Shown: positions 1 to 64,000, counted from the stretch's first letter. The stretch: DNA of 64,000 bases from Gemmatimonadota bacterium (GCA_007121455.1 SKKN01000025.1:1-64000); one strand, 5' to 3'. A program made the numbers and translations. The notes: generated by a model not told the origin, from the letters alone.

Positions 1-2281
1 CCGCACCCACATCGGAAGAGACGTCGTTGTCCCCGGAATTGACTCGGGGGGCGCGTTGGCCCATCGTCGCTACGAGATTCCGGTGGAACGACCACTGACG
101 GCTCTCCCAGGCTGAACCGTCAGCGGTCGAATACATCATGACGCCCCGGCCCTGAAATCCTTCCGCGATCAGGTTGTTCTGGAAGGAAACCCGACCCGTA
201 AATGCCCCTCCGGGATCCGTGCGGTTGACCTGGAGGTGGGCGTTTCCGCCGCCCCAGGTCGCGGAGATGTGGTCAAAGATGATGTCGCGGCCACCGCCGC
301 TACCGATCACCCCGATTCCTCCACCCCTGTACCCACCCTCCTCGCCGTGCCGGGTGCGGAGGAACCGCATCACAACGTCACTGCGCTGGTTCACACGGAT
401 CAGGTGTCCGTTGTGGCCGTTCGTAGGATGCGACCGAATGAGAATCCCGTCTCCCGGAGCCGTCTGGCCTGCTACGTATACGCAGTCCCTTCGCATCAAG
501 ATCTGGGACCGACTTTGGATCGTGCCCCCCGTACGGAAGGTCACGATGTCGTAGTTCGAGCTGTTGACCCGGTTCTCCAGGATGTCCCGAAGGCTCCCCG
601 ACCCGGAATCGTCGGTGTTCGTCACCTCATGGACCACCAGGGTCCGCTCCCGGCAATCGTTCAGTGCCATGGCCCCCCATCCATCCGCTTCCGGGAAAGC
701 CGGAACCGGCCCGCTGGAAGACGGAAGGGAAGTGGCGGAGTCGTCCGAGCCTGTGTCCTCCTCCTCCCCGCTATCCTCCTCTTCCCCGTTGTCCTCCTCT
801 TCCTTGTTATCCTCCTCTTCCCCGCTATCCTCCTCTTCCCCGTTGTCCTCCTCTTCCCCGTTGTCCTCCTCTTCCCCGTTGTCCTCCTCTTCCCCGTTGT
901 CCTCCTCCTCCCCGGTGTCCTCCGTTCCGCCCGTAGCCGTGGCAGTAAAATGGGCGGTTCCCAGTGACCCCGCCCTGGCCTGCACCTGATTCTCTCCGGC
1001 CGTGGGACCGAGGGTGAGCTCCACCGAGGCCCGTCCCTGTCCATCCGTGCGAGTCACCTCGTCGCTGACCGTGCCACCCCCTTCCTCGACCGTCCACTCC
1101 ACATCGAGCTGTCGCACCGGATTCCCCCTTGAATCCGTGACACGGATGCTCAACTCTTCCGAGAGCGTCTCCCCTGCCGGGCCGGATTGATCGTCTCCAC
1201 CCGTGATGGTCACCTGCGCCAGGCTTCCCTCATCCTCCTCCTGGACCTCCACCACCCCCGTGCCATTCCCCAGGGCCTGCCCCTGTCCGGGGGAGAGCCC
1301 CAGGTCCTCGGATACTCCGCCCGGACCCTCCAGCGGCTCGGCCTCCACTGTGGCCTGTCCCGGCCCACGGGCGGTCACCCATCCTTCCTCATCGATATCG
1401 ATCACATTCTCGTCCGACGTGAACCACCGGACCGGTACTTCGGCCACCTCGTTCCCGAAGCGGTCGGTCACCTGGGTTTCGAATCGGAAGGCCGACCCGA
1501 GTTGGAGCGAGATCTCGTCGGGAAGCACGGTGATCGTCTCGGGCTCTCCCGGCAGGGCGACTGCCCTCAGCGGCGAGATGGCTTCCGAACGCCCCGGGAT
1601 CTGCGCCTCGAGCTTCTGCTCGCCGGCCACCGTGCCGAGGGTCCATTGGATGGCGATGACCCCATCCACATCGGAGGTAGCCTCCGTGGGAGACACCGAA
1701 CCGGATCCCGGCTCCACATCGAAGCGCACCTCGGCTCCGGAGACCGGAAGTCCGTGCGGACTCAAGACCCTCACCTCGAGCGGGTCAGCCAACTCCTCGC
1801 CCACCCGGCCTTCCAGCGACCCGCTGTTCCGCAGCTCGAGTTGAGTCGGCGTGCGCTGCACCTGAACGGAGGCCTCCGCACGTGCGCCTCGAGCAGAGGT
1901 TGCCGTAATTCGGGTTTCACCTACGCCCACGCCACGCACCCTTCCTCCGTTGACGGAGGCGACTTCCGGATCCGAGCTCTCCCATATCAGATCCAGGCCG
2001 GACACGGTGAGGCCGTCGACCTGGAGGTCGAGGAAATCTCCTTCCTCCACCTGCCCGGTTGCCGGGGAGAGCGCGATGGGGGGCAGTTCGTCGCCCCCGG
2101 GCGCGACGATCGGATCACAGGCTCCGGTAACCAGGATGGTGAGAGCGGCGAGAACGCACATGACTGAGACATGCCTCGGGCGAGCCGTGGACAGGGACTC
2201 CAATATGGGGCGAGCCCGGCGAGAGGTGGAAGGGGAAGCCTTCGGGGTCTCAGGCGTGCCATCGGGGCTGCGGTTGAACAT
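1..2281 (-). CDS. Ig-like, pectate-lyase-like surface lipoprotein (C-terminus beyond window)
   Basis: About 760 residues are visible; the end lies outside the window. The ATG at 2281 has GAGGAG about 8 bases upstream. A hydrophobic segment ending in a Cys (TILVTGAC, about residues 47-54) looks like a lipoprotein signal, though the lipobox is imperfect. Several bacterial Ig-like/invasin-type domains follow (about residues 60-450), then an acidic repeat linker (about 457-510), then a pectate-lyase superfamily beta-helix. Its hallmarks are GSGSLRD, the strand pattern around VTFRTGGTI, and AGQTAPGDGI. The family is extracellular and either cleaves or binds acidic polysaccharide; substrate is unknown. 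Third-position GC is high, as in the neighbours. An alternative start is the ATG at 2161, which lacks a clear ribosome site. Surface display is inferred. Confidence 0.8.
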   Translation of the reverse strand, partial: MFNRSPDGTPETPKASPSTSRRARPILESLSTARPRHVSVMCVLAALTILVTGACDPIVAPGGDELPPIALSPATGQVEEGDFLDLQVDGLTVSGLDLIWESSDPEVASVNGGRVRGVGVGETRITATSARGARAEASVQVQRTPTQLELRNSGSLEGRVGEELADPLEVRVLSPHGLPVSGAEVRFDVEPGSGSVSPTEATSDVDGVIAIQWTLGTVAGEQKLEAQIPGRSEAISPLRAVALPGEPETITVLPDEISLQLGSAFRFETQVTDRFGNEVAEVPVRWFTSDENVIDIDEEGWVTARGPGQATVEAEPLEGPGGVSEDLGLSPGQGQALGNGTGVVEVQEEDEGSLAQVTITGGDDQSGPAGETLSEELSIRVTDSRGNPVRQLDVEWTVEEGGGTVSDEVTRTDGQGRASVELTLGPTAGENQVQARAGSLGTAHFTATATGGTEDTGEEEDNGEEEDNGEEEDNGEEEDNGEEEDSGEEEDNKEEEDNGEEEDSGEEEDTGSDDSATSLPSSSGPVPAFPEADGWGAMALNDCRERTLVVHEVTNTDDSGSGSLRDILENRVNSSNYDIVTFRTGGTIQSRSQILMRRDCVYVAGQTAPGDGILIRSHPTNGHNGHLIRVNQRSDVVMRFLRTRHGEEGGYRGGGIGVIGSGGGRDIIFDHISATWGGGNAHLQVNRTDPGGAFTGRVSFQNNLIAEGFQGRGVMMYSTADGSAWESRQWSFHRNLVATMGQRAPRVNSGDNDVSSDVGA
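753..914. repeat. Nine 18-bp tandem repeats coding an acidic linker
   Basis: Nine near-identical 18-base units follow each other without gaps (unit starts 753, 771, 789, 807, 825, 843, 861, 879, 897). Read on the minus strand they encode the hexapeptide GEEEDN, with S, T or K variants. They form a flexible, strongly acidic linker between the Ig-like region and the lyase-like domain. Such repeats can change copy number by slippage while keeping frame. Confidence 0.9.
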
Positions 2282-2403
2282 GAATCCACTCCTCGCCGAC
2301 TGCAGGGCGCGCCTTCGAGGGCACGCCGAGATTCGCAGGGTCGATCGAGGAGGCGGAAAGGAGAACCGCCAGCCCCGATCGGATTTCACCGTTCGAACCA
2401 CTG

Positions 2404-2492
2404 GCGGCCCGGCGAGCATCACACCGATGGCCGGTGTGGAAGCCCCGTAGCTCTGCGTCGCAGCCTTTCGGCGGCTTTGCTCTGAGCAGTGA
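2404..2492 (-). promoter_or_regulatory. Cyclic-di-GMP-I (GEMM) riboswitch candidate
   Basis: On the minus strand the sequence contains the ordered GEMM-I core: CAGAGCAAAGCC, then GCCGAAAGGC (GAAA tetraloop hairpin), then GACGCAGAGC, then ACGGGGCU. A second hairpin (CACACCG...CGGTGTG) and a GCCGGG closing segment follow. These match the invariant blocks of the class (GCAAA, GAAA loop, GACGCA-AGC). The element ends about 120 bases upstream of the lipoprotein start at 2281, in the same direction. Its 3' end overlaps one arm of a CCGCCAG/CTGGCGG stem (2401-2407 with 2366-2372) followed by TTCTCCTTT, which could be a terminator-type expression platform. Confidence 0.75.
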
Positions 2493-2872
2493 CGACTTTG
2501 TGCGCCCGGGTAGAAGTCGCCGACCCGGTCGTCGTTGCCTGCCTGCAACAGACATGCCTCTCCCGGGGGCGGGGGAAATGAGGGTGGTATGTTCTTATAT
2601 GAACGTGAGTTATGAGGTATCGACGCCATTTTCAGGGAAGTCTGGGAGCGAAGCGGCCCCGGAACTGTTTTCCGATTTTTCGTCTGAGGGAGACATTTGT
2701 TTCCGGTGCTTATCGATTCTCACACTGAGCTGCGAGAAGCGAATCCCACTGATTTCCGGTTGCGAAATGGGCGGACGGCGAGGATGTTGTCAGCGTGGGC
2801 CGCGAGATTTCCGGACGGCCTGCCGAAGAATGGCCGCCATTTGTTCCCTATTCACGAGGCGAATCCATATCT
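2493..2872. other. Intergenic region between divergent genes
   Basis: This stretch is less GC-rich than its surroundings and has no coding sequence I can support. It must hold promoters for the riboswitch transcript (minus) and for the epimerase (plus). A small inverted repeat GTTC-TTATAT-GAAC lies near 2591-2604. I see no convincing paired -35/-10 boxes. Confidence 0.5.
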
Positions 2873-3850
2873 ATGAGTGACGTCGCGGTGATCGGCGGAG
2901 CCGGGTTCATCGGCTCGCGCCTGGTGGAGGCGCTGGATGGCCCCCGAGTGATCGACCGGAAGATTCCCGAGGATGGACCGGGACGGTTCCGCATTGACGT
3001 TCGGGACCGGGAGCGATTGATCCCCGCCCTCGAGGGGGTCGGGACCCTCTGTCTCCTCGCGGCGGAACATAGGGACGATGTGGAGCCGACTTCCCTCTAC
3101 TACGACGTGAACGTCGGAGGGGCGAAAAACGTCGTCGAAGCGGCAGTCCGGTTGGGGATCCAGCGGATCCTCTTCACGAGCACGGTAGCCATATACGGGC
3201 TGAACGCTCCCGATGCCGGGGAAGACTCGCCTCCGGATCCATTCAACGACTATGCGAGGAGCAAGTGGCAGGCGGAGCAGACGTTGGTCGCGTGGGCCAA
3301 GGAGGATCCCTCGAGGAGCCTGGTGATCGTCCGGCCATGCGTGATCTTCGGTGAGGGGAACCGGGGAAACGTCTACAATCTCCTCTCTCAGCTCGCGGCC
3401 CGAAGGTTCCTTATGGTCGGAAACGGTACGAACAGGAAGTCGATGGCGTACGTCGGGAACCTCGTCGCCCTCATGACGCGGTTCCTGGATTCCCCGAACG
3501 GGATCCAGGTGTTCAACTACGCCGACAAGCCGGATCTGTCGATGAAGCGACTCCTGCAGGTGGCGACAGATGAGCTGGGCGTAGACCTGCCGGGGTGGAC
3601 GGTCCCGCACCCGGTCGGACTCGCGGCCGGCTTCGGGTTTGACGTGCTCGCACGCCTTACCCGCCGCAAGCTGCCCATCAGCGCCGTCCGAGTCCGGAAG
3701 TTCTGTGCGAACACTACGGTGAACACCGACCGTCTTGCGTCGACCGGGTTCGAGGCTCCATACAGCCTGGAGGAAGGCCTGCGCCGGATGATCAGGGCGG
3801 AGTTTCCCGTTGAAGCAGACCCTCCACGGCAACTGCAAGAAGCGATGTAG
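2873..3850 (+). CDS. NAD(P)-dependent nucleotide-sugar epimerase/dehydratase
   Basis: 325 residues of the extended short-chain dehydrogenase family. The N-terminal GGAGFIG dinucleotide-binding loop (about residues 8-14), the Ser in STVAIYG, and the YARSK active site (Tyr and Lys of YxxxK) are all present, so it should be catalytically competent. Family members interconvert or dehydrate nucleotide-linked sugars for surface polysaccharides; the exact substrate cannot be read from sequence. The ATG at 2873 is used because the Rossmann loop follows directly; the ribosome site is weak. It is 79 bases before a Wzi-like gene, consistent with a capsule or exopolysaccharide role. Confidence 0.85.
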   Translation: MSDVAVIGGAGFIGSRLVEALDGPRVIDRKIPEDGPGRFRIDVRDRERLIPALEGVGTLCLLAAEHRDDVEPTSLYYDVNVGGAKNVVEAAVRLGIQRILFTSTVAIYGLNAPDAGEDSPPDPFNDYARSKWQAEQTLVAWAKEDPSRSLVIVRPCVIFGEGNRGNVYNLLSQLAARRFLMVGNGTNRKSMAYVGNLVALMTRFLDSPNGIQVFNYADKPDLSMKRLLQVATDELGVDLPGWTVPHPVGLAAGFGFDVLARLTRRKLPISAVRVRKFCANTTVNTDRLASTGFEAPYSLEEGLRRMIRAEFPVEADPPRQLQEAM

Positions 3851-3929
3851 AGGCCTTGAAAGGGGGGGCAGTGGGTCCGGGCGGGAGCCCCCCGGACTCG
3901 ATGCGACTCGCCACGTCGGGGGAGAGACG

Positions 3930-5486
3930 ATGGACCTGAAGTACGTGTGCTGGGAGAAACGCCTCCTTCTCCTGAAGTCGGTGGCGCTCTTCCTGCTTCT
4001 CCTGCCGGTGTCGGCCCCGATGTGCGGGATTCAGGGGCAGCAGGCCCCGGGCGCCTCACCGTTCCTCTCCCCCGACCACTGGGCACATGGCGCCCTGGCC
4101 CGGCTTCATGGGGCGGGGCTCTTGCCCGAGGGGTTCGACCCCGGTACCCGCTCCGTGAGCCGGGTGGAGGCGTTTCACTGGCTCACGCACGCCATGGCGG
4201 AGGCGGAGGAAGGGCCTCCCCCGTGGGAGGACGTGGCGACGGCGTACCGGGAGCGGCTCGCCGAGGAGTTCCCGGGCACGGCGCACCGGGCTTCCGGGGG
4301 GGCGGGTACCCTCACCGGGGACGTTGTCCTCATGGGAGGGGTCGAGTCCCGGCGAAACGACCTTCTGGCGAGACATGATCCGGACGGAAGCGGGGATGCC
4401 CGAACCTTGGCCATGGACGACCTGCAGGGGCCCGTGGGTGGAGTGGAGGTGGGACTCCACCTGCCTCCGTCCCGCGTGTCTCTCGCCGGCCACGGAACTC
4501 TCCTCCTTCGGGAAGGAGGAGCCCGGGCCTCCGAGCTGTACGGCGTAGCGCTCGTGGACCGGATCGGTGTGTGGGCTGGCCGGCGGCGCATAGGCCTCGG
4601 CCTCTCCGACGCAGGCTCCATGGTCGTCACCGGAGAGGCGCCCTTTACGGGCGCGGGATTGTTCCTGTCCGAAGGGGTTCGCCTTCCCGGCGCACTCGGC
4701 CACCTTGGGACGTTCCGGTTCGAGACCTTCATTTCCCGCCGCGAACGGATGGCACAGGTGGAGTCGCCATGGTTCTTCGGCCTGCGAACGTCCCTCGCGC
4801 CCCACGCCCGCGTCCGGATCGGGCTGAACCGGGGCACGGTCTTCGGCGGCGACGGCGAGCGCGTTCCCCCTGCCACCCTCGATCGGGTGTTGAAGGTGCT
4901 GGCGGGGATCGACACGGCGGACGAAGGCGCGAACTTCGAGGACCACATCGCTTCCGCGGACTTCTGGTTCTTGCCCCCGCTCGGGGCACTGCCTCTGGCA
5001 CTATACGGGGAATTCGGAGTGGAGGACCTCCAGCGCCAGAAGGACGAGATGCCCGCGGTCGCCGTCGGCGCCCGCCTCGCCGGCCTGCCCCGGGCTCCCT
5101 GGCTGAGCCTGGGATTCGAGCGAACCTCCTTCGGCGCATCGGAAGGAATCCGCATTCCGTGGTACGACCATCGGGTCTTCGGGACGTGGACCGACGGGGG
5201 GCGGCTCATGGCGCACGAGCTGGGCGGCGAGGGACGGGAGCTCCGGGCCTACGGAACGGCGGACCTGTGGGATGCCCGCCTGCACCTGGGAGGTCGCGGG
5301 TTCTGGCGTCGCCGAACCGAAGGGAATCTCTACGCTCCCGAGTGGGAGGGGTCGAGTCGGGGCGTAGAGGCGAACGCTCGGTGGCACCTGACCCCTTCGT
5401 TCCAGCTCAAGGTCGAGGGAGTCGTGGAGAGGGGGGACGGCTGGAACCGGAGCACCGGCTTCCTGGGCGCGCGGTTCGCCTTCTGA
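3930..5486 (+). CDS. Wzi-like outer-membrane beta-barrel protein
   Basis: 518 residues. An N-terminal signal peptide (LFLLLLPVSAP) is followed by a region resembling an S-layer-homology/helical module (LSPDHWAHGALARLHGAGLL, about residues 35-70). A long stretch of alternating hydrophobic and polar residues follows and ends in Phe (GARFAF), typical of an outer-membrane barrel. The layout resembles capsule-assembly Wzi family proteins, which bind surface polysaccharide at the outer membrane. GGGGGAGAG lies about 5 bases before the ATG at 3930. It follows the epimerase gene and precedes a nucleotidyltransferase by 14 bases. Wzi-type function is inferred from layout, not from a diagnostic motif. 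Confidence 0.65.
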   Translation: MDLKYVCWEKRLLLLKSVALFLLLLPVSAPMCGIQGQQAPGASPFLSPDHWAHGALARLHGAGLLPEGFDPGTRSVSRVEAFHWLTHAMAEAEEGPPPWEDVATAYRERLAEEFPGTAHRASGGAGTLTGDVVLMGGVESRRNDLLARHDPDGSGDARTLAMDDLQGPVGGVEVGLHLPPSRVSLAGHGTLLLREGGARASELYGVALVDRIGVWAGRRRIGLGLSDAGSMVVTGEAPFTGAGLFLSEGVRLPGALGHLGTFRFETFISRRERMAQVESPWFFGLRTSLAPHARVRIGLNRGTVFGGDGERVPPATLDRVLKVLAGIDTADEGANFEDHIASADFWFLPPLGALPLALYGEFGVEDLQRQKDEMPAVAVGARLAGLPRAPWLSLGFERTSFGASEGIRIPWYDHRVFGTWTDGGRLMAHELGGEGRELRAYGTADLWDARLHLGGRGFWRRRTEGNLYAPEWEGSSRGVEANARWHLTPSFQLKVEGVVERGDGWNRSTGFLGARFAF

Positions 5487-5500
5487 TCCGAGGCATCGAT

Positions 5501-6739
5501 ATGCCGCGTACAGTGGAAGCTGGAGCACCGAAGAACCTCACGGTCCCCGAGCACGAGCTTCTCCTCCTCTGTTCGCGGACCCGCCTGGAGGCTCCGGCGC
5601 TGCTCCGCCTCGATGGGATCCTCGACGGGGCCATCGACTGGACCGCCGTCCTGGCATACGGCGACATACACGGAACGGGGCCCCTTCTCTACCATCATCT
5701 GCGGGAACCGGGCCGAGGAAGGATTCCGGAAGCCGTCCTCGAGGGGCTCCGGACCCGGTCCGTCGCAGCGGCCGCTCGGTCGCTCATGCTCACGGCCGAA
5801 CTCGGGGCTCTCTTCGATGCCCTCGAGGCTGCCGACGCTCCGGCGCTGGTCTGGAAGGGGCCCGTGCTCGCCCATTCGATCTATCCGAGCCCCGAGCTGC
5901 GGCCGTTCCGAGACCTGGACATCATCGTGCGCCGCGAGGATGTGGACCGTATGCGACGGGTTCTCGAAGCCCGCGGCTACTCGCCCCGGCCTGGCCCCTC
6001 CGAGGACGGGAAGGAGCTTTTCCGCGAGGCGAACCAGGACGTCACCATGTGGAATCCGCGCACCGGAGTTCTCGTCGACGTCCACTGGGGAGCCATGAAA
6101 CGGTACTTCTCCTCCGCCATGGACTCCGATGCGCTCTGGACGGAGGGCCAACGGACGGATCTGAATGGGTGGGTGGTCCGTACGCTGCCCCCCACCATGT
6201 CCCTGATCGCCCTCTCCCTGCACGGAGCGAAGCACGGGCCCTTTCCGTGGCCCGAGCTCAAGTGGATCACCGATGTGGAGGGATTTGTCCGGGCCCACCC
6301 CACCGACGCGTGGAGTCCTCTCCTCGCCCGAGCTCGGGCACTCGGCTGTCACCGGGCGGTGCTCCTCGGACTCCTCCTGGCCAAAGAGCTCCTCGACGCC
6401 CCGCTTCCGCCGGAGGTGGAGGCGGACCTCGACCGGGACAACGTGGTGGCCACGCTGATCCCGGCGATTCGGGACCGTTTGCTCTCGCTCCACCCGGCGC
6501 CCTTTCCCCTGGGGGAAAGGCTGCAGTTCGACCTGGCGGTCCGGGAACGGCTCCGGGACCGCCTCCGCTATCGGGCGGCACGCCTTCTCACACCCGGACG
6601 CCGAGACGTGGGGGGCCTCCCGACGCCCCTTGGCTTCCTCCGCGTGCCGCTCCGTCTTTCCCGCCTGGCTGGACGCTACCTCCTCCGCCCCTCGCGCCTT
6701 CGCGACCTGTTCGAGGGGCGAGGGACACCGCCGGACTGA
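5501..6739 (+). CDS. Nucleotidyltransferase family protein (PF14907-type), likely RiPP tailoring
   Basis: 412 residues. The segment WKGPVLAHSIYP...RPFRDLDIIV (about residues 118-145) is the nucleotidyltransferase signature of this family: KG, a Tyr, then the Arg and two Asp residues that bind metal and nucleotide. Family members co-occur with HPr-kinase-like and asparagine-synthetase-like genes in many predicted lasso-type clusters; their reaction on the peptide is not firmly established. GAGG lies about 9 bases upstream of the ATG at 5501. It ends 121 bases before the precursor gene, with a separate promoter between. I place it in the peptide cluster, but it could also belong with the upstream polysaccharide genes. 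Confidence 0.75.
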   Translation: MPRTVEAGAPKNLTVPEHELLLLCSRTRLEAPALLRLDGILDGAIDWTAVLAYGDIHGTGPLLYHHLREPGRGRIPEAVLEGLRTRSVAAAARSLMLTAELGALFDALEAADAPALVWKGPVLAHSIYPSPELRPFRDLDIIVRREDVDRMRRVLEARGYSPRPGPSEDGKELFREANQDVTMWNPRTGVLVDVHWGAMKRYFSSAMDSDALWTEGQRTDLNGWVVRTLPPTMSLIALSLHGAKHGPFPWPELKWITDVEGFVRAHPTDAWSPLLARARALGCHRAVLLGLLLAKELLDAPLPPEVEADLDRDNVVATLIPAIRDRLLSLHPAPFPLGERLQFDLAVRERLRDRLRYRAARLLTPGRRDVGGLPTPLGFLRVPLRLSRLAGRYLLRPSRLRDLFEGRGTPPD

Positions 6740-6755
6740 CCAAACCATCGAATCC

Positions 6756-6785
6756 TTGTGCTTGGGTGCGTCCCTTCCCTATAAT
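6756..6785 (+). promoter_or_regulatory. Sigma70-type promoter of the precursor gene
   Basis: TTGTGC (6756-6761) and a perfect TATAAT (6780-6785) are separated by 18 bases. It is the clearest promoter in this GC-rich window. Transcription would start near 6792 and give a roughly 70-base leader containing a GGTGCGT/ACGCACC hairpin (near 6804-6824) before the ribosome site AAGGAGAGGG. Confidence 0.75.
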
Positions 6786-6860
6786 TGTTGGTCAGCCGTC
6801 GGTGGTGCGTCGCACGGACGCACCGGGTCGGTGCTTTCCTCAAACCTGAAGGAGAGGGTC

Positions 6861-7001
6861 ATGGAAGAAAGGACTGAGAAGAAGGAGTACGTTCGGCCCT
6901 CGGTCGAGGACTTCGGATTGGTCGCCGACCTCACGGCGACGGGAACTACCCAGGATGGTGCCGATGCCAAGGGCGGAAGCGCTGCCTCCCAGGGCATTTG
7001 A
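6861..7001 (+). CDS. Lasso-type RiPP precursor peptide
   Basis: 46 residues. The leader carries the B1-recognition pattern Y10-x2-P13...G19 followed by L24-T25, as in lasso leaders. Cleavage two residues after T25 would release a core starting at T27, with D35 as ring residue 9. Cleavage after T27 would start the core at G28, with D35 as residue 8. The tail after the ring is AKGGSAASQGI. It lacks aromatic or other bulky plug residues, which is unusual for a lasso fold. AAGGAGAGGG precedes the ATG. The gene sits between its own promoter and a strong hairpin, immediately upstream of the B2 protease gene. Leader assignment is firm; the mature structure is a guess. Confidence 0.85.
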   Translation: MEERTEKKEYVRPSVEDFGLVADLTATGTTQDGADAKGGSAASQGI

Positions 7002-7035
7002 CCGAAAGTCTGCTCGTCTAAAGGGTTCATCGCGC

Positions 7036-7073
7036 GGGCGGCTCCCCCTGAGCGGGAGCCGCCCGTATGTATT
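7036..7073 (+). terminator. Hairpin between precursor and B2 gene
   Basis: A perfect 11-bp stem, GGGCGGCTCCC (7036-7046) with GGGAGCCGCCC (7054-7064), has a 7-base loop and is followed by GTATGTATTT. It is either a partial terminator or an RNA-stabilising hairpin. Both would raise precursor mRNA relative to the downstream enzyme gene. Confidence 0.7.
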
Positions 7074-7130
7074 TCCACACCCAAGCCCCGGCATCCCCAG
7101 TCGGGTCGGGTACTGCCCCCGGGTCATCTC

Positions 7131-7607
7131 GTGAGGCTCCTCTCCTTCGCTCGGAAATTCGGTGCCCTGGACACGCGGGACCAATGGGCGCTCGTGCCGG
7201 CCACAGTTTCCCTGCTCGTGGCGCGAGTGGCGCTGCAGGTCCTGCCCTTCCGCACCTTCCTCCGCTGGGCCGATCCCCACGGTCCGCGAAGCGGAGCCCC
7301 CAGCTCCCTCGACCTTCCAACCCGACGGCGGATCCGGGCCGTGGAGCGGGCGGGATGCCGCCTCTTCCCCAAGAACCCCTGTCTCATCCAGGCGGCCGTG
7401 GTGCAGCGTCTCCTGTGGAGGAAGGGACACCCCTCCGAGCTCCGGATCGGTGTCCGAAAGGAGGGAGGTAAGCACCTCGAGGCCCACGCGTGGGTGGAAA
7501 GCGGCGGCGAGGTGGTGGTGGGAGCCCGGGGCAGATCCGACGAGCACGTCCCGCTTCCCCTATCGGGCCGCGTGGAAGGTGGCGGGCACCCTTCACGCCG
7601 GGAGTGA
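7131..7607 (+). CDS. Lasso peptide biosynthesis B2 protein (leader protease)
   Basis: 158 residues, the usual size of a stand-alone B2 protein. The transglutaminase-like Cys protease core is visible: the nucleophile in NPCLIQA (about residue 83), ELRIGVRK, and the catalytic His in EAHAWVE. B2 cuts the leader from the precursor while a B1 protein presents it. The GTG at 7131 is the only plausible start close to the conserved N-terminal helix; the ribosome site is weak. The gene follows the precursor by 129 bases and the hairpin by about 60. It converges with the first cyclase gene. Confidence 0.88.
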   Translation: MRLLSFARKFGALDTRDQWALVPATVSLLVARVALQVLPFRTFLRWADPHGPRSGAPSSLDLPTRRRIRAVERAGCRLFPKNPCLIQAAVVQRLLWRKGHPSELRIGVRKEGGKHLEAHAWVESGGEVVVGARGRSDEHVPLPLSGRVEGGGHPSRRE

Positions 7608-7642
7608 GGGACCCTTCCGCCGCTGAACCGCGCAGGTGCCCT

Positions 7643-9487
7643 CTATCGCCAATGCTGTCGCAGCCAGAACTCGGCGGTGAGCGGCCACCAGAAGTCATGG
7701 CGGGGCGTCTTCCCCTCGAGGAAGGCCTCGAACTCTAGGCGCAGCCGGTCTACGTCCAGGAGACCCAGTTCCGCCGCCATGGAGCTCCGGAGCAGTTTCC
7801 TGACCGTAGGAACCGCCCGGTCCATCAGTCCACGTTCGAAAAGGCCATGGGGGATCGTCTTCCCCGTGCGCATCCGGACCTTTTCCGGCACGACCCCCCT
7901 CAAGCCCTCCCGAGCCAGTCGTTTCGGCTCGGTGACCCGATGGACCATCCACTGGGGGACACTCAGGATGAATCGGGCGATTCGGACATCGCTCCAGGGA
8001 TCGGCGAAACCCAGGCCACGAACCGCCCGTCGCCGTTCGCCGGCCACCGCGATCCGTATCCCGGGAAACGAGAAGATCCGCTCGTAGCGCAACTGTAGCG
8101 CCGGATCCTGGAAGAGCCTCGGCCCCGGAGTCTCCCGGACCACCTCCTCCAGTCCCCAGCGGGATGCGGCCTCCGGTGGAATCCAGGGCGCGAGGGGGCG
8201 GCCCCTTCCCCGTGAGGCGGCGGGCCTGAGGAGGGGACGCAAGACCTTCTGCTTCAGTCCCCTCCATCCGGGCCTTCCCAGGGCCTCGAGCTCCCTCGCC
8301 AGGAGCCGCCACCGCCCGGCCCGGAACATCCCGGGGTAATCATACACCCAGTCCCCCACCACCTCGTCTCCCCGGTCCCCGGTAAGGACGGCCCCCATCC
8401 CCTCGGCCGCCGCACGATCCAGCGAGCGGTCGTGGAGCGGCTGATAGGGCCAGAGATGGGGGTCGTCCCGGTCGGGTCCATGGTCCGGATACCCCTGGAG
8501 GGGCCATCCTTCGTCCGCTGGGACATCCGTCCGGTCGAGCCGGTACCGATCGACGATCACATCGCTGATGCCTCGCTCATCGCCGTCGCTCAAATCGTCG
8601 AACGCCCAACAATAGCTTCGAAACCCGGCAGGCTCGGCTTCGCCGCGCTCCATGAGCCAGCCGGCCATGGATGCAATGCTCCCGGAGTCGACCCCCCCGC
8701 TGAGGAGGAGTCCCACGGGCCGCCGACTCCGAAGCCGACACGCCACCGCGTCTTGGAAAAGGGCACGAAACTCGTCCACATAGTCCGCTTCCCGCCGATG
8801 GCGGGTCCGCGCGCCGGGGTCCAGGTCCCAGAAGCGGCGGACCCGGACACCTTCGGCCGATGCCGTGAGGGAGTGGCCGGGGGCGAGCTGCAGGATCCCC
8901 CGGAAGAAGGACCAGTCCCGCTCGCCGTACGGTCCGGCGATGTGCGCGAGGAGTGCGGGCTCGAAGATTCGGGCCGGAACGTCGGGGAGGGCGAGGATCT
9001 GCTTCGCTTCGGAGGCGAAGAGGAAGCGACCGGGCTCCTCCCGGTAATAGAAGGGGCGCATTCCCATGGGGTCCCGCGCTGCGAAGAACCGTTCCTGCTC
9101 CGCATCCCAGAGGGCGAAGGCGAAGTCCCCCTCCAATCGCCCGGCGCAGTCCGGACCCCAGACCCGGTACGCGGCGAGGATCACCTCGGCGTCGGAGGGG
9201 GCGGCCCGCGCGAGCGCACCTTCCCGCCGGAGGAGGGGAAGCAACTCGGCCCGGTTGTCGATACGGACATCGGCCGCAAGGATCAGCCCACCCTGGACGA
9301 GCGGAGCCACCTCCCCTTCTGATTCCGGTGTGAGCTGGAGGGCCAGGAAGCCCAGACCTACCTTTCCATGCCGCCAAAAGCCGGTGCCATCGGGCCCACG
9401 ATAAGCCGCCGCGTCGGCCATCCGCCGGAGCGTGTCCTCCTCTACAGGGGCCCCGGTCCAGTGGGCCACTCCTAGAACTCCGCTCAC
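7643..9487 (-). CDS. Asparagine-synthetase-like lasso cyclase, copy 1
   Basis: 614 residues with the asparagine synthetase B layout: an N-terminal glutaminase-like domain and a C-terminal ATP-pyrophosphatase domain. The PP-loop SGGVDS is intact (about residue 263) and GDRGDE follows, so adenylation of an Asp or Glu side chain should be possible. The N-terminus reads MSGVLG, so the catalytic Cys2 of true glutaminases is Ser and ammonia release from glutamine is not expected. Lasso C proteins use this fold to close the macrolactam. The GTG at 9487 has AGGCGG about 7 bases upstream. It points away from the phosphoribosyltransferase fusion gene, so a divergent promoter region lies at 9488-9613. 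Confidence 0.88.
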   Translation of the reverse strand: MSGVLGVAHWTGAPVEEDTLRRMADAAAYRGPDGTGFWRHGKVGLGFLALQLTPESEGEVAPLVQGGLILAADVRIDNRAELLPLLRREGALARAAPSDAEVILAAYRVWGPDCAGRLEGDFAFALWDAEQERFFAARDPMGMRPFYYREEPGRFLFASEAKQILALPDVPARIFEPALLAHIAGPYGERDWSFFRGILQLAPGHSLTASAEGVRVRRFWDLDPGARTRHRREADYVDEFRALFQDAVACRLRSRRPVGLLLSGGVDSGSIASMAGWLMERGEAEPAGFRSYCWAFDDLSDGDERGISDVIVDRYRLDRTDVPADEGWPLQGYPDHGPDRDDPHLWPYQPLHDRSLDRAAAEGMGAVLTGDRGDEVVGDWVYDYPGMFRAGRWRLLARELEALGRPGWRGLKQKVLRPLLRPAASRGRGRPLAPWIPPEAASRWGLEEVVRETPGPRLFQDPALQLRYERIFSFPGIRIAVAGERRRAVRGLGFADPWSDVRIARFILSVPQWMVHRVTEPKRLAREGLRGVVPEKVRMRTGKTIPHGLFERGLMDRAVPTVRKLLRSSMAAELGLLDVDRLRLEFEAFLEGKTPRHDFWWPLTAEFWLRQHWR

Positions 9488-9613
9488 CGTGATCCGCCTG
9501 TTCTCATTGCCTCTCCATCCCTCCGGATTCTATCATGCTCCCTTCGCGGGCACCTCATACGGTAGGGTCCCGACGTTCCTGGCGCCGCCCGTCCTGCGTC
9601 TCGAGCCGGACGG

Positions 9614-10978
9614 ATGGACGCACACCCGAATACCGAGCCGGAAGCCCATGCTGTCGTCCCTCCTCAGGCGTGTCCGCCAAAGGCCTCTCCGCCCGTGACC
9701 CTTCCACCCAAGCGAAATCCGAGCGCGTTTGGATTCCACGTCGACCCCGAAGAGCTCCTCCCCCCGGAGCGTTACCCCTTCGGAACAGATCCGGCCCAGG
9801 AGCTGGGCGGCGTGCCCGCGCCGGCGCGTCGGGTGGTGGCGCTTGCCCGGGCGCTGGCTTCGAGTCCCGTCTGGAAGGAGATGGACGAGGCCGTCCTGGC
9901 GGTACGCACGGAGCCACCGGAGGGGATCGCGTTCCTGGGCCACTTCTCCGACGAGGAGGTCTCTCGCCTGGAATGGCTTTCGACCCAGCTCCGGAGCCAA
10001 CTCCCCCATCTCAGCTACGTGTCATGGGCCCGGGCCGAGGAAGGCGTCGAAGCGCTGGCCGCCCGGCTGGTGGATCGCTTCGGCCACCGCGAGGTGCGCG
10101 AGATGCGGTTCGCGGCGATTCCGAGGGGTGGACTCATCGTCCTGGGCATGCTGGCCTACGCGCTGGACCTGGACTCGGACCGCTTGTTCCGGCCCGACGA
10201 CGGGAGAGGCGACGGGGAGGAACGCGGGCGAGAGCCCCTCGTGGTCGTGGATGACTGCGCCCTCTCGGGCCTGCGCTTCGGAGAGTTCCTCCGGACCCGG
10301 ATCCCCGCTGCGGACGAGGTCGTCTTCGCGCACCTCTACTCCCACCCGGACCTCCGAAAATCCATCGAGGAGCGGGAGCCGCGGGTGACCGCCGTCCTGG
10401 CGGCCCGGGACCTCCAGGACCTGGCTCCGGCGCTGCTGGAAGAGGAGCTCTCGCAGTGGCGCACCCGATGGGACGCACGGAGCGATGACGACGCCTACTG
10501 GGTCGGGCGCCCCGAGCATGTGGCGTTCGCCTGGGGAGAGCCGGATCTCACCTTCTGGGACCCTTCGGCCCTGACGAGCCGGGCGGGATGGCGGCTCGTA
10601 CCACCCGAAGCGTGCCTGAAGAACCGATCCGGAGCCGCCCTCTCCCCTCCCCGACTCCAGGTCCAGGTTCCCGCAAAGGGCCGGATGCGGCTCGCTCCGG
10701 GGACCTTTCACGGTGAGCTGGACGGTCGGGTGCTGGTGGCGGAGCTCGAGAGCGGCCAGGTGGTTTCCCTCGACGGTGTGGCGGCGGATCTCTGGCGGGG
10801 ATTCCTCCGTCCCGGGGACCCGGAAGTGGTCCTGGACCGGCTGGAGGACCGCTATGAGGTTTCCCGTGAGCAGCTTCGCGCCGACGCCGACGCCTTCCTG
10901 CGGACACTCCGCGAGCGAGGGCTCGTCACGGCCACGCCCCGGTTCCGTTCCGATCATGCGGCCGGAGGGCCTGGATGA
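9614..10978 (+). CDS. Phosphoribosyltransferase-PqqD-like (RRE) fusion protein
   Basis: 454 residues in two parts. The first carries phosphoribosyltransferase marks: AAIPRGGLIVLGMLA (about residues 166-180) and the PRPP-loop-like VVVDDCALSG (about 210-219), in the right order and spacing. The second (about 365-445) is PqqD-like: DGRVLVAELESGQVVSLDG, DLWRGF, and a C-terminal helix ending RERGLV. That is the RiPP recognition element fold that binds leader peptides. The fusion suggests a leader-guided transfer or hydrolysis involving a phosphoribosyl group, which is inference only. The gene overlaps the kinase gene by 4 bases (ATGA), so the two are translationally coupled. The PRPP loop deviates from consensus in three positions, so catalysis is uncertain. 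Confidence 0.75.
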   Translation: MDAHPNTEPEAHAVVPPQACPPKASPPVTLPPKRNPSAFGFHVDPEELLPPERYPFGTDPAQELGGVPAPARRVVALARALASSPVWKEMDEAVLAVRTEPPEGIAFLGHFSDEEVSRLEWLSTQLRSQLPHLSYVSWARAEEGVEALAARLVDRFGHREVREMRFAAIPRGGLIVLGMLAYALDLDSDRLFRPDDGRGDGEERGREPLVVVDDCALSGLRFGEFLRTRIPAADEVVFAHLYSHPDLRKSIEEREPRVTAVLAARDLQDLAPALLEEELSQWRTRWDARSDDDAYWVGRPEHVAFAWGEPDLTFWDPSALTSRAGWRLVPPEACLKNRSGAALSPPRLQVQVPAKGRMRLAPGTFHGELDGRVLVAELESGQVVSLDGVAADLWRGFLRPGDPEVVLDRLEDRYEVSREQLRADADAFLRTLRERGLVTATPRFRSDHAAGGPG

Positions 10979-11985
10979 CCGAGCCTGACCTCCGGTGCTA
11001 CCGGATCTTCGGAACGACCCTGGAAACCGACTTCGATTTCGATACGCCCCTCCTGCCCTCCGACGACCCGCCGGAGCTTCACTTCCGACTGCTGGCTCGG
11101 GGCACCGCCCCCCCGAGCCGGCCGGGGCCGGGGGCCAAGGTCTTCGAGAGCCCGGTCCGGATCGACGGCGGACTCCCCCTGTTCACCGTCCATCGGAGCC
11201 GTGACGGGGATCTCCTCCGCTTCACCGAAGTGGCGGACTTCCTCCTGTCCGAGGGCTCGATCCAGGCCCGCCTTCTGGACCCGGAGTACCGCCACATGAT
11301 CGAGGTCCATCTTCTGGGCCTGGTGCTCAGCTTCTGGCTCGAACGCCGGGGCGTCCCCGTGCTCCACGCTGCCGCCGTCTCCGTTTCGGAAAGCGCCGTG
11401 GGGTTCATCGGAACGAATCGGGGCGGAAAGAGTTCCCTGGCCGTGTCGCTGATGCGAAGAGGACATCCCCTTCTCTCGGACGACCTGTTGGGGCTACAGC
11501 TCTCGGAGACCGGCGTGGAGGTGCGGCCCGGATTTCCCAGCATGCGCATGTGGCCCGACCTGGCCCGGGAGGTGGTCGAGGGAGCATGGGAGGACATGCC
11601 CCTGGCCCATCCGTGGTACGACAAACGGCGGGTGAAGGTCGGGCCCGGAGGCTTCGGACGGTTTCTGGATTGCGTTCGCCCGCTGGGACGGCTCTATCTG
11701 CCGACACGGAGGGATCCAGGTGAGCACGGGCTGGAGGTCCAAATCGAATCCGTGCCTCCTCGAGAGGCGGTCTTCGAGCTCCTCCGGGGATCCTTCCTCC
11801 CCCGACTCACCCAGGCGGCGGGTCTTGCGTCGGACCGAATGGAACTCTTCGGCGCTCTGACGCAGCACGTCCCGGTGCGGCGACTCCTCTATCCCAGCGG
11901 GTTCGAACACCTCGACCGCGTATCGGAACGGATCCTGGAGGACTCCCAGGAGGAACCTCAGCCGGGTCGCACTCCAGGACCATGA
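10975..11985 (+). CDS. HPr-kinase-like peptide kinase
   Basis: 336 residues. The P-loop GTNRGGKSSLA (about residues 146-156) and LLSDDLLG a little later match the HPr kinase fold. The upstream HAAAVS is typical of the HprK-like proteins found in RiPP clusters. In the paeninodin type such a kinase phosphorylates a Ser of the lasso precursor. Here the precursor ends in Ile, so candidate acceptors would be S40 or S43 or a core Thr. The gene overlaps both neighbours by 4 bases, placing the fusion protein, kinase and second cyclase in one operon. Confidence 0.82.
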   Translation: MTEPDLRCYRIFGTTLETDFDFDTPLLPSDDPPELHFRLLARGTAPPSRPGPGAKVFESPVRIDGGLPLFTVHRSRDGDLLRFTEVADFLLSEGSIQARLLDPEYRHMIEVHLLGLVLSFWLERRGVPVLHAAAVSVSESAVGFIGTNRGGKSSLAVSLMRRGHPLLSDDLLGLQLSETGVEVRPGFPSMRMWPDLAREVVEGAWEDMPLAHPWYDKRRVKVGPGGFGRFLDCVRPLGRLYLPTRRDPGEHGLEVQIESVPPREAVFELLRGSFLPRLTQAAGLASDRMELFGALTQHVPVRRLLYPSGFEHLDRVSERILEDSQEEPQPGRTPGP

Positions 11986-13913
11986 GCGGGATCTGCGGCT
12001 ACGTCGCTTGGGATGGTGCCCCCGTGGGGGAGCGGGACCTCGAGGGGATGATCGGGGCCGCGGACTATCGAGGAGCGGACGGCATCTCGCTCTGGTCGGG
12101 AGACGGCGCTGCGCTCGCCCACCTCTCGCTGCGGATCACTCCCGAGTCCGTTGACGAGGTGCAGCCCCTGACGGCCGACGAGGCCGGCCTCACCCTCGTG
12201 GCCGATGCCCGGATCGACAACCGCGACGAGCTGATCCCAACCCTCCGCAGTGCGGGAGAGCTCCGGAAGGGACGTTTCTCCGACGCGGAGTTGATCCTGG
12301 CCGCCTACCGGAGGTGGGGAGAGGCGTGTCCCACCCACCTGGTGGGTGACTTCGCCTTCGCCGTCTGGGACGGTCTCCTCCGGCAGCTCTTCCTGGCCCG
12401 AGATCCCCTGGGGATGCGAAGTCTCCATCTTCGGAGGGAGCCCGGCCGGTTCCTGTTCGCCACCGAGGTGGGGCAGGTCCTCTCGGCAGCCGGGGTGCCG
12501 GATGAGCTCTTTCGTCCCGCCGTCGCCGCGTACCTCGCCGGCGGGTTTGGGAACCCGGAATGGACCTTCCACTCCGGGGTGGAGCGACTTCCACCCGGCC
12601 ACGCCTTCGTCGTGTCGGCACAGGGCCTCCGAAGGTGGCGCTTCTGGACTCCCGACGGCGGCACCCGGATCCGGTACCGCAACGAGGACGCCTATACCGA
12701 TCACTTCGTGGACCTCCTGAAGGGTGCGGTGCGGACCCGGCTGCGCAGCGTCCGTCCGGCGGGGATCCTTCTCAGTGGAGGGGTGGATTCCGGAGCCATC
12801 GCCGCGGCGGCCGGGTGGCTGCGGGACCACGAGGCCGACTCCCACATCCCGGAGGTCAGGGCCTACAGCTTCGCCTGGGACGATCTCGCGGAGTGCGACG
12901 AGCGGCACATCTCGAACCCTCTCGCGGAGCACTGTGGCCTTCCCGTCTCCGAAGTCCCGGCGGACGACGCATGGCCCCTTCGGCGGGGTTGGGAGCGGGC
13001 CATGGACCCTCATACCCCCTTCCTCCTCGCACACTATGCGCTCCTGGACCGGACCGTCCGCCTTGCCCAGGACGAGGGGATGGGACTCATCTTGTCGGGA
13101 GACCGGGGAGACCTCGTGGGGGGCATGGCCATCCTTGACCTGCCAGGCCTTCTGCTATCGGGCCGCTGGCCGACCTTGGCCCGCGAGCTTCGGACGTTGG
13201 CGCGCCGGCGCGGCCGGACTCTTCCCCGCCAGGCACGGCGGGAGCTGGGTCGATGGTTGCGCGAAGCGGCACGATCCAATCAAGGGTCCTGGGGATCCCT
13301 GCCCCCCTTCCGCAGGTTCCTGGCCTCTTCGGCGCGGGTGTCCGGAGCGGACTGGCTCTCGGACGATGTCCGCCGGCACGCCATGGAGGCCCGGGAAAAC
13401 TCGTGGCTGGAGCCTGTCCCACCGTACTCCTCCCACGCTGCCAGGGAGCGATACCGCATGATCTTCACCCCTATGCACATGCTGGGAGTCGAGGCCTCGG
13501 AACGGATGCACGCCCGGCGGCTCCAGGCGTTCGCCGACCCCTGGAGCGACCGGCGGATCGTGGAGTTCGCATGCCAGGTGCCTCAACGCGTCCTGAACCG
13601 GGTGGGCGAGCCCAAACGCCTCACGCGCCGTGCCCTGGAGCGCCTGATACCGGCGCATCACGTCCGGGCGATGTGCAAGATCGTTCCGACTCCCCTCTTC
13701 GACCGGGGGATCCGGGACCGGGCAAGGCCGGAAATCGAGTCTTTGATCCGGGACTCCGTGGCGGCCCGCTGCGGCCTGGTCGACGGAGATCGATTGAGCG
13801 TCGCCTACGAGGCGCTCCGTCGGGCACCGACCGGGAGATCGGCGATGTTCTGGCGGACCCTGAGCGTCGAAATGTGGCTTCGCACGCGGGAGATGGCCGA
13901 CCTCAGCAGGTGA
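11982..13913 (+). CDS. Asparagine-synthetase-like lasso cyclase, copy 2
   Basis: 643 residues, colinear with the first copy but clearly diverged. The N-terminus is MSGICG, again with Ser in place of the glutaminase Cys2. The PP-loop SGGVDS lies near residue 265 and GDRGD is present, with GD followed by L rather than E. Both copies share the C-terminal pattern ADPWSD, VPQ, EPKRL. Two cyclases for one visible precursor is unusual. One may close the macrolactam and the other may make a different amide or serve an unlinked precursor. Start overlaps the kinase stop (ATGA). Convergent with the ABC transporter gene. Confidence 0.85.
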   Translation: MSGICGYVAWDGAPVGERDLEGMIGAADYRGADGISLWSGDGAALAHLSLRITPESVDEVQPLTADEAGLTLVADARIDNRDELIPTLRSAGELRKGRFSDAELILAAYRRWGEACPTHLVGDFAFAVWDGLLRQLFLARDPLGMRSLHLRREPGRFLFATEVGQVLSAAGVPDELFRPAVAAYLAGGFGNPEWTFHSGVERLPPGHAFVVSAQGLRRWRFWTPDGGTRIRYRNEDAYTDHFVDLLKGAVRTRLRSVRPAGILLSGGVDSGAIAAAAGWLRDHEADSHIPEVRAYSFAWDDLAECDERHISNPLAEHCGLPVSEVPADDAWPLRRGWERAMDPHTPFLLAHYALLDRTVRLAQDEGMGLILSGDRGDLVGGMAILDLPGLLLSGRWPTLARELRTLARRRGRTLPRQARRELGRWLREAARSNQGSWGSLPPFRRFLASSARVSGADWLSDDVRRHAMEARENSWLEPVPPYSSHAARERYRMIFTPMHMLGVEASERMHARRLQAFADPWSDRRIVEFACQVPQRVLNRVGEPKRLTRRALERLIPAHHVRAMCKIVPTPLFDRGIRDRARPEIESLIRDSVAARCGLVDGDRLSVAYEALRRAPTGRSAMFWRTLSVEMWLRTREMADLSR

Positions 13914-13925
13914 CCCGACGACCGG

Positions 13926-15812
13926 TCAAAGGGCCTTCCCCCTGGAGGGGGCGCTGGACAGGGAGGGCTCCTCCATCTGGTACGGGCCCGCCTGCATCGA
14001 AAACAACGTGGCGTACCTTCCGCCGCGCCCCATCAGCTCGTCGTGGGTCCCCTCCTCGATGATCCGGCCTCCCTCCAGGAAGTAGATCCGGCTGGCGAGC
14101 CGGACTGTGGAGAGGCGGTGGCTGATCACCACGGCGGAACGGTCGCGGAAGAGGCGGAGGAGCGCCTGAAACACCTCCGCTTCGGCGTGGGCGTCCAGGG
14201 CGCTCGTCGGCTCGTCCACCACCAGGATCTCCGCCTCGCTCCGAAACGCCCGGGCGAGAGCGACCTTCTGCCACTCTCCGATGCTCAGCTCCTCACCTTC
14301 CGAGAAGATCCGCCCCAGGACCGTGTCGTAGCTGGACCGGAGGCGCTCGATGGTGGAATCGACCCCGGCGGCCCGGGCGGCTTCGCGGATCTCCTCGAGG
14401 GAGGCGGGCCGTTGGATATCCCCGAACCAGATGTTGTCCCTCGCGGAAACGGAGTACTGGGCGTAGTCCTGGAAGACCACGGCGAACTTGCGGCGGAGCT
14501 CCGATGGGTCGAACTCGCGCAGGTCGATGCCGTCCAGGGTGATTGACCCGACGAGGGGGTCGTACAGGCGACAGAGGAGCTTGGCGAGGGTGGTCTTCCC
14601 CGAGCCGTTGGGGCCCACGAGGGCCACAACCTCACCCGGAGCCACCTCCAGGTGAACGTCCTGGAGGACCGGACCTGGACTGGTGGGATATTGGAAGCCC
14701 AATCCGTGACACCGGAGCCCGACGCGAAGTCGCTCCGGGACGGGCTGAGGGTTCTCCGGCGCACGCACCGTGGGCTTCATTTCCAGGAACTCGTCCACGT
14801 TCGACAGGAAGAGCTGGTCCTCGTAGAGATTCCCGAGGCCGCTGAAGATCGCTTGGAGCAGGGACTGCCCCCTCTGCACGGCTCCGAAGTACATGACCAT
14901 GTCTCCCAGCGTCAGGACCCCCTCGAAGGTCTGATGCCCGATGAAGGCCAGCGACCCGAAGACGACCACGGTGGCGAGCGTTTGGCTCCCGGCATCCGCC
15001 GTGTTCCTGGCTTTCACCAGGCGGAGCTTCTCGTCCCGGAGCTTCCGCTTCAGAGTGCGGAAGCGACCGAGGAACTCCCTTCCCAGGCCGAAAACCCGCA
15101 GTTCCTTTGCATGTTGGGCATTCCCGATCATCCAGCCGAAATAGTGCGCCCGGCGCTCCGTTCCAGTTCGTTCCTCCCGCCAACGATGGAGTCGACGGGA
15201 GTGGCGCACACGAACAAGGAGGGCGGGAGCGACGGCCACTACGATGACTGTCGCCAGAACCCAATGGACGCTTGCGAGGAGGATCAGCACACCCACTGCG
15301 GTAATACCGCTCTGGGTCACCTGGGTCAGGTTGCCGAGGAGCTTCGTGGGACGGAACGGTGCTTCCCGCTGGGCGAGGTGCAGCGTGTTGTAAAAGCGCG
15401 GGTCCTCGAAGTAGGCATAGTCCACGGCCATGGACTGCTCGTGGAGCCGGTCGAGCATGTGGTCCGTCACGAGCTGAGCCTTGGCCTCCTCGGCGACCCC
15501 GGCCATGGACCGGCTCAGCACGCCGATGAGCGCGACGGCGCCCGCCAGGGCGACGAGGAGGAGCACCTGATCGAAGCCTGCATCCGGAGAGGCCTCGGGG
15601 CCGACCCCGGCGGCGACCGCATCCACGATCAGCTTGATGAGGTAGAGGCTCGCCAGGGTGGCGGCGGACTGCACCACGATGAGGGCCGCACTGACGATGG
15701 TCCAGCCCGGGGCGCTCCTCCAGACGAGACCCAGGGCCCGCCCGGCGCGCTTCAGGGTCTCGGTCCGCTCGCGCAGGTCGGAGGGTCTCCCTTGGTCGAC
15801 GGTGGAACTCAA
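13926..15812 (-). CDS. ABC exporter (fused membrane and ATPase domains)
   Basis: 628 residues: about five to six membrane helices in the first 330 residues, then an ATPase with Walker A GPNGSGKTT, signature LSIGEWQ, Walker B ILVVDEPTSALD and switch His ISHRLSTV. There is no N-terminal C39 peptidase domain, so it exports an already processed product, as lasso D proteins do. The gene overlaps the recognition protein gene upstream by 4 bases. It probably gives export and self-immunity for the cluster product. Confidence 0.88.
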   Translation of the reverse strand: MSSTVDQGRPSDLRERTETLKRAGRALGLVWRSAPGWTIVSAALIVVQSAATLASLYLIKLIVDAVAAGVGPEASPDAGFDQVLLLVALAGAVALIGVLSRSMAGVAEEAKAQLVTDHMLDRLHEQSMAVDYAYFEDPRFYNTLHLAQREAPFRPTKLLGNLTQVTQSGITAVGVLILLASVHWVLATVIVVAVAPALLVRVRHSRRLHRWREERTGTERRAHYFGWMIGNAQHAKELRVFGLGREFLGRFRTLKRKLRDEKLRLVKARNTADAGSQTLATVVVFGSLAFIGHQTFEGVLTLGDMVMYFGAVQRGQSLLQAIFSGLGNLYEDQLFLSNVDEFLEMKPTVRAPENPQPVPERLRVGLRCHGLGFQYPTSPGPVLQDVHLEVAPGEVVALVGPNGSGKTTLAKLLCRLYDPLVGSITLDGIDLREFDPSELRRKFAVVFQDYAQYSVSARDNIWFGDIQRPASLEEIREAARAAGVDSTIERLRSSYDTVLGRIFSEGEELSIGEWQKVALARAFRSEAEILVVDEPTSALDAHAEAEVFQALLRLFRDRSAVVISHRLSTVRLASRIYFLEGGRIIEEGTHDELMGRGGRYATLFSMQAGPYQMEEPSLSSAPSRGKAL

Positions 15813-16096
15813 GGGGTTCGATCCAGCTGAACGAGCTTCCGCTCATCCAGGCTCTCCAAGAACGCCCGCACGTCGGTGGAGGCAACCTCGGGCTCGACCT
15901 CGAACTCCTGGGCGATGCACTTCCGAAGCTCCGCCTCGGTCCGGGGTGTCTCCAGGAGCTCCCAGATCCGGGTGCCGACCGGGTTCAGGCCGTGGTAGAC
16001 GCCAGTGTCGAGATTGAGCAGCACGGAGCCCTCGTCCCCGGCCAGGGTCTGGGACACGACGCCAGGGGTCCTGCAAATTACTTGGGTGGCGCCCAT
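15809..16096 (-). CDS. PqqD-like leader-recognition protein (lasso B1)
   Basis: 95 residues with the PqqD/RRE pattern: TPGVVSQTLAGDEGSVLLNLDTGVYHGLNPVG, TRIWELL, then a helical end with FLESL. B1 proteins bind the YxxP leader and hand it to the B2 protease. The frame is open upstream to a GTG at 16165. I prefer the ATG at 16096 because AAAGGAGG lies about 13 bases before it and the fold begins just after. This stand-alone domain coexists with the second, fused one in the operon on the other strand. Confidence 0.8.
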   Translation of the reverse strand: MGATQVICRTPGVVSQTLAGDEGSVLLNLDTGVYHGLNPVGTRIWELLETPRTEAELRKCIAQEFEVEPEVASTDVRAFLESLDERKLVQLDRTP

Positions 16097-16228
16097 GCTC
16101 GAGTCATCGCCTCCTTTCAAATCATCGTCTCCATACGGTGGACGGGTGTGAGCCCGGCCTGACACGCAGGTCGCCAGCCGCTCGGGGGAGCGATCCGAGG
16201 GGAAAGGACCAACCGACGGCCGGCTACG

Positions 16229-17005
16229 CTACACCGCACCCTTGTGGAAGAACATCACCGGGAACGTACGGAGCATGATCCGGAAATCCTCCAGGGCGGA
16301 CTGCCGGTCGATGTACTCCAGGTCCAGCGCGACCTTTCTTCGGACGTCCGCGATGCATCGGTCGTAATGCCGGTTCACCTGGGCCCAGCCCGTGATGCCG
16401 GGCAGCACCCGCTGGCGCTCGGGATACTCGGGGATCTCCTGGCGGAGCTTCCGGAAGATCTCGGGCTGCTCGGGGCGAGGCCCGACGATGTTCATGTCTC
16501 CCTTCAGGACGTTGACGAGCTGTGGGAGCTCGTCCAGCCGAGTCTTGCGAAGGATCCGCCCCACCGAGGTGATCCGCGAATCGTTGGCGCTCGCCCATTG
16601 CGGCCGATTCTTCAGGTCCTTTGCCGCCACCATCGTGCGGAACTTGTACATTCGGAAGAGTCGCCCCCCATGATCCCTTGTCCGTCGGTGGGCGAAGGCG
16701 GCGGGGACGCGCCTTCCGCGGCTGTCCAGCCCCACCCGAACCTGGACGAAAAGGATCGGCCCAGGAGAGCTCAGCCGGACGGCGAGGGCGATGAGGAGCA
16801 TCAAGGGAGCGACGCCGACAAGGAGAACCGCGGCCACCACCACGTTGAGGACACGGCGTGCCCGCGCCCTTCCCTCGTCTCGACGGAAAGGTAGGGTCGT
16901 CCACACGTCCCGCCGTGGACGGGGAGGGGGACGACGCCATCGGGTCCGCGGGGGGGACGGGGCCTTCCCCGTGCCCCTTCCGCGTTTCCGGATCACGATG
17001 AGCAT
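16229..17005 (-). CDS. Undecaprenyl-phosphate sugar-1-phosphate transferase
   Basis: 258 residues of the bacterial sugar transferase family. One strong membrane helix (VVAAVLLVGVAPLML) is followed by KFRTM, KGDMNIVGPRPEQPE and PGITGWAQVN, the family signatures. The enzyme loads the first sugar phosphate on the lipid carrier for an exopolysaccharide or capsule. It is the short form without the extra N-terminal membrane domain. The frame extends upstream to 17134, but GGGGGGA sits about 6 bases before the ATG at 17005. A 132-base gap separates it from the recognition protein gene downstream, so a read-through transcript into the peptide exporter genes is possible. Confidence 0.85.
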   Translation of the reverse strand: MLIVIRKRGRGTGKAPSPPRTRWRRPPPRPRRDVWTTLPFRRDEGRARARRVLNVVVAAVLLVGVAPLMLLIALAVRLSSPGPILFVQVRVGLDSRGRRVPAAFAHRRTRDHGGRLFRMYKFRTMVAAKDLKNRPQWASANDSRITSVGRILRKTRLDELPQLVNVLKGDMNIVGPRPEQPEIFRKLRQEIPEYPERQRVLPGITGWAQVNRHYDRCIADVRRKVALDLEYIDRQSALEDFRIMLRTFPVMFFHKGAV

Positions 17006-17485
17006 CGCCGTCCCCCCATTCGTTTGATCCCGACCCGAAACGCCCTCGTGGACGCCGATCCGGGTCACTCCAAAATGGCTCCTCTCAAGGGGCATAGCAA
17101 GTTCCATTCGCCAACTGGCCGGTGCGGGGCTCATCCCCGCTACGGTGTTGCGTACACACTACTTATGTGGTCCTTGGCCATCGCCCGGTGAGCTGCCCCG
17201 TATTGCGTGGATACAACGGTTGTCGTCGTGTATCCACAACGGATCGGCCGTCGCCCGCTCGTCCCGAGTCGCGGTCTCGTTTGAATCTGTGGACCTCAAC
17301 CCCCAACCGCTGCACGGGTGCCATATTCTTGGGCGCCCACGCCACAGCAAAAGGAGGTCCTTTTCCCAGTGCATCCACCGGAACAGCCAGGAGTTGGTGG
17401 CTCGACCGCTTGACGCATGGGCGGGCCGGCCAATATTCCTGCCTCGGGCTGTTCCATCTACTCCACCGTGAGGAAACATGGACCG
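17006..17485. other. Intergenic region between divergent polysaccharide genes
   Basis: No protein-coding gene is supported here. It holds a 9-bp inverted repeat (17207-17237), an AAAGGAGGTCC ribosome-site-like sequence at about 17350-17360, and a possible 14-codon leader frame 17369-17413. It probably contains promoters for the sugar transferase and the epimerase. Confidence 0.5.
17207..17237. promoter_or_regulatory. Inverted repeat, operator or hairpin candidate
   Basis: GTGGATACA (17207-17215) and TGTATCCAC (17229-17237) are perfect 9-bp inverted copies 13 bases apart. Position in a divergent promoter region suggests a regulator-binding palindrome, but no T-run follows and no regulator gene is nearby. 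Confidence 0.4.
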
Positions 17486-18550
17486 ATGATGAACGATAGA
17501 GCGACAAGCCAGGGTCCCTGGCTCGTCACTGGTGCCGCCGGCTTCATCGGGTTCCATGTGGCCCGGCGCCTCCTTCGGTCCGGAGCCGAAGTAGTGGGCC
17601 TGGACAACCTGAATCCGTACTACGACCCCACGCTGAAGGAGTCCCGGCTGAACCTCCTCCATGAGGAGGCCGGATTCCGGTTCGAGCGGATGGACCTGGA
17701 GGATCGGGCGGGTATGGAACGGCTTTTTCAGGAGGAGGGGTTCGGCACCGTGATCCACCTCGCGGCTCAGGCCGGGGTCCGGCACTCCCTGGCGGATCCC
17801 TGGTCGTACGTGGACAGCAACGTGACGGGGACGCTGAACGTCCTGGAGGGGTGCCGGCACACCGATGTGAAACACCACCTCTTCGCCTCCACCAGCTCCA
17901 TTTACGGGGCGAACCGAAAGACTCCCTTCCAGGTGGGAGACGGGACGGACCACCCCCTCACGATCTACGCGGCCACGAAGAAGGCCACCGAAGCCATGGC
18001 CCACGCGTACGCGGATCTTTACGCCGTCCCTTCCACCGGCCTCCGGTTCTTCACCGTCTACGGCCCCTGGGGCCGTCCCGACATGGCCCTCTTCAAGTTC
18101 ACCCGGTCGATTCTCGCGGACGAGCCCATCGACGTCTACGGAGAGGGAAAGCCTTACCGGGACTTTACCTACGTGGACGATATCGTGGAGGGGATCCTTG
18201 GGGCCGCAGTCCGGCCGGCCGAAGGGAATCCGGAGTGGGATGCCACCGACCCGGATCCTGCGACCTCGTACGCGCCCTACCGGCTCTTCAACATTGGGGC
18301 CACCCGGAAGGTATCCCTCATGCGGTTCATCGAGGTGCTGGAGGAGGTGCTGGGACGGGAAGCGAGGAAGAACTACCTGCCCATGCAGCCGGGGGACGTG
18401 CTGGAGACCCATGCCGACGTCTCCCGGCTCTCGGCGCTGACCGGCTACGAGCCGCGGGTGGGCTTTGAGGAAGGGGTGCGGAGGTTCGTGGAGTGGTATC
18501 TGGAGTTCTATGGGAGCGGAGAGAAGGTGCGGAGCTCGGGAACGGGGTAG
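17486..18550 (+). CDS. UDP-glucuronate 4-epimerase-like nucleotide-sugar epimerase
   Basis: 354 residues. GAAGFIG (NAD loop), DNLNPYYDPTLK, SSIYG and YAATKK (YxxxK) are present. NPYYD and RFFTVYGPWGRPDMA are characteristic of UDP-glucuronate epimerases that supply UDP-galacturonate for capsule. The first of two adjacent ATGs (17486, 17489) is chosen, with AGGA about 13 bases upstream. An upstream in-frame ATG at 17417 adds residues with no family match. Acts in the cytoplasm. Divergent from the sugar transferase gene. Confidence 0.87.
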   Translation: MMNDRATSQGPWLVTGAAGFIGFHVARRLLRSGAEVVGLDNLNPYYDPTLKESRLNLLHEEAGFRFERMDLEDRAGMERLFQEEGFGTVIHLAAQAGVRHSLADPWSYVDSNVTGTLNVLEGCRHTDVKHHLFASTSSIYGANRKTPFQVGDGTDHPLTIYAATKKATEAMAHAYADLYAVPSTGLRFFTVYGPWGRPDMALFKFTRSILADEPIDVYGEGKPYRDFTYVDDIVEGILGAAVRPAEGNPEWDATDPDPATSYAPYRLFNIGATRKVSLMRFIEVLEEVLGREARKNYLPMQPGDVLETHADVSRLSALTGYEPRVGFEEGVRRFVEWYLEFYGSGEKVRSSGTG

Positions 18551-18667
18551 ACGACGCTCCGGCTGGAGGTGGGGGCATCGGGATCTTCCCCGCCCTGCTC
18601 GTGACGGCACGGTCTCGTGTGTTCAATCCGTGTCCAATCGGGTGCGGAAAACCTCGGAAAACCGAAG

Positions 18668-18682
18668 AGGCGCCGCCCGGAT
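18668..18682. repeat. 15-bp copy of the tRNA-Cys 3' end
   Basis: The 15 bases here are identical to 18773-18787, the 3' end of the tRNA-Cys gene, in the same orientation and 105 bp apart. Ten of them (18673-18682) also pair with ATCCGGGCGG at 18704-18713, making a hairpin that could end the tRNA transcript. The rest of 18551-18772 shows only a short CTTCG repeat. Confidence 0.7.
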
Positions 18683-18772
18683 GAGCTTCGCTTCGCTTCG
18701 CAGATCCGGGCGGGACTTCGCGGGGACTCGACCAGTGGAAGGCGGTCGGCAGGCGTAGAGACGATCAATTTA

Positions 18773-18843
18773 AGGCGCCGCCCGGATTCGAACCGGGGAT
18801 CGAGGATTTGCAGTCCTCTGCCTTACCACTTGGCCACGGCGCC
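18773..18843 (-). tRNA. tRNA-Cys (GCA)
   Basis: The minus strand folds as a cloverleaf: acceptor GGCGCCG paired with CGGCGCC, discriminator U, anticodon stem-loop GGACTGCAAATCC with anticodon GCA, and T-loop GTTCGAATC. 71 bases. CCA is not encoded. U73 fits tRNA-Cys identity. Confidence 0.95.
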
Positions 18844-18901
18844 GGAGAACAATCGAAAGGGGGAGGATCCATCGAGCTTCCGATGAGCCTCCCCCTCTGA
18901 G

Positions 18902-18974
<73 letters not shown>

Positions 18975-19207
18975 ATCGATCCGGTCCTCAAGAGGGTTCC
19001 GGGACCGATTCTTTGGGGCCCTCAAGCTTAGAAAGGCCGCCCACGGGTGTCAAGCCTCGGGAACCCTGGAGAGCCCGCCGTTTATTCCCGTCGTCGCGCC
19101 GGTTTTCCGCATCTTCGTGATCCGGTATCATTCCCTCATCCTCACGCCTGGAGCGACCGATCCTCCGCCCGACCGCGTTCACCGGTTTCCGAACCGTCTT
19201 TCTCTCG

Positions 19208-20746
19208 GTGCTGGCCCTCCTCGTGTTCGGCGCACATCCGCTGTATCTGCACGGTCAGGGCGTCGAGGACCTGGTGGCTCCCGGCGGCACGCTCCTCTTC
19301 GACTTCTTCCCCTCCTTCCACTCGTTCGGGGAGGTCTTCGGTCCCACGGGGGAGCGGCTCGAGCTCGGCTCTCCCTTCGAGCACGCCGCGGTGGGAAGCG
19401 ACCTCCTCCCTCAACTCCAGGCGCCGGAGTCGGCGCTGCGCGCGCTGTTGGATTCGGATGTGACGCTCAACGTCGGAGCGACCCGTTCGGAGCTCCGCGG
19501 GCACGAGGCCCGGTTTCCGATGCGAGCGGCATGGGGGGTGACGGACCGGATCACGGTGGGAGCGATGGTACCGGTGGTGCGCCGTCGGCTCGAGGCGGGG
19601 ATCTCCTTCGCCCCTTCGGACGCGAACGTGGGAGCGAACCCGTTCCGGGGCGGTTCGGGCAATTTGATGGACCTGCTGGTGTCGATGGATGGCGCGCTGG
19701 ACCGCGCGAGGCAAGCGGTGGAGGAGGTCTGCGAGGCCGAGGGAACGGGAGCGGCGGAGTGCGTGGAGGGCCAGGAGCTGATCTCGTCGGGCGAACGACT
19801 TCTGGACGGCCTCCCGGGCGTCCTTCAGGATTCCCCCGTGGCTCCCCTCGAGGACTCCCCCGCGGGCGTGGAGCTCCTCTCCTGGGTCCAGTCGCTCCGA
19901 GCCGAGATCGAGGACCTGGGCGTGCCGACCTTCGAGGATCCGCTCCTGCTGCCCACGAGCCCCTTCGGGGAGGAGGGCTTCCGGTCCGAGTTCGTGGCCC
20001 CGGCATGGGGTCCGAACCGTCCACCCCTCGATTCCTGGCCGGGCATCCCGGAGCTGGGAGACATCGAATTCCAGCTCTCCGCCCTCTTGTTCGACCGGGC
20101 ACTGGGCGACCGCGAGCCCGGGAAGGCAGCGCCGTCGGCGAGAATCAGGAGCGCAGCTGCGATTGTCTACCGCCTCGGCACACAGCAGCCCGATACCCTC
20201 CGTGACTACTTCGAGGGGGAGACGCCTCGAGGACATTCAGGCCTCCGCATCCGCTCGGTGACCGAGGTCGATGTGGGCGCTCGCGCGTCCGCGGGAATCC
20301 ACCTCGAGGTCGAGGACGTGGGCGCGGCGGAGGTGCTGCGAAGGGTTGCGAGCCCGGACGACCCCTTCAACCCGTTTGCAGCCCGCGAAATCGTTCGGTG
20401 GACGCCGGGACGGATAATCGCCGTGGAAACCGTACCTCGCCTACGCCTCACGCAGGAGTTCTCGATCGCAGCTCGGTACCGGTACTTCATGCGTTCCGGG
20501 GACCGCTACGAAGCTCTGGACGGAAGCCAGGCGGATCCGGGGATGCTCCTGCCGGCCCCGGAGGTCCGGACGCACCGCGCCGGAGGGGAGATCTCCTACT
20601 CCACGCTCGAAGCGCACGAAGCCAGCGGAGCGGTCATGCCCTTCATCGTCCGCCTACGCCTCGAACGGACGGTAGCGGGGAGCGGGGAGAGGGTGCCGGC
20701 GGGGACCCGGATCGAAGCGGGCTTTCGGTTCTTTGTAAGCCCCTGA
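19208..20746 (+). CDS. Secreted, probable outer-membrane barrel protein of unknown function
   Basis: About 512 residues from the GTG at 19208. The protein has alternating strands (FSIAARYRYFMRSG) and a C-terminus rich in beta pattern (IEAGFRFFVSP), suggesting an outer-membrane barrel. I do not recognise a family. The start is doubtful. Starting at 19208 leaves a hydrophobic LALLVFGAH with no positive n-region, while the in-frame sequence upstream (from 19121) reads like the missing part of a signal peptide (RPTAFTGFRTVFLSVLALLVFG). That extension offers only CTG, ATT or ATC as starts. It converges with recN with 4 bases between stops. Confidence 0.6.
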   Translation: MLALLVFGAHPLYLHGQGVEDLVAPGGTLLFDFFPSFHSFGEVFGPTGERLELGSPFEHAAVGSDLLPQLQAPESALRALLDSDVTLNVGATRSELRGHEARFPMRAAWGVTDRITVGAMVPVVRRRLEAGISFAPSDANVGANPFRGGSGNLMDLLVSMDGALDRARQAVEEVCEAEGTGAAECVEGQELISSGERLLDGLPGVLQDSPVAPLEDSPAGVELLSWVQSLRAEIEDLGVPTFEDPLLLPTSPFGEEGFRSEFVAPAWGPNRPPLDSWPGIPELGDIEFQLSALLFDRALGDREPGKAAPSARIRSAAAIVYRLGTQQPDTLRDYFEGETPRGHSGLRIRSVTEVDVGARASAGIHLEVEDVGAAEVLRRVASPDDPFNPFAAREIVRWTPGRIIAVETVPRLRLTQEFSIAARYRYFMRSGDRYEALDGSQADPGMLLPAPEVRTHRAGGEISYSTLEAHEASGAVMPFIVRLRLERTVAGSGERVPAGTRIEAGFRFFVSP

Positions 20747-20750
20747 GGGG

Positions 20751-22418
20751 TCAAGCGGGGGATGCGTGAAGGAGTTCCCTCGCATGGTCCCTGGAAGTAG
20801 CGGACTCGGGGTCTCCACCGAGCAGGCGAGCGACTTCCGCGACCCTTGCTTCCCCCTCGACCGGGTGGAGCTCGACAGCGGCGACCCCGTCCCGTGCACC
20901 CTTGGTGACGTGCAGGTGCACGTTCCCTCTGGACGCGAGCTGCGCAAGATGGGTGATGACGAGAACCTGATGATGCCGTGCCACGTCCACGAGCCGCTCC
21001 GCCACCCGTGTCGCCACAGCACCTCCGATCCCCGCATCGATCTCATCGAAGACGAGGGTGGAAACCCGGTCCTCCCGTGCCAGGGTGGCCTTGAGCGCGA
21101 GCATCACGCGTGAGAGCTCCCCCCCGCTCGCGATCCGGGCGAGGGATCTCGGATCGAATCCCGCGTTCAGAGAGACGAGAAACTCGACTCGCTCTCGTCC
21201 TCCTCCTCCGACCTCCTTGAGCTCTTCGAGCGACACCCGAAAGACAGCGTCCGTCATCCCGAGATCGGGGAGCATCCGTTCCACGGCTTCCTGCAGCCGA
21301 CTCGCTGCCTCGCGCCTCTTCTCGCTGAGCGAGCGTGCCGCCTCGTCGAGTGCGGCGCGCGTGCGGCTCAGACGCTCATCGAGATTCTCGAGGTCCACCT
21401 GCTGGGCATCGATCGTTCCGAGCTTGCCGCGAAGCTCCTCGGCCGTGCTCTTCACGTCGTTCAGCTCGGGGCCGTACTTCCGCTTGAGGCGGGCGAGGAG
21501 GTCGAGGCGTGCGCGGATCTCCTCCAGCCGGTCCGGGTCGTGCTCGACGGACGCCGCATACGAAGCGAAGGTGCGACCGATCTCCGTCGTGCGATGATAG
21601 AGCTCATCCAGCTCCCGGTGACTCCCTTCCAGCTCCGGGTCGATCCGGGCGAGTTCCTCCGCGACGTCTCGGAGGTGTGCGAGCCGGTCGGACAACGCTG
21701 CTTCTCCAGCGTACAGCTCCTCGTGGAGGTGGTCCGAGCCGCGGCTCAACTCACCGGAGTGCTCCAGCCGCCTCCCCTCCTCGTCCAGCTCCCGGTCCTC
21801 CCCATCCCCGGGAGCGGCATCTTCGATCTCACGGAGCTGAAAGCGGAGGAAATCGGCCTGCGCTTCCAACTCCCCCTGCCGCTCGATCCGGTGCTCCCGC
21901 TCTTCCGCCAACGTACGGCTTTGACCGTAGAGGTCTCGAACCGCGGTCGCGAGGTCGGAGGAGCCCGCATAGGCGTCGACGATCGTCCGCTGCTCGGCGG
22001 GCCTGAGGAGCGTCTGGTGCTCGTGCTGCCCGTGGAGATCCACGAGCAGGCGGCCGAACGCCCCGACCACGCCCGCCGGTGCCGGCGATCCATTCACCCA
22101 GGCCCGGTTCCGCCCCTCCTTCCAGACCTCTCTCCGGAGGATCAGAAGCCCGTCCTCCAACTCGAATCCGCTCTCCTCCAGGGCGGCCGTGATCCCGTCC
22201 AGGCCCTCCGCATCGAAGACCGCCTCCACGACCGCCTTCTCCGCCCCGGCCCGGACGGACTCCGACGAGGCCCGCTCACCCAGAAGAAGGGAGAGGGCGC
22301 CGACGAGGATCGATTTACCGGCCCCCGTCTCGCCGGTGAGGACGTTGAGACCCGATCCGAGATGCACGGTGACCGTATCGATCACCGCGAAATCCCTGAC
22401 CCGAAGTTCGAGTAACAT
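20751..22418 (-). CDS. recN: DNA repair protein RecN
   Basis: 555 residues, an SMC-like ATPase for double-strand-break repair. N-terminal LRVRDFAVID and Walker A GETGAGKSILVGAL, central coiled coils, then ASGGELSRVMLALK and the Walker B region VFDEIDAGIGG near the C-terminus. The ATG at 22418 gives the standard MLLELRVRDF start. It follows nadK on the same strand after 53 bases and is the last gene of the minus-strand series. Confidence 0.95.
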   Translation of the reverse strand: MLLELRVRDFAVIDTVTVHLGSGLNVLTGETGAGKSILVGALSLLLGERASSESVRAGAEKAVVEAVFDAEGLDGITAALEESGFELEDGLLILRREVWKEGRNRAWVNGSPAPAGVVGAFGRLLVDLHGQHEHQTLLRPAEQRTIVDAYAGSSDLATAVRDLYGQSRTLAEEREHRIERQGELEAQADFLRFQLREIEDAAPGDGEDRELDEEGRRLEHSGELSRGSDHLHEELYAGEAALSDRLAHLRDVAEELARIDPELEGSHRELDELYHRTTEIGRTFASYAASVEHDPDRLEEIRARLDLLARLKRKYGPELNDVKSTAEELRGKLGTIDAQQVDLENLDERLSRTRAALDEAARSLSEKRREAASRLQEAVERMLPDLGMTDAVFRVSLEELKEVGGGGRERVEFLVSLNAGFDPRSLARIASGGELSRVMLALKATLAREDRVSTLVFDEIDAGIGGAVATRVAERLVDVARHHQVLVITHLAQLASRGNVHLHVTKGARDGVAAVELHPVEGEARVAEVARLLGGDPESATSRDHARELLHASPA

Positions 22419-22471
22419 GCAGCCCAATGTAGGAAGGAGGGCCGAGCCCTCTCAATGGGGAAAGGGGACCG

Positions 22472-23371
22472 TCAGATCGCCCAATTGAGCTTTCGCCGAA
22501 GGGTGGAGAAGAAGGTGTGTCCTTCGAACCGCACGAGAAAGACACGCGGCCCCCCGCAGGCGACCCGGACTTCATCCTCGGTTGCGAGCCGGACACCTTC
22601 CTGGCCATCGGCGGTGAGGACCACCTGGTCCGAGGCCTCCATCGCCCTGATCGAGACCGTGGCGCCTCCCGGAAGCACGAGCGGCCGCACGGAGAGTGTG
22701 TGCGGCGAAACCGGCGTGACCAACAAGCAGTCCACGGAAGGCGCGACGATCGGCCCTCCGGTAGAGAGGGAGTACGCCGTCGATCCGGTGGGGGAGGAGA
22801 GGATCACCCCATCGCCGCTGAAGCTCCCGATCTCCTCCTTCTCCTGGCCGGTATCCACATGGAGGTCGAGGTGGACGACTCGAGCTACGCCTGCATTGTG
22901 GAGGACGAAATCGTTCAAGGCGCGGATCGGCTCCCCGAGCACTTGCCCTCCTCGCACGAGCCGAGCCACGAGGGTCGAGCGCACATCGAGGAAGTACTCC
23001 CCCCGGGCAACCTTCAGGATCGCCTCATCGAGCCCCTCGGCCGGAACCGAAGTGAGAAAGCCGAGACGGCCGAGGTTCACTCCCAGCACCGGAATGCCCC
23101 GTCCGGCGACGCGACGGGCACCGCGGAGAAGCGTCCCGTCCCCCCCCAACGTGAGGAGGAGGTCCACCTTGTCCTCCGCTCCTTCGAGGGGCTTCACTCC
23201 CTCGATCGGCCCGAGGTCATCGAAGGGATCCATCCGGAGCTCGAGCCCATGCCGCTCGGAGGCCTCCGCGAACCGGCGGATGACCTCGTATGCGTGGTGC
23301 GAGCCGGGCCGCATCATGACCCCGACCCGGCGCACCGGTCGCACTTGGGGATCCCGCCGCTCCTCGATCAC
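22472..23371 (-). CDS. nadK: NAD kinase
   Basis: 299 residues. The GGDGT motif (TLGGDGTLLRGA) and the diglycine region SSPTGSTAYSLSTGGPIV identify the family, which phosphorylates NAD to NADP with ATP in the cytoplasm. The GTG at 23371 overlaps the stop of the prenyl synthase gene (GTGA), so translation is coupled. Confidence 0.95.
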   Translation of the reverse strand: MIEERRDPQVRPVRRVGVMMRPGSHHAYEVIRRFAEASERHGLELRMDPFDDLGPIEGVKPLEGAEDKVDLLLTLGGDGTLLRGARRVAGRGIPVLGVNLGRLGFLTSVPAEGLDEAILKVARGEYFLDVRSTLVARLVRGGQVLGEPIRALNDFVLHNAGVARVVHLDLHVDTGQEKEEIGSFSGDGVILSSPTGSTAYSLSTGGPIVAPSVDCLLVTPVSPHTLSVRPLVLPGGATVSIRAMEASDQVVLTADGQEGVRLATEDEVRVACGGPRVFLVRFEGHTFFSTLRRKLNWAI

Positions 23372-24285
23372 CGGTCGCGCTCCACGACGTACCGCGCGAG
23401 GGACTCGAGTGCGGGGTCCGCCACGCCGACGGCGTCCAGCGCGCCGATCGCAACCTCGATCTCCCGGGCGGCCCGCATCCGGGCGCCGTCGACCCCGTGA
23501 AGCCGAACGTAGGTGGATTTCTTCATCTCCTGGTCGCTCGGAACCTTCCCGAGCGCGCTCGCGGACGAAGTGGCATCGAGCACGTCGTCCGCGATCTGAA
23601 ACGCCAGCCCGACGGAGCGCCCGTAGCCGTCGAAGGCCTGCACGACCTCCTCACTTCCGCCACCGGCAAGCGCCCCGATCCGGAGCGAGGCGGTGAGGAG
23701 AGCCCCGGTCTTCCGGGCGTGCAGGTCATCCAGGGCAGGGCCTTTGAGGACCGTATCCTCCGCCAGGAGATCGAGAAGCTGTCCTCCGACCATCCCACCC
23801 GCTCCCGCCGCCTCCAGGAGCTCGCGGACGACGGCCCGCGCCCCGTCGCCCGAAAGTCCCAGTGCTTTCGCGGCCCTCCAGCCGAGGAGGGCTGCGCCGG
23901 GAATCAGCACAGCTCCCGCGAGCGTGGTTGCGGGCTCCCCGAAGAGACGATGAGGCGTCGGCTTCCCGCGCCGCAGATGCGCATCGTCCATGCAGGGAAG
24001 ATCGTCGTGCATGAGCGAGTAGGCGTGCACGAGCTCGATCGAGACCGCAAGGTCGTAGATGCTCGCCGGATCCTGGAGCCCGCCGACTGCTCGGTAGGCG
24101 GTCGCGCAGAGAATCGGACGAAGGCGCTTCCCTCCCGTCCCCACCCCGTACCGGAGCGCGTCCGTAACGCTTCCGGTCCCCGGTATCGGAAGCGAGGACA
24201 CGGCCCGGTCGAGGGCCGCTTCGATTTCGACCCGCTCGGCTTCCAGGTAGCGAGCCAAGTCGAAGGCCGCCGTGTTTCCCGTCAC
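23368..24285 (-). CDS. ispA: Short-chain polyprenyl diphosphate synthase (farnesyl/geranylgeranyl type)
   Basis: 305 residues. Both Asp-rich motifs are intact: DDLPCMDD (first) and DDVLD (second). KRLRPILC and KTGALL are further family blocks. It condenses isopentenyl diphosphate units into farnesyl or geranylgeranyl diphosphate. Two residues between the Asp pairs of the first motif (DDxxxxD) fit the bacterial farnesyl type. It overlaps xseB and nadK by 4 bases each, the usual xseB-ispA linkage. Confidence 0.92.
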   Translation of the reverse strand: MTGNTAAFDLARYLEAERVEIEAALDRAVSSLPIPGTGSVTDALRYGVGTGGKRLRPILCATAYRAVGGLQDPASIYDLAVSIELVHAYSLMHDDLPCMDDAHLRRGKPTPHRLFGEPATTLAGAVLIPGAALLGWRAAKALGLSGDGARAVVRELLEAAGAGGMVGGQLLDLLAEDTVLKGPALDDLHARKTGALLTASLRIGALAGGGSEEVVQAFDGYGRSVGLAFQIADDVLDATSSASALGKVPSDQEMKKSTYVRLHGVDGARMRAAREIEVAIGALDAVGVADPALESLARYVVERDR

Positions 24286-24557
24286 GCGTCCTCCTCCTCC
24301 CCTTCCATCGGCCTTAACTCCTGGTCGGCCCCTTCCCCCACGAGCTCCTCGACCCTGAGCTCCGCCTCCGAAAGAATCTTCTCGGCGGCCCGAAGGTGGG
24401 CAACCCCTTCCTCGAAGAGGGCCAGGCCGCGCTCCAGCGCGACGTCGCCGCCCTCCAATCCCCGCACGATCTCCTCCAGTCTCCGGAGACGGTCTTCGAG
24501 CGAGAGCTCCTCCTCGCTTCCATCCTCGCGCGCGGTCCGGTTCACGTCCTCACCCAT
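24282..24557 (-). CDS. xseB: Exodeoxyribonuclease VII small subunit
   Basis: 91 residues with the family core LEDRLRRLEEIVRGLEGGDVALERGLALFEEGVAHL split across two helices. It partners XseA to degrade single-stranded DNA. Start chosen at 24557 because GGAGG lies 6 bases upstream; this overlaps the end of xseA by 8 bases. Confidence 0.92.
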   Translation of the reverse strand: MGEDVNRTAREDGSEEELSLEDRLRRLEEIVRGLEGGDVALERGLALFEEGVAHLRAAEKILSEAELRVEELVGEGADQELRPMEGEEEDA

Positions 24558-25878
24558 CATCTCCCTCCTCGTGCTCGATCTCCAGCGGCCGGCATCGGAC
24601 CCGCCCATCCACCACTCGGAGGGAGAAAGGTTCCCCGACCTGGAACTCCCGGGTGGAGCGGAGGACCTGGCCGGATGGATCGAGCGGAACCGCGTAGCCC
24701 CGCCGCAGGGTGCCGAGGGGAGAGAGGGCCTCGACGCGTCCAGCGGCGACGGACAGCGCCTGCCGCCGGGTCCCGATCAAGCTTGCAATCGCTCGTTCCA
24801 TGCGGTCCCGTTGCTGATCCACGGCACGGATACGGGGTGCGACGAGGTCCCTCCCCCCACGGGATATCCGGCGTCGCAGCTCGATGAGGGCGCGGGCCCG
24901 CTGTTCCACCCGGCCTCGCAGGCCCCGGACGAGGCGGGGCCGGAGGTCCTGGAGGAGCTGGACGATCGCCTCTCCGTCCTGAACCGCCGCCTCGCCGGCG
25001 GCGGATGGGGTGGGCGCCCTCGAGTCGGCGACGAGGTCGGAGATCATCACGTCCGTCTCGTGGCCGACCGCCGAAATGACCGGCACGGGAGAGGAGGCGA
25101 TCGCGCGGGCCACGGGCTCCTCGTTGAAGGCCCACAGGTCCTCCACCGATCCCCCTCCGCGTCCTACGATCAGGACGTCCGCCAGGCCGCTGGCACCGAG
25201 CGTCCGGATCGCCCGCGCGACCTCTTCAGCCGCCCCGGCTCCCTGCACGCGGGTTCCTCGCACCACGACTCGGGTCCAGGGGGCACGACGCTGGATCACC
25301 GTAAGTATGTCCCGGAGCGCTGCCCCCGTCGGCGACGTGACCACGCCGACGGTCCGAGGGAATGGCGGCAGGCGACGCTTCCGCTCCGGAGCGAGGAGCC
25401 CCTCGCTCTCCAGCTTCGCCTTCAGCCGCTCGAATGCGAGACGCCAGAGGCCCTCGCCCTCCTCGGTCCGCACCATCCGTGCTACGAGCTGGAACTCTCC
25501 GCGTGCCTCGTAGAGCGTCAGCGTTCCAAAGACCTGCACCCGGAGCCCGTTTTCCGGGTCGAGGGGGAGCTTCAGCGCGTCGCGGCGGAAGAGCACGGCG
25601 CGAAGCTGCGCGCCTTCGTCCTTCAGCGTGAAATAACAGTGGCCGGAGCGGGCGCGCGACCAGTTTGCCACCTCTCCTCCGACCCAGAGTGGAGGGAGGG
25701 CTCCCTCGAGAAGCTCCCGCACGGCTGTGTTGAGTTCCGACACCGTCCAGATCCGGGGCTCTTCCCGGCGGACGGGATCGGCCGCGCCGGGAGGCGGCGC
25801 AGGGGGCTCCTCCGGCTCCGGCTCCGGCTCCTCGGGCGGAACCGAAAAGAGGTCGAGCGTGCCGTCCTCTGGGATCAC
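24550..25878 (-). CDS. xseA: Exodeoxyribonuclease VII large subunit
   Basis: 442 residues. The OB-fold (about residues 40-130: WTVSELN, LWVGGEVANWSRARSGHCYFTLKDE) precedes the nuclease core with VGVVTSPTGAALRDIL, GRGGGSVEDLWAFN and AVGHETD. The N-terminus carries a Pro/Glu-rich extension (about residues 12-35) not needed for the fold. The GTG at 25878 overlaps the folD stop by 4 bases. Confidence 0.95.
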   Translation of the reverse strand: MIPEDGTLDLFSVPPEEPEPEPEEPPAPPPGAADPVRREEPRIWTVSELNTAVRELLEGALPPLWVGGEVANWSRARSGHCYFTLKDEGAQLRAVLFRRDALKLPLDPENGLRVQVFGTLTLYEARGEFQLVARMVRTEEGEGLWRLAFERLKAKLESEGLLAPERKRRLPPFPRTVGVVTSPTGAALRDILTVIQRRAPWTRVVVRGTRVQGAGAAEEVARAIRTLGASGLADVLIVGRGGGSVEDLWAFNEEPVARAIASSPVPVISAVGHETDVMISDLVADSRAPTPSAAGEAAVQDGEAIVQLLQDLRPRLVRGLRGRVEQRARALIELRRRISRGGRDLVAPRIRAVDQQRDRMERAIASLIGTRRQALSVAAGRVEALSPLGTLRRGYAVPLDPSGQVLRSTREFQVGEPFSLRVVDGRVRCRPLEIEHEEGDDG

Positions 25879-26771
25879 CCGTGGCCCTCCAGGCTCGCTT
25901 TTGCGGCCTGCAAGGTGTTGGAGAGGAGCATCGCGATCGTCATCGGCCCGACGCCCCCGGGGACGGGCGTGATCGCCCCCGCGACCTCCCGAACCTCGTC
26001 GAACGCGACGTCCCCGACGAGCCGGTACCCGCGTTCGGAGTTCGGATCGTCCACGCGGTTCACCCCGACGTCCACGACGACAGCGCCGGGGCGCACCATG
26101 GAGGCGGTGACGAAGTGGGGTCGACCGATCGCAACGATCAGGATCTCGCCTTGGCGAGCGACCTCGGCGAGGTCGCGCGTCCGGGAGTGCGCGACCGTCA
26201 CGGTCGCATTCCCGCCCCGCCCCTTCTGGAGGAGCAGGGAGGCCATCGGCCTCCCCACGATGTTCGAACGGCCAATGATGACCGCATGCTTCCCCTCGGG
26301 ATCGTGTCCCGACCGGAGAAGGATCTCGACGATCCCCTTCGGCGTGCAGGGAGGCAGGACCCCGGGGACTCCCGCCTGAAGGCGCCCTACGTTGACGGGG
26401 TGAAACCCGTCCACGTCCTTGTGGGGAGCGACCGCCTCGAGCACGACCTCCTCGCGGACCTGCTCCGGGAGGGGAAGCTGCACCAGGATCCCGTGGATCC
26501 CGGGGTCGGCATTGAGACCTTCGACGCAGCCGAGGAGCTCCGCCTCCGACGTCTCCGCCGGAAAGGTGATCTGGCGGGAGTGGATTCCGGCCTCCTGCGC
26601 TGCCCGGTTCTTCATGCCCACGTAGGCCTGGCTCGCCGGATCCTCCCCGACGAGGACCGTCGCGAGGCCCGGAACCGATCCATGTGCCGCTTCGAACTCG
26701 CTGACCTGGCCCCGGATCTCCTCACGGATCGTCCGGGCGAGCTCCGTTCCCGAGATCACCTCGGCCGTCAT
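25875..26771 (-). CDS. folD: Bifunctional methylenetetrahydrofolate dehydrogenase/cyclohydrolase
   Basis: 298 residues. VGEDPASQAYVGMKNRA, HGILVQLPLPE, HAVIIGRSNIVGRPMA and PGGVGPMTIAMLL are the FolD blocks; the Lys in the YVxxK region is present. It makes 10-formyltetrahydrofolate for purine and fMet synthesis. Followed by xseA with a 4-base overlap and preceded by rny after 61 bases. Confidence 0.96.
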   Translation of the reverse strand: MTAEVISGTELARTIREEIRGQVSEFEAAHGSVPGLATVLVGEDPASQAYVGMKNRAAQEAGIHSRQITFPAETSEAELLGCVEGLNADPGIHGILVQLPLPEQVREEVVLEAVAPHKDVDGFHPVNVGRLQAGVPGVLPPCTPKGIVEILLRSGHDPEGKHAVIIGRSNIVGRPMASLLLQKGRGGNATVTVAHSRTRDLAEVARQGEILIVAIGRPHFVTASMVRPGAVVVDVGVNRVDDPNSERGYRLVGDVAFDEVREVAGAITPVPGGVGPMTIAMLLSNTLQAAKASLEGHG

Positions 26772-26832
26772 CCGTCCCTCCTCTCTCGTCTCGACTGGGG
26801 AACACGGTCTCCTCGAAGCCGCGCCCCGAGAG

Positions 26833-28410
26833 TCAGCGAGCGAAGTCGATCGCCCGTGTCTCCCGGATCACCACCACCTTGATCTGGCCCGGATACTGGA
26901 GCTCCTCTTCGAACCGTCGGGCAACATTCTCCGACATCTGCGCCATCTCTTCGTCCGAGATCTGCTCGGGCTGCACCATGACCCGTACCTCCCGGCCGGC
27001 CTGCACGGCGAAGCACCGCTCGACGCCCGAGAACTCCCGCGCGATCGTCTCGAGCTTCTCGAGCCTCTTCACATAGGTCTCGAACATCTCCCGCCGCGCA
27101 CCCGGCCTCGATCCCGAGATCGCGTCGGCGGCCGTAACGAGGAACGTCTCCGGATACCGGTGCGGCTCCTCGTCGTGGTGCGCGCGGATCGCGTTGAGGA
27201 CGACGTCCGGCTCACCATGTTCCTCACAGAGCTTATACCCGAGCTCGACGTGGGTGCCTTCGTGGTCGTGGGTCATCCCCTTGCCCACGTCGTGGAGCAG
27301 ACCTGCTCGCTTGGAAAGCTGGACGTCGAGCCCCATCTCCCCCGCCATGTTGCCGGCGAGGCGGGCTACCTCCTTGGAATGGAGGAGCTGGTTCTGCCCG
27401 TAGGACGTTCGGTGCTGGAGTCGCCCGAGAACCTTCACGACCTCGGGATGCACATCGTGAATGCCGAGGTCGTAGAGCGCCTGCTCGGCCGCCTCGAGCA
27501 TTCCCTCCTCGACCTCCCTGGAGCTCTTCTCGACGATCTCCTCGATGCGACCGGGGTGGATCCGTCCGTCCTCGACGAGCTTTTCCATCGCGAGCCGCGC
27601 GACCTCACGGCGAACCGGATCGAACCCGGAGAGCACGACGGCCTCGGGCGTGTCGTCGATGATCACGTCGATCCCCGTCACCTGTTCGAATGCGCGGATG
27701 TTGCGCCCCTCCCGACCGATGATCCGACCCTTCATGTCATCGGTGGGGAGCTGCACGACGGAGACGGTGCTCTGGGAGGTCTCATCCGAGGCCATCCTCT
27801 GGATCGCCTGCGAGATGATCTTCTTTGCTTCGCGGTTCGCGTTGCGTTGGGCGTCCTCCCGGATCTTCCGAAGCGTATTCCCCGCCTCGGCTCGCGCCTC
27901 ATCCTCCATTTCCTCGACGAGTCGGTCCTTTGCCTGGCGGGCGGTGAGCCCCGCCCGTGATTCGAGCTTTTCACGCGCCTGGCGAAGGAGGCTCTCGAGC
28001 TCCTGCATCCGCTCCTCGACCACCCGCTCCCCTTCGCGGAGCTCCCGCGCCCGATCGTCCTGCCGGGTATCCCGCTCCTTCAGGAGATCGAACTTCTGAT
28101 CGAGGGAATCCGAGCGCTCGAGGAGTCGCCGCTCCGCCCTCTCCAGCTCTTCACGGCGGCGGGCCTCCTCGCTCTCCCACTCCCCCCGGAGCGCGAAGGC
28201 CTCTTCCTTTCCCTTGAGGACCGCCTCCTTTCGGAGGCTCTCAGCCTCGGCACGGGCTTTATCGAGGATCCGGGCCGCCTCGTCGAACGCCGAATCCTTC
28301 TCGGCCGCTCTCCAGGCTCGTTCCCGTCTCTGCGTAAGCCACCAGCCCGCCGCGAGACCGACGGGTATGGCGATAACCACCGCCAGGACGTATGCCAGCG
28401 CGGTTTCCAT
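26833..28410 (-). CDS. rny: Ribonuclease Y
   Basis: 525 residues. An N-terminal membrane anchor (LAYVLAVVIAIPVGLAAG), a long charged coiled coil (about residues 30-200), a KH domain (KGRIIGREGRNIRAFE) and an HD domain (LLHDVGKGMTHDHEG) appear in the family order. The enzyme starts mRNA decay at the inner membrane. ATG start at 28410. Confidence 0.96.
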   Translation of the reverse strand: METALAYVLAVVIAIPVGLAAGWWLTQRRERAWRAAEKDSAFDEAARILDKARAEAESLRKEAVLKGKEEAFALRGEWESEEARRREELERAERRLLERSDSLDQKFDLLKERDTRQDDRARELREGERVVEERMQELESLLRQAREKLESRAGLTARQAKDRLVEEMEDEARAEAGNTLRKIREDAQRNANREAKKIISQAIQRMASDETSQSTVSVVQLPTDDMKGRIIGREGRNIRAFEQVTGIDVIIDDTPEAVVLSGFDPVRREVARLAMEKLVEDGRIHPGRIEEIVEKSSREVEEGMLEAAEQALYDLGIHDVHPEVVKVLGRLQHRTSYGQNQLLHSKEVARLAGNMAGEMGLDVQLSKRAGLLHDVGKGMTHDHEGTHVELGYKLCEEHGEPDVVLNAIRAHHDEEPHRYPETFLVTAADAISGSRPGARREMFETYVKRLEKLETIAREFSGVERCFAVQAGREVRVMVQPEQISDEEMAQMSENVARRFEEELQYPGQIKVVVIRETRAIDFAR

Positions 28411-28583
28411 CTATCGACTCCGAAATCGAGCGCGGAGGGCGCCCGAAGGTGGGCGGAACCCAATCCCTCCAGATCCGGACCCCGTCCGGAGCTGGAAAGC
28501 GCTACAGCACCGGTAGAATAGGAGTGGCTGACCAGACGACGCAACCCGATCCAACCGGAGCGTCGACGGCGTCGAGGGAAGGG

Positions 28584-28931
28584 TCAAGAGGGAGGGTCGG
28601 GGGGAGGGTCGCGGTTGGGGGCCACCGCAGCCGATGCATCCAACTCGGCCTCCACTCGCTCGGAAAGTCGATCCGCTCGGCTCTCCAGCCCCCGCTGCAG
28701 GGCCTCCAGATCCTCTTTCGCCTGGAGGTACCGGTCGGCCATCGACAGCGCTGCGAGGATGACGATCCGGTGATTCTCGACGAGGCCGGACTGCTCCTTC
28801 ACCTCCCGCACCCGCTCTTCCACGAGCTCGGCGCACCGCCGGGTGTGATCCGGGTCGGCGCTCGAACGGATCGCGTGGTCCTCCCCGCCGATCCGCACGG
28901 TCACCGAAGCCTTCCGATCGGCTTTCGTCAC
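28584..28931 (-). CDS. zapA: Cell division protein ZapA
   Basis: 115 residues. VTVRIGGEDHAIRSSADPDHTRRCAELVEERV followed by LAALSMADRYLQAK matches ZapA, which bundles FtsZ filaments. The C-terminal part is a coiled coil. The GTG at 28931 overlaps the stop of the upstream coiled-coil gene by 4 bases, so both are co-translated. Confidence 0.88.
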   Translation of the reverse strand: MTKADRKASVTVRIGGEDHAIRSSADPDHTRRCAELVEERVREVKEQSGLVENHRIVILAALSMADRYLQAKEDLEALQRGLESRADRLSERVEAELDASAAVAPNRDPPPDPPS

Positions 28932-29242
28932 GTCTGTTCCTCCAGAAAGCGGATCCGGGCGAGAAGGCGGTCCACCGCGTCCCGGCCCTGCGAGAGTCGC
29001 TCGTGCAGATCTCCGTTCTCCTCCTCGAGCACCCGGAGACGGTCGACCATCCTCCGCGGATCGATCTCTTCGCCGTCCCCTCCGAGGAGCTCTTCCATCC
29101 GGTGCACCCTCTCCTCCGCCTGCCGCGCCCGTTCTCGGAGGTGGCGGATCTCCCGAAGCGCCCGGCCGACCGTCTCTTCCAGCCGGGTCAGGGCGTTCTC
29201 GTCCGAGCGACGTCCCGTATCAACCTCCTCGAAGTTCGGCAC
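28928..29242 (-). CDS. Small coiled-coil protein, possible ZapB-like partner
   Basis: 104 residues, almost entirely charged heptads (LEETVGRALREIRHLRERARQAEERVHRMEELL; RVLEEENGDLHERL). There is no signal peptide or membrane segment. It lies between pheT (overlap 23 bases) and zapA (overlap 4 bases), a position where small coiled-coil proteins are often coupled to ZapA. A division role is inferred from context only. GTG start at 29242. Confidence 0.6.
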   Translation of the reverse strand: MPNFEEVDTGRRSDENALTRLEETVGRALREIRHLRERARQAEERVHRMEELLGGDGEEIDPRRMVDRLRVLEEENGDLHERLSQGRDAVDRLLARIRFLEEQT

Positions 29243-31664
29243 CGAAGGCCTCCTTCACCTTTCGAGTCAGGTGGTCGATCCTCTCGTCGATCTCATCGTC
29301 CGTCAGCGTGCGGTCCGGAGCCCGGAAGAGGAGGCGGAAGGCTACCGATCGGGTGCCGGAGGGAACCTTCTCCCCCCGGTACACATCGAAGACCTCGACC
29401 TCCTGCAGGAATTCGCCCCCCTCTTCCCGAAGAAGCCCGATGACATCTCCGGCCAGCCGGTCGTGTGCGAGGATCAAAGCGAGGTCACGTTCGATTCCCG
29501 GATGGGTGGGAAGGGACCGGAAGACGGGCGTGGGCAGGCCCTGATCGAGCAGAGAGAGTTCGATCTCGAAAGCCCATACCTGGGCCGCCCATGCCGGTGC
29601 ATCGATGACCTCCCGGCGAAGCGCTCCGCCTCGACCGAACGACCGGCCATCCTCCCCGTCACGGATTTCCTCCGTCTCCTGCACGGCGACGAAGGCGGTT
29701 CCCGGATCGAGCGCCGGGTCCCCTTCCCCCTCGGGTGCCCTCACCGCGTGCGCATCGCTGCGGGTATCGAGCAGGGCCAGAACCTCCTCGAAGAGCCCCT
29801 TCAGGTCCCACAGATCCACGCTCTCCGGTTCGCCGGTCCAATGGATCGGGGCCCGCCCGCCGGTCATGATCACGCCGAGCCGGGTGGTCTCCTCCGGAAG
29901 CTCCCCTTTCCCCCGGGCCCTGAACGTGGTCCCGATCTCGAAGAGCCGCACGTCGCGGAGCCCGCGGCCGAAGTTGTGCTCGACCCGACGCACCAGCCCG
30001 GGAAGGAGGGACGTCCGGAGGCGACTCTCCTCGACCGAGACCGGGTTCGACACCTCCACCTCACCCTCGTCCTCCGGCGCGAACGCGGGGGTCTGGAGCT
30101 CGAAGAAACCGCGCCCCACGAGCAGGTCCCGCAGCCTGTCCTCGGCCTGGAAGCGAGTATCGTCCTCGACGGTTCCGGGGCGGAACGGGCCCAGCTCCTC
30201 GGGGAAGCGGTCGTACCCATGACAGCGCGCGACCTCCTCGATCAGGTCGATCTCCCGGCGGACGTCGTAGCTCCTGAATCCGGGGACTTCGACCGTCAGG
30301 GTATCCCCCTCGCCTTCCACCTCGAATCCCAGCGGCTCGAGGATGTCGCGAACCTCGAGAGTCGTGAACGGAATGCCGAGAATGCGCTCGATCCGCGCCA
30401 TTCGAAGGTCGATCGAGAGGCCCGTCCAGGGCCGGGGGCACGCGTCGAGGGCTACCGGTTCTGCGGTCCCCCCGGCCGTCTCGGCGACGATCTCGGCGGC
30501 CCTTGCGAGGGCGCGCTCCATCCCGGCCGGATCCACTCCCCGCTCGAACCGGTAGCTCGAGTCCGTCGAGAGACCGAGGGCCTTCCTCGTGCTCCGAATC
30601 GAACGAGGCTCGAACAGCGCGCATTCGAGGAGGATGTCCACCGTCTCGCCGGACACCTCCGACTCCGCCCCTCCCATGACTCCTGCAACCGCCACGGGGC
30701 GCTCCGCGTCGCAGATCGCCAGCATATCGTTCGACAGCACGCGTTCGACCCCGTCCAGGGTCCGGATCTTCTCGCCTTCCGCGGCCGTCCGCACGACGAC
30801 CTCCGGCCCGGCCAGCTTCGCCAGGTCGAAGGCGTGGAGAGGCTGGCCGAGCTCGTGGAGAATCCAGTTCGTCGCATCCACCACGTTGTTGATCGGCCGG
30901 GAGCCCACCGCGCGAAGCCGGGCTGCGAGCCATTCGGGGGAGGGCCCTACCTTCACCCCGCGGATCACGAGCCCCAGATACCGCGAGCAGAGTTCGGCAG
31001 CCTCGATCTTGAGGCGGAAATCGCCGGAGGCCACCGTGGTCTCGTCGCGCTCGAAGGCGAGCTTTCCGGCCTCCGAGTCCCTACCCGGGATCGGGGGGAG
31101 AGCCAGCGACCGTTCCCCCTCGGGCGCGACCTCCCGTGCCACACCGAGATGGGAAAGGAGGTCCGGCCGGTTGGTGGTCACCTCCACGTCGAGCCTCACG
31201 TCGTCCAGTCCCAGGGACGCTACCAGCGGAGCGCCCACCCGAATGTCGGCGCGGATCTCCATGATTCCCTCGTGGCTCCGTCCCAGGCCGAGCTCCCGCT
31301 CGGAGCAGAGCATCCCGAAGGACTCCTCTCCCCGGATCCGGGCCTTCCGGATCCGGTGGCCTCCGGGCAGGACCGCGCCCACGGGAGCGTAGGGGTAGAA
31401 AGTGCCGCTTCTGACGTTCGGGGCCCCACAGACGACCTGCACGGGTCCGGAGCCGCCTTCCACGGTGCACAAGGTGAGCCGGTCTGCATTCGGGTGCGGC
31501 CGAACCTCGAGGACCTCCGCGACGAGGATGTCGTCGAGGTCCGCGCCGAGATGACGGACACCTTCCACGGGAGCCCCGCGCATCGCCAGGCGCTCGGCAA
31601 CCTCCTCAGGAGACGCCTCGAGCCCGGGCGTGAGTGTTCGGAGCCACTGATACGAAACGTTCAT
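29220..31664 (-). CDS. pheT: Phenylalanine-tRNA ligase beta subunit
   Basis: 814 residues with the full domain order: N-terminal tRNA-binding domain (ILVAEVLEVRPHPNADRL), B3/B4 editing region, B5 domain, and a C-terminal anticodon-binding domain (FRSLPTHPGIERDLALIL to LTRKVKEAFGAEL). Forms the alpha2-beta2 enzyme with PheS. The ATG overlaps the pheS stop (ATGA). Confidence 0.97.
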   Translation of the reverse strand: MNVSYQWLRTLTPGLEASPEEVAERLAMRGAPVEGVRHLGADLDDILVAEVLEVRPHPNADRLTLCTVEGGSGPVQVVCGAPNVRSGTFYPYAPVGAVLPGGHRIRKARIRGEESFGMLCSERELGLGRSHEGIMEIRADIRVGAPLVASLGLDDVRLDVEVTTNRPDLLSHLGVAREVAPEGERSLALPPIPGRDSEAGKLAFERDETTVASGDFRLKIEAAELCSRYLGLVIRGVKVGPSPEWLAARLRAVGSRPINNVVDATNWILHELGQPLHAFDLAKLAGPEVVVRTAAEGEKIRTLDGVERVLSNDMLAICDAERPVAVAGVMGGAESEVSGETVDILLECALFEPRSIRSTRKALGLSTDSSYRFERGVDPAGMERALARAAEIVAETAGGTAEPVALDACPRPWTGLSIDLRMARIERILGIPFTTLEVRDILEPLGFEVEGEGDTLTVEVPGFRSYDVRREIDLIEEVARCHGYDRFPEELGPFRPGTVEDDTRFQAEDRLRDLLVGRGFFELQTPAFAPEDEGEVEVSNPVSVEESRLRTSLLPGLVRRVEHNFGRGLRDVRLFEIGTTFRARGKGELPEETTRLGVIMTGGRAPIHWTGEPESVDLWDLKGLFEEVLALLDTRSDAHAVRAPEGEGDPALDPGTAFVAVQETEEIRDGEDGRSFGRGGALRREVIDAPAWAAQVWAFEIELSLLDQGLPTPVFRSLPTHPGIERDLALILAHDRLAGDVIGLLREEGGEFLQEVEVFDVYRGEKVPSGTRSVAFRLLFRAPDRTLTDDEIDERIDHLTRKVKEAFGAELRGG

Positions 31665-32695
31665 GGGCCCGCAAACTGACGGTGGAAGCGGACGTCCCCG
31701 TCATAGAAGTGTCGGATGTCCGGAATTCCGTACTTGAGCATGGCGATCCGGCCCGGGCCCATGCCGAACGCGAACCCCGTGAACCGCTCCGGATCGTACC
31801 CCGCGTTCTCGAGCACCGCGGGGTCGACCATGCCGGCCCCCATGATCTCGAGCCAATCCGACTCCCGGGTCGTTCCATCCGGGAACGTGTGGATTCGCTT
31901 TACGTCGACCTCGGCGCTCGGCTCCGTGAATGGAAAGAACGACGGCCTGAAGCGGACCTGCGTGCCGGGACCCCAGAAGCGCCGCGAAAATTCGGCCAGC
32001 GTGGCTTTGAAGTCCACGAAGGTGATCCCCTCGTCCACCGCTAGCCCCTCGATCTGGGCGAAGGCCGGCGCATGGGTGGCATCGTAGGTGTCCCGCCGGT
32101 AGACCATGCCGGGCACGACGATCCGGATCGGAGGCTCGTGCGTCTCCATGATCCGGATCTGGACGGGAGAGGTGTGGCTCCTGAGGAGGTGCCCTCCCTT
32201 CAAGTAAAGCGTATCCTGCTCGTCGGCAGCGGGGTGGTCGAGCGGTGTGTTCAGGGCCACGAAGTTGTACCACTCGGTCTCCGCCTCCGGACCGCGGACC
32301 CGGGTGAAGCCCAGGGTCCGGAAGATCGCGCAGATCTCGTCGACGACGCGGGTGATCGGGTGGCGCCCTCCGATCCAATTCCGACGTCCCGGGAGACTCA
32401 GGTCCTCGACAGGCGCGGCCTCCCGGGAAGGCCCTTCCAACTCGCCCCTCCGTTGCTCCAGGGCTCCCTGAACGACCCCCTTCACCCGATTCGCCTCCTG
32501 CCCCGCCTCCGGGCGCAGCTCGTTCGGGAGCTCACCGAGCCGCCGTAGAAGGAGGGAGATTCGCCCCTCCTTACGCCCCAGGAAGGTGACGCGCACCCCC
32601 TCCAGGTCGCCCTCGTCGCGGGCCGCCTCGATCGCCCTCAACGCCTCGCCCTCGAGCGCTTCGAGCTCATCGATCAGCGCTGCATCCTTCCTCAT
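31661..32695 (-). CDS. pheS: Phenylalanine-tRNA ligase alpha subunit
   Basis: 344 residues, the normal length. GRRNWIGGRHPITRVVDEI, SHTSPVQIR, the class II motif with FRPSFFPFTEPSAEVD, and GFAFGMGPGRIAMLKYGI are present. The frame continues upstream to 32728, but the ATG at 32695 gives the usual N-terminal coiled coil start. It catalyses Phe-AMP formation. Confidence 0.96.
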   Translation of the reverse strand: MRKDAALIDELEALEGEALRAIEAARDEGDLEGVRVTFLGRKEGRISLLLRRLGELPNELRPEAGQEANRVKGVVQGALEQRRGELEGPSREAAPVEDLSLPGRRNWIGGRHPITRVVDEICAIFRTLGFTRVRGPEAETEWYNFVALNTPLDHPAADEQDTLYLKGGHLLRSHTSPVQIRIMETHEPPIRIVVPGMVYRRDTYDATHAPAFAQIEGLAVDEGITFVDFKATLAEFSRRFWGPGTQVRFRPSFFPFTEPSAEVDVKRIHTFPDGTTRESDWLEIMGAGMVDPAVLENAGYDPERFTGFAFGMGPGRIAMLKYGIPDIRHFYDGDVRFHRQFAGP

Positions 32696-32772
32696 GCCCC
32701 CTCCAGTCAAACGTCCCGAAGAGCGCATAACCTACAAGCGCAACCGGGAGTGGAAAAGCGACCGGCCCACAA

Positions 32773-32812
32773 GAAGAAGGGGCCCGGGAGAAAATCCCCT
32801 GGCCCCTTCTTC
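32773..32812 (-). terminator. Hairpin between rplT and pheS
   Basis: A perfect 12-bp stem (32773-32784 with 32801-32812) with a 16-base loop lies between the rplT stop and the pheS start. On the minus strand it is followed by TTGTGGG, a weak T-tract. It may be a terminator of infC-rpmI-rplT or an attenuator of pheST. Confidence 0.5.
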
Positions 32813-32878
32813 GATCAGGCGGCGGCCGTGTTCGCAGAACGCCGAGCCGTCAGCCCCGCGCGGCCTCCCCGGCTCCCT

Positions 32879-33244
32879 TCAGCTCCCCTGTTCCAGCCCG
32901 CCCTTCGCTTTCTCCACGAGGGCGGAAAAAGCTTCCGGCTCGTGAACGGCGAGGCTCGCCAGCGCCTTGCGATCCAACTCGACACCAGCCTCCTTCAATC
33001 CGTTCATGAACCGGGAGTAGGAGAGGTCGTGCTGCCGCGCCGCTGCGTTGATGCGCGTAATCCAGAGCGACCGGAAGTTCCGCTTCTTCTTCCTCCGGTC
33101 CCGGTATGCGTGCTCCCACCCCTTCTCGACCGCATCCTTTGCGGTGCGGTAGAGGTTCTTCCGGCCGCCGAAGTACCCCTTCGCTTCCTTCAGGATCTTC
33201 TTCTTCCGCTTCCGGCGGGCGGGGGATCTCGTGCTTCTAGCCAT
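32879..33244 (-). CDS. rplT: 50S ribosomal protein L20
   Basis: 121 residues. The basic N-terminal helix region ([26 protein letters not shown], split by its gly turn), [21 protein letters not shown] and YSRFMNGL are L20 blocks. L20 is an early assembly protein and in several bacteria represses its own operon. Follows rpmI by 20 bases. Confidence 0.97.
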
Positions 33245-33264
33245 GTTCGGACTCCCTCATCTGG

Positions 33265-33462
33265 TCACGACCCCGGGAGAAGCCGCTGAATTCGCTTGCG
33301 ATCCGCCTTGGCCACCAGGGTAGCCTTACGGAGACGGCGCTTCCGCTTCGTCGTCTTCTTCGTCAGGATGTGGCTCTTGTTCGCTCTGACCCGGCGGAGC
33401 TTGCCGGATCCGGTCTTCCGGATCCGCTTCGCCGTCGCCCGATTCGTCTTCATCTTAGGCAT
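33265..33462 (-). CDS. rpmI: 50S ribosomal protein L35
   Basis: 65 residues, [18 protein letters not shown] at the start and [17 protein letters not shown] in the middle, as in all L35 proteins. Middle gene of infC-rpmI-rplT; 22 bases after infC. Confidence 0.97.
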
Positions 33463-33484
33463 GTCGCCTCGCTTGGTCGCTGTT

Positions 33485-33994
33485 CTATTGTGGGGACAGG
33501 ACCATGATCATCGTCCTGCCCTCCCGGGACGGCTGAGACTCCACTTTCCCCACGTCCCTCGTATCCTCCACGATCCGCTCCAGGACCTCGAGGCCCACCT
33601 CGGGATGGGACATCTGTCTCCCCCGAAACATCATCGTGACCTTCACTTTGTCCCCGTCCTCGAGGAACCGCCGGACGTGCCGCACCTTGAAGGCGAAGTC
33701 GTGATCCTCGATTCCGGGTCGGAACTTCACTTCCTTCACCTGCGAGACCCGCTGCTTCTTCTTCGCCTCTCGCGCCTGCCGGGTCTCCTCGTACCGATGC
33801 CGCCCGTAGTCCATGAGCTTGCACACCGGCGGCCGGGCATCCGGCGCGACCTCGACCAGGTCGAGCCCTGCCTTGGAGGCATGCTCGCGCGCCTCCTCGA
33901 TGGACACGATGCCCACCTGCTCACCATCCGCACCCACGAGGCGGACGGGACTGATGCGGATCTGTTCGTTGACCCGAACTTTCTGTTGCTTTAT
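33485..33994 (-). CDS. infC: Translation initiation factor IF-3 with an ATA start codon
   Basis: 169 residues. Conserved blocks: [15 protein letters not shown] at the N-terminus, [35 protein letters not shown] and [14 protein letters not shown]. The conserved N-terminal block lies upstream of the first GTG (33937), and the frame meets a TGA 8 codons before it begins. The only start-like codon in that space with a ribosome site is ATA at 33994-33992 (GGAG 8 bases upstream). A rare start codon is expected for infC because IF-3 discriminates against such codons and so limits its own synthesis. Confidence 0.88.
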
Positions 33995-34032
33995 GACCCG
34001 ATCTCCGTCGCTTCAGGGCCGTCGCACCACGA

Positions 34033-34062
34033 AAAAAGGACCCGACTTCGACCGGGTCCCAG
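34033..34062 (-). terminator. Intrinsic terminator or attenuator upstream of infC
   Basis: On the minus strand GGACCCG and CGGGTCC pair and are followed by TTTTTT. The hairpin lies after thrS and only about 40 bases before the infC start. A second stem, GACGAGCCC with GGGCTCGTC, lies just upstream (about 34071-34104). This could end thrS transcripts or attenuate infC-rpmI-rplT. Confidence 0.7.
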
Positions 34063-34232
34063 GCGGAGACGAGCCCGAAGTTCACCTTCCGTGGGCTCGT
34101 CGAAGCTCGGACCCGGCGGCATTGCGGTTCCAGATTCAGCGCCGACAGGTGGAGGAATCACCCTCACTTTCCAGATTTTTCCCCGCGCTCAAAGATAGTC
34201 CTGCGGTCCACCGCGTCAAGGACGAGGACCGA

Positions 34233-36155
34233 TCAACCCCGTGCGCGCGACCGGACCTCCTCCGTCAGGCGTTCGATAAACTCGCCCCGGGGCATCACGT
34301 CTTGTTTCTTCCCGCCCCCCCTTCGCCGAACCGCGACCGTTCCGTCTCCGGCCTCCCGCTCTCCGATCACCCCCATGTAGGGGACCTTGCGCGTTTCGGC
34401 CTCTCGGATGCGGTAGCCGAGCGTGTCCCGATCCTCCAGGCGCGCACGGATTCCCGCTTCTGTGAGGCTGGTGACGAGCTCCTGGGCACTCTCGGTCCAC
34501 TGCTCGGATACAGGGAGGATCCGCACCTGCTCCGGCGCGAGCCAGAGAGGGAATGCTCCCGCATAATGCTCGATCAGCCCTCCGATGAACCGCTCCATCG
34601 AGCCCACGAGCACCCGGTGGAGCATCACGGGCCGATGCCGTTCGTTGTCGTCTCCGACATACTCCAGGCCGAAGCGCTCGGGGAGGTTGAAGTCCAACTG
34701 GACGGTCGGCCCCTGCCACTTCCGGCCGATCGCGTCGATGAGCTGAAAGTCGAGCTTCGGACCGTAGAATGCACCCCCGCCCTCATCCAGCTCGTACTCG
34801 AGCCCCCGAGCCTCCAGCACGGACCGGAGATCGCCCTCGGCGCGGTCCCACTGTTCCTCGCTGCCGAGCGATTTCTCGGGCCGGGTGGCGAGAGCGATCG
34901 TATAGGGATACCCGAAGGTGGCGAGCATCTCGTCGACGAGATCGAAGAGCCGCCGCACCTCGTCGGACACCTGCTCCTCGGTACAGAACACGTGCGCGTC
35001 GTCCTGGGTGAACCCGCGAACCCGGAGCATCCCGTGGAGCACGCCGCTCCGTTCGTACCGGTAGACGGTCCCGAACTCGGCATACCGGATCGGCAGCTCC
35101 CGGTACGAGCGCTGAGCCGCCTGGTAGATGCAGATGTGCCCGGGACAGTTCATCGGCTTCGGGCGGAAGCGGCCGCCCTCGACCTCCATCGCCCCGAACA
35201 TGTTCTCCGCAAAGTTCTCGAGGTGCCCGGAGATCTCGAATAGCTTCTCGCTCACGACGTGGGGGGTGTAGACGATCTCGTAGCCGTGACGGAGGATCAG
35301 CTCCTGCTCGAAGTCCTCGATCTCGCGGCGGATCACCGAGCCCGCGGGTTGCCAGAGGATCAGCCCCGAGCCGACACGCGAATCCATGGTGAAGAGGTCG
35401 AGCTCCCGCCCGAGAACGCGGTGATCCCGTCGCTTCGCTTCCTCGAGGCGCTTCAGGTGTGCATCGAGATCGTTCCCGGAGAAGAAGGCCGTACCGTAGA
35501 TCCGCTGCAGCATCTCCCGGCGCTCGTCTCCCCTCCAGTAGGCCCCTGCGGCGGAGAGGAGCCTGAAGTGCCCGATTCGCCCCGTGGACGGTACGTGCGG
35601 GCCCAGGCACAGGTCCAGAAAGGGACCGTCCCGGTAGACGGAGATCACCTCCTCGTCTTCGAACTCCTCGAGGCGCTCGAGCTTGAGCGGATCGTCGCTG
35701 AAGAGTTCACGGGCCTCCTCCTTCGTCACCACCCGCCGCTCGAAGGGATGGTCGGACTCCACGACCTCGGCCATCTTCCGCTCGATGGCGGAGAGGTCCT
35801 CCGGTGTGAAGGGCTCCTCCACCCCGAAATCGTAGTAGAAGCCCTCTTCGATCGCCGGCCCGAATCCGATCCGCGCCTCCGGATGGAGCTCACGAACGGC
35901 GGTCGCGAGCACGTGCGCCGTGGAGTGGCGGAGAAGCGGCAGGGCCTCGTCGTCGCGCTGCGTGAGAATCCGGAGCGCGGCATCCTCCTCGAGCTCCCGG
36001 TCGAGGTCCACCATCTCCCCATTCACCTCGGCTGCAAGCGCGGCCCGTGCCAGACCCGGGCCGATCCGCTCCGCCACGTCCCTCGGCGTGGAGCCTCGGG
36101 GCACCTCGAGCGTGGTTCCGTCGGGAAGGGTGATCGCGATCGTCGGAGCGTTCAT
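34233..36155 (-). CDS. thrS: Threonine-tRNA ligase
   Basis: 640 residues, the standard length. N-terminal TGS domain (ITLPDGTTLEVPRGSTP), editing domain with HSTAHVLATAVRELHP, class II core (MNCPGHICIYQ, RVRGFTQDDAHVF) and C-terminal anticodon-binding domain. Start at the ATG 36155 just before the TGS domain; an in-frame GTG at 36197 is possible but adds no conserved residues. Confidence 0.96.
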   Translation of the reverse strand: MNAPTIAITLPDGTTLEVPRGSTPRDVAERIGPGLARAALAAEVNGEMVDLDRELEEDAALRILTQRDDEALPLLRHSTAHVLATAVRELHPEARIGFGPAIEEGFYYDFGVEEPFTPEDLSAIERKMAEVVESDHPFERRVVTKEEARELFSDDPLKLERLEEFEDEEVISVYRDGPFLDLCLGPHVPSTGRIGHFRLLSAAGAYWRGDERREMLQRIYGTAFFSGNDLDAHLKRLEEAKRRDHRVLGRELDLFTMDSRVGSGLILWQPAGSVIRREIEDFEQELILRHGYEIVYTPHVVSEKLFEISGHLENFAENMFGAMEVEGGRFRPKPMNCPGHICIYQAAQRSYRELPIRYAEFGTVYRYERSGVLHGMLRVRGFTQDDAHVFCTEEQVSDEVRRLFDLVDEMLATFGYPYTIALATRPEKSLGSEEQWDRAEGDLRSVLEARGLEYELDEGGGAFYGPKLDFQLIDAIGRKWQGPTVQLDFNLPERFGLEYVGDDNERHRPVMLHRVLVGSMERFIGGLIEHYAGAFPLWLAPEQVRILPVSEQWTESAQELVTSLTEAGIRARLEDRDTLGYRIREAETRKVPYMGVIGEREAGDGTVAVRRRGGGKKQDVMPRGEFIERLTEEVRSRARG

Positions 36156-36287
36156 GGACACCGGTTCGGATGGGTTCAAGGTGATCGAGGACGACACCGA
36201 ATGCGGCCACCTCCTCGAAGGAGCCCTGGCATCGGCGCGCCGGACGGTAATACCCCACCGGCCCGAGGGTCAACGCCGAGGGGGACG

Positions 36288-36320
36288 AAAAAGACCCGAC
36301 CCCCCGCAGGGGGCCGGGCC
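36288..36320 (-). terminator. Intrinsic terminator after groEL
   Basis: On the minus strand a GC-rich stem (GGCCCGGCCCCC with GGGGGTCGGGTC, 36320 down to 36293) is followed by TTTTT. It lies 59 bases after the groEL stop and should end the groESL transcript. Confidence 0.8.
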
Positions 36321-36378
36321 ATTTTCCGCTGGCCGGTTCGCGAACGACCCGAACCGGCAGACGCGAGGGGGGCCTGGC

Positions 36379-38037
<1,659 letters not shown>

Positions 38038-38139
38038 TCACTCCTTGCTTTGTCGCTCATTGGAGCCCGGAACGGTTCCGGGCGTGTCCTCCACCCACGT
38101 CGGATCGGACGGTGCCGATCCGAACATCTCTTCCGTTCC

Positions 38140-38451
38140 TCAGCCGATGATGGCCAGCAGATCCGCCTCGCGGAGGATCAGGTACTCCTCGCCCTCCACG
38201 GTCACTTCCGTTCCGCTGTACTTCCCGTAAAGCACCACGTCACCCGGCTTCACGTCGGGATCGAGACGCTCTCCCTGCTCCGAGAGCTTGCCGGGGCCCA
38301 CAGCCACCACCCGGCCCTGCTGCGGCTTCTCCTTCGCGGTGTCCGGGATGTAGAGGCCTCCGCGGGTCTGCTCTGCCTCTTCCAGCGCCTGCACTACCAC
38401 CCGATCCGCCAGGGGCTCGATCTTGGATTTCGTCGCCGACTTTGTGGCCAT
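38140..38451 (-). CDS. groS: Co-chaperonin GroES
   Basis: 103 residues. [41 protein letters not shown] (mobile loop included) and [14 protein letters not shown] identify GroES. An N-terminal basic stretch ([11 protein letters not shown]) is slightly longer than usual. Caps GroEL. Confidence 0.97.
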
Positions 38452-38496
38452 CGTGTCGCTCCTCCGCTGTTCAACGTAGACGTCTGTCCGCTCTTG

Positions 38497-38523
38497 TTAG
38501 CACTCCTCGTCGTTGAGTGCTAA
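38497..38523. promoter_or_regulatory. CIRCE heat-shock operator (HrcA site)
   Basis: TTAGCACTC (38497-38505), 9-base spacer, GAGTGCTAA (38515-38523): a perfect CIRCE element, 45 bases upstream of groES. The heat-shock repressor HrcA binds this sequence, so groESL is under HrcA control. Confidence 0.97.
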
Positions 38524-38634
38524 CAGCGTACCGTACAATCTACCCAAGTCGGTGGAGGTGTCAACGGAAACAGTTGGCGGGCCGGGGCTTTCCGGGGAAC
38601 GGAGAGGAGCCTGCGGGGGACGCGGAGCCGAGAA

Positions 38635-39714
38635 TCAGCTTCGGGCGGTGACGAGCTCCTCCATCCGAGCCGTTCCATCCAACCCGACGATCGCATGGAC
38701 CACATGGTCCGCGAGGGTCGGCGGAAACCAGAAGCCGAGCCCCTCTAGGGTGCGGAACGACCCTCGGGCTTCTTCGTAGGCCCGCTCCAGGACAGAGCGT
38801 GCCGAGCTCCGGAACACATCCTCCACAAGGCCCGTTTCCGGAACCTCTCCCTCGAGGAGGCCCTTCAGCACCTCCCGCTCGGCATCGCTCCCCCGATGGT
38901 GGATCTGAGCGACGAGGAGATTGTGGCTCCTCCGCGTGAGGTCGAACTCGAAGTCGGTGAGGTCGTCCACGATCTGAAAGGCGGTCCCGAGCCGGCTCAC
39001 GGCAGGCTCCGCCCGGGAGAGAAGCTCCCGTGTCCGCCCCTTCTCCAGCCGAAGCGGGGCGACGAACGCCAGTGTGAAGAGGGCACCTCCCCGGACCCGG
39101 TGCACGCGCTCCACCATCTCCTCCGGCGTGGGGATCTCCACCACCCCACCCTCCTCCGAACCCTCCAACTCCCCGATTCCCGCCATCCGGTCCAGAAGTC
39201 CGCGGAGTACGGCGTCGCGGTCCTCCGCCGTCGCCCCTCCCTGGTGAACACGGCGGTCGAGGACCCTTCGGATCAGCCGCTCGAAGCACATGAGCTGGAG
39301 GATGGAGAGGAATCGGGAGCCGGCCGAGATCCTGAGCGGGAGCAGGCTCTTCGCCTGATCATCGAAGAGGTTGTCGGCCGCCGTGATCGTCCCCTTGATG
39401 CAGAAGTCAAGCTCGGTATAAAGATCGAGCCGGTCCTCCTCCACCCCGAGCGAGTCGAACAGGGACCGAAAGAGGACGAGAAAGAAGTATTCCTGAAGGA
39501 AGGGGAGGCTCTCGGGATCCTGGACCGAAGCCGGGGTCGGGAGGTCGGGCGCTTCATCCAGGAAGCGCGGATCCACGAGTTCCCGAAGGTCACCGTGGAT
39601 CCGGTGCACGGCTCGCACCTGCGCCAAAATCGCCGGTTCGAGCCGCTGCCAGATTCCCTCCTCGCGCAGGAGGGCCAGGGCCGACTCCGATCGAAAGACC
39701 GGTGAGAGGGTCAT
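38635..39714 (-). CDS. Isoprenoid-synthase-fold protein with altered first Asp motif
   Basis: 359 residues, mostly helical. QIVDDLTDFEFD matches the second Asp-rich motif of trans-prenyl synthases. The position of the first motif reads DNLFDD instead of DDxxD, and the protein is longer than standard synthases. It is likely a class I isoprenoid or related enzyme of unknown product, not simply a second farnesyl synthase (a canonical one is at 23368-24285). It follows coaX on the minus strand after 49 bases. Confidence 0.6.
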   Translation of the reverse strand: MTLSPVFRSESALALLREEGIWQRLEPAILAQVRAVHRIHGDLRELVDPRFLDEAPDLPTPASVQDPESLPFLQEYFFLVLFRSLFDSLGVEEDRLDLYTELDFCIKGTITAADNLFDDQAKSLLPLRISAGSRFLSILQLMCFERLIRRVLDRRVHQGGATAEDRDAVLRGLLDRMAGIGELEGSEEGGVVEIPTPEEMVERVHRVRGGALFTLAFVAPLRLEKGRTRELLSRAEPAVSRLGTAFQIVDDLTDFEFDLTRRSHNLLVAQIHHRGSDAEREVLKGLLEGEVPETGLVEDVFRSSARSVLERAYEEARGSFRTLEGLGFWFPPTLADHVVHAIVGLDGTARMEELVTARS

Positions 39715-39763
39715 GAGGCTGGGGTCCTTGTTATGCGGTACCGAGGTATGAACGCGATCAAAA

Positions 39764-40561
39764 TCAGAGGGAATCTACTCCCTCTTCCTGCACCTCCGCC
39801 ACGTGCCGGCCCGCAAGCGCGAGACCGAGGAGGGTGAGGAGGGGCTCGACCTTCTCCACGGTGCGGCTGTAGGGAGCGAGAACCGACGCGTATCCTCCCG
39901 TCGCCACGACCAGCGCCTCCTCCCTTCCCCACTCCTTCCGAATGCGGTCGACAATCCCATCCACGGCGTCTACAGCGGAATAGAAGATGCCGCTCTGGAG
40001 GCATGCTTCCGTGCGGCGCCCGATCACTCGCTCGGGGGGCCGGAGCTCCACGCGTGGAAGCTTCGCGGTTCGCCCCGAGAGCCAATCCTGTCCGGCTTGG
40101 ACCCCGGGGGCGATGATTCCGCCGAGAAAAACCCCGTCGGCGGTGATGCAATCGTAGGTCGTGGCGGTTCCCAGGTCGACCACGATCGTGTCCCTGCGGT
40201 AAAGCTGAGAAGCCGCGAGCGTGTTCACGATCCGATCCGCGCCCACGGTCCGCGGCTCCTCCACGTCGAGTCGGATCGGGAGCGGGGAATCCGTCTCCAC
40301 CAACAGCACGGGTCCACGCGCGATGCTCCGGAGCCCCCCGAGCAGGGCGTCCGTCACGCTCGGAACGACGGAAGCGACCGTCACCCGCTCAATCGCCGGC
40401 GCCTCCGTCTCGGCGAGCAGGGAGCCCAGAAGCAGGCGCCATTCGTCGCCGGTCCGGGAGACGGCCGTGCTGACGCGCCAACTCGTTCCGATTTCCAACT
40501 CCTCGGTCTCGAGGAGCCCGATCGCGGTTTCCGTATTCCCCACATCCACCACCAGGTGCAT
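39764..40561 (-). CDS. coaX: Type III pantothenate kinase
   Basis: 265 residues. The ASKHA-fold phosphate-1 block DVGNTET at the N-terminus and VVDLGTATTYDCITADGVFLGG fit CoaX, which makes 4'-phosphopantothenate, the first step of CoA synthesis. It follows birA, the usual pairing. Confidence 0.94.
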   Translation of the reverse strand: MHLVVDVGNTETAIGLLETEELEIGTSWRVSTAVSRTGDEWRLLLGSLLAETEAPAIERVTVASVVPSVTDALLGGLRSIARGPVLLVETDSPLPIRLDVEEPRTVGADRIVNTLAASQLYRRDTIVVDLGTATTYDCITADGVFLGGIIAPGVQAGQDWLSGRTAKLPRVELRPPERVIGRRTEACLQSGIFYSAVDAVDGIVDRIRKEWGREEALVVATGGYASVLAPYSRTVEKVEPLLTLLGLALAGRHVAEVQEEGVDSL

Positions 40562-40573
40562 GGTTCCTCCCGT

Positions 40574-41371
40574 TCAGCTCTCCCCTGCCGGTCGAACGCT
40601 TCCCGCTCGAACCGAGACCACCGACCCCTCCACCTCGACCTCGAGGCTTCCGTCGAGCGCGATCCCACGCGCCAGCCCCCTCAGCCCCCCCGACCCCTCG
40701 ACGAGCCGGCCCCGAAGCGCGTCCCGCTCGCGCAGTGCCTCCCACGCCTCCACCGGCAGGCCCGCCTCTCTCCTCGGGACCCTGCGGAGCTCATGGAGGA
40801 CCGCGCCTGCGAGGCTGCTGCGGGATACGGCGGAGCCGGTCGCCAGCTCGAGCGAGGTCGCCCTCTGCCGGATCGCCGGACCGAAGTCCTCGACGCGTTG
40901 GGAGACATTCACGCCGATGCCGACGACCACCCCTCCGGCTCCCTCGGCTCCCAGTCTCTCGCAGAGGATTCCCGCCACCTTCCCACCGTCGATGACCACG
41001 TCGTTGGGCCACTCGATCTCCACCCGGAGACCGGGCGCGACTTCCTCGATCGCACGGGCTACGGCGATGCCCACGAGGAGCGTCAGCCCCGGCTCGTCGC
41101 CCCGCCCGGGAAAGGTCGTGGAAAGCCAGAGCCCGGCCCCGGGTGGAGAGTGCCACGTGCGGCCCGCCCGCCCCCGCCCGGCCGTCTGCTCCTCCGCAAT
41201 CACCGTCGAGTGAGGCTCGCATCCTCCGCGAAGGAGTGCCCGGGCTCGATCGTTCGTGGAGCCGAGACGCGCATGGATCTCGAGGTATGGGAGCTCCCAC
41301 CGCGTCCGCCACAACTCCGCGGGCTCGCCTTCCCATCGGGCGAGCGGCTCCGGGGCTTCCGGCTCCGCCAT
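40574..41371 (-). CDS. birA: Biotin-protein ligase (monofunctional)
   Basis: 265 residues. LGSTNDRARALL, the biotin-binding GRGRAGRTWHSPPGAGLWLS, and EWPNDVVIDGGKVAGIL are diagnostic. There is no N-terminal helix-turn-helix, so it attaches biotin but should not repress biotin genes. Confidence 0.94.
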   Translation of the reverse strand: MAEPEAPEPLARWEGEPAELWRTRWELPYLEIHARLGSTNDRARALLRGGCEPHSTVIAEEQTAGRGRAGRTWHSPPGAGLWLSTTFPGRGDEPGLTLLVGIAVARAIEEVAPGLRVEIEWPNDVVIDGGKVAGILCERLGAEGAGGVVVGIGVNVSQRVEDFGPAIRQRATSLELATGSAVSRSSLAGAVLHELRRVPRREAGLPVEAWEALRERDALRGRLVEGSGGLRGLARGIALDGSLEVEVEGSVVSVRAGSVRPAGES

Positions 41372-41373
41372 CG

Positions 41374-42231
41374 TCAGGTCCCATCCTGCGCTTCCCGAGC
41401 GTGCGGCAGGAATCGGAGCGAGAGGTCCGCCGAGGGAGCGGAGTGCGTGAGCGCCCCCACCGAGATCAGGTCCACCCCCGTCTCGGCCACTTCGCGTACC
41501 GACGCGAGCGTCACTCCTCCCGAAGCCTCGAGGAGGGGCTGCGGACCGCGGAAGTCACGGACGCGCGACACACAAGCCAGAAGGAGCCGGGGCTCCATGT
41601 TGTCCAGGAGGACCCGGTCGGGTGCCTCTGTGAGCGCCTCCTCGAGCTCATCGAGGGACGTCACCTCCACTTCCACCGCCAGCCGCCGCGTGTTCTGGGC
41701 ACGGACGGCTTCCAGGGCAGCCGCGATGCCTCCCGAGGCAGCAATGTGGTTCTCCTTCACTAGGACCATGTCGTAGAGACCGAACCTGTGGTTCTCCCCC
41801 CCACCGGCGCGAACGGCCGCCTTCTCGAGGCGCCGCCACCCCGGGGTCGTCTTTCGCGTGTCCACGACCCGCGCACCGGTCCCGTCGATCGCCTCGACGA
41901 AGCGGCGGGTCGCGGTCGCGATCCCCGACAGCCGCCCCACGAAATTGAGCGCGGTGCGCTCGGCGGAGAGAATCGCGTGCGCGCTGCCGGAAGCGGAGAG
42001 CACGACATCGCCTGGGCGGGCAGCCTCTCCGTCCCCTCGGTGGATCCGGATCTCGAGGTCCGGTTCGAGCCGGTGGAACACCGCCCGGGCGACCTCAGTG
42101 CCGGCGACGACGAGATCGTCCTTCGCCACGATCTCCCCCGTTCCCCGCGCGGCATCCGGCACGGTCCACTTCGTCGTCCAGTCCCCATCCCCGAGGTCCT
42201 CGGCGAGCGCAAGGTCGATCAGCTCGATCAC
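41374..42231 (-). CDS. nadC: Nicotinate-nucleotide pyrophosphorylase (carboxylating)
   Basis: 285 residues. DTRKTTPGWRRLEKAAVRAGGGENHRFGLYDMV (split here by the known turn) and VLVKENH are the quinolinate-binding signatures. Converts quinolinate and PRPP to nicotinate mononucleotide. The GTG start overlaps the bshA stop (GTGA). Confidence 0.95.
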   Translation of the reverse strand: MIELIDLALAEDLGDGDWTTKWTVPDAARGTGEIVAKDDLVVAGTEVARAVFHRLEPDLEIRIHRGDGEAARPGDVVLSASGSAHAILSAERTALNFVGRLSGIATATRRFVEAIDGTGARVVDTRKTTPGWRRLEKAAVRAGGGENHRFGLYDMVLVKENHIAASGGIAAALEAVRAQNTRRLAVEVEVTSLDELEEALTEAPDRVLLDNMEPRLLLACVSRVRDFRGPQPLLEASGGVTLASVREVAETGVDLISVGALTHSAPSADLSLRFLPHAREAQDGT

Positions 42232-43397
42232 TCGCCCCCCTTCGTGGTGGTGTCGGCTCCGATCCCGGCTTCCTGCCCGAGCACCTTCCGGTAGAGTTCC
42301 TCGTATCGTGGGACGATCTGGTCGACCGAGAACTCCTCCACCGCCCGCCTCCGGGCACCCGCGCTCAGTTGCTGCCAGAGGGCGTCGTCGCGGAGGAGTC
42401 GGAGCGAGGCCTCCGCCATTCCTTCCACGTCGCCCACCGGAAGGAGGAAGCCGGATTCTCCCTCCGTCACCACCTCAGGAAGGCCCCCCACCCGCGAAGC
42501 CACGACCGGCGTTCCGCACGCCATCGCCTCGAGTGCGGCGAGCCCGAACGACTCGGACTCGCTGGGCAGAAGGAAGAGGTCCGCGCAGGCGAGAAGCTCA
42601 TCGACAGACGTGTGCTTGCCGAGGAAGGTGACCCGGTCGGCGACTCCCAACTCCACGGCGCGCTTGCCGGCGCGCACACGGTCCGGACCGTCCCCGACCA
42701 TGATCAGCCGGGACGGCACCTCAGCGACCACACGGGCGAAGACCTCCACGATGTCCACAGCCCGCTTCACAGCGCGGAAGTTGGACACGTGCATCAGGAT
42801 CCGCTCCCCTTCCGGCGCGAGAGAAGTCCGGTGGCACGGCTTTCCCTCCCGTCGGTATCGGTCGGTATCGATGAAGTTCGGCACGACCGAGATGTCCTCG
42901 CTCGGGATCCCGAAGTTCCGCACCGTCTCGTCGCGGAGGTATCCCGAGACGGCGGTGAGGCCATCCGAGCGAAGGATCGAGAAGCGAGTAATGGCATGAA
43001 ACGAGGGATGCTGACCGACGAGGGTGATGTCCGTGCCGTGCAGCGTGGTGACGACCTTGAGGTCCCGTTCCCCCAGCAGCATCTCCCGCGCGATCCATCC
43101 GGATGCCGCATGGGGAATCGCGTAATGGACGTGGACGAGATCCAGATCGTACTGGCGTGCGGCGTCGTGAACCGCGACCGCGAGCGCGAGCGTGTAGGGA
43201 GGGTGCTCGAAGAGGGGATAGTCCTCCACCTCGACCTCATGAAAGAACACGCGCTCCCGGAACCCATCGAGCCGGAAAGGCTGTGCGTACGAAATGAAGT
43301 GGATCTCGTGGCCGCGCTCGGCCAGCTCCAATCCGAGCTCCGTCGCGACCGCCCCCGATCCCCCGTACGTCGGATAGCAAGTGATTCCGATCTTCAC
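42228..43397 (-). CDS. bshA: Bacillithiol glycosyltransferase BshA
   Basis: 389 residues from the GTG at 43397 (GGAGG 8 bases upstream). KIGITCYPTYGGSGAVATELG is the BshA N-terminus. HVHYAIPHA and the GT4 C-terminal ESESFGLAALEAMACGTPVVA follow. It joins N-acetylglucosamine to malate, the first step of bacillithiol. No BshB or BshC gene is in the window. A longer in-frame extension upstream (to 43865) belongs to overlapping miaA sequence and is not used. Confidence 0.93.
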   Translation of the reverse strand: MKIGITCYPTYGGSGAVATELGLELAERGHEIHFISYAQPFRLDGFRERVFFHEVEVEDYPLFEHPPYTLALAVAVHDAARQYDLDLVHVHYAIPHAASGWIAREMLLGERDLKVVTTLHGTDITLVGQHPSFHAITRFSILRSDGLTAVSGYLRDETVRNFGIPSEDISVVPNFIDTDRYRREGKPCHRTSLAPEGERILMHVSNFRAVKRAVDIVEVFARVVAEVPSRLIMVGDGPDRVRAGKRAVELGVADRVTFLGKHTSVDELLACADLFLLPSESESFGLAALEAMACGTPVVASRVGGLPEVVTEGESGFLLPVGDVEGMAEASLRLLRDDALWQQLSAGARRRAVEEFSVDQIVPRYEELYRKVLGQEAGIGADTTTKGGE

Positions 43398-44410
43398 GCC
43401 TCGTCCCTCCCCGGCTCGGTTTTGCTTCCGTCGGTGCCCGTACCCCCTACATCCGAGGGAGATCGAACCCGTAGCCAGCGTTCCCGGATCCGGGCGATCC
43501 GGTCCTCCACGGGCGATCGAGCGTCGAGGACGAGGGTATCTGCCGGGAGCCGGTGCCGGAACCAGGTGAGCTGCCGACGGGCGTAGGCACGGGTGGCCTT
43601 CTGCGTGCTTTCGACGGCTTCCCGTCTGGAGAGCCCTCCTTGCAACACGGCGACGACCTCCCGGTAGCCGGTTCCGGTCATCCCCGGGTCGTCGGGCCCG
43701 AAGCCGGCGTCGAGGAGCGACTGCACTTCCTCCTTGAAGCCCCGCTCCATCATCTGCTCCACACGGGCATCGATCCGCCGGTCCATCTCCTTCCGGTCGA
43801 TCCGGAGACGCACGATCAGGCCCTCGAGCGGGAGAGCGTCCGGCGGGGCGTTCCGGTGCCACCACGAGAGGGGGCGCCCGCTGAGGAGGGCGACCTCGAT
43901 CGTCCGGGCGAGACGCTGCGGCCCGCCGGCGGCAGCCACCTCCGCCCGCTCAGGATCGAGCCGCAGCACCCACTCCCCGAGCCGCTCGGGAGGGAGGGCC
44001 GAGAGATACGCCCGGAGCCGCCTTCGGGCTCCGGGATCGATGTCGGGCTCCTGAAAGATCGGCTTGAGCAGGGTCTCGAGAAAGAAGCCGGTGCCCCCCA
44101 CGAGGATCGGGATACGGCCGCGTCCCTCGATCGCCTCGATCCACCGGCGAGCATCGCGTCCGAACCGGCCGGCGCTGTACCGCTCGCTCGGGTCCACGAG
44201 GTCGAGTCCGTGATGGGGGACGGCTTTCCGGTGAGCCGGCTCCACCTTGTCCGTGCCGATGTCCATCCCCCGGTATACCTGCCGGGAATCCATCGAGATG
44301 ATCTCCCCATCGAGATCGAGGGCCAGCGGGACGGACAGCTCGGTCTTCCCGGACGCCGTCGGGCCGATCAGAGCGATGAACCTCGGACGGGGCTTCAGCG
44401 GATCGCTCAC
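43394..44410 (-). CDS. miaA: tRNA dimethylallyltransferase
   Basis: 338 residues. LIGPTASGKTELSVPLA (P-loop) and DSRQVYRGMDIGTDK mark MiaA, which puts an isopentenyl group on A37 of tRNAs reading UNN codons. Start at the GTG 44410, 13 bases after the mutL stop; the nearer ATG at 44418 is out of frame. Its stop overlaps the bshA start by 4 bases. Substrate dimethylallyl diphosphate links it to isoprenoid genes here. Confidence 0.93.
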   Translation of the reverse strand: MSDPLKPRPRFIALIGPTASGKTELSVPLALDLDGEIISMDSRQVYRGMDIGTDKVEPAHRKAVPHHGLDLVDPSERYSAGRFGRDARRWIEAIEGRGRIPILVGGTGFFLETLLKPIFQEPDIDPGARRRLRAYLSALPPERLGEWVLRLDPERAEVAAAGGPQRLARTIEVALLSGRPLSWWHRNAPPDALPLEGLIVRLRIDRKEMDRRIDARVEQMMERGFKEEVQSLLDAGFGPDDPGMTGTGYREVVAVLQGGLSRREAVESTQKATRAYARRQLTWFRHRLPADTLVLDARSPVEDRIARIRERWLRVRSPSDVGGTGTDGSKTEPGRDEA

Positions 44411-44423
44411 GGAGCCATTCCGG

Positions 44424-46172
44424 CTAACGCCCGAACTTCCGCTCCAGCTCGCGGCTGGAGAGGCGGACGACCGTAGGCCGCCCATGCACGTCGTGGTAGG
44501 GCAGCTCCGTAGCGAACAGTCGGTCGAAGAGCTCCTGCACCTCCCTCTCGTCCAGGGTCTGCCCGGCCTTGATAGCACTCTTGCACGCGAAGCTCATCGC
44601 CACCCGCTCGTGTTGGTTCCGGGCGGAGCGCACGAGCTCGGATCCGTGCGTCAGCTCCTCGATCATCTCCCGGAAGGACCGTTCCGCGTCGAAGTTCGGG
44701 TGCGGCGCCGGCACCCCGTGCACGATCACCGTATCGCCGCCGAAGCCCTCCACCTCGAACCCCGTCTGGTGCAGCAGGCCGGAGAGCGCCTCGGCCTGCT
44801 CGTATTCCGCGGCGGGAAGCCGAAGGGTCAACGGAAAGAGCAGCCGCTGCCCCTCGGAACCGCCCGTATCGAAGGAGCGCATGATTTCCTCGAAGAGGAC
44901 GCGCTCGTGCGCCGCGTGTTGATCGATGAGGAGGAGGCCGTCGCGAACCTCCGCGAGGATGTAGGCCCGGTGCACCTGCCAGAGCCGGGGTGGCTCCGCG
45001 GGCTCGGGCACGAGTCCGTCGACCTCCTGCCCGGGCTCGGGGCCTGGAGCGCCGTCGCCCCGGAGGAAGAGGGCCATCTGGGTCTCGGACGACCCCCCGC
45101 CGTCGCCGGGACCGGCAGGCGATCGCTCCCGGACCTGGACGTGGGGGAGCGGAAGGTCCTGGTCCATCGTCGCCGCGCTCGCCTCGCCCTCGAGGGCCTC
45201 CCGGATCGAGCGCTCCACGAGCGCTTCGACCGCATTCCGATTCTGAAAGCGTACCTCGGCCTTGGTCGGATGGACGTTGACGTCGACGGAGCCCGCAGGC
45301 ACCCGGAGCTCGAGCAGAATCCAGGGACGCGTCTCCGGGGCGACCGTGGTTCGGTAGGCTCGGTCCCCGGCGCGGATGAGGGCCGGCTCCCGGAACGGGC
45401 GTCCATGTACGAAGAGCGCGGTTCTCCGGAAACCGGGCCGGGCCGCGTCCGGACGTTGAACGAGTCCGACGAGCCGAAACCCCTCTCCCTCGCCGTGCAC
45501 CGGGATCAGCTCTTCGGCCGCCCGGTCTCCCCAGAGCTGCGCGACACGATTCGGCAGATCGGAAGCTGCGTTCAGGTCGAGCAGCACCCTCCCCTCCGAC
45601 TCCAGCCGGAACGCGACCCCTGGGTGGGCGAGAGAAAGCGTTCCCACCGCATCGCTTACCGCTCGCGTCTCGGCAGCGGTATTTCGAAGGAACTTCGCCC
45701 GCGCGGGAGCATTGAAGAAGAGCCGCTCGACCTGCACCGTGGTTCCCCGGGTCCTGGCCATGTCCCGAACCTGCAGGATCCGGCCACCTTCGACGCGGAT
45801 CGACGTCCCGGGCTCCGCCACATCGGCCTGCGTCTCCAGGGTGAGTCGGGATACCGATGCGATGGACGGCAAGGCTTCGCCACGGAATCCGAAGGTCTTG
45901 AGAGCGCGCAGGTCGCTCGTTCCCCGGACCTTGCTGGTGGCGTGCCGGTCCAGTGAGAGCAGCGCATCCTCACGGCTCATCCCCAGGCCGTCATCCGCAA
46001 CCCGCACCTTTCGCTTCCCTCCACCGGCGAGCTCGATCTCGACCCGCCCGGCGCGTGCATCCAGCGCGTTCTCCACCAGCTCCTTCACCACCGATGCCGG
46101 ACGTTCGACCACCTCCCCTGCGGCAATCTGATTGGCCACCGCATCCGGCAGGACCTCAATCGTTCGGGCCAT
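44424..46172 (-). CDS. mutL: DNA mismatch repair protein MutL
   Basis: 582 residues. GHKL ATPase motifs: LVENALDA, DDGLGM, RHATSK, GFRGEAL. The C-terminal LLIDQHAAHERVLFEE fits the endonuclease metal site DQHAx2Ex4E, so this MutL should nick DNA itself, as in bacteria without MutH. Start ATG directly abuts the tatD stop. Confidence 0.95.
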   Translation of the reverse strand: MARTIEVLPDAVANQIAAGEVVERPASVVKELVENALDARAGRVEIELAGGGKRKVRVADDGLGMSREDALLSLDRHATSKVRGTSDLRALKTFGFRGEALPSIASVSRLTLETQADVAEPGTSIRVEGGRILQVRDMARTRGTTVQVERLFFNAPARAKFLRNTAAETRAVSDAVGTLSLAHPGVAFRLESEGRVLLDLNAASDLPNRVAQLWGDRAAEELIPVHGEGEGFRLVGLVQRPDAARPGFRRTALFVHGRPFREPALIRAGDRAYRTTVAPETRPWILLELRVPAGSVDVNVHPTKAEVRFQNRNAVEALVERSIREALEGEASAATMDQDLPLPHVQVRERSPAGPGDGGGSSETQMALFLRGDGAPGPEPGQEVDGLVPEPAEPPRLWQVHRAYILAEVRDGLLLIDQHAAHERVLFEEIMRSFDTGGSEGQRLLFPLTLRLPAAEYEQAEALSGLLHQTGFEVEGFGGDTVIVHGVPAPHPNFDAERSFREMIEELTHGSELVRSARNQHERVAMSFACKSAIKAGQTLDEREVQELFDRLFATELPYHDVHGRPTVVRLSSRELERKFGR

Positions 46173-46937
46173 CTAGGTGTCGAGGCCGAAGAAGCGCACG
46201 GCATTCTCGGTGGTGTAGCGCGCCACCTCCTCCGGACTTTCGCCGCGGTGAGCCGCGACCGCGTCGCACACGTGGCGCACCAGCGCGGGCTCGTTCCGGC
46301 GGCCTCGGCGGGGAACCGGGGCCAGATAGGGCGCGTCCGTTTCGATCATGAGGCGCTCCCGTGGTACCGCGCGGAGAAGCTCCACTCCATCGTAGTTCCG
46401 AAACGTCACGAGGCCGGTGAAGGAGATCGACCAACCGGCATTCAACGCCGCATCGAGCACCTCCCGTCCACCGACGAAACAGTGCAGCACGCCCCGAACC
46501 TCCGCCGGGCAGTCTCGGATCATCTCCTCCATCTCGACATCGGCGGAGCGGGAGTGGACCACGACGGGGAGGCCCGTCTCCGCGGCGAGCTCGAGGTGGC
46601 GGCGAAAGAGCTCCTTCTGGATGGAGCGGGGGGAGAAGTCGTAGTGGAAGTCGAGCCCGGTCTCCCCCACCGCCACGACCTCCTCCTTGGCGAGGAGATC
46701 ACCGATCCGTTCGACGTCCCCGGCAGCGGCGCTGCCCGCCTCGTGCGGGTGAATGCCCGCGGTGCTCCGGAGGTCGGGGTGTTCACGCGCGAGCTCGAGC
46801 GCGATCGCGGCATCCGGAGCCGTCGAGGCGACCGTCACGATTCCGGTCACATCCGCCTCGCGTGCCCTCGCGAGCACCTCGAGCCGGTCCTCGGCGAAGC
46901 GGGAGTGCGTCAGGTGACAGTGCGTGTCCACGAACAT
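46173..46937 (-). CDS. tatD: TatD family metal-dependent DNase
   Basis: 254 residues. DTHCHL (metal-binding HxH), GIHPHEA, GETGLDFHYDFSP and ETDAPYLAP are the TatD landmarks. These are Mg-dependent deoxyribonucleases of the amidohydrolase superfamily. The ATG at 46937 begins MFVDTHCHL; upstream codons add nothing conserved. Confidence 0.92.
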   Translation of the reverse strand: MFVDTHCHLTHSRFAEDRLEVLARAREADVTGIVTVASTAPDAAIALELAREHPDLRSTAGIHPHEAGSAAAGDVERIGDLLAKEEVVAVGETGLDFHYDFSPRSIQKELFRRHLELAAETGLPVVVHSRSADVEMEEMIRDCPAEVRGVLHCFVGGREVLDAALNAGWSISFTGLVTFRNYDGVELLRAVPRERLMIETDAPYLAPVPRRGRRNEPALVRHVCDAVAAHRGESPEEVARYTTENAVRFFGLDT

Positions 46938-46956
46938 GCATGACCTCCACATGAAG

Positions 46957-46989
46957 AACGGGCCTCGGGAGACGTCCCTGAGACCCGTT
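46957..46989 (-). terminator. Hairpin between secF and tatD
   Basis: Arms 46957-46966 and 46980-46989 pair over 10 positions with one mismatch, with a 13-base loop. On the minus strand it is followed by CTTCATG, not a strong T-run. It may separate the secDF and tatD-mutL-miaA transcripts. Confidence 0.45.
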
Positions 46990-47022
46990 CGACGCCTGGT
47001 GCGTCCCTTCGGGGGATCCGGA

Positions 47023-47988
47023 TCAGGCGGGCACCGCAGCCTTCTTCTCCTTCTTCCTCCGTCCCTCCTTCCCTTCCTTCTTCTCCCAGCGCTTCTGGAT
47101 CTCGAGCAAGGCGGGCGAAGCCACCCAGATCGAGGAGTACGTCCCGATCACGACTCCGAGAATGAGCACGGCGGTGAAATCCCGGATCACGGTGCCACCG
47201 AGCGCCAGCAGCGCTAGGAGCACGGCGAGCGTCGTGCCCGACGTGATCACCGTACGCGGCAGAACCTCGTTGATCGACCGATTGATGAGGCTCACCGCCT
47301 CCTCCCTCCGGCCGCCCTTCTTCTGGAGGTTTTCCCGAATCCGGTCGAAGACCACGATCGTGTCGTTCAGGGAGTACCCGATGATCGTGAGCACGGCCGC
47401 CACGGTCGGAAGGGAGATCTCGACGCGAAAGAGCGCCAGAAAGCCGAGCGTGATGAGGATGTCGTGCGCGGTGGCGATCACCGCCGCGAGTCCGAAACGG
47501 AATTCGAACCGGAACGCCAGATAGATCAGGGTGAGTAGGAAGGAGAAGAGGATCGCAAGCGCTGCCCGCTGCTGGAGCTCGGCTCCGATCGTGGGGCCGA
47601 CGAACTCGGTCCGGACCACTTGGAAATCGCCCACGAGCGGGCTCGCTTCGAGCTGTGCCCGGACCTCTCCGCCCACGGCCTCCGCCTCCACGCCCTCGAC
47701 CAGCGGGACCCGGATCACAAACTCGTCATCCGCTCCGAACCGGGTGATCGGCGGGGCCTCGGGGCCGCCCAGGGCTTCCCGGATGTCCCCCTCCGTCGTG
47801 CCTTCCAGGACCTGCACCTGAACCAGCGTTCCGCCCGTGAAATCGACGCCGTAGTTCAGCCAACTTCCGATCGCGAAGACGTTGAAGACCATGGCGAGGA
47901 CGCCGAGCCCGAGTACCGTCCCGGAGACCCAGTAGGCCCTCTTCCGTGTCTGGAGGAAGTTGAACTTCGCATCCTTGAAAATCCGCAT
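47023..47988 (-). CDS. secF: Protein translocase subunit SecF
   Basis: 321 residues. FTGGTLVQVQV near the first periplasmic loop and ILTIIGYSLNDTIVVFDRIREN are SecF blocks; six membrane helices. With SecD it uses the proton gradient to pull proteins through SecYEG. The C-terminus is Lys-rich (KRWEKKEGKEGRRKKEKK). Confidence 0.95.
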   Translation of the reverse strand: MRIFKDAKFNFLQTRKRAYWVSGTVLGLGVLAMVFNVFAIGSWLNYGVDFTGGTLVQVQVLEGTTEGDIREALGGPEAPPITRFGADDEFVIRVPLVEGVEAEAVGGEVRAQLEASPLVGDFQVVRTEFVGPTIGAELQQRAALAILFSFLLTLIYLAFRFEFRFGLAAVIATAHDILITLGFLALFRVEISLPTVAAVLTIIGYSLNDTIVVFDRIRENLQKKGGRREEAVSLINRSINEVLPRTVITSGTTLAVLLALLALGGTVIRDFTAVLILGVVIGTYSSIWVASPALLEIQKRWEKKEGKEGRRKKEKKAAVPA

Positions 47989-48008
47989 GACGTGAGGTGG
48001 CTCCCAGC

Positions 48009-49676
48009 TCAGATGCTGATCGTGTCCGTGGCCTTCTTACCCGACAGATAGATCAGGTAGAAGGAGCGCGTGACGTAGAGGGCGGTGAAGAACGAAGCGA
48101 TGATTCCGATCGAGAGGGTCACCGCGAAGCCGCGGACGGGCCCGGTTCCGAACTGGAAGAGGATCAGGGCGGTGATCAACGTGGTGAGGTTTGCGTCCAC
48201 GATCGCCGACAGAGCGTGCCCAAAGCCTTCATCCACGGCCGTTCGTACGGCCCTGCCCGCGTCCAACTCCTCGCGTATCCGCTCGAAGATGAGGACGTTC
48301 GCGTCGACCGCCATCCCGATCGAGAGGATGAGCCCCGCGATCCCGGGCAGCGTCAACGTCGCATTCAGCGCCGCCAACCCCCCGAGGACGAGTGCCGTAT
48401 ACACGAGGAGCGCCGAGACCGCCAGGAGTCCCGTCACCCGGTAGTAGCCGATCATGATCAGCACGACGAGGAAGAGCCCGATGAGCCCGGCCATCTGCCC
48501 CTGCTCGATGGAGTCCTGACCGAGCGATGGCCCGACCGTACGCTCCTCCATGATTCGAAGGGGCGCGGGCAGCGCACCTGCGCGGAGGACCAGCGCGAGA
48601 TCTCGCGCTTCGGCCATGTCCGCCTGTCCGAGCTCGATCTGGCCACGGGCACCGATCCGGCTGCGGACCACCGGAGCGCTCACGACCTCGCCGTCGAGGA
48701 GGATTGCGATCCGGTCGCCGATGTGCCGGCCGGTCAGATCCGAAAACCGCCGCCCTCCTGCGCGGGAGAGCTGGAACTGCACGATCGCCTGGTTGAACTG
48801 GGCGTCCCGCGTCGACTGCGCGTCCTCGAGCATCTCGCCCGTGAGAAACGCCTCACGCTGGAGGACATAGAGCTCCCGGTAGGTACGGGCGCCGATCCCG
48901 ATCGGCTGCCATCCCCAACTCAGCGTCACGGTCCGTGGAAGGACCGCCTGGACCTCGGGGAGCTCCAGGAACTGCTGGACGAGCGGATAGTCCTCGGTCG
49001 CGACGAGGAAGACGCCGTCCTGGTCGCTGGAGAGGAGGAGGGAGGAAAACGGCCGGAGGTCTGCATCCTCCTCATCCAGATCCGGGAAGAGCTCCTCGGC
49101 CTCGACCTCCTCTTCGGGGAGATCCTGCTCGTCCATCGGCTCCTGGGGCTCGGGCGTGGGCTCTCCGAAGAGGACGTCCTCGACCCGGTCCTCCTGCACC
49201 TCCACCTCCATCTGCCGCCCGAGCGCCCGAATCGAATCCGCCCCCAGGGCTCCCACGATCGTCCGGTCGATCCGCGGAAGGCCCGGTTCGATGTCGCTCA
49301 GAGGGCGCACGAGGTTCCACTCGAGCATCGCCGTCTGACCGATGATGTCGCGGGCCCGTTCCTCATCGGTGATGCCGGCGAGCTCCACGATCAACCGGTC
49401 CTGGCCGACCTTCTGGATGATCGGCTCCTCCACCCCGAGCTCGTCCACCCGATTCCGGATGATCCGCTCCGCCCGGTCGATGGCGTCGGAGCGCTCCTCG
49501 ATGCTCCAGGTGCCTTCGGGGTCGTCCACCTCGAGGACGAGATGCATTCCGCCCTGGAGGTCGAGCCCGAGACGCACGACGGACCCGGTCTCCTGATAGT
49601 TCTGGTAGAGGTAGCCCAGAGAGGCGACCACGACCGCGAGGATGACGATGAACCGAACCTTGAGGGACTTGAACAT
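48009..49676 (-). CDS. secD: Protein translocase subunit SecD
   Basis: 555 residues. RLGLDLQGGMHLVLEV, ELAGI, and the six-helix core with AVDANVLIFERIREEL are SecD blocks. An acidic insertion (about residues 165-200, rich in Glu, Pro, Asp) lies in the periplasmic domain and is longer than in E. coli. It precedes secF by 20 bases. Confidence 0.95.
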   Translation of the reverse strand: MFKSLKVRFIVILAVVVASLGYLYQNYQETGSVVRLGLDLQGGMHLVLEVDDPEGTWSIEERSDAIDRAERIIRNRVDELGVEEPIIQKVGQDRLIVELAGITDEERARDIIGQTAMLEWNLVRPLSDIEPGLPRIDRTIVGALGADSIRALGRQMEVEVQEDRVEDVLFGEPTPEPQEPMDEQDLPEEEVEAEELFPDLDEEDADLRPFSSLLLSSDQDGVFLVATEDYPLVQQFLELPEVQAVLPRTVTLSWGWQPIGIGARTYRELYVLQREAFLTGEMLEDAQSTRDAQFNQAIVQFQLSRAGGRRFSDLTGRHIGDRIAILLDGEVVSAPVVRSRIGARGQIELGQADMAEARDLALVLRAGALPAPLRIMEERTVGPSLGQDSIEQGQMAGLIGLFLVVLIMIGYYRVTGLLAVSALLVYTALVLGGLAALNATLTLPGIAGLILSIGMAVDANVLIFERIREELDAGRAVRTAVDEGFGHALSAIVDANLTTLITALILFQFGTGPVRGFAVTLSIGIIASFFTALYVTRSFYLIYLSGKKATDTISI

Positions 49677-49752
49677 GATTCCTGAGTTGGGCGTCCGGGT
49701 CGTACAGGGAGCCGCGGACCGGCACCCACCGCGGACCGCGACGGAAGCCCCC

Positions 49753-49782
49753 TAAGTTGGGGGGGGCCTCCACAAGTGTCAA
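49753..49782 (-). promoter_or_regulatory. Candidate secDF promoter
   Basis: On the minus strand a perfect TTGACA (49782-49777) lies 18 bases from AACTTA (49758-49753), a poor -10. It is 77 bases before the secD start. The rest of 49677-49928 shows no gene. Confidence 0.45.
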
Positions 49783-49928
49783 TTCATACCTCGGACGGCG
49801 TGCGATTGTGCCCCTGCCCTTCCGAGCACGAACCGTCGCACAGCTGGCCGGGCAAGGCCGGGGCGCGTGACGACGGGAAAAGTAATCCGGTGCCGCGGGG
49901 AACGCCACGAGGCAAATCCCACCACTCG

Positions 49929-51041
49929 TCAGCTCAGCATCGTCCTGCGGGCGAGGTGCCTTCCTGGATCGGTCAGGCGGAGTTCCTCCCCGCGCTTCCG
50001 GCCCACGAACCCCTTCTTCTCCGCACTTCGAACGACCCGCTCCGCGAACTCGGGCTGCCAACGAAGGTGCTCTTCGAGATGGACGACCTGGCTCTCTTCC
50101 CGGGCCTTCGGGCCGCCCTCGTGATTGAGCAGGTGGATGAGAAGCATGCGCACTGCGAACTCCACCTTCTGGCGAGATCGCCGCCGGGCCTGAGGGACGA
50201 GGCCGCGGTCTGGTGCGAGCAGGAAGGCGAGAAGGAAGACGACGCCTGCGGCCGACGCCATCGAGCCGGCGATCGATGCGTCCATCGCCCACGCGCCCCA
50301 GAACCCGATCACGGCCGAGAGGGCACCGAAGCCCGCGCTGAGCGCGAGGACCCTCGGTAGTCGGTCGGTACAGAGATACGCAGCCGCAGGCGGGGCGACC
50401 ATGAGGGCCACGACGAGGATCGAGCCCACTGCATCGAATGCACCGACCGCCGTGACGGAAACGAGCGACATGAAGGCGTAGTGGAGCAGAACTGGCGAAA
50501 AGCCGAGCGCGGCGGCGAGCGCCGGGTCGAAGGTCGAGATCTTCATCTCCTTGTAGAAGAGGAGGAGGAACCCGACGTTCACGAGAAGGATCGCGAGCAT
50601 GAGATAGAGGCTGCGGGGGCCGAGATCGAATCCCGCCACCTCCCACCTCCGAAACGGAGCGAATGCGATCTCACCCAGGATCACGGCGTCGACGTCCAGG
50701 TGCACGCCACCTGCATGGCGCGCGATGAGAATGACGGCGATGGAAAAGAGGGCCGGAAAGACGAGGGCGATCGCGGCATCCTCCTTGACGCGCCTGCTCC
50801 GGTAGAGCGCTTCCACGAGCGCGACGGTCAGGACCCCGGTCGCGGCTGCGGCGACGACGAGGAAGGGGTGCGTGAGATCCTCGACCACGAAAAACGCGAG
50901 GACGATCCCGAGGAGGATGGAATGGCTGATCGCGTCGCTCATCAGGGCCATCCTCCGGAGCACGAGGAAGACGCCCGGAAGAGCGCAGGTCACCGCCACC
51001 ACGATCGCGAGAAGCTGGACCTCCAGATCGATCGCGGTCAC
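49929..51041 (-). CDS. Metal ABC transporter permease with winged-helix-like tail, copy 2
   Basis: 370 residues from the GTG at 51041, which overlaps the stop of the first permease. The first 270 residues hold about eight membrane helices of the Mn/Zn/Fe (ABC-3) permease family (LRRMALMSDAISHSILLGI). The last about 95 residues are soluble (LLIHLLNHEGG...EELRLTDPGRHLARR), like a small winged-helix domain, and are missing in ordinary members of about 280 residues. It forms the channel with the first permease and the ATPase. Confidence 0.85.
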   Translation of the reverse strand: MTAIDLEVQLLAIVVAVTCALPGVFLVLRRMALMSDAISHSILLGIVLAFFVVEDLTHPFLVVAAAATGVLTVALVEALYRSRRVKEDAAIALVFPALFSIAVILIARHAGGVHLDVDAVILGEIAFAPFRRWEVAGFDLGPRSLYLMLAILLVNVGFLLLFYKEMKISTFDPALAAALGFSPVLLHYAFMSLVSVTAVGAFDAVGSILVVALMVAPPAAAYLCTDRLPRVLALSAGFGALSAVIGFWGAWAMDASIAGSMASAAGVVFLLAFLLAPDRGLVPQARRRSRQKVEFAVRMLLIHLLNHEGGPKAREESQVVHLEEHLRWQPEFAERVVRSAEKKGFVGRKRGEELRLTDPGRHLARRTMLS

Positions 51042-52171
51042 GGGACGCCTCCCCGATCCCGAAGAATTCGCCCCGCCCTCTCGCGCCCTGCCTCGGTGAG
51101 CACCCAGTGGCCCGGATCCCGCTCCGACACGTAGCCCCGTTTGCGGAGGTGCCGGAGCGTCTCCTCTGCGCCTCCGGGATGGTGGCCCATCGCCTCGAGC
51201 GCCCCGATCTCGTGCGGGTGGCTTCCGTCCTCGTGCTGCCCGGCGAGGGCGTGGAGGTCGAGCAGGACCGCTTCGGTCCTCAGCCGGCTCCGGTTTCGGA
51301 CCTCCCGCCGCCACGCGGCGACGAGCCCCCGCTCCGGCGCGAAGAGAAGGGAGCCGAGCACGAGGGCGGAAACGACCAGGACGATCGTGGGGCCCGTGGG
51401 AACCCGGACAGCGGTGGCGCTCACGAGGGCTCCGACGGTCCCGGCGACAGCCCCGAAGAAGGCGGCGAGGAAGACCATGGTGCCGAGCCGGTCCGTCCAC
51501 TGGCGTGCGGCGGCCGCCGGAGCGACGACCATCGCGCTCATCAAGACGACGCCCACGGTCTGGAGGCCGATGACGATCGCGATCACGAGAGCCGTGGTGA
51601 GGATCATGTCGACCCGGAGCATCGGGATGCCCATCGACCGCCCGAACTGTGGGTCGAAGCTGAGGATCTTGAACTCCTTCCAGAAGAGGACGGTAGCCGC
51701 GACCGCCACGGCACCGAGCCCGAGGATCACGGCCACGTCGCGCTCCAGAAGAGTCGCCGCCTGACCGAAAAGGAAGGTGTCCAGGCCGGCCTGAGCCGCC
51801 GATGGATCCCTCTGGACGAAGGTCAGGATCACGAGCCCCGCCCCGAAGAACACGGAGAGCACGATGCCCAACGCCGCGTCCTCCGGGATGCGGCTCCACC
51901 GGACCACGGCCATCACCACGAGGGTGCCCACCCACCCTGCGAGCGCGGCGCCCAGAACGAGGACGAGCGTCGCTCGACTTCCCGTGAGGAGAAAAGCGAG
52001 CGCGATCCCGGGGAGGGCCGCGTGGGAGATCGCATCGCCGAGGAGGCTTTGCCGGCGCAGGACGGCGAAGGACCCGAGGGCACCGCTCACCGCTCCGAGC
52101 GCCGCCGCGCCCACCGCCACGGTCCGGAGCGTGTAGTCGAAAAGGAGGTCGTACAGGATTCCCGAGATCAT
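51038..52171 (-). CDS. Metal ABC transporter permease with winged-helix-like tail, copy 1
   Basis: 377 residues; ABC-3 permease fold ([23 protein letters not shown]) with about eight helices, then a soluble C-terminal part (about 285-377: [41 protein letters not shown]) that looks like a DtxR-type winged helix. Overlaps the ATPase gene by 4 bases. A regulatory or metal-sensing tail is an inference. Confidence 0.85.
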
Positions 52172-52944
52172 CCCTCCGTCCCGCTACGGAGGAAGGGCAG
52201 TCGGCCCCCGTAGGCGAGGCGAAGGTTGTCCTCGGTGAAGACCTCCCCCACGGGCCCGCTCGCGATCCGTCGCACATTGAGGATCGCCGCCCAATCGAAG
52301 TACTCCGGAACCGTCTGCAGCGCGTGGTGCACGCAGACGACCGTATGGCCGCCGTCCTTGAGCCGGGTGAGCACCTCGACGATTGCTCGTTCCGTCTTGG
52401 CGTCGACGCCCTGAAACGGCTCGTCCATCAGGTAGATGGAGGCATCCTGCACCAGGGCCCGGGCGAGGAAGACCCGCTGCTGTTGTCCGCCGGACAACTG
52501 CGAGATCTGCCGGTCCGCCAGATCCGTCAGGTCGACCATGTCGAGCGCGTTGAGGGCCCGCTCCCGTTCCTCCCGTCCGGGCCGCCGGATCCACCCCAGC
52601 GCCCCGTAGCGTCCCATCATCACCACGTCGAGGACCGACGTCGGAAAGTCCCAGTCCACGCTTCCCCGCTGCGGGACGTACGCGACGAGACTCCTCTGCT
52701 CCAGGTACGGGCGGCCGAACACGAGGACGTGCCCCGCCGCAGGCTTGACCAGACCGAGGATCGCCTTGATCAGCGTGGTCTTTCCGGCGCCGTTCGGTCC
52801 GACGATCGCCATGAGCACACCCGGGGGAACTGTCAGGTCGATGTCCCACAGGACCGGCTGATCCCGATACGCCACCGTGAGGTCGTTCACCTCGATCGCG
52901 GCTCGAGGCTCGCCGTCCCCACCGTTCGGGCCCCGATCTCTCAA
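52168..52944 (-). CDS. Metal ABC transporter ATPase
   Basis: 258 residues. Walker [15 protein letters not shown], signature [15 protein letters not shown], Walker [13 protein letters not shown], switch His VCVHHAL. Energises manganese, iron or zinc uptake. Overlaps the binding-protein gene and the first permease gene by 4 bases each. Confidence 0.92.
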
Positions 52945-53933
52945 TCGTCGCGCTCGGCCACGACCGCGCCCGAGAGGCCATCCACGATCGTGCGTATGTT
53001 GTGCCGGATCATTCCGGGGTACGTCCCTTCCGGTGTGCCACGGTCGCCCATCGCGTCGGAGAAAAGCATTCCGCCGATCTCCACCTGACCGCCTCGCGAG
53101 CGGACCGCAGCCTGCACCGCTTCGAGATTCCTCCGGGGGATGGAGCTCTCGACGAAGATCGCCGGCACCTCACGGTCCACGACGAACGAAGCGAGATTCC
53201 GCACGTCCGCCGTTCCCGCCTCGGCGACCGTGCTCATCCCCTGAAGCCCACGCACCTCGAACCCGTAGGCCTCCCCGAAATAGTTGAAGGCATCGTGCGC
53301 GGTGACGAGGACCCGTCGCTCCTCGGGAAGGGCCTCCACCCGCTCACTCACCCAGGCGTCCAGCTCCTCCAGCTCGTCGAGAAGCTCGCGGCCGTTGCGC
53401 CGGTAGTTCTCCGCCCCCTCGGGATCGTGCTCGGACATGGCCTCGACGACCGACTCGACTGCGAGCATCCAGAGGGAGACGTCGGACCAGACGTGGGGGT
53501 CGAACTGGCCCTCGAACTCGGGTGGGCGGAGCAGACGTTCCCGCGGAATCGCGTCCGTGACCGCCTGCGTGCGAACCCTTCCCCCCATCTCGCGAAGCAC
53601 CTCACCCATGGCCGCTTCGAGGTGCAGGCCGTTGTAGAAGATCACCTCCGCCCTCGCCAGCCTCCGAACATCCCCCGCGCTCGCGGTATAGAGGTGCGGG
53701 TCCACCCCGGGGCCCATGAGCCCCGTGAGCCGGATCCGGTCCCCGCCGACGCGGTCGACCACGTACGTGATCATGCTCGTCGTGGCCACCACCGGGATGC
53801 GGCCGTCCTCGTCCCGCTCGGTGGAGGCACATCCGAACGTGACGAGAAGCGCCAGCCCGAGCCCCACCCGAAGCAGGGCCGCGGGCCAGGAGTGCCTCGA
53901 AGGGATGCTCGAGATGGTTGGACGGCGGTGCAT
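52941..53933 (-). CDS. Metal ABC transporter substrate-binding lipoprotein
   Basis: 330 residues of the cluster A-I family (TroA/MntA/ZnuA). Lipobox VTFGC at about residue 35. Candidate metal ligands are the His of DPHLY, the His of TAHDAF, and the acidic FVESS and FSDAMGD. No His-rich loop is present, which favours Mn or Fe over Zn. The DtxR-like operator overlaps the ATG. First gene of a four-gene operon. Confidence 0.88.
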
Positions 53934-53968
53934 TAGGAGACCCTAATTAGAAAGTTAGGTTTGACTAA
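53933..53968. promoter_or_regulatory. DtxR/MntR-type operator boxes
   Basis: Two sites lie at the head of the metal operon. TTAGGAGACCCTAA (53933-53946) is a perfect 5-bp inverted repeat. TTAGGTTTGACTAA (53955-53968) matches 12 of 14 positions of the DtxR/IdeR half of the consensus TTAGGTTAGCCTAA. A metal-loaded repressor would block the operon when metal is plentiful. The same sites could affect the divergent Sco gene. Confidence 0.75.
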
Positions 53969-54072
53969 ATCTCACATCGACCCCTGAGCGCGTCAAGAAC
54001 GGACCGCATGGGAGCGTCCCGGGTAACCCTCCTTCGAAACCGCCACCACCGCTATCCCGCACCCGATGGAAC

Positions 54073-54804
54073 ATGAGTCGACGAATCATCCAGGTCCTTT
54101 CCGGCGTCATTCTTGGGCTCGTCGCGGTTGCGGTCATCCTCCTCGTCCAGGGGATCCCGGAAGCTCCGCATCAGCCGGGGCTCGTCCAGCAGGTCGATCC
54201 CGACCCCTACCCCGCCTCCGACTTCACCTTGACCTCCCACGATGAACGGAGCGTGTCGCTACAGGACTTTCGGGGCCGGACGGTGGTTCTCTTTTTCGGC
54301 TTCTCCCATTGCCCCGATGTCTGTCCCGCCACGCTATTGAACCTCTCCACCGCCCTTCAACGGCTCGATTCGGACCGGAGGGACGGGATCCAGGGTCTCC
54401 TGGTCACGGTTGATCCGGAGCGGGACACACCCGAGCGACTACGGCAGTACATGAATCGATTCGACCCCTCCCTGATCGGGCTGACCGGAAGCCTGGAGGA
54501 GATCCGGGAGGTGGCGGATGCGTACGGCGTCTTCTTCAAGAAGGTCGATGAAGCGTCCGGGGCGGCCGGAATGCACGACCACGGAGAGCACGCCAACCCA
54601 GGGATGGGAGAAGAGCGGCTGCCCCCGCAGGAAATGGACGTGGGCGCCGAGGAAGGAGGGACCGACGAGAACGGGTACACGGTGGACCATACGGCCCGGG
54701 CCTTCATCATCGACGGAGAAGGCCGAGTCGTGGGTTCGTTCGCGCCATTCACCTCCCCTGACGAGATGACGGAAAAGCTCCAGCAGGTCGCGGGGAACCG
54801 ATGA
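54073..54804 (+). CDS. SCO1/SenC-family copper protein
   Basis: 243 residues. N-terminal membrane anchor (VILGLVAVAVILLVQG), thioredoxin fold with the copper-binding FFGFSHCPDVCPATLL (CxxxC) and the distal His in VDHTARAF. A His/Met/Glu-rich insertion (about residues 163-205, MHDHGEH and MGEE) is unusual and may bind more metal. Sco proteins load copper into the CuA site of cytochrome oxidase. Overlaps the next gene by 4 bases (ATGA). Confidence 0.9.
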   Translation: MSRRIIQVLSGVILGLVAVAVILLVQGIPEAPHQPGLVQQVDPDPYPASDFTLTSHDERSVSLQDFRGRTVVLFFGFSHCPDVCPATLLNLSTALQRLDSDRRDGIQGLLVTVDPERDTPERLRQYMNRFDPSLIGLTGSLEEIREVADAYGVFFKKVDEASGAAGMHDHGEHANPGMGEERLPPQEMDVGAEEGGTDENGYTVDHTARAFIIDGEGRVVGSFAPFTSPDEMTEKLQQVAGNR

Positions 54805-55217
54805 CACGGAGGGGCTCGCTCTCCCCGGTCCCCTTCGTCCTCCTTCTCCTCCTCGCCGCCGGCTGCCGGGGGGATGCGGTCGACGAGGCACCCGATCACG
54901 AGGTCCGGATCTCCGTCGCACCGACGCCTCCGATCATGGGATCGGCCCGTGTCGTGGTGCAGCTCTCCGATGGCGAAGGCCTGGCCGTCGAGAACGCGCA
55001 GGTGACCCTGATCGGCGATATGGCCCATCCGGGGATGACCCCCGTCGAGGAGGACCTGGAGCAGGAGGGCGGCGGCCGGTATGCCACCTCGGACTTCGAT
55101 TTCACGATGGGGGGAGACTGGGTTCTCAGCGCACGGATCCAGCTACCCGATGGACGGCGGGTCGAGCGATCTCGCTCGGTCGAAGTCGTCTCGCTCGACG
55201 CTCGCGACCCCACCTGA
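54801..55217 (+). CDS. FixH/YtkA-like lipoprotein
   Basis: 138 residues. Signal with lipobox LLAAGC at about residue 22, then an immunoglobulin-like domain of the YtkA/FixH type (ARVVVQLSDGEGLAVENAQVTLIGDMAHPGM, split here). Met and His in DMAHPGM could touch copper. Between Sco and a CcoG-like gene, so likely part of copper-oxidase assembly. Confidence 0.78.
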   Translation: MTRRGSLSPVPFVLLLLLAAGCRGDAVDEAPDHEVRISVAPTPPIMGSARVVVQLSDGEGLAVENAQVTLIGDMAHPGMTPVEEDLEQEGGGRYATSDFDFTMGGDWVLSARIQLPDGRRVERSRSVEVVSLDARDPT

Positions 55218-55235
55218 CCTCGATACGCGGCCACC

Positions 55236-56888
55236 ATGCCTACATTGCGGGCTGAGACCCGCCCCTTCGACCTGCTCCGGATACCGATTCTCGGTCGGTT
55301 CCTTCGGTGGCGGCATGCCCGCACGGTCCTTCAGGGCGGCATGCTCGGCCTCGCGATCCTTCTCATCCTCGACGGGCTTTTCGGACCGCAGATCGCACCC
55401 CGGAACCTCGCAGGGGTCCTCCCGTGGGTGCACTGGCGAGGCTTCGTGGTGCTCGCCCTCCTCATCGCCGGGAATCTCTTCTGCATGGCGTGCCCGTTCA
55501 TGCTTCCGCGGCGGCTCGCGAAGCGGCTCCTGCCGGCGGGACGCCCCTGGCCTCGGCCCCTTCGTTCAAAATGGCTCGCCGTCGGCCTCCTCTTCGTCTT
55601 CTTCTGGGCGTATGAAGCGTTCTCGCTCTGGCAGAGCCCGTGGCTCACGGCGTGGGTGGCCATCACCTACTTCGTGGCCGCGTTCGTGATCGACGGCTTC
55701 TTTCGAGGAGCGAGCTTCTGCAAGCATGTATGTCCGATCGGGCAGTTCAACTTCATGCACGCAACCGTCTCCCCTCTCGAGGTCGGGGTGCGGGAGCCGG
55801 AGACGTGCTCGGACTGCGCGACCAAGGATTGCATCCGGGGCCGGTACGCCGGGACTTCCGCTGTCCCTGCAGACCGTCCGGCTGTCTCGTCCATGGGTGG
55901 CGGCGGATCGACCTCGGCGTCCGGGATCGCGACCCCCCCGGGCCCCCTTGCACTCGACTCCGCGTCGGGCACGGTCCGCCTTCCGGAGGTGGCTCCCCCT
56001 CCGGCAATGGCTTCCCCCTCAGTGGGGAGTGCGCATGATGAGCCGGCGGGTCGAGGACGCCTCGTTCAGAATGGCTGCGAGCTCTGGTTGTTCCAGGAGC
56101 GGAAGGTGGGAAACGTGGACTGCACGTTCTGCATGGAATGCGTTCACGCCTGCCCGCACGACAATGTCGGGATCCTGGCGCGCGTGCCCGGAGCCGAGCT
56201 CTGGAGAAACCCCTGGCGATCCGGCGTGGGACGGCTGACGGAGCGCCCGGACCTCGCCGGACTCGCCGTTCTCCTCACCTTCGCCGCATTTGTCAATGCA
56301 TTCGGAATGGTGCGCCCGGTGCAGGCGGTCCTCCAGGCCCTCGGCAGAGCACTCGGGAGCCCACCCGAAGCCCTCATTCTCCTCGCCTTCTTCGCGGGGG
56401 CTCTTCTTCTCCTCCCTCTCCTGGCCATGGGTGCCACGTCCGCCTCGAGCCGGCACTTCTCGGGGGGACAGGAGAAGCTGACGGAGATCGGGACCCGGTA
56501 CGCGTACGGGCTCGTGCCGCTGGGCCTTGGCATGTGGAGCGCTCACTACCTCTTCCACCTGCTCCTGGGCGGGCTCACCATCGTGCCCGTCTTTCACGCC
56601 TACCTGGAAGACCTGAATCTCGCCGCACCGGGGGCCCCCGCGTGGGGCATGGGTCCGATGATTCCGGAGACCTGGCTCTTTCCCGTGCAGGTCCTCCTCC
56701 TCCAGGGGGGACTCGCGGGCAGCCTCTGGGTACTGCTCCGGATTGCACGGCGGGAGCACGGCGATACGACGAGGGCGAAGCGAGCGTTCGCACCCTGGGC
56801 GCTGTTCGTCACCGTGCTCTTCGCGACGGGCATCTGGCTCCTGCTTCAACCGATGGAGATGCGGGGAACCTTCATGGTGGACGGATGA
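55236..56888 (+). CDS. CcoG/FixG-like membrane protein with iron-sulfur and Cys motifs
   Basis: 550 residues, about eight membrane helices. Cys motifs in order: FCMACP (about residue 84), FCKHVCPIGQ (about 164), CSDCATKDC (about 191), CTFCMECVHACP (about 296). The last is a 4Fe-4S-like site. A long Pro/Gly/Ser/Ala insert (about residues 205-275) separates the third and fourth. Family members reduce copper or support oxidase maturation. Starts 18 bases after the FixH-like gene. Confidence 0.82.
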   Translation: MPTLRAETRPFDLLRIPILGRFLRWRHARTVLQGGMLGLAILLILDGLFGPQIAPRNLAGVLPWVHWRGFVVLALLIAGNLFCMACPFMLPRRLAKRLLPAGRPWPRPLRSKWLAVGLLFVFFWAYEAFSLWQSPWLTAWVAITYFVAAFVIDGFFRGASFCKHVCPIGQFNFMHATVSPLEVGVREPETCSDCATKDCIRGRYAGTSAVPADRPAVSSMGGGGSTSASGIATPPGPLALDSASGTVRLPEVAPPPAMASPSVGSAHDEPAGRGRLVQNGCELWLFQERKVGNVDCTFCMECVHACPHDNVGILARVPGAELWRNPWRSGVGRLTERPDLAGLAVLLTFAAFVNAFGMVRPVQAVLQALGRALGSPPEALILLAFFAGALLLLPLLAMGATSASSRHFSGGQEKLTEIGTRYAYGLVPLGLGMWSAHYLFHLLLGGLTIVPVFHAYLEDLNLAAPGAPAWGMGPMIPETWLFPVQVLLLQGGLAGSLWVLLRIARREHGDTTRAKRAFAPWALFVTVLFATGIWLLLQPMEMRGTFMVDG

Positions 56889-57478
56889 GACGGTATATGG
56901 AACGACACGGGACGAGACGGTCCATCCTGGGCCTCGCAGCGGCCCTCGTGCTCGGCCTCCTGATGGCGGACGGGCTCCTGGCGAACGGCGGAACCCTGCG
57001 TCTTGCGAACATCGAGATGGGCGCGTACCGCGTCTCGGTCTTCACGGATCCGACACCGGTGCGCCCCGACACGCTCGACGTGAGCGTCCTGGTCCTCCGG
57101 GGCGAGGATGGATCTCTGGCCTCGGACGTATCCGTGCGCGTGCGTTCGGATCCCGTGGGTTTCGACGCACCCACCCGGGAGCTTGCCGCGACGCGGGAAG
57201 CGGCCGACGATCCGCGGTATCACGCGGCGAAGTTCGCGCTGGAGACCCCGGGTACGTGGCGCATCACCGTCGCCGTCGAAGGTCCGGAGGGAAGCGGTGA
57301 GGAGGCGTTCGAGCTGCGGGCGCGGGAATGGGGCGTTCTCGCCAACCCGTTCTTCGTGATCTTCATCTCCCTCCTGCCACTCGCGCTCCTCGGGTGGTGG
57401 CTCCTCCGCGAGCCGAAGACAGCGCAGCCGGAGGGGATCAGCCCAGACGCTCCTCGAGGAGCGCCCGGAGCCGACTGA
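56885..57478 (+). CDS. Small exported protein with beta domain and C-terminal membrane helix
   Basis: 197 residues. A signal-like N-terminus (LGLAAALVLGLLMADG), an Ig-like region (VRPDTLDVSVLVLRGEDG) similar to the FixH type, and a C-terminal helix (FFVIFISLLPLALLGWW). Start overlaps the CcoG-like stop by 4 bases. The end overlaps the convergent BlaI-type gene by 41 bases. Confidence 0.72.
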   Translation: MRRYMERHGTRRSILGLAAALVLGLLMADGLLANGGTLRLANIEMGAYRVSVFTDPTPVRPDTLDVSVLVLRGEDGSLASDVSVRVRSDPVGFDAPTRELAATREAADDPRYHAAKFALETPGTWRITVAVEGPEGSGEEAFELRAREWGVLANPFFVIFISLLPLALLGWWLLREPKTAQPEGISPDAPRGAPGAD

Positions 57479-57821
57479 CCTCCTCCTCGGAGAGATCCTC
57501 CTCCGAGAGGAGGTGCGTGAGAAGGGCGGACGACGAACCCGAAAAGAGCTTCCGCACGAGGCGGTGGAGGTGCCCTTCCTGCGCTTCTTCCCTCTTGACG
57601 AGCGGGTGGTAGCGATACGCGCGCCCCTCCTCCTCATGGGCGACGTGACCTTTTCGCTCGAGCGTGCGCAGGATCGTCAGCACGGTGGTGTACGCCAACT
57701 CATCCGTGAGGCTTTCCCTCACGTCCGCTACGGTTGCGGAGCCCTCCCGCCAGAGGACGTCCATCACGTCCAGCTCCCGGTCGGTGAAGACGACGCTTTT
57801 CCGGCTCGATGCCTTCTCCAT
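57438..57821 (-). CDS. BlaI/MecI/CopY-family repressor
   Basis: 127 residues. Winged helix FTDRELDVMDVLWREGSATVADV and TTVLTILRTLERKGHVAHEEEGRAYRYHP fit the family. CopY members respond to copper and BlaI members to beta-lactams. No BlaR1-type sensor is adjacent. Next to copper genes, so copper control is a reasonable guess. Confidence 0.88.
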   Translation of the reverse strand: MEKASSRKSVVFTDRELDVMDVLWREGSATVADVRESLTDELAYTTVLTILRTLERKGHVAHEEEGRAYRYHPLVKREEAQEGHLHRLVRKLFSGSSSALLTHLLSEEDLSEEEVSRLRALLEERLG

Positions 57822-58283
57822 TCAGTCCCCGCTGAGAAATCGGCGGTGGTAGTTGACCTGACCCAGATGGTACGAGAGATGGGTTGTGAGGTGCAGCACG
57901 AAGAAGGAGAACGGCCGGTCGCGGTATCGCTCGGGAAACTCCTCCGACGTGTCGCGCAGGCGCTCGAGCGGCACCGAGCCGAAGACATCCCGCACCACGG
58001 ATGCAGCCTCCCGAAGCCGCGCCTGGAGCTCGGCGCGCGGGACGTCGCGCTCCGAGAACTCACGGTCGCGGTCGCGGATGTAGCCCGTCTCGCCGAGAAG
58101 GGCTCCGACGTAGTGGAGGAGGTTCCCGGACATGTGCAGGGCGAGCGTGCCCGCCGAATTCGTCGTCCCCGGGGCGACGGACCAGACCGATTCCTCGTCC
58201 GGGTAGGCGCTCAGCTCCTCCTCCATCCGAGCCAGATTCCGTTCGATGATGCGTGCGATGTCCTCCAACTCATGGCGTTCCAT
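57822..58283 (-). CDS. DinB-family protein
   Basis: 153 residues, four-helix bundle. Conserved His residues in LALHMSGNLLHYVG and in HLTTHLSYHLGQVNYH fit the metal-binding site of DinB/YfiT-like proteins, often thiol-dependent transferases. A bacillithiol role is possible because bshA is nearby, but this is inference. AGGAG is 8 bases before the ATG at 58283. Confidence 0.78.
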   Translation of the reverse strand: MERHELEDIARIIERNLARMEEELSAYPDEESVWSVAPGTTNSAGTLALHMSGNLLHYVGALLGETGYIRDRDREFSERDVPRAELQARLREAASVVRDVFGSVPLERLRDTSEEFPERYRDRPFSFFVLHLTTHLSYHLGQVNYHRRFLSGD

Positions 58284-58295
58284 GTTCATCACTCC

Positions 58296-59471
58296 TCAGT
58301 GGACCTCTACGTCGACACGGGAGGCGGCCTCGAGCGCCCGGACTCTCGCCTCCTCCACCGTCGCACCTGCGGCCAGCGCCAACCCCATCCGGCGATCACG
58401 GCGCGCTGTTTGCTTGCCGAAAATCCGAACTCGGGCGCTCGGAACCTCGAGGGCGCGGGCGATCCCACGGTACCCTTTTACCTCCCCTTCCTTCCGGCCG
58501 AGGATCACGGCGGAGGCGGAGGGGCCGTGATCGTGGAGCCTGGGCACCGGGAAGCCGAGCGCGGCACGTACATGAAGCTCGAACTGGGAAAGGTCGTGCG
58601 AGATCAGCGTCACCATCGCCGTGTCGTGAGGTCCCGGAGAGATCTCGGAGAAGATCACCTCGTCACCGACGACGAAGAACTCGATTCCATAGACGCCCGC
58701 TCCCCCAAGCCTCTCCACCAACCTCCTGGCAAACGAGTGAGCCTGGTCCAGCGCGGCCTCCGGAACGCCGGCCGGGATCCAGGACTCCCGGAAGTCGCCC
58801 CCTTCCTGACGGTGGCCGATCGGAGGGAGAAACCGGACTGCTCCGCCCGGGTGTCTCACCGCCACCAGCGTGATCTCCTCGTCGAACTCCACCAGCTCCT
58901 CGACGATCACGCGGGAGACGTCCCCTGGACCCTCTTCCTGCGCGAACGCCCAGGCGCGGTCGAGCCTCGCGACTCCTCCGACGATCGATTGACCCCGCCC
59001 GGAAAACGAAAGCACGGGCTTCACGACACACGGATACCCGATCCGGCCCGCGACCGTCCTCAACTCGGCCTCCGAGCCGGCGAAGCCGTACGCGGCGGTA
59101 GGAAGCTCCAGCTCCTGTGCAGCGAGGGCTCTCATCCCCTCCCGGCTGCTCGCGAGTTGGAGGGACTCCGCCGTCGGGACCACCGTCACCCCTTCGCGAG
59201 CGAGACTCACCAGCCGTTCGGAGCGGATGGTTTCCAGTTCGGGGAAGACCAGATCCGGGGCGTGCTTCCGGATTGCCTTCTCGAGTGCCTCCCCATCGAG
59301 CAGATCCACGACCTCCGCGACGTCACAGACGCCCATCGCAGGGGCGTTGGGGTACCGATCGATCGCGACGACGTGGAATCCCAACTCCTTCGCGCTCAGA
59401 CAGATTTCCCGGCCGAGCTCACCCGCTCCGACGATGAGCAGGTTCTGGGGACGAGCCTCGTTGGGGCTCAT
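58296..59471 (-). CDS. purT: Formate-dependent GAR transformylase PurT
   Basis: 391 residues, ATP-grasp fold. LIVGAGELGREICLSAKELGFHVVAIDRYPNAPA at the N-terminus (split here), PELETI, and FFVVGDEVIFSEISPGPHDTAM near the end match PurT. It formylates glycinamide ribonucleotide with formate and ATP, an alternative to PurN. 12 bases from dinB. Confidence 0.93.
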   Translation of the reverse strand: MSPNEARPQNLLIVGAGELGREICLSAKELGFHVVAIDRYPNAPAMGVCDVAEVVDLLDGEALEKAIRKHAPDLVFPELETIRSERLVSLAREGVTVVPTAESLQLASSREGMRALAAQELELPTAAYGFAGSEAELRTVAGRIGYPCVVKPVLSFSGRGQSIVGGVARLDRAWAFAQEEGPGDVSRVIVEELVEFDEEITLVAVRHPGGAVRFLPPIGHRQEGGDFRESWIPAGVPEAALDQAHSFARRLVERLGGAGVYGIEFFVVGDEVIFSEISPGPHDTAMVTLISHDLSQFELHVRAALGFPVPRLHDHGPSASAVILGRKEGEVKGYRGIARALEVPSARVRIFGKQTARRDRRMGLALAAGATVEEARVRALEAASRVDVEVH

Positions 59472-59643
59472 TCGCCATCACGTGAAAAAAGAGGGGGTAT
59501 GAGCATGACTTCCAACCTACGAAACAACCCGTAGAAGCGCTACGGAAACTCCGGCGACACCTCGCCTCGCACCCTTACTACCCGGAGCCCCGAGTGGTAA
59601 CTTCGCCCCGAGATTGCCGGACTTCGAAGGGGAGACTCGACCC

Positions 59644-60588
59644 GTGAAGAGCAAGCTGCTGCACGAGGAGCTGGAAAAGCGCCTGGTCGCCGGACGCCTC
59701 GAGCGGAATGTCCCACTCGCTCCGTTCACGACCTTCCGGATCGGAGGACCTGCCGATCTCTTCTATAGGGCTCGCACGTCCGAGGAGCTCGCCACCGCGA
59801 TCCTCGCCGCCCGGGAACTGGAGATCCCTCATTTCCTGCTCGGCCGAGGTGCGAACATCCTCGTGGGCGACCGCGGGTTCCGCGGACTCGTCATTCGCAG
59901 CGAGGTCGGGGGGATCGAGTTCCTGGGAGGGGGCCGCGTCCGCGCAGGAAGCGGTGTCGAAACCTTTCCGGACCTCATCGTGGAGACGGTCCGGCGAGGA
60001 CTGGGCGGGCTTCACCATTACGTCGGTATTCCGAGCACGGTCGGCGGCGCCATGTGGCAGAACCTCCATTTCCTCTCGCCGGCGCCCGGGCGCGAGCGAA
60101 CCGTCTTCATCGAAGAGGTCGTGGAATCCGCGACCATCCTCACGGAGGAGGGATCCCACCGTTCCGTCGGCGTCGACTACTTCACCTTCGGCTACGACTA
60201 TTCGATCCTGCACATTCGATCTGATGTGGTGCTGGATGTGACTCTGCGACTGACCCCCACGCCCCGGGACGAGCTCCGCACGGTAATCCGGGAAAACCTC
60301 GCGTGGAGAGAAGAGCGACACCCCGACCTCTGGCTCTACCCCTGTGCCGGATCGATCTTCCAGAAGCTCGAAGGCGAAGGCGCCGGCCGACTCATCGATC
60401 GGTGCGGGCTCAAGGGGCACGTGCACGGAAGCAGCGCGATCTTTCACAAGCACGCCAATATCATCGTGAACCTCGGAGGAGGGACGGCCGCCGAGGTGCT
60501 CCATCTCATCGACCTCGCGCAGGATACGGTGCTTCGGGAGCTGGGGCTCGAGCTCACGCCGGAGATCACCTTCATCGGGGAGTTCTGA
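59644..60588 (+). CDS. murB: UDP-N-acetylenolpyruvoylglucosamine reductase
   Basis: 314 residues. FAD-binding LLGRGANILVGDRGFRG, IPSTVGGAMWQN, PCAGSIFQK (catalytic Ser) and the C-terminal EITFIGEF are MurB blocks. It completes UDP-MurNAc for peptidoglycan. GTG at 59644 with GGGGAG about 10 bases upstream is preferred over the in-frame TTG at 59614. Confidence 0.92.
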   Translation: MKSKLLHEELEKRLVAGRLERNVPLAPFTTFRIGGPADLFYRARTSEELATAILAARELEIPHFLLGRGANILVGDRGFRGLVIRSEVGGIEFLGGGRVRAGSGVETFPDLIVETVRRGLGGLHHYVGIPSTVGGAMWQNLHFLSPAPGRERTVFIEEVVESATILTEEGSHRSVGVDYFTFGYDYSILHIRSDVVLDVTLRLTPTPRDELRTVIRENLAWREERHPDLWLYPCAGSIFQKLEGEGAGRLIDRCGLKGHVHGSSAIFHKHANIIVNLGGGTAAEVLHLIDLAQDTVLRELGLELTPEITFIGEF

Positions 60589-60629
60589 GGCCCCGCGAGC
60601 CCGACTCGTCCCATGACTCGGGCCGGTTC

Positions 60630-61331
60630 TCAGACCATCTCCGCCGCGATTTCTTCCAGGGTGGCGCGGTGGATCCGGTGATCTGCCGGGTGCCGGCGCA
60701 CCTCGTACGGGATGCCGGCGGCCACCAGGCGGCGTTCCTCGTCTTCCTCCTCTTCCGGCCTCCGCTGCGGATCGTCCCTTCCCCGCACCAGGAGCACCCG
60801 GGTGTCGCGAAAGCGGGACGACTCGAGCTCGGGATCTCTGGGGAAGGCCGCGCCCCAGAGGATCAGGACGTCGGGGGGCACTTTCCCAAGCATCGCCCAT
60901 CGGGCGGCCGTGTGGCAGCCCTGGGAAAAGCCGAGGACGATCCTCGGAGTCGGGTCGGGCTCTCGGCTCCCCTCGACCCGCTCACGGACCAACTCCAGGT
61001 AGCGAACGTAGTCCTGGATCTCGGAGTCCCGGTCCTCCCGGGTCATCCAGCTCGCACCCACCCGGTCGCCCCGCCCATGCGGCCGGTCCATCGGAGCGAG
61101 GTAGAAGCGGGACATCGCCTCCGGCGCCACGATCACCCTTTCCTTCGATTCCAATCGCCTGAACGGCCGCAGGAAGTCGACCGCGCGCTGACCGTAGCCG
61201 TGAAGGACGTACCAGACCTCACGTATCGAAGGGCCGAAGGAGCCGAGCCGAGCGTACCGCGCCGTGCGCGGCACCTCCAGCTTCTCCAGCTCCGCGGTGA
61301 ACGGAATCCTCCGGGCGGTCACGTCACCCAT
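60630..61331 (-). CDS. Phospholipase/carboxylesterase-type alpha/beta hydrolase
   Basis: 233 residues. Nucleophile elbow GFSQGCHTA, then the Asp of VRGRDDPQ and His of HPADHRIH make a plausible triad. Family members hydrolyse small esters; the substrate is unknown. ATG at 61331 overlaps the end of the membrane protein gene by 13 bases. Confidence 0.85.
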   Translation of the reverse strand: MGDVTARRIPFTAELEKLEVPRTARYARLGSFGPSIREVWYVLHGYGQRAVDFLRPFRRLESKERVIVAPEAMSRFYLAPMDRPHGRGDRVGASWMTREDRDSEIQDYVRYLELVRERVEGSREPDPTPRIVLGFSQGCHTAARWAMLGKVPPDVLILWGAAFPRDPELESSRFRDTRVLLVRGRDDPQRRPEEEEDEERRLVAAGIPYEVRRHPADHRIHRATLEEIAAEMV

Positions 61332-61711
61332 CCCCACACGGTCCATGAGAGGAATCCGGCATGTACGAGGAGGAAGGCGAGGAGGGCGGCACGAGGGCCC
61401 CGGGCCGGTTCGATTCGCAGGTTCCAGACGAGCAGCGCAATGGGCAGCACGAGAAGCCAGCCGAGGGTCGGCAGGACATGAGCCGCGACCATGGGGAAGG
61501 GATCCAGGAATTCGGAGGGGCCCTCCAGGGCCCCCCTTGCCCGGAGCAGCGCGCGGAGGGCCAGGGGTATCAGCACCATCACCGGTGGAGCTACCAGGAG
61601 GGCATTGATGAAGAAAAGGTATCCCCGCGGCGTCTCGATCCACAGCTCCTCGCTCCCCGTCTCCCGGATCCCTCCGTGGTCCTCCTCCGCACGCTCGATC
61701 GTCCGGTCCAT
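61319..61711 (-). CDS. Small membrane protein of unknown function
   Basis: 130 residues with three or four hydrophobic segments (FFINALLVAPPVMVLIPLALRALL, VAAHVLPTLGWLLVLPIALLV, ALLAFLLVHAGFLSWTVW; each broken here). No family is recognised. The ATG at 61711 has GAGGG 6 bases upstream. It is translationally coupled to the esterase gene. Confidence 0.72.
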   Translation of the reverse strand: MDRTIERAEEDHGGIRETGSEELWIETPRGYLFFINALLVAPPVMVLIPLALRALLRARGALEGPSEFLDPFPMVAAHVLPTLGWLLVLPIALLVWNLRIEPARGPRAALLAFLLVHAGFLSWTVWGWVT

Positions 61712-61998
61712 ATCGTCCCTCAGCGTCTTCCGATGTTCATCCGTTCCCCACCGGGCTGGTGCGGACACGGCCTTCCTCCCGACCGAAGGCAGGGCACCTC
61801 CAAGATCGAAGGAATGCTCGCCGGGTCCAACCGTCCCCAGCCCGCCTGTCCTGGTCACCTGTCGGTCCTGCTTTGACAGCCTCGAGTGTTCAGCCTAGGG
61901 TTAACATACCATTGAGCGCGCCCCGACTGCACGACCGGGTCCGTCGCGCGACCCCCTCTGTCTGAGGGCGCTTCCCCGACTCGTGCTGGAGCGGCACC

Positions 61999-62367
61999 AT
62001 GTCCTCACTGAACCGCCCCCTCACCGGCCCCAACCTCACGTTCAACCTTCAGGCGCAACTCGAGGAGCTCCGTCGGGAGGAGGCCTATACGCGAAGCGGC
62101 CGGGCCGGGCGAACGCTTGCAAAGCACGGTCCTCTCCGCCTCACGCTCACCGTGCTCCGCAACGGGGTGGAGGTCGGAACCCATCATGCGGATACGCCGA
62201 TGACCCTCCAGGTGCTCGAAGGCCGCCTGCGCTACCGTGTCGGGTCCGAACAGTGTGAGATCGAGGCGGGGGAGGTCCTCTACTTCGGCCCGGGCCACGC
62301 GCAGGATATCCAGGCGCTGGAGGACACGGCCCTTCTCCTCACGATCACGGGCCACTCGCCGAGCTGA
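61999..62367 (+). CDS. Cupin-domain protein
   Basis: 122 residues. One beta-barrel with the cupin pattern: GVEVGTHHADTPMTLQVLEGRLRYRVG and ECL...YFGPGHAQDIQAL. Single-domain cupins bind a metal or small molecule; no enzyme can be named. GGAG is 8 bases before the ATG. Confidence 0.8.
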   Translation: MSSLNRPLTGPNLTFNLQAQLEELRREEAYTRSGRAGRTLAKHGPLRLTLTVLRNGVEVGTHHADTPMTLQVLEGRLRYRVGSEQCEIEAGEVLYFGPGHAQDIQALEDTALLLTITGHSPS

Positions 62368-62370
62368 GCC

Positions 62371-63873
62371 TCAGGACGGCACCCGACGCCGGCGGCGGCG
62401 AAACCAGAGGACCGCCGGCACGAGGAGGCCCAGAGCCGTCACCAGCCAGATCGAGATGGAGAGCGGGGACGCGACGAGCACCGCCCAGTCCCCGTCGCTC
62501 AATGCCAGCGCCCGGCGCAAGTTCCTCTCCATCAGCGGCCCCAGAACCAGCCCCAGGATCACCGGCGCCAGCGGAACCCCCACCTTCCTGAGCCCGTATC
62601 CGAGCAGCCCGAACCCGACCATGAGGAAGAGGTCGAAGACGCTGCTGTTCACCGCGTACACTGCGACGAAGCTCATTCCCGCCACACCTGGGATCAGGAA
62701 CCACTTCGGAAGGGTGAGGATGCGGATGAACACGCCCACGAGCGGGAGGTTGAGGAGCAGGAGGAAAAGGTTGCCCAGGTACATCGAAGCGGCGAGACCC
62801 CAGAAGATCTCGGGGCTCCGCTCGATGAGCAGAGGTCCAGGGGTCACGTTGAGCCCCATCAAGGCCCCGAGGAGAACGGCGGTGGTGGCGCTCCCGGGGA
62901 TCCCGAGCGTGAGCAGTGGGATCATCGCCCCCGTCGCGGCTGCGTTGCTCGCTGCCTCGGGCACGGCTACCCCCCGGAGATCCCCCTTCCCGAAGGTGCC
63001 TTCCCGGTCCGTGACTCGCTGCTCCAACCCATAGGCCACGAAGGCAGCAATCGTCCCGCCGGCACCGGGAAGGACGCCCACGACGAAACCGACCAGTCCC
63101 CCTCGCATCATCCCCCACGTCGATGAGGCAAGCTCTTTCGCTGTCATGAGGACCCGCCCCACGACCCGGTGCACCTGCTCCCCGGCCCGGCTCCCTTCGA
63201 GGAGAAGCAGCACCTCGCTGACCGCGAACAGCCCGATCGTGACGACCACGAAATCGAGCCCGTCGAACAAGCGCAGCTCCCCGAAGGTGAACCGGGGCAC
63301 GGCGCTGTTGGGATCGAGCCCGACCGAGGCAAGGAGGAGACCCAGCCCGGTGGCGGCGAAGGCCTTGGCGAGGCTGCTCCCCGCGAAGCTGGAGAGCGCC
63401 GCGAAGGCGAAGACCATCAGGGCGAAGTACTCGGCGGGGCCGAACCGAAGCGCCCAACTCGAGAGGATCGGTGCGAAGAGGACGAGGCCGAAGATGGCGA
63501 GCGTGCCCCCCACAAAGGATGCCACGGCGGCGGTGGCGAGCGCTGGACCCGCCCTTCCCTGCTGTGTCAGCGCATAGCCGTCGATCGCCGTCACCACCGA
63601 GGAGGTCGTGCCCGGCACGTTGAGGAGGATCGTGCTGATCGAGTTCCCGTACTGCGATCCGTAGTAGATCCCCGCAAGAAGGATCAACGCGGATTCGGGG
63701 GGAATACCCGCGGCGAAGATGAGGGGAATGAGGATCGCGATCGCGTTGATGGGCCCGATCCCGGGGAGCAACCCGACCACGGTCCCCACCAGCACTCCTC
63801 CGAGCGCGAACCCGACGTTCAACGGTCGCAGAGCGACGGCAAAACCGTCGATCAGATGGAGAAAGCTCTCCAC
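62371..63873 (-). CDS. tctA: Tripartite tricarboxylate transporter large permease TctA
   Basis: 500 residues, about 12 membrane helices. PGIGPINAIAILIPL, YGSQYGNSISTILLNVPGT, GGLVGFVVGVLPGAGGTIAAF and GALMGLNVTPGP are TctA landmarks. With TctB and a periplasmic binding protein it imports citrate-like acids. The GTG start is directly after the tctB stop. Confidence 0.94.
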   Translation of the reverse strand: MESFLHLIDGFAVALRPLNVGFALGGVLVGTVVGLLPGIGPINAIAILIPLIFAAGIPPESALILLAGIYYGSQYGNSISTILLNVPGTTSSVVTAIDGYALTQQGRAGPALATAAVASFVGGTLAIFGLVLFAPILSSWALRFGPAEYFALMVFAFAALSSFAGSSLAKAFAATGLGLLLASVGLDPNSAVPRFTFGELRLFDGLDFVVVTIGLFAVSEVLLLLEGSRAGEQVHRVVGRVLMTAKELASSTWGMMRGGLVGFVVGVLPGAGGTIAAFVAYGLEQRVTDREGTFGKGDLRGVAVPEAASNAAATGAMIPLLTLGIPGSATTAVLLGALMGLNVTPGPLLIERSPEIFWGLAASMYLGNLFLLLLNLPLVGVFIRILTLPKWFLIPGVAGMSFVAVYAVNSSVFDLFLMVGFGLLGYGLRKVGVPLAPVILGLVLGPLMERNLRRALALSDGDWAVLVASPLSISIWLVTALGLLVPAVLWFRRRRRRVPS

Positions 63874-64000
63874 CTATCCTCCCCCGAGCGGTGCCGTGAA
63901 CACCGTGCCGACCGGAAGGGGCACGCCCAGCGCATGAACGAAGAGGAGGTGGAGCCCGCCGGCGAACAGGAATGCTGCCAGGGAGCTGCGCAGGACCGGG
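63874..64000 (-). CDS. tctB: TctB small permease subunit (C-terminal part)
   Basis: Only the last 41 residues are in the window: a helix (LAAFLFAGGLHLLFVHALG) and LPVGTVFTAP before the TAG at 63876-63874. The position next to tctA and the LPxG pattern fit TctB. Its start is beyond the right edge. Confidence 0.75.
   Translation of the reverse strand, partial: PVLRSSLAAFLFAGGLHLLFVHALGVPLPVGTVFTAPLGGG

Follow-up and report, generated by a model that had tools for sequence, protein, structure and literature searches.

A kinase- and nucleotidyltransferase-type lasso peptide cluster with a PqqD-fused probable phosphoribosyltransferase and two cyclases, with relatives in two phyla

The described systems closest to the locus reported here are lasso peptide clusters that carry a kinase. 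In the pseudomycoidin (psm) cluster of Bacillus pseudomycoides (PMC9266682, PMC8498205) the A, B1, B2, C and D genes are accompanied by genes for an HPr-kinase-like protein (psmK) and a nucleotidyltransferase (psmN), a described accessory pair in which PsmK phosphorylates, its target being the C-terminal Ser, and PsmN leads to a hexose on the phosphate (PMC9266682). The same A-B1-B2-C-D-K-N set, with the pair bsfK/bsfN, has been described in the bsf cluster of Bradymonas sediminis, whose precursor is without a C-terminal Ser and whose kinase, BsfK, targets a ring Ser, Ser3 (PMC10368454). The paeninodin (pade) cluster is likewise kinase-bearing; its kinase, with H-K-D-D conserved, acts on the precursor and phosphorylates the C-terminal Ser (PMC9266682). 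Fusions of a PqqD/RRE domain to group-transfer enzymes, among them carbamoyl- and glycosyltransferases, have been described as recruiting the precursor (PMC12710340).

The window, a stretch of 64,000 nucleotides from a Gemmatimonadota bacterium, holds a cluster with the same seven kinds of gene as psm and bsf. It spans positions 5501-16165 (Table 1) and is present once in the genome. Two features set it apart, namely a fusion of a phosphoribosyltransferase (PRT) domain to PqqD and a pair of cyclases, whereas psm and bsf each have a single cyclase and the fusion is absent from bsf and pade and unmentioned for psm in the two reviews (PMC9266682, PMC8498205). The main text of PMC12710340 mentions no phosphoribosyl enzyme among RRE fusions, and in the literature searched, with subscription papers largely outside it, we found no lasso cluster or any RiPP tied to a phosphoribosyltransferase. 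The fusion, kinase and AsnB2 genes overlap by four bases each and thus probably form a single operon, while B1 may start at either GTG 16165 or ATG 16096. Since counterpart clusters exist in further genera and in a second phylum, we judged the arrangement to be non-random. The initial annotation had described a lasso-type RiPP cluster that includes a kinase, a pair of cyclases and two PqqD-like domains, one of them fused to a PRT, and every one of these parts was found; profile searches matched B2, Asn_synthase, PqqD and NTP_transf_5, and HPr kinase and PRT weakly. Judged from sequence, the lasso identity of the cluster is close to certain. All lasso sequence hallmarks are present, so that the cluster would be best described as a lasso variant, and the suggestion of a new class was too strong.

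Table 1. Genes of the cluster, with positions in the window and the matches that support each assignment
Gene product	Position	Strand	Evidence
Nucleotidyltransferase, PsmN/BsfN-like	5501..6739	+	NTP_transf_5, PF14907, E 3.9e-56
Lasso precursor, leader MEERTEKKEYVRPSVEDFGLVADLTA, core TGTTQDGADAKGGSAASQGI	6862..7002	+	leader register and core motif
B2 leader peptidase, transglutaminase-like	7131..7607	+	NF033537, 80 bits against cut-off of 33; PF13471, E 2e-21
Cyclase AsnB1, lasso C-like	7643..9487	-	Asn_synthase/GATase_7; SGGVDS and catalytic-type Lys kept
PRT-PqqD fusion	9614..10978	+	purine-PRTase-like domain ~70-340, RRE ~375-440; PqqD, E 2e-14
HPr-kinase-like peptide kinase	10975..11985	+	C-terminal domain match weak, E 1e-4; H, K, DD kept
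Cyclase AsnB2, AsnB1 paralog	11982..13913	+	Asn_synthase/GATase_7
ABC exporter (D protein)	13926..15812	-	PF00005, E 8e-30; PF00664
B1, free-standing PqqD/RRE	15809..16165	-	PF05402, E 4e-20; lasso PqqD models, 54 and 48 bits

The precursor gene is preceded by the ribosome-binding sequence AAGGAGAG. Its leader carries Y-17, P-14, V-12 and T-2, exactly the canonical lasso leader spacing (PMC10368454), with Thr at -2 where the bsf precursor has Ile. The predicted ring runs from T1 to D9, compared with closure at Asp8 in bsf, and is followed by the tail AKGGSAASQGI. A core starting at Gly, with a G1-D8 ring, was ruled out by the Y-17/T-2 spacing together with the precursor of a further genome, G216, in which LTG is followed after the cleavage point by AGGSQPGTD; Thr or Ala is therefore position 1 and Asp position 9. 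The window tail has no bulky plug residue.

Nine precursors of PRT-type clusters, from seven genomes in two phyla, share the core motif.G.[TS]..G.D...GS, in which ring Asp9, a Thr or Ser at position 4 and Ser14 are conserved. Asp9 is present in all nine, in keeping with the Asp or Glu at core positions 7-9 of lasso peptides. Six of the nine were matched by scanning 172 loci (1.42 Mb) with the motif in six frames, where every match lay within a PRT-type cluster and none was found outside one, and the remaining three came from the G524 and G499 loci. Examples are TGTTQDGADAKGGSAASQGI in the window, TGLTRPGDDAKDGSVMSEGR in G328, TGRTHPGADAKAGSAASRGR in G350 and TGLTNPGPDAKSGSVLSEGV in G499, one of the Deinococci. 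A partial precursor match on contig C64 of G350 was rechecked and attributed to chance. The initial annotation had held that relatives which keep the enzymes and always lack the precursor would count against its reading. The comparison went the other way, with a motif-bearing precursor wherever the contig spans the region (G328, G350, G422, G499 and G524). Most relatives are broken MAG contigs, and no precursor is seen at the fusion loci of G191, G395 and G401, where the contig ends.

How ordinary the accessory genes are was judged within the phylum, where B2 was found in 92 of 298 genomes sampled. We retrieved the surroundings of B2 at 54 more loci, whose genes were annotated using profiles built on the proteins of the window cluster. 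An HPr-kinase-like gene was present in 30 of them (leaving out G216, which is of the window type), a nucleotidyltransferase accompanied the kinase in all 30 of these other kinase-bearing lasso loci, and the fusion was found in none of the 54. The claim that the tailoring set exceeds what is known thus holds for two unusual features, the PqqD-fused PRT and the paired cyclases, but not for the nucleotidyltransferase, which has counterparts in psmN and bsfN and is ruled out as a novelty by its presence in 30 of 30 kinase loci. This corrects a likely misreading, in that kinase and nucleotidyltransferase are standard in the lasso clusters of this phylum.

The PRT domain is remote from characterized enzymes. 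Pfam searches of the window fusion protein returned PqqD and, barely, PRTase-CE (E 0.013), while its relatives matched Pribosyltran (E 8e-5 for the best, below the PF00156 gathering score, the window protein being unmatched), PRTase-CE (E 1e-4) and xanthine PRT (XPRT, NF006613; E 0.004). A profile search of the PDB gave two purine PRTases, 4z1o and 1vdm, as its first two matches (E 0.1), with an alignment that takes in the PRGG loop, the PRPP motif and the strand following it; PDB searches with the window fusion protein or four relatives as queries gave no useful match. The purine PRTs (4z1o, 1vdm and NF006613) have a PRGG-type loop, PRPP motif and LYxxP strand in the same order, at a remote level of similarity (E 0.1 and 0.004), and the window PRT differs from them in being PqqD-fused and in lying within a RiPP cluster. 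Among ten relatives that share 37-49% identity with the window protein, all keep the PRGG loop together with the PRPP motif VDDxxx[ST]G (hhhhDDxxx[ST]G in type I PRTs), with P170-R-G-G, V212-D213-D214 and G219 invariant, and an F.W.EP stretch is also conserved among them in both phyla. Alignment by hhalign with the genome's own PRTs gave support from one (L145, 60%), against about 1% for controls, and a single-sequence AlphaFold model of the window fusion had a pLDDT of 37. A defence-system reading of PRTase-CE was rejected, PADLOC giving no match to the PRT. From the motifs and the weak profile matches, we judge a PRT fold probable and a PRPP site in the fusion likely.

The fusion was found in six genomes from this phylum and in three from Deinococci. 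These comprise 3 of 121 genomes of the family (G000, G191 and G328, the last with two copies), G350, G395 and G401 from the same phylum, and 3 of 111 genomes from the class of a Trueperaceae MAG (G422, G499 and G524). A weaker match in G163 lay in a membrane-protein frame and was discarded, and no relatives were found in viral contigs and plasmids. The neighbourhood comparison proposed at the outset showed PRT-type clusters to recur in other genera and a second phylum. The kinase gene adjoins the fusion in all seven loci with a neighbour on the contig (the window, L018, L009, L124, L125, L002 and L175), downstream in six and upstream in G524; in G422, where the fusion gene is split across two contigs, adjacency was judged from the PqqD tail. 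In G216, which has a motif-bearing precursor, a kinase and a cyclase, the contig stops before the expected position of the fusion, and none was found elsewhere in that assembly. The PRT-linked kinases are monophyletic (8 of 43, support 1.0), as are the cyclases of PRT clusters (support 1.0, in a tree on the C-terminal half) and the fused PqqD domains (7 of 69, support 0.955), which are separate from all free PqqD proteins. From these trees and the shared core, the view that fusion, kinase, cyclase and core form a co-evolved, cross-phylum lasso subfamily is well supported.

Proteins of the PRTase fold also act as regulators, PyrR and PurR being examples. It is conceivable, then, that this is an ordinary kinase-type lasso cluster in which the PRT has lost peptide-modifying activity or senses PRPP or a nucleotide and regulates the kinase or the cyclases, the RRE being a tether, and both the unfailing adjacency of the kinase and the weak similarity to catalytic PRTs would fit. 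Against this, the PRPP loop, PRGG loop and F.W.EP are kept at 37-49% identity across two phyla, and the core motif varies together with the presence of the fusion, as for an enzyme acting on the peptide; we regard such a regulatory role as unlikely, although by no means negligible.

Lasso kinases known so far mostly take a C-terminal Ser as target. The window core ends in Ile, so its kinase cannot use such a residue, and C-terminal Ser phosphorylation was ruled out. This distinguishes the window precursor from that of psm, and the difference extends to the subfamily: a C-terminal Ser or Thr was present in 22 of 26 fusion-free kinase-type precursors, in none of nine fusion-type precursors and in none of eight kinase-free loci, by counts curated by hand (Fisher p 1e-5 for 22/26 vs 0/9, indicative only, as the sequences are related). 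The kinase had been taken to mark the phosphorylated type of lasso peptide; its catalytic H, K, DD set is intact, as in the paeninodin/pseudomycoidin type, but the C-terminal acceptor that goes with that type is missing. We infer that its target is an internal Ser or Thr of the core; BsfK offers a precedent for such a kinase using a residue of the ring. The hydroxyls conserved in fusion-type cores are Thr/Ser4 in the ring and Ser14 in the tail, and the presence of two group-transfer enzymes beside two conserved hydroxyls suggests that each enzyme may use one.

Among NCBIfam models, both cyclases score highest against that of the lasso cyclase, NF033535, with 356 and 359 bits, below the cut-off of 525. 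Both keep the ATP-pyrophosphatase motif SGGVDS and the synthetase-site Lys, and in both the glutaminase Cys2 is replaced by Ser, a loss that fits, as expected, an enzyme joining peptide amines and not ammonia. AsnB1 and AsnB2 of the window are 46% identical. Their C-terminal halves each pair with their own G328 ortholog, and in G328 itself the two cyclases resemble one another in their N-terminal halves, suggesting gene conversion. By these comparisons the two are old paralogs within the subfamily. The second cyclase may make another bond or pair with the first. Alternatively, it may be for a second precursor or be a redundant copy, in either case outside the assembly of a single product. G524, where two cyclases stand beside a pair of dissimilar precursors, one of them lacking the core motif, points in that direction, as does the homogenised look of the N-terminal halves in G328; yet the window and G328 have one precursor each beside two diverged paralogs, both keeping SGGxDS and Lys and each with an ortholog in the C-terminal tree. 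In G422 one cyclase was seen. Service to a second precursor, or redundancy, is a genuine possibility that we would still bet against.

Gene set, cleavage register, conserved motif, intact catalytic motifs and co-evolution, as read from the genes, frame a tentative scheme for a kinase/nucleotidyltransferase-type lasso cluster whose subfamily is marked by an RRE-fused PRT; taken as a whole, its chances seem to us just short of even. The fusion would bind the leader YxxPx(V/L) motif through its PqqD (RRE) domain, and this domain would present the core to the PRT domain, which may move a 5-phosphoribosyl group from PRPP onto a core side chain. The likeliest acceptors would be Ser14 in the tail or Thr/Ser4 in the ring, and the adjoining kinase would phosphorylate the other of these hydroxyls. 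The nucleotidyltransferase might extend a phosphate in the way that PsmN does with hexose. B1 would then pass the precursor to B2 for cleavage after T-2/A-1, a cyclase would link T1 to Asp9 and the ABC protein would export the product; these last steps, and the action of the kinase on the precursor, are proposed by analogy with the described lasso pathways.

In known type I PRTs the acceptor is mostly a nitrogen. The only conserved amine in the cores is Lys11, which is ruled out as sole acceptor by Met at this position in three Deinococci precursors (G422 and G524). Phosphoribosyl transfer to the peptide is plausible and its proposed site tentative, and the PRT could instead act on a free purine or serve as a PRPP sensor. 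The PRT and nucleotidyltransferase might also work in series, phosphoribose being added first and its 5-phosphate then joined to a nucleotide to give a nucleotide- or ADP-ribose-like decoration. Both genes co-occur in the window, G328 and G401, and the PRT resembles purine PRTs, but no nucleotidyltransferase lies on the 11.9-kb G524 or 5.7-kb G422 contigs and hexose addition is the end point for PsmN, the one relative that has been tested (PMC9266682), so we consider a serial route improbable. That an RRE-guided PRT places ribose-5-phosphate on a lasso peptide, perhaps with further extension through the kinase and nucleotidyltransferase, in a family spanning two phyla, is a reading we put forward with reserve, holding it less likely than not.

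Should the fusion act in this way, PRPP would be a donor for the tailoring of ribosomal peptides, and phosphoribose would be new as a decoration of peptides. Should it not, these clusters still make up a compact and testable subfamily: its short core is conserved across two phyla, its kinases form a dedicated clade that would have to act at a site within that core, and a single pathway includes two paralogous cyclases.

On either side of the lasso cluster lie polysaccharide genes, which encode two epimerases (one of them an NAD epimerase), a Wzi capsule-assembly protein and a bacterial sugar transferase. Glycosyltransferase or epimerase genes also adjoin the locus of the family relative G191 and the second copy in the relative G328. 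The reading frame of that second G328 phosphoribosyltransferase (PRT) gene is interrupted ahead of the PqqD part, and the gene is either a pseudogene or an assembly error. The PRT-PqqD fusion of the window (9614-10978) has a conserved stretch, YW.G.P...F.W.EP (residues 293-310), C-terminal to the PRPP motif, which recalls the base-binding hood of purine PRTs; by comparison, a PRT from the window's own genome (L145) reads ...IIFPWDRK.

Additional lasso-type precursors, both without the core motif common to precursors of fusion-type loci, were found in Deinococci loci.

Features located in the window and in related loci
Feature	Location	Remark
Polysaccharide genes	window 2795-5486 and 16229-18550	either side of lasso cluster
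Second PRT gene, G328	L019:235-1449	adjoins epimerase gene
Extra Deinococci precursor	L171 near 1123	LTQVAVDCVVDSAF...
Extra Deinococci precursor	L175 near 475	LTQESIDFAGSV...

Cyclase homologs of some kinase-type loci (L078, L080, L087, L097) have altered motifs, with LTAGLDS or GDFAE/GFFAE replacing SGG.DS / GD.GD. The two cyclase paralogs of G328 (L018:3290-7118) are closer to each other in their N-terminal than in their C-terminal halves, a sequence pattern such as gene conversion would leave.
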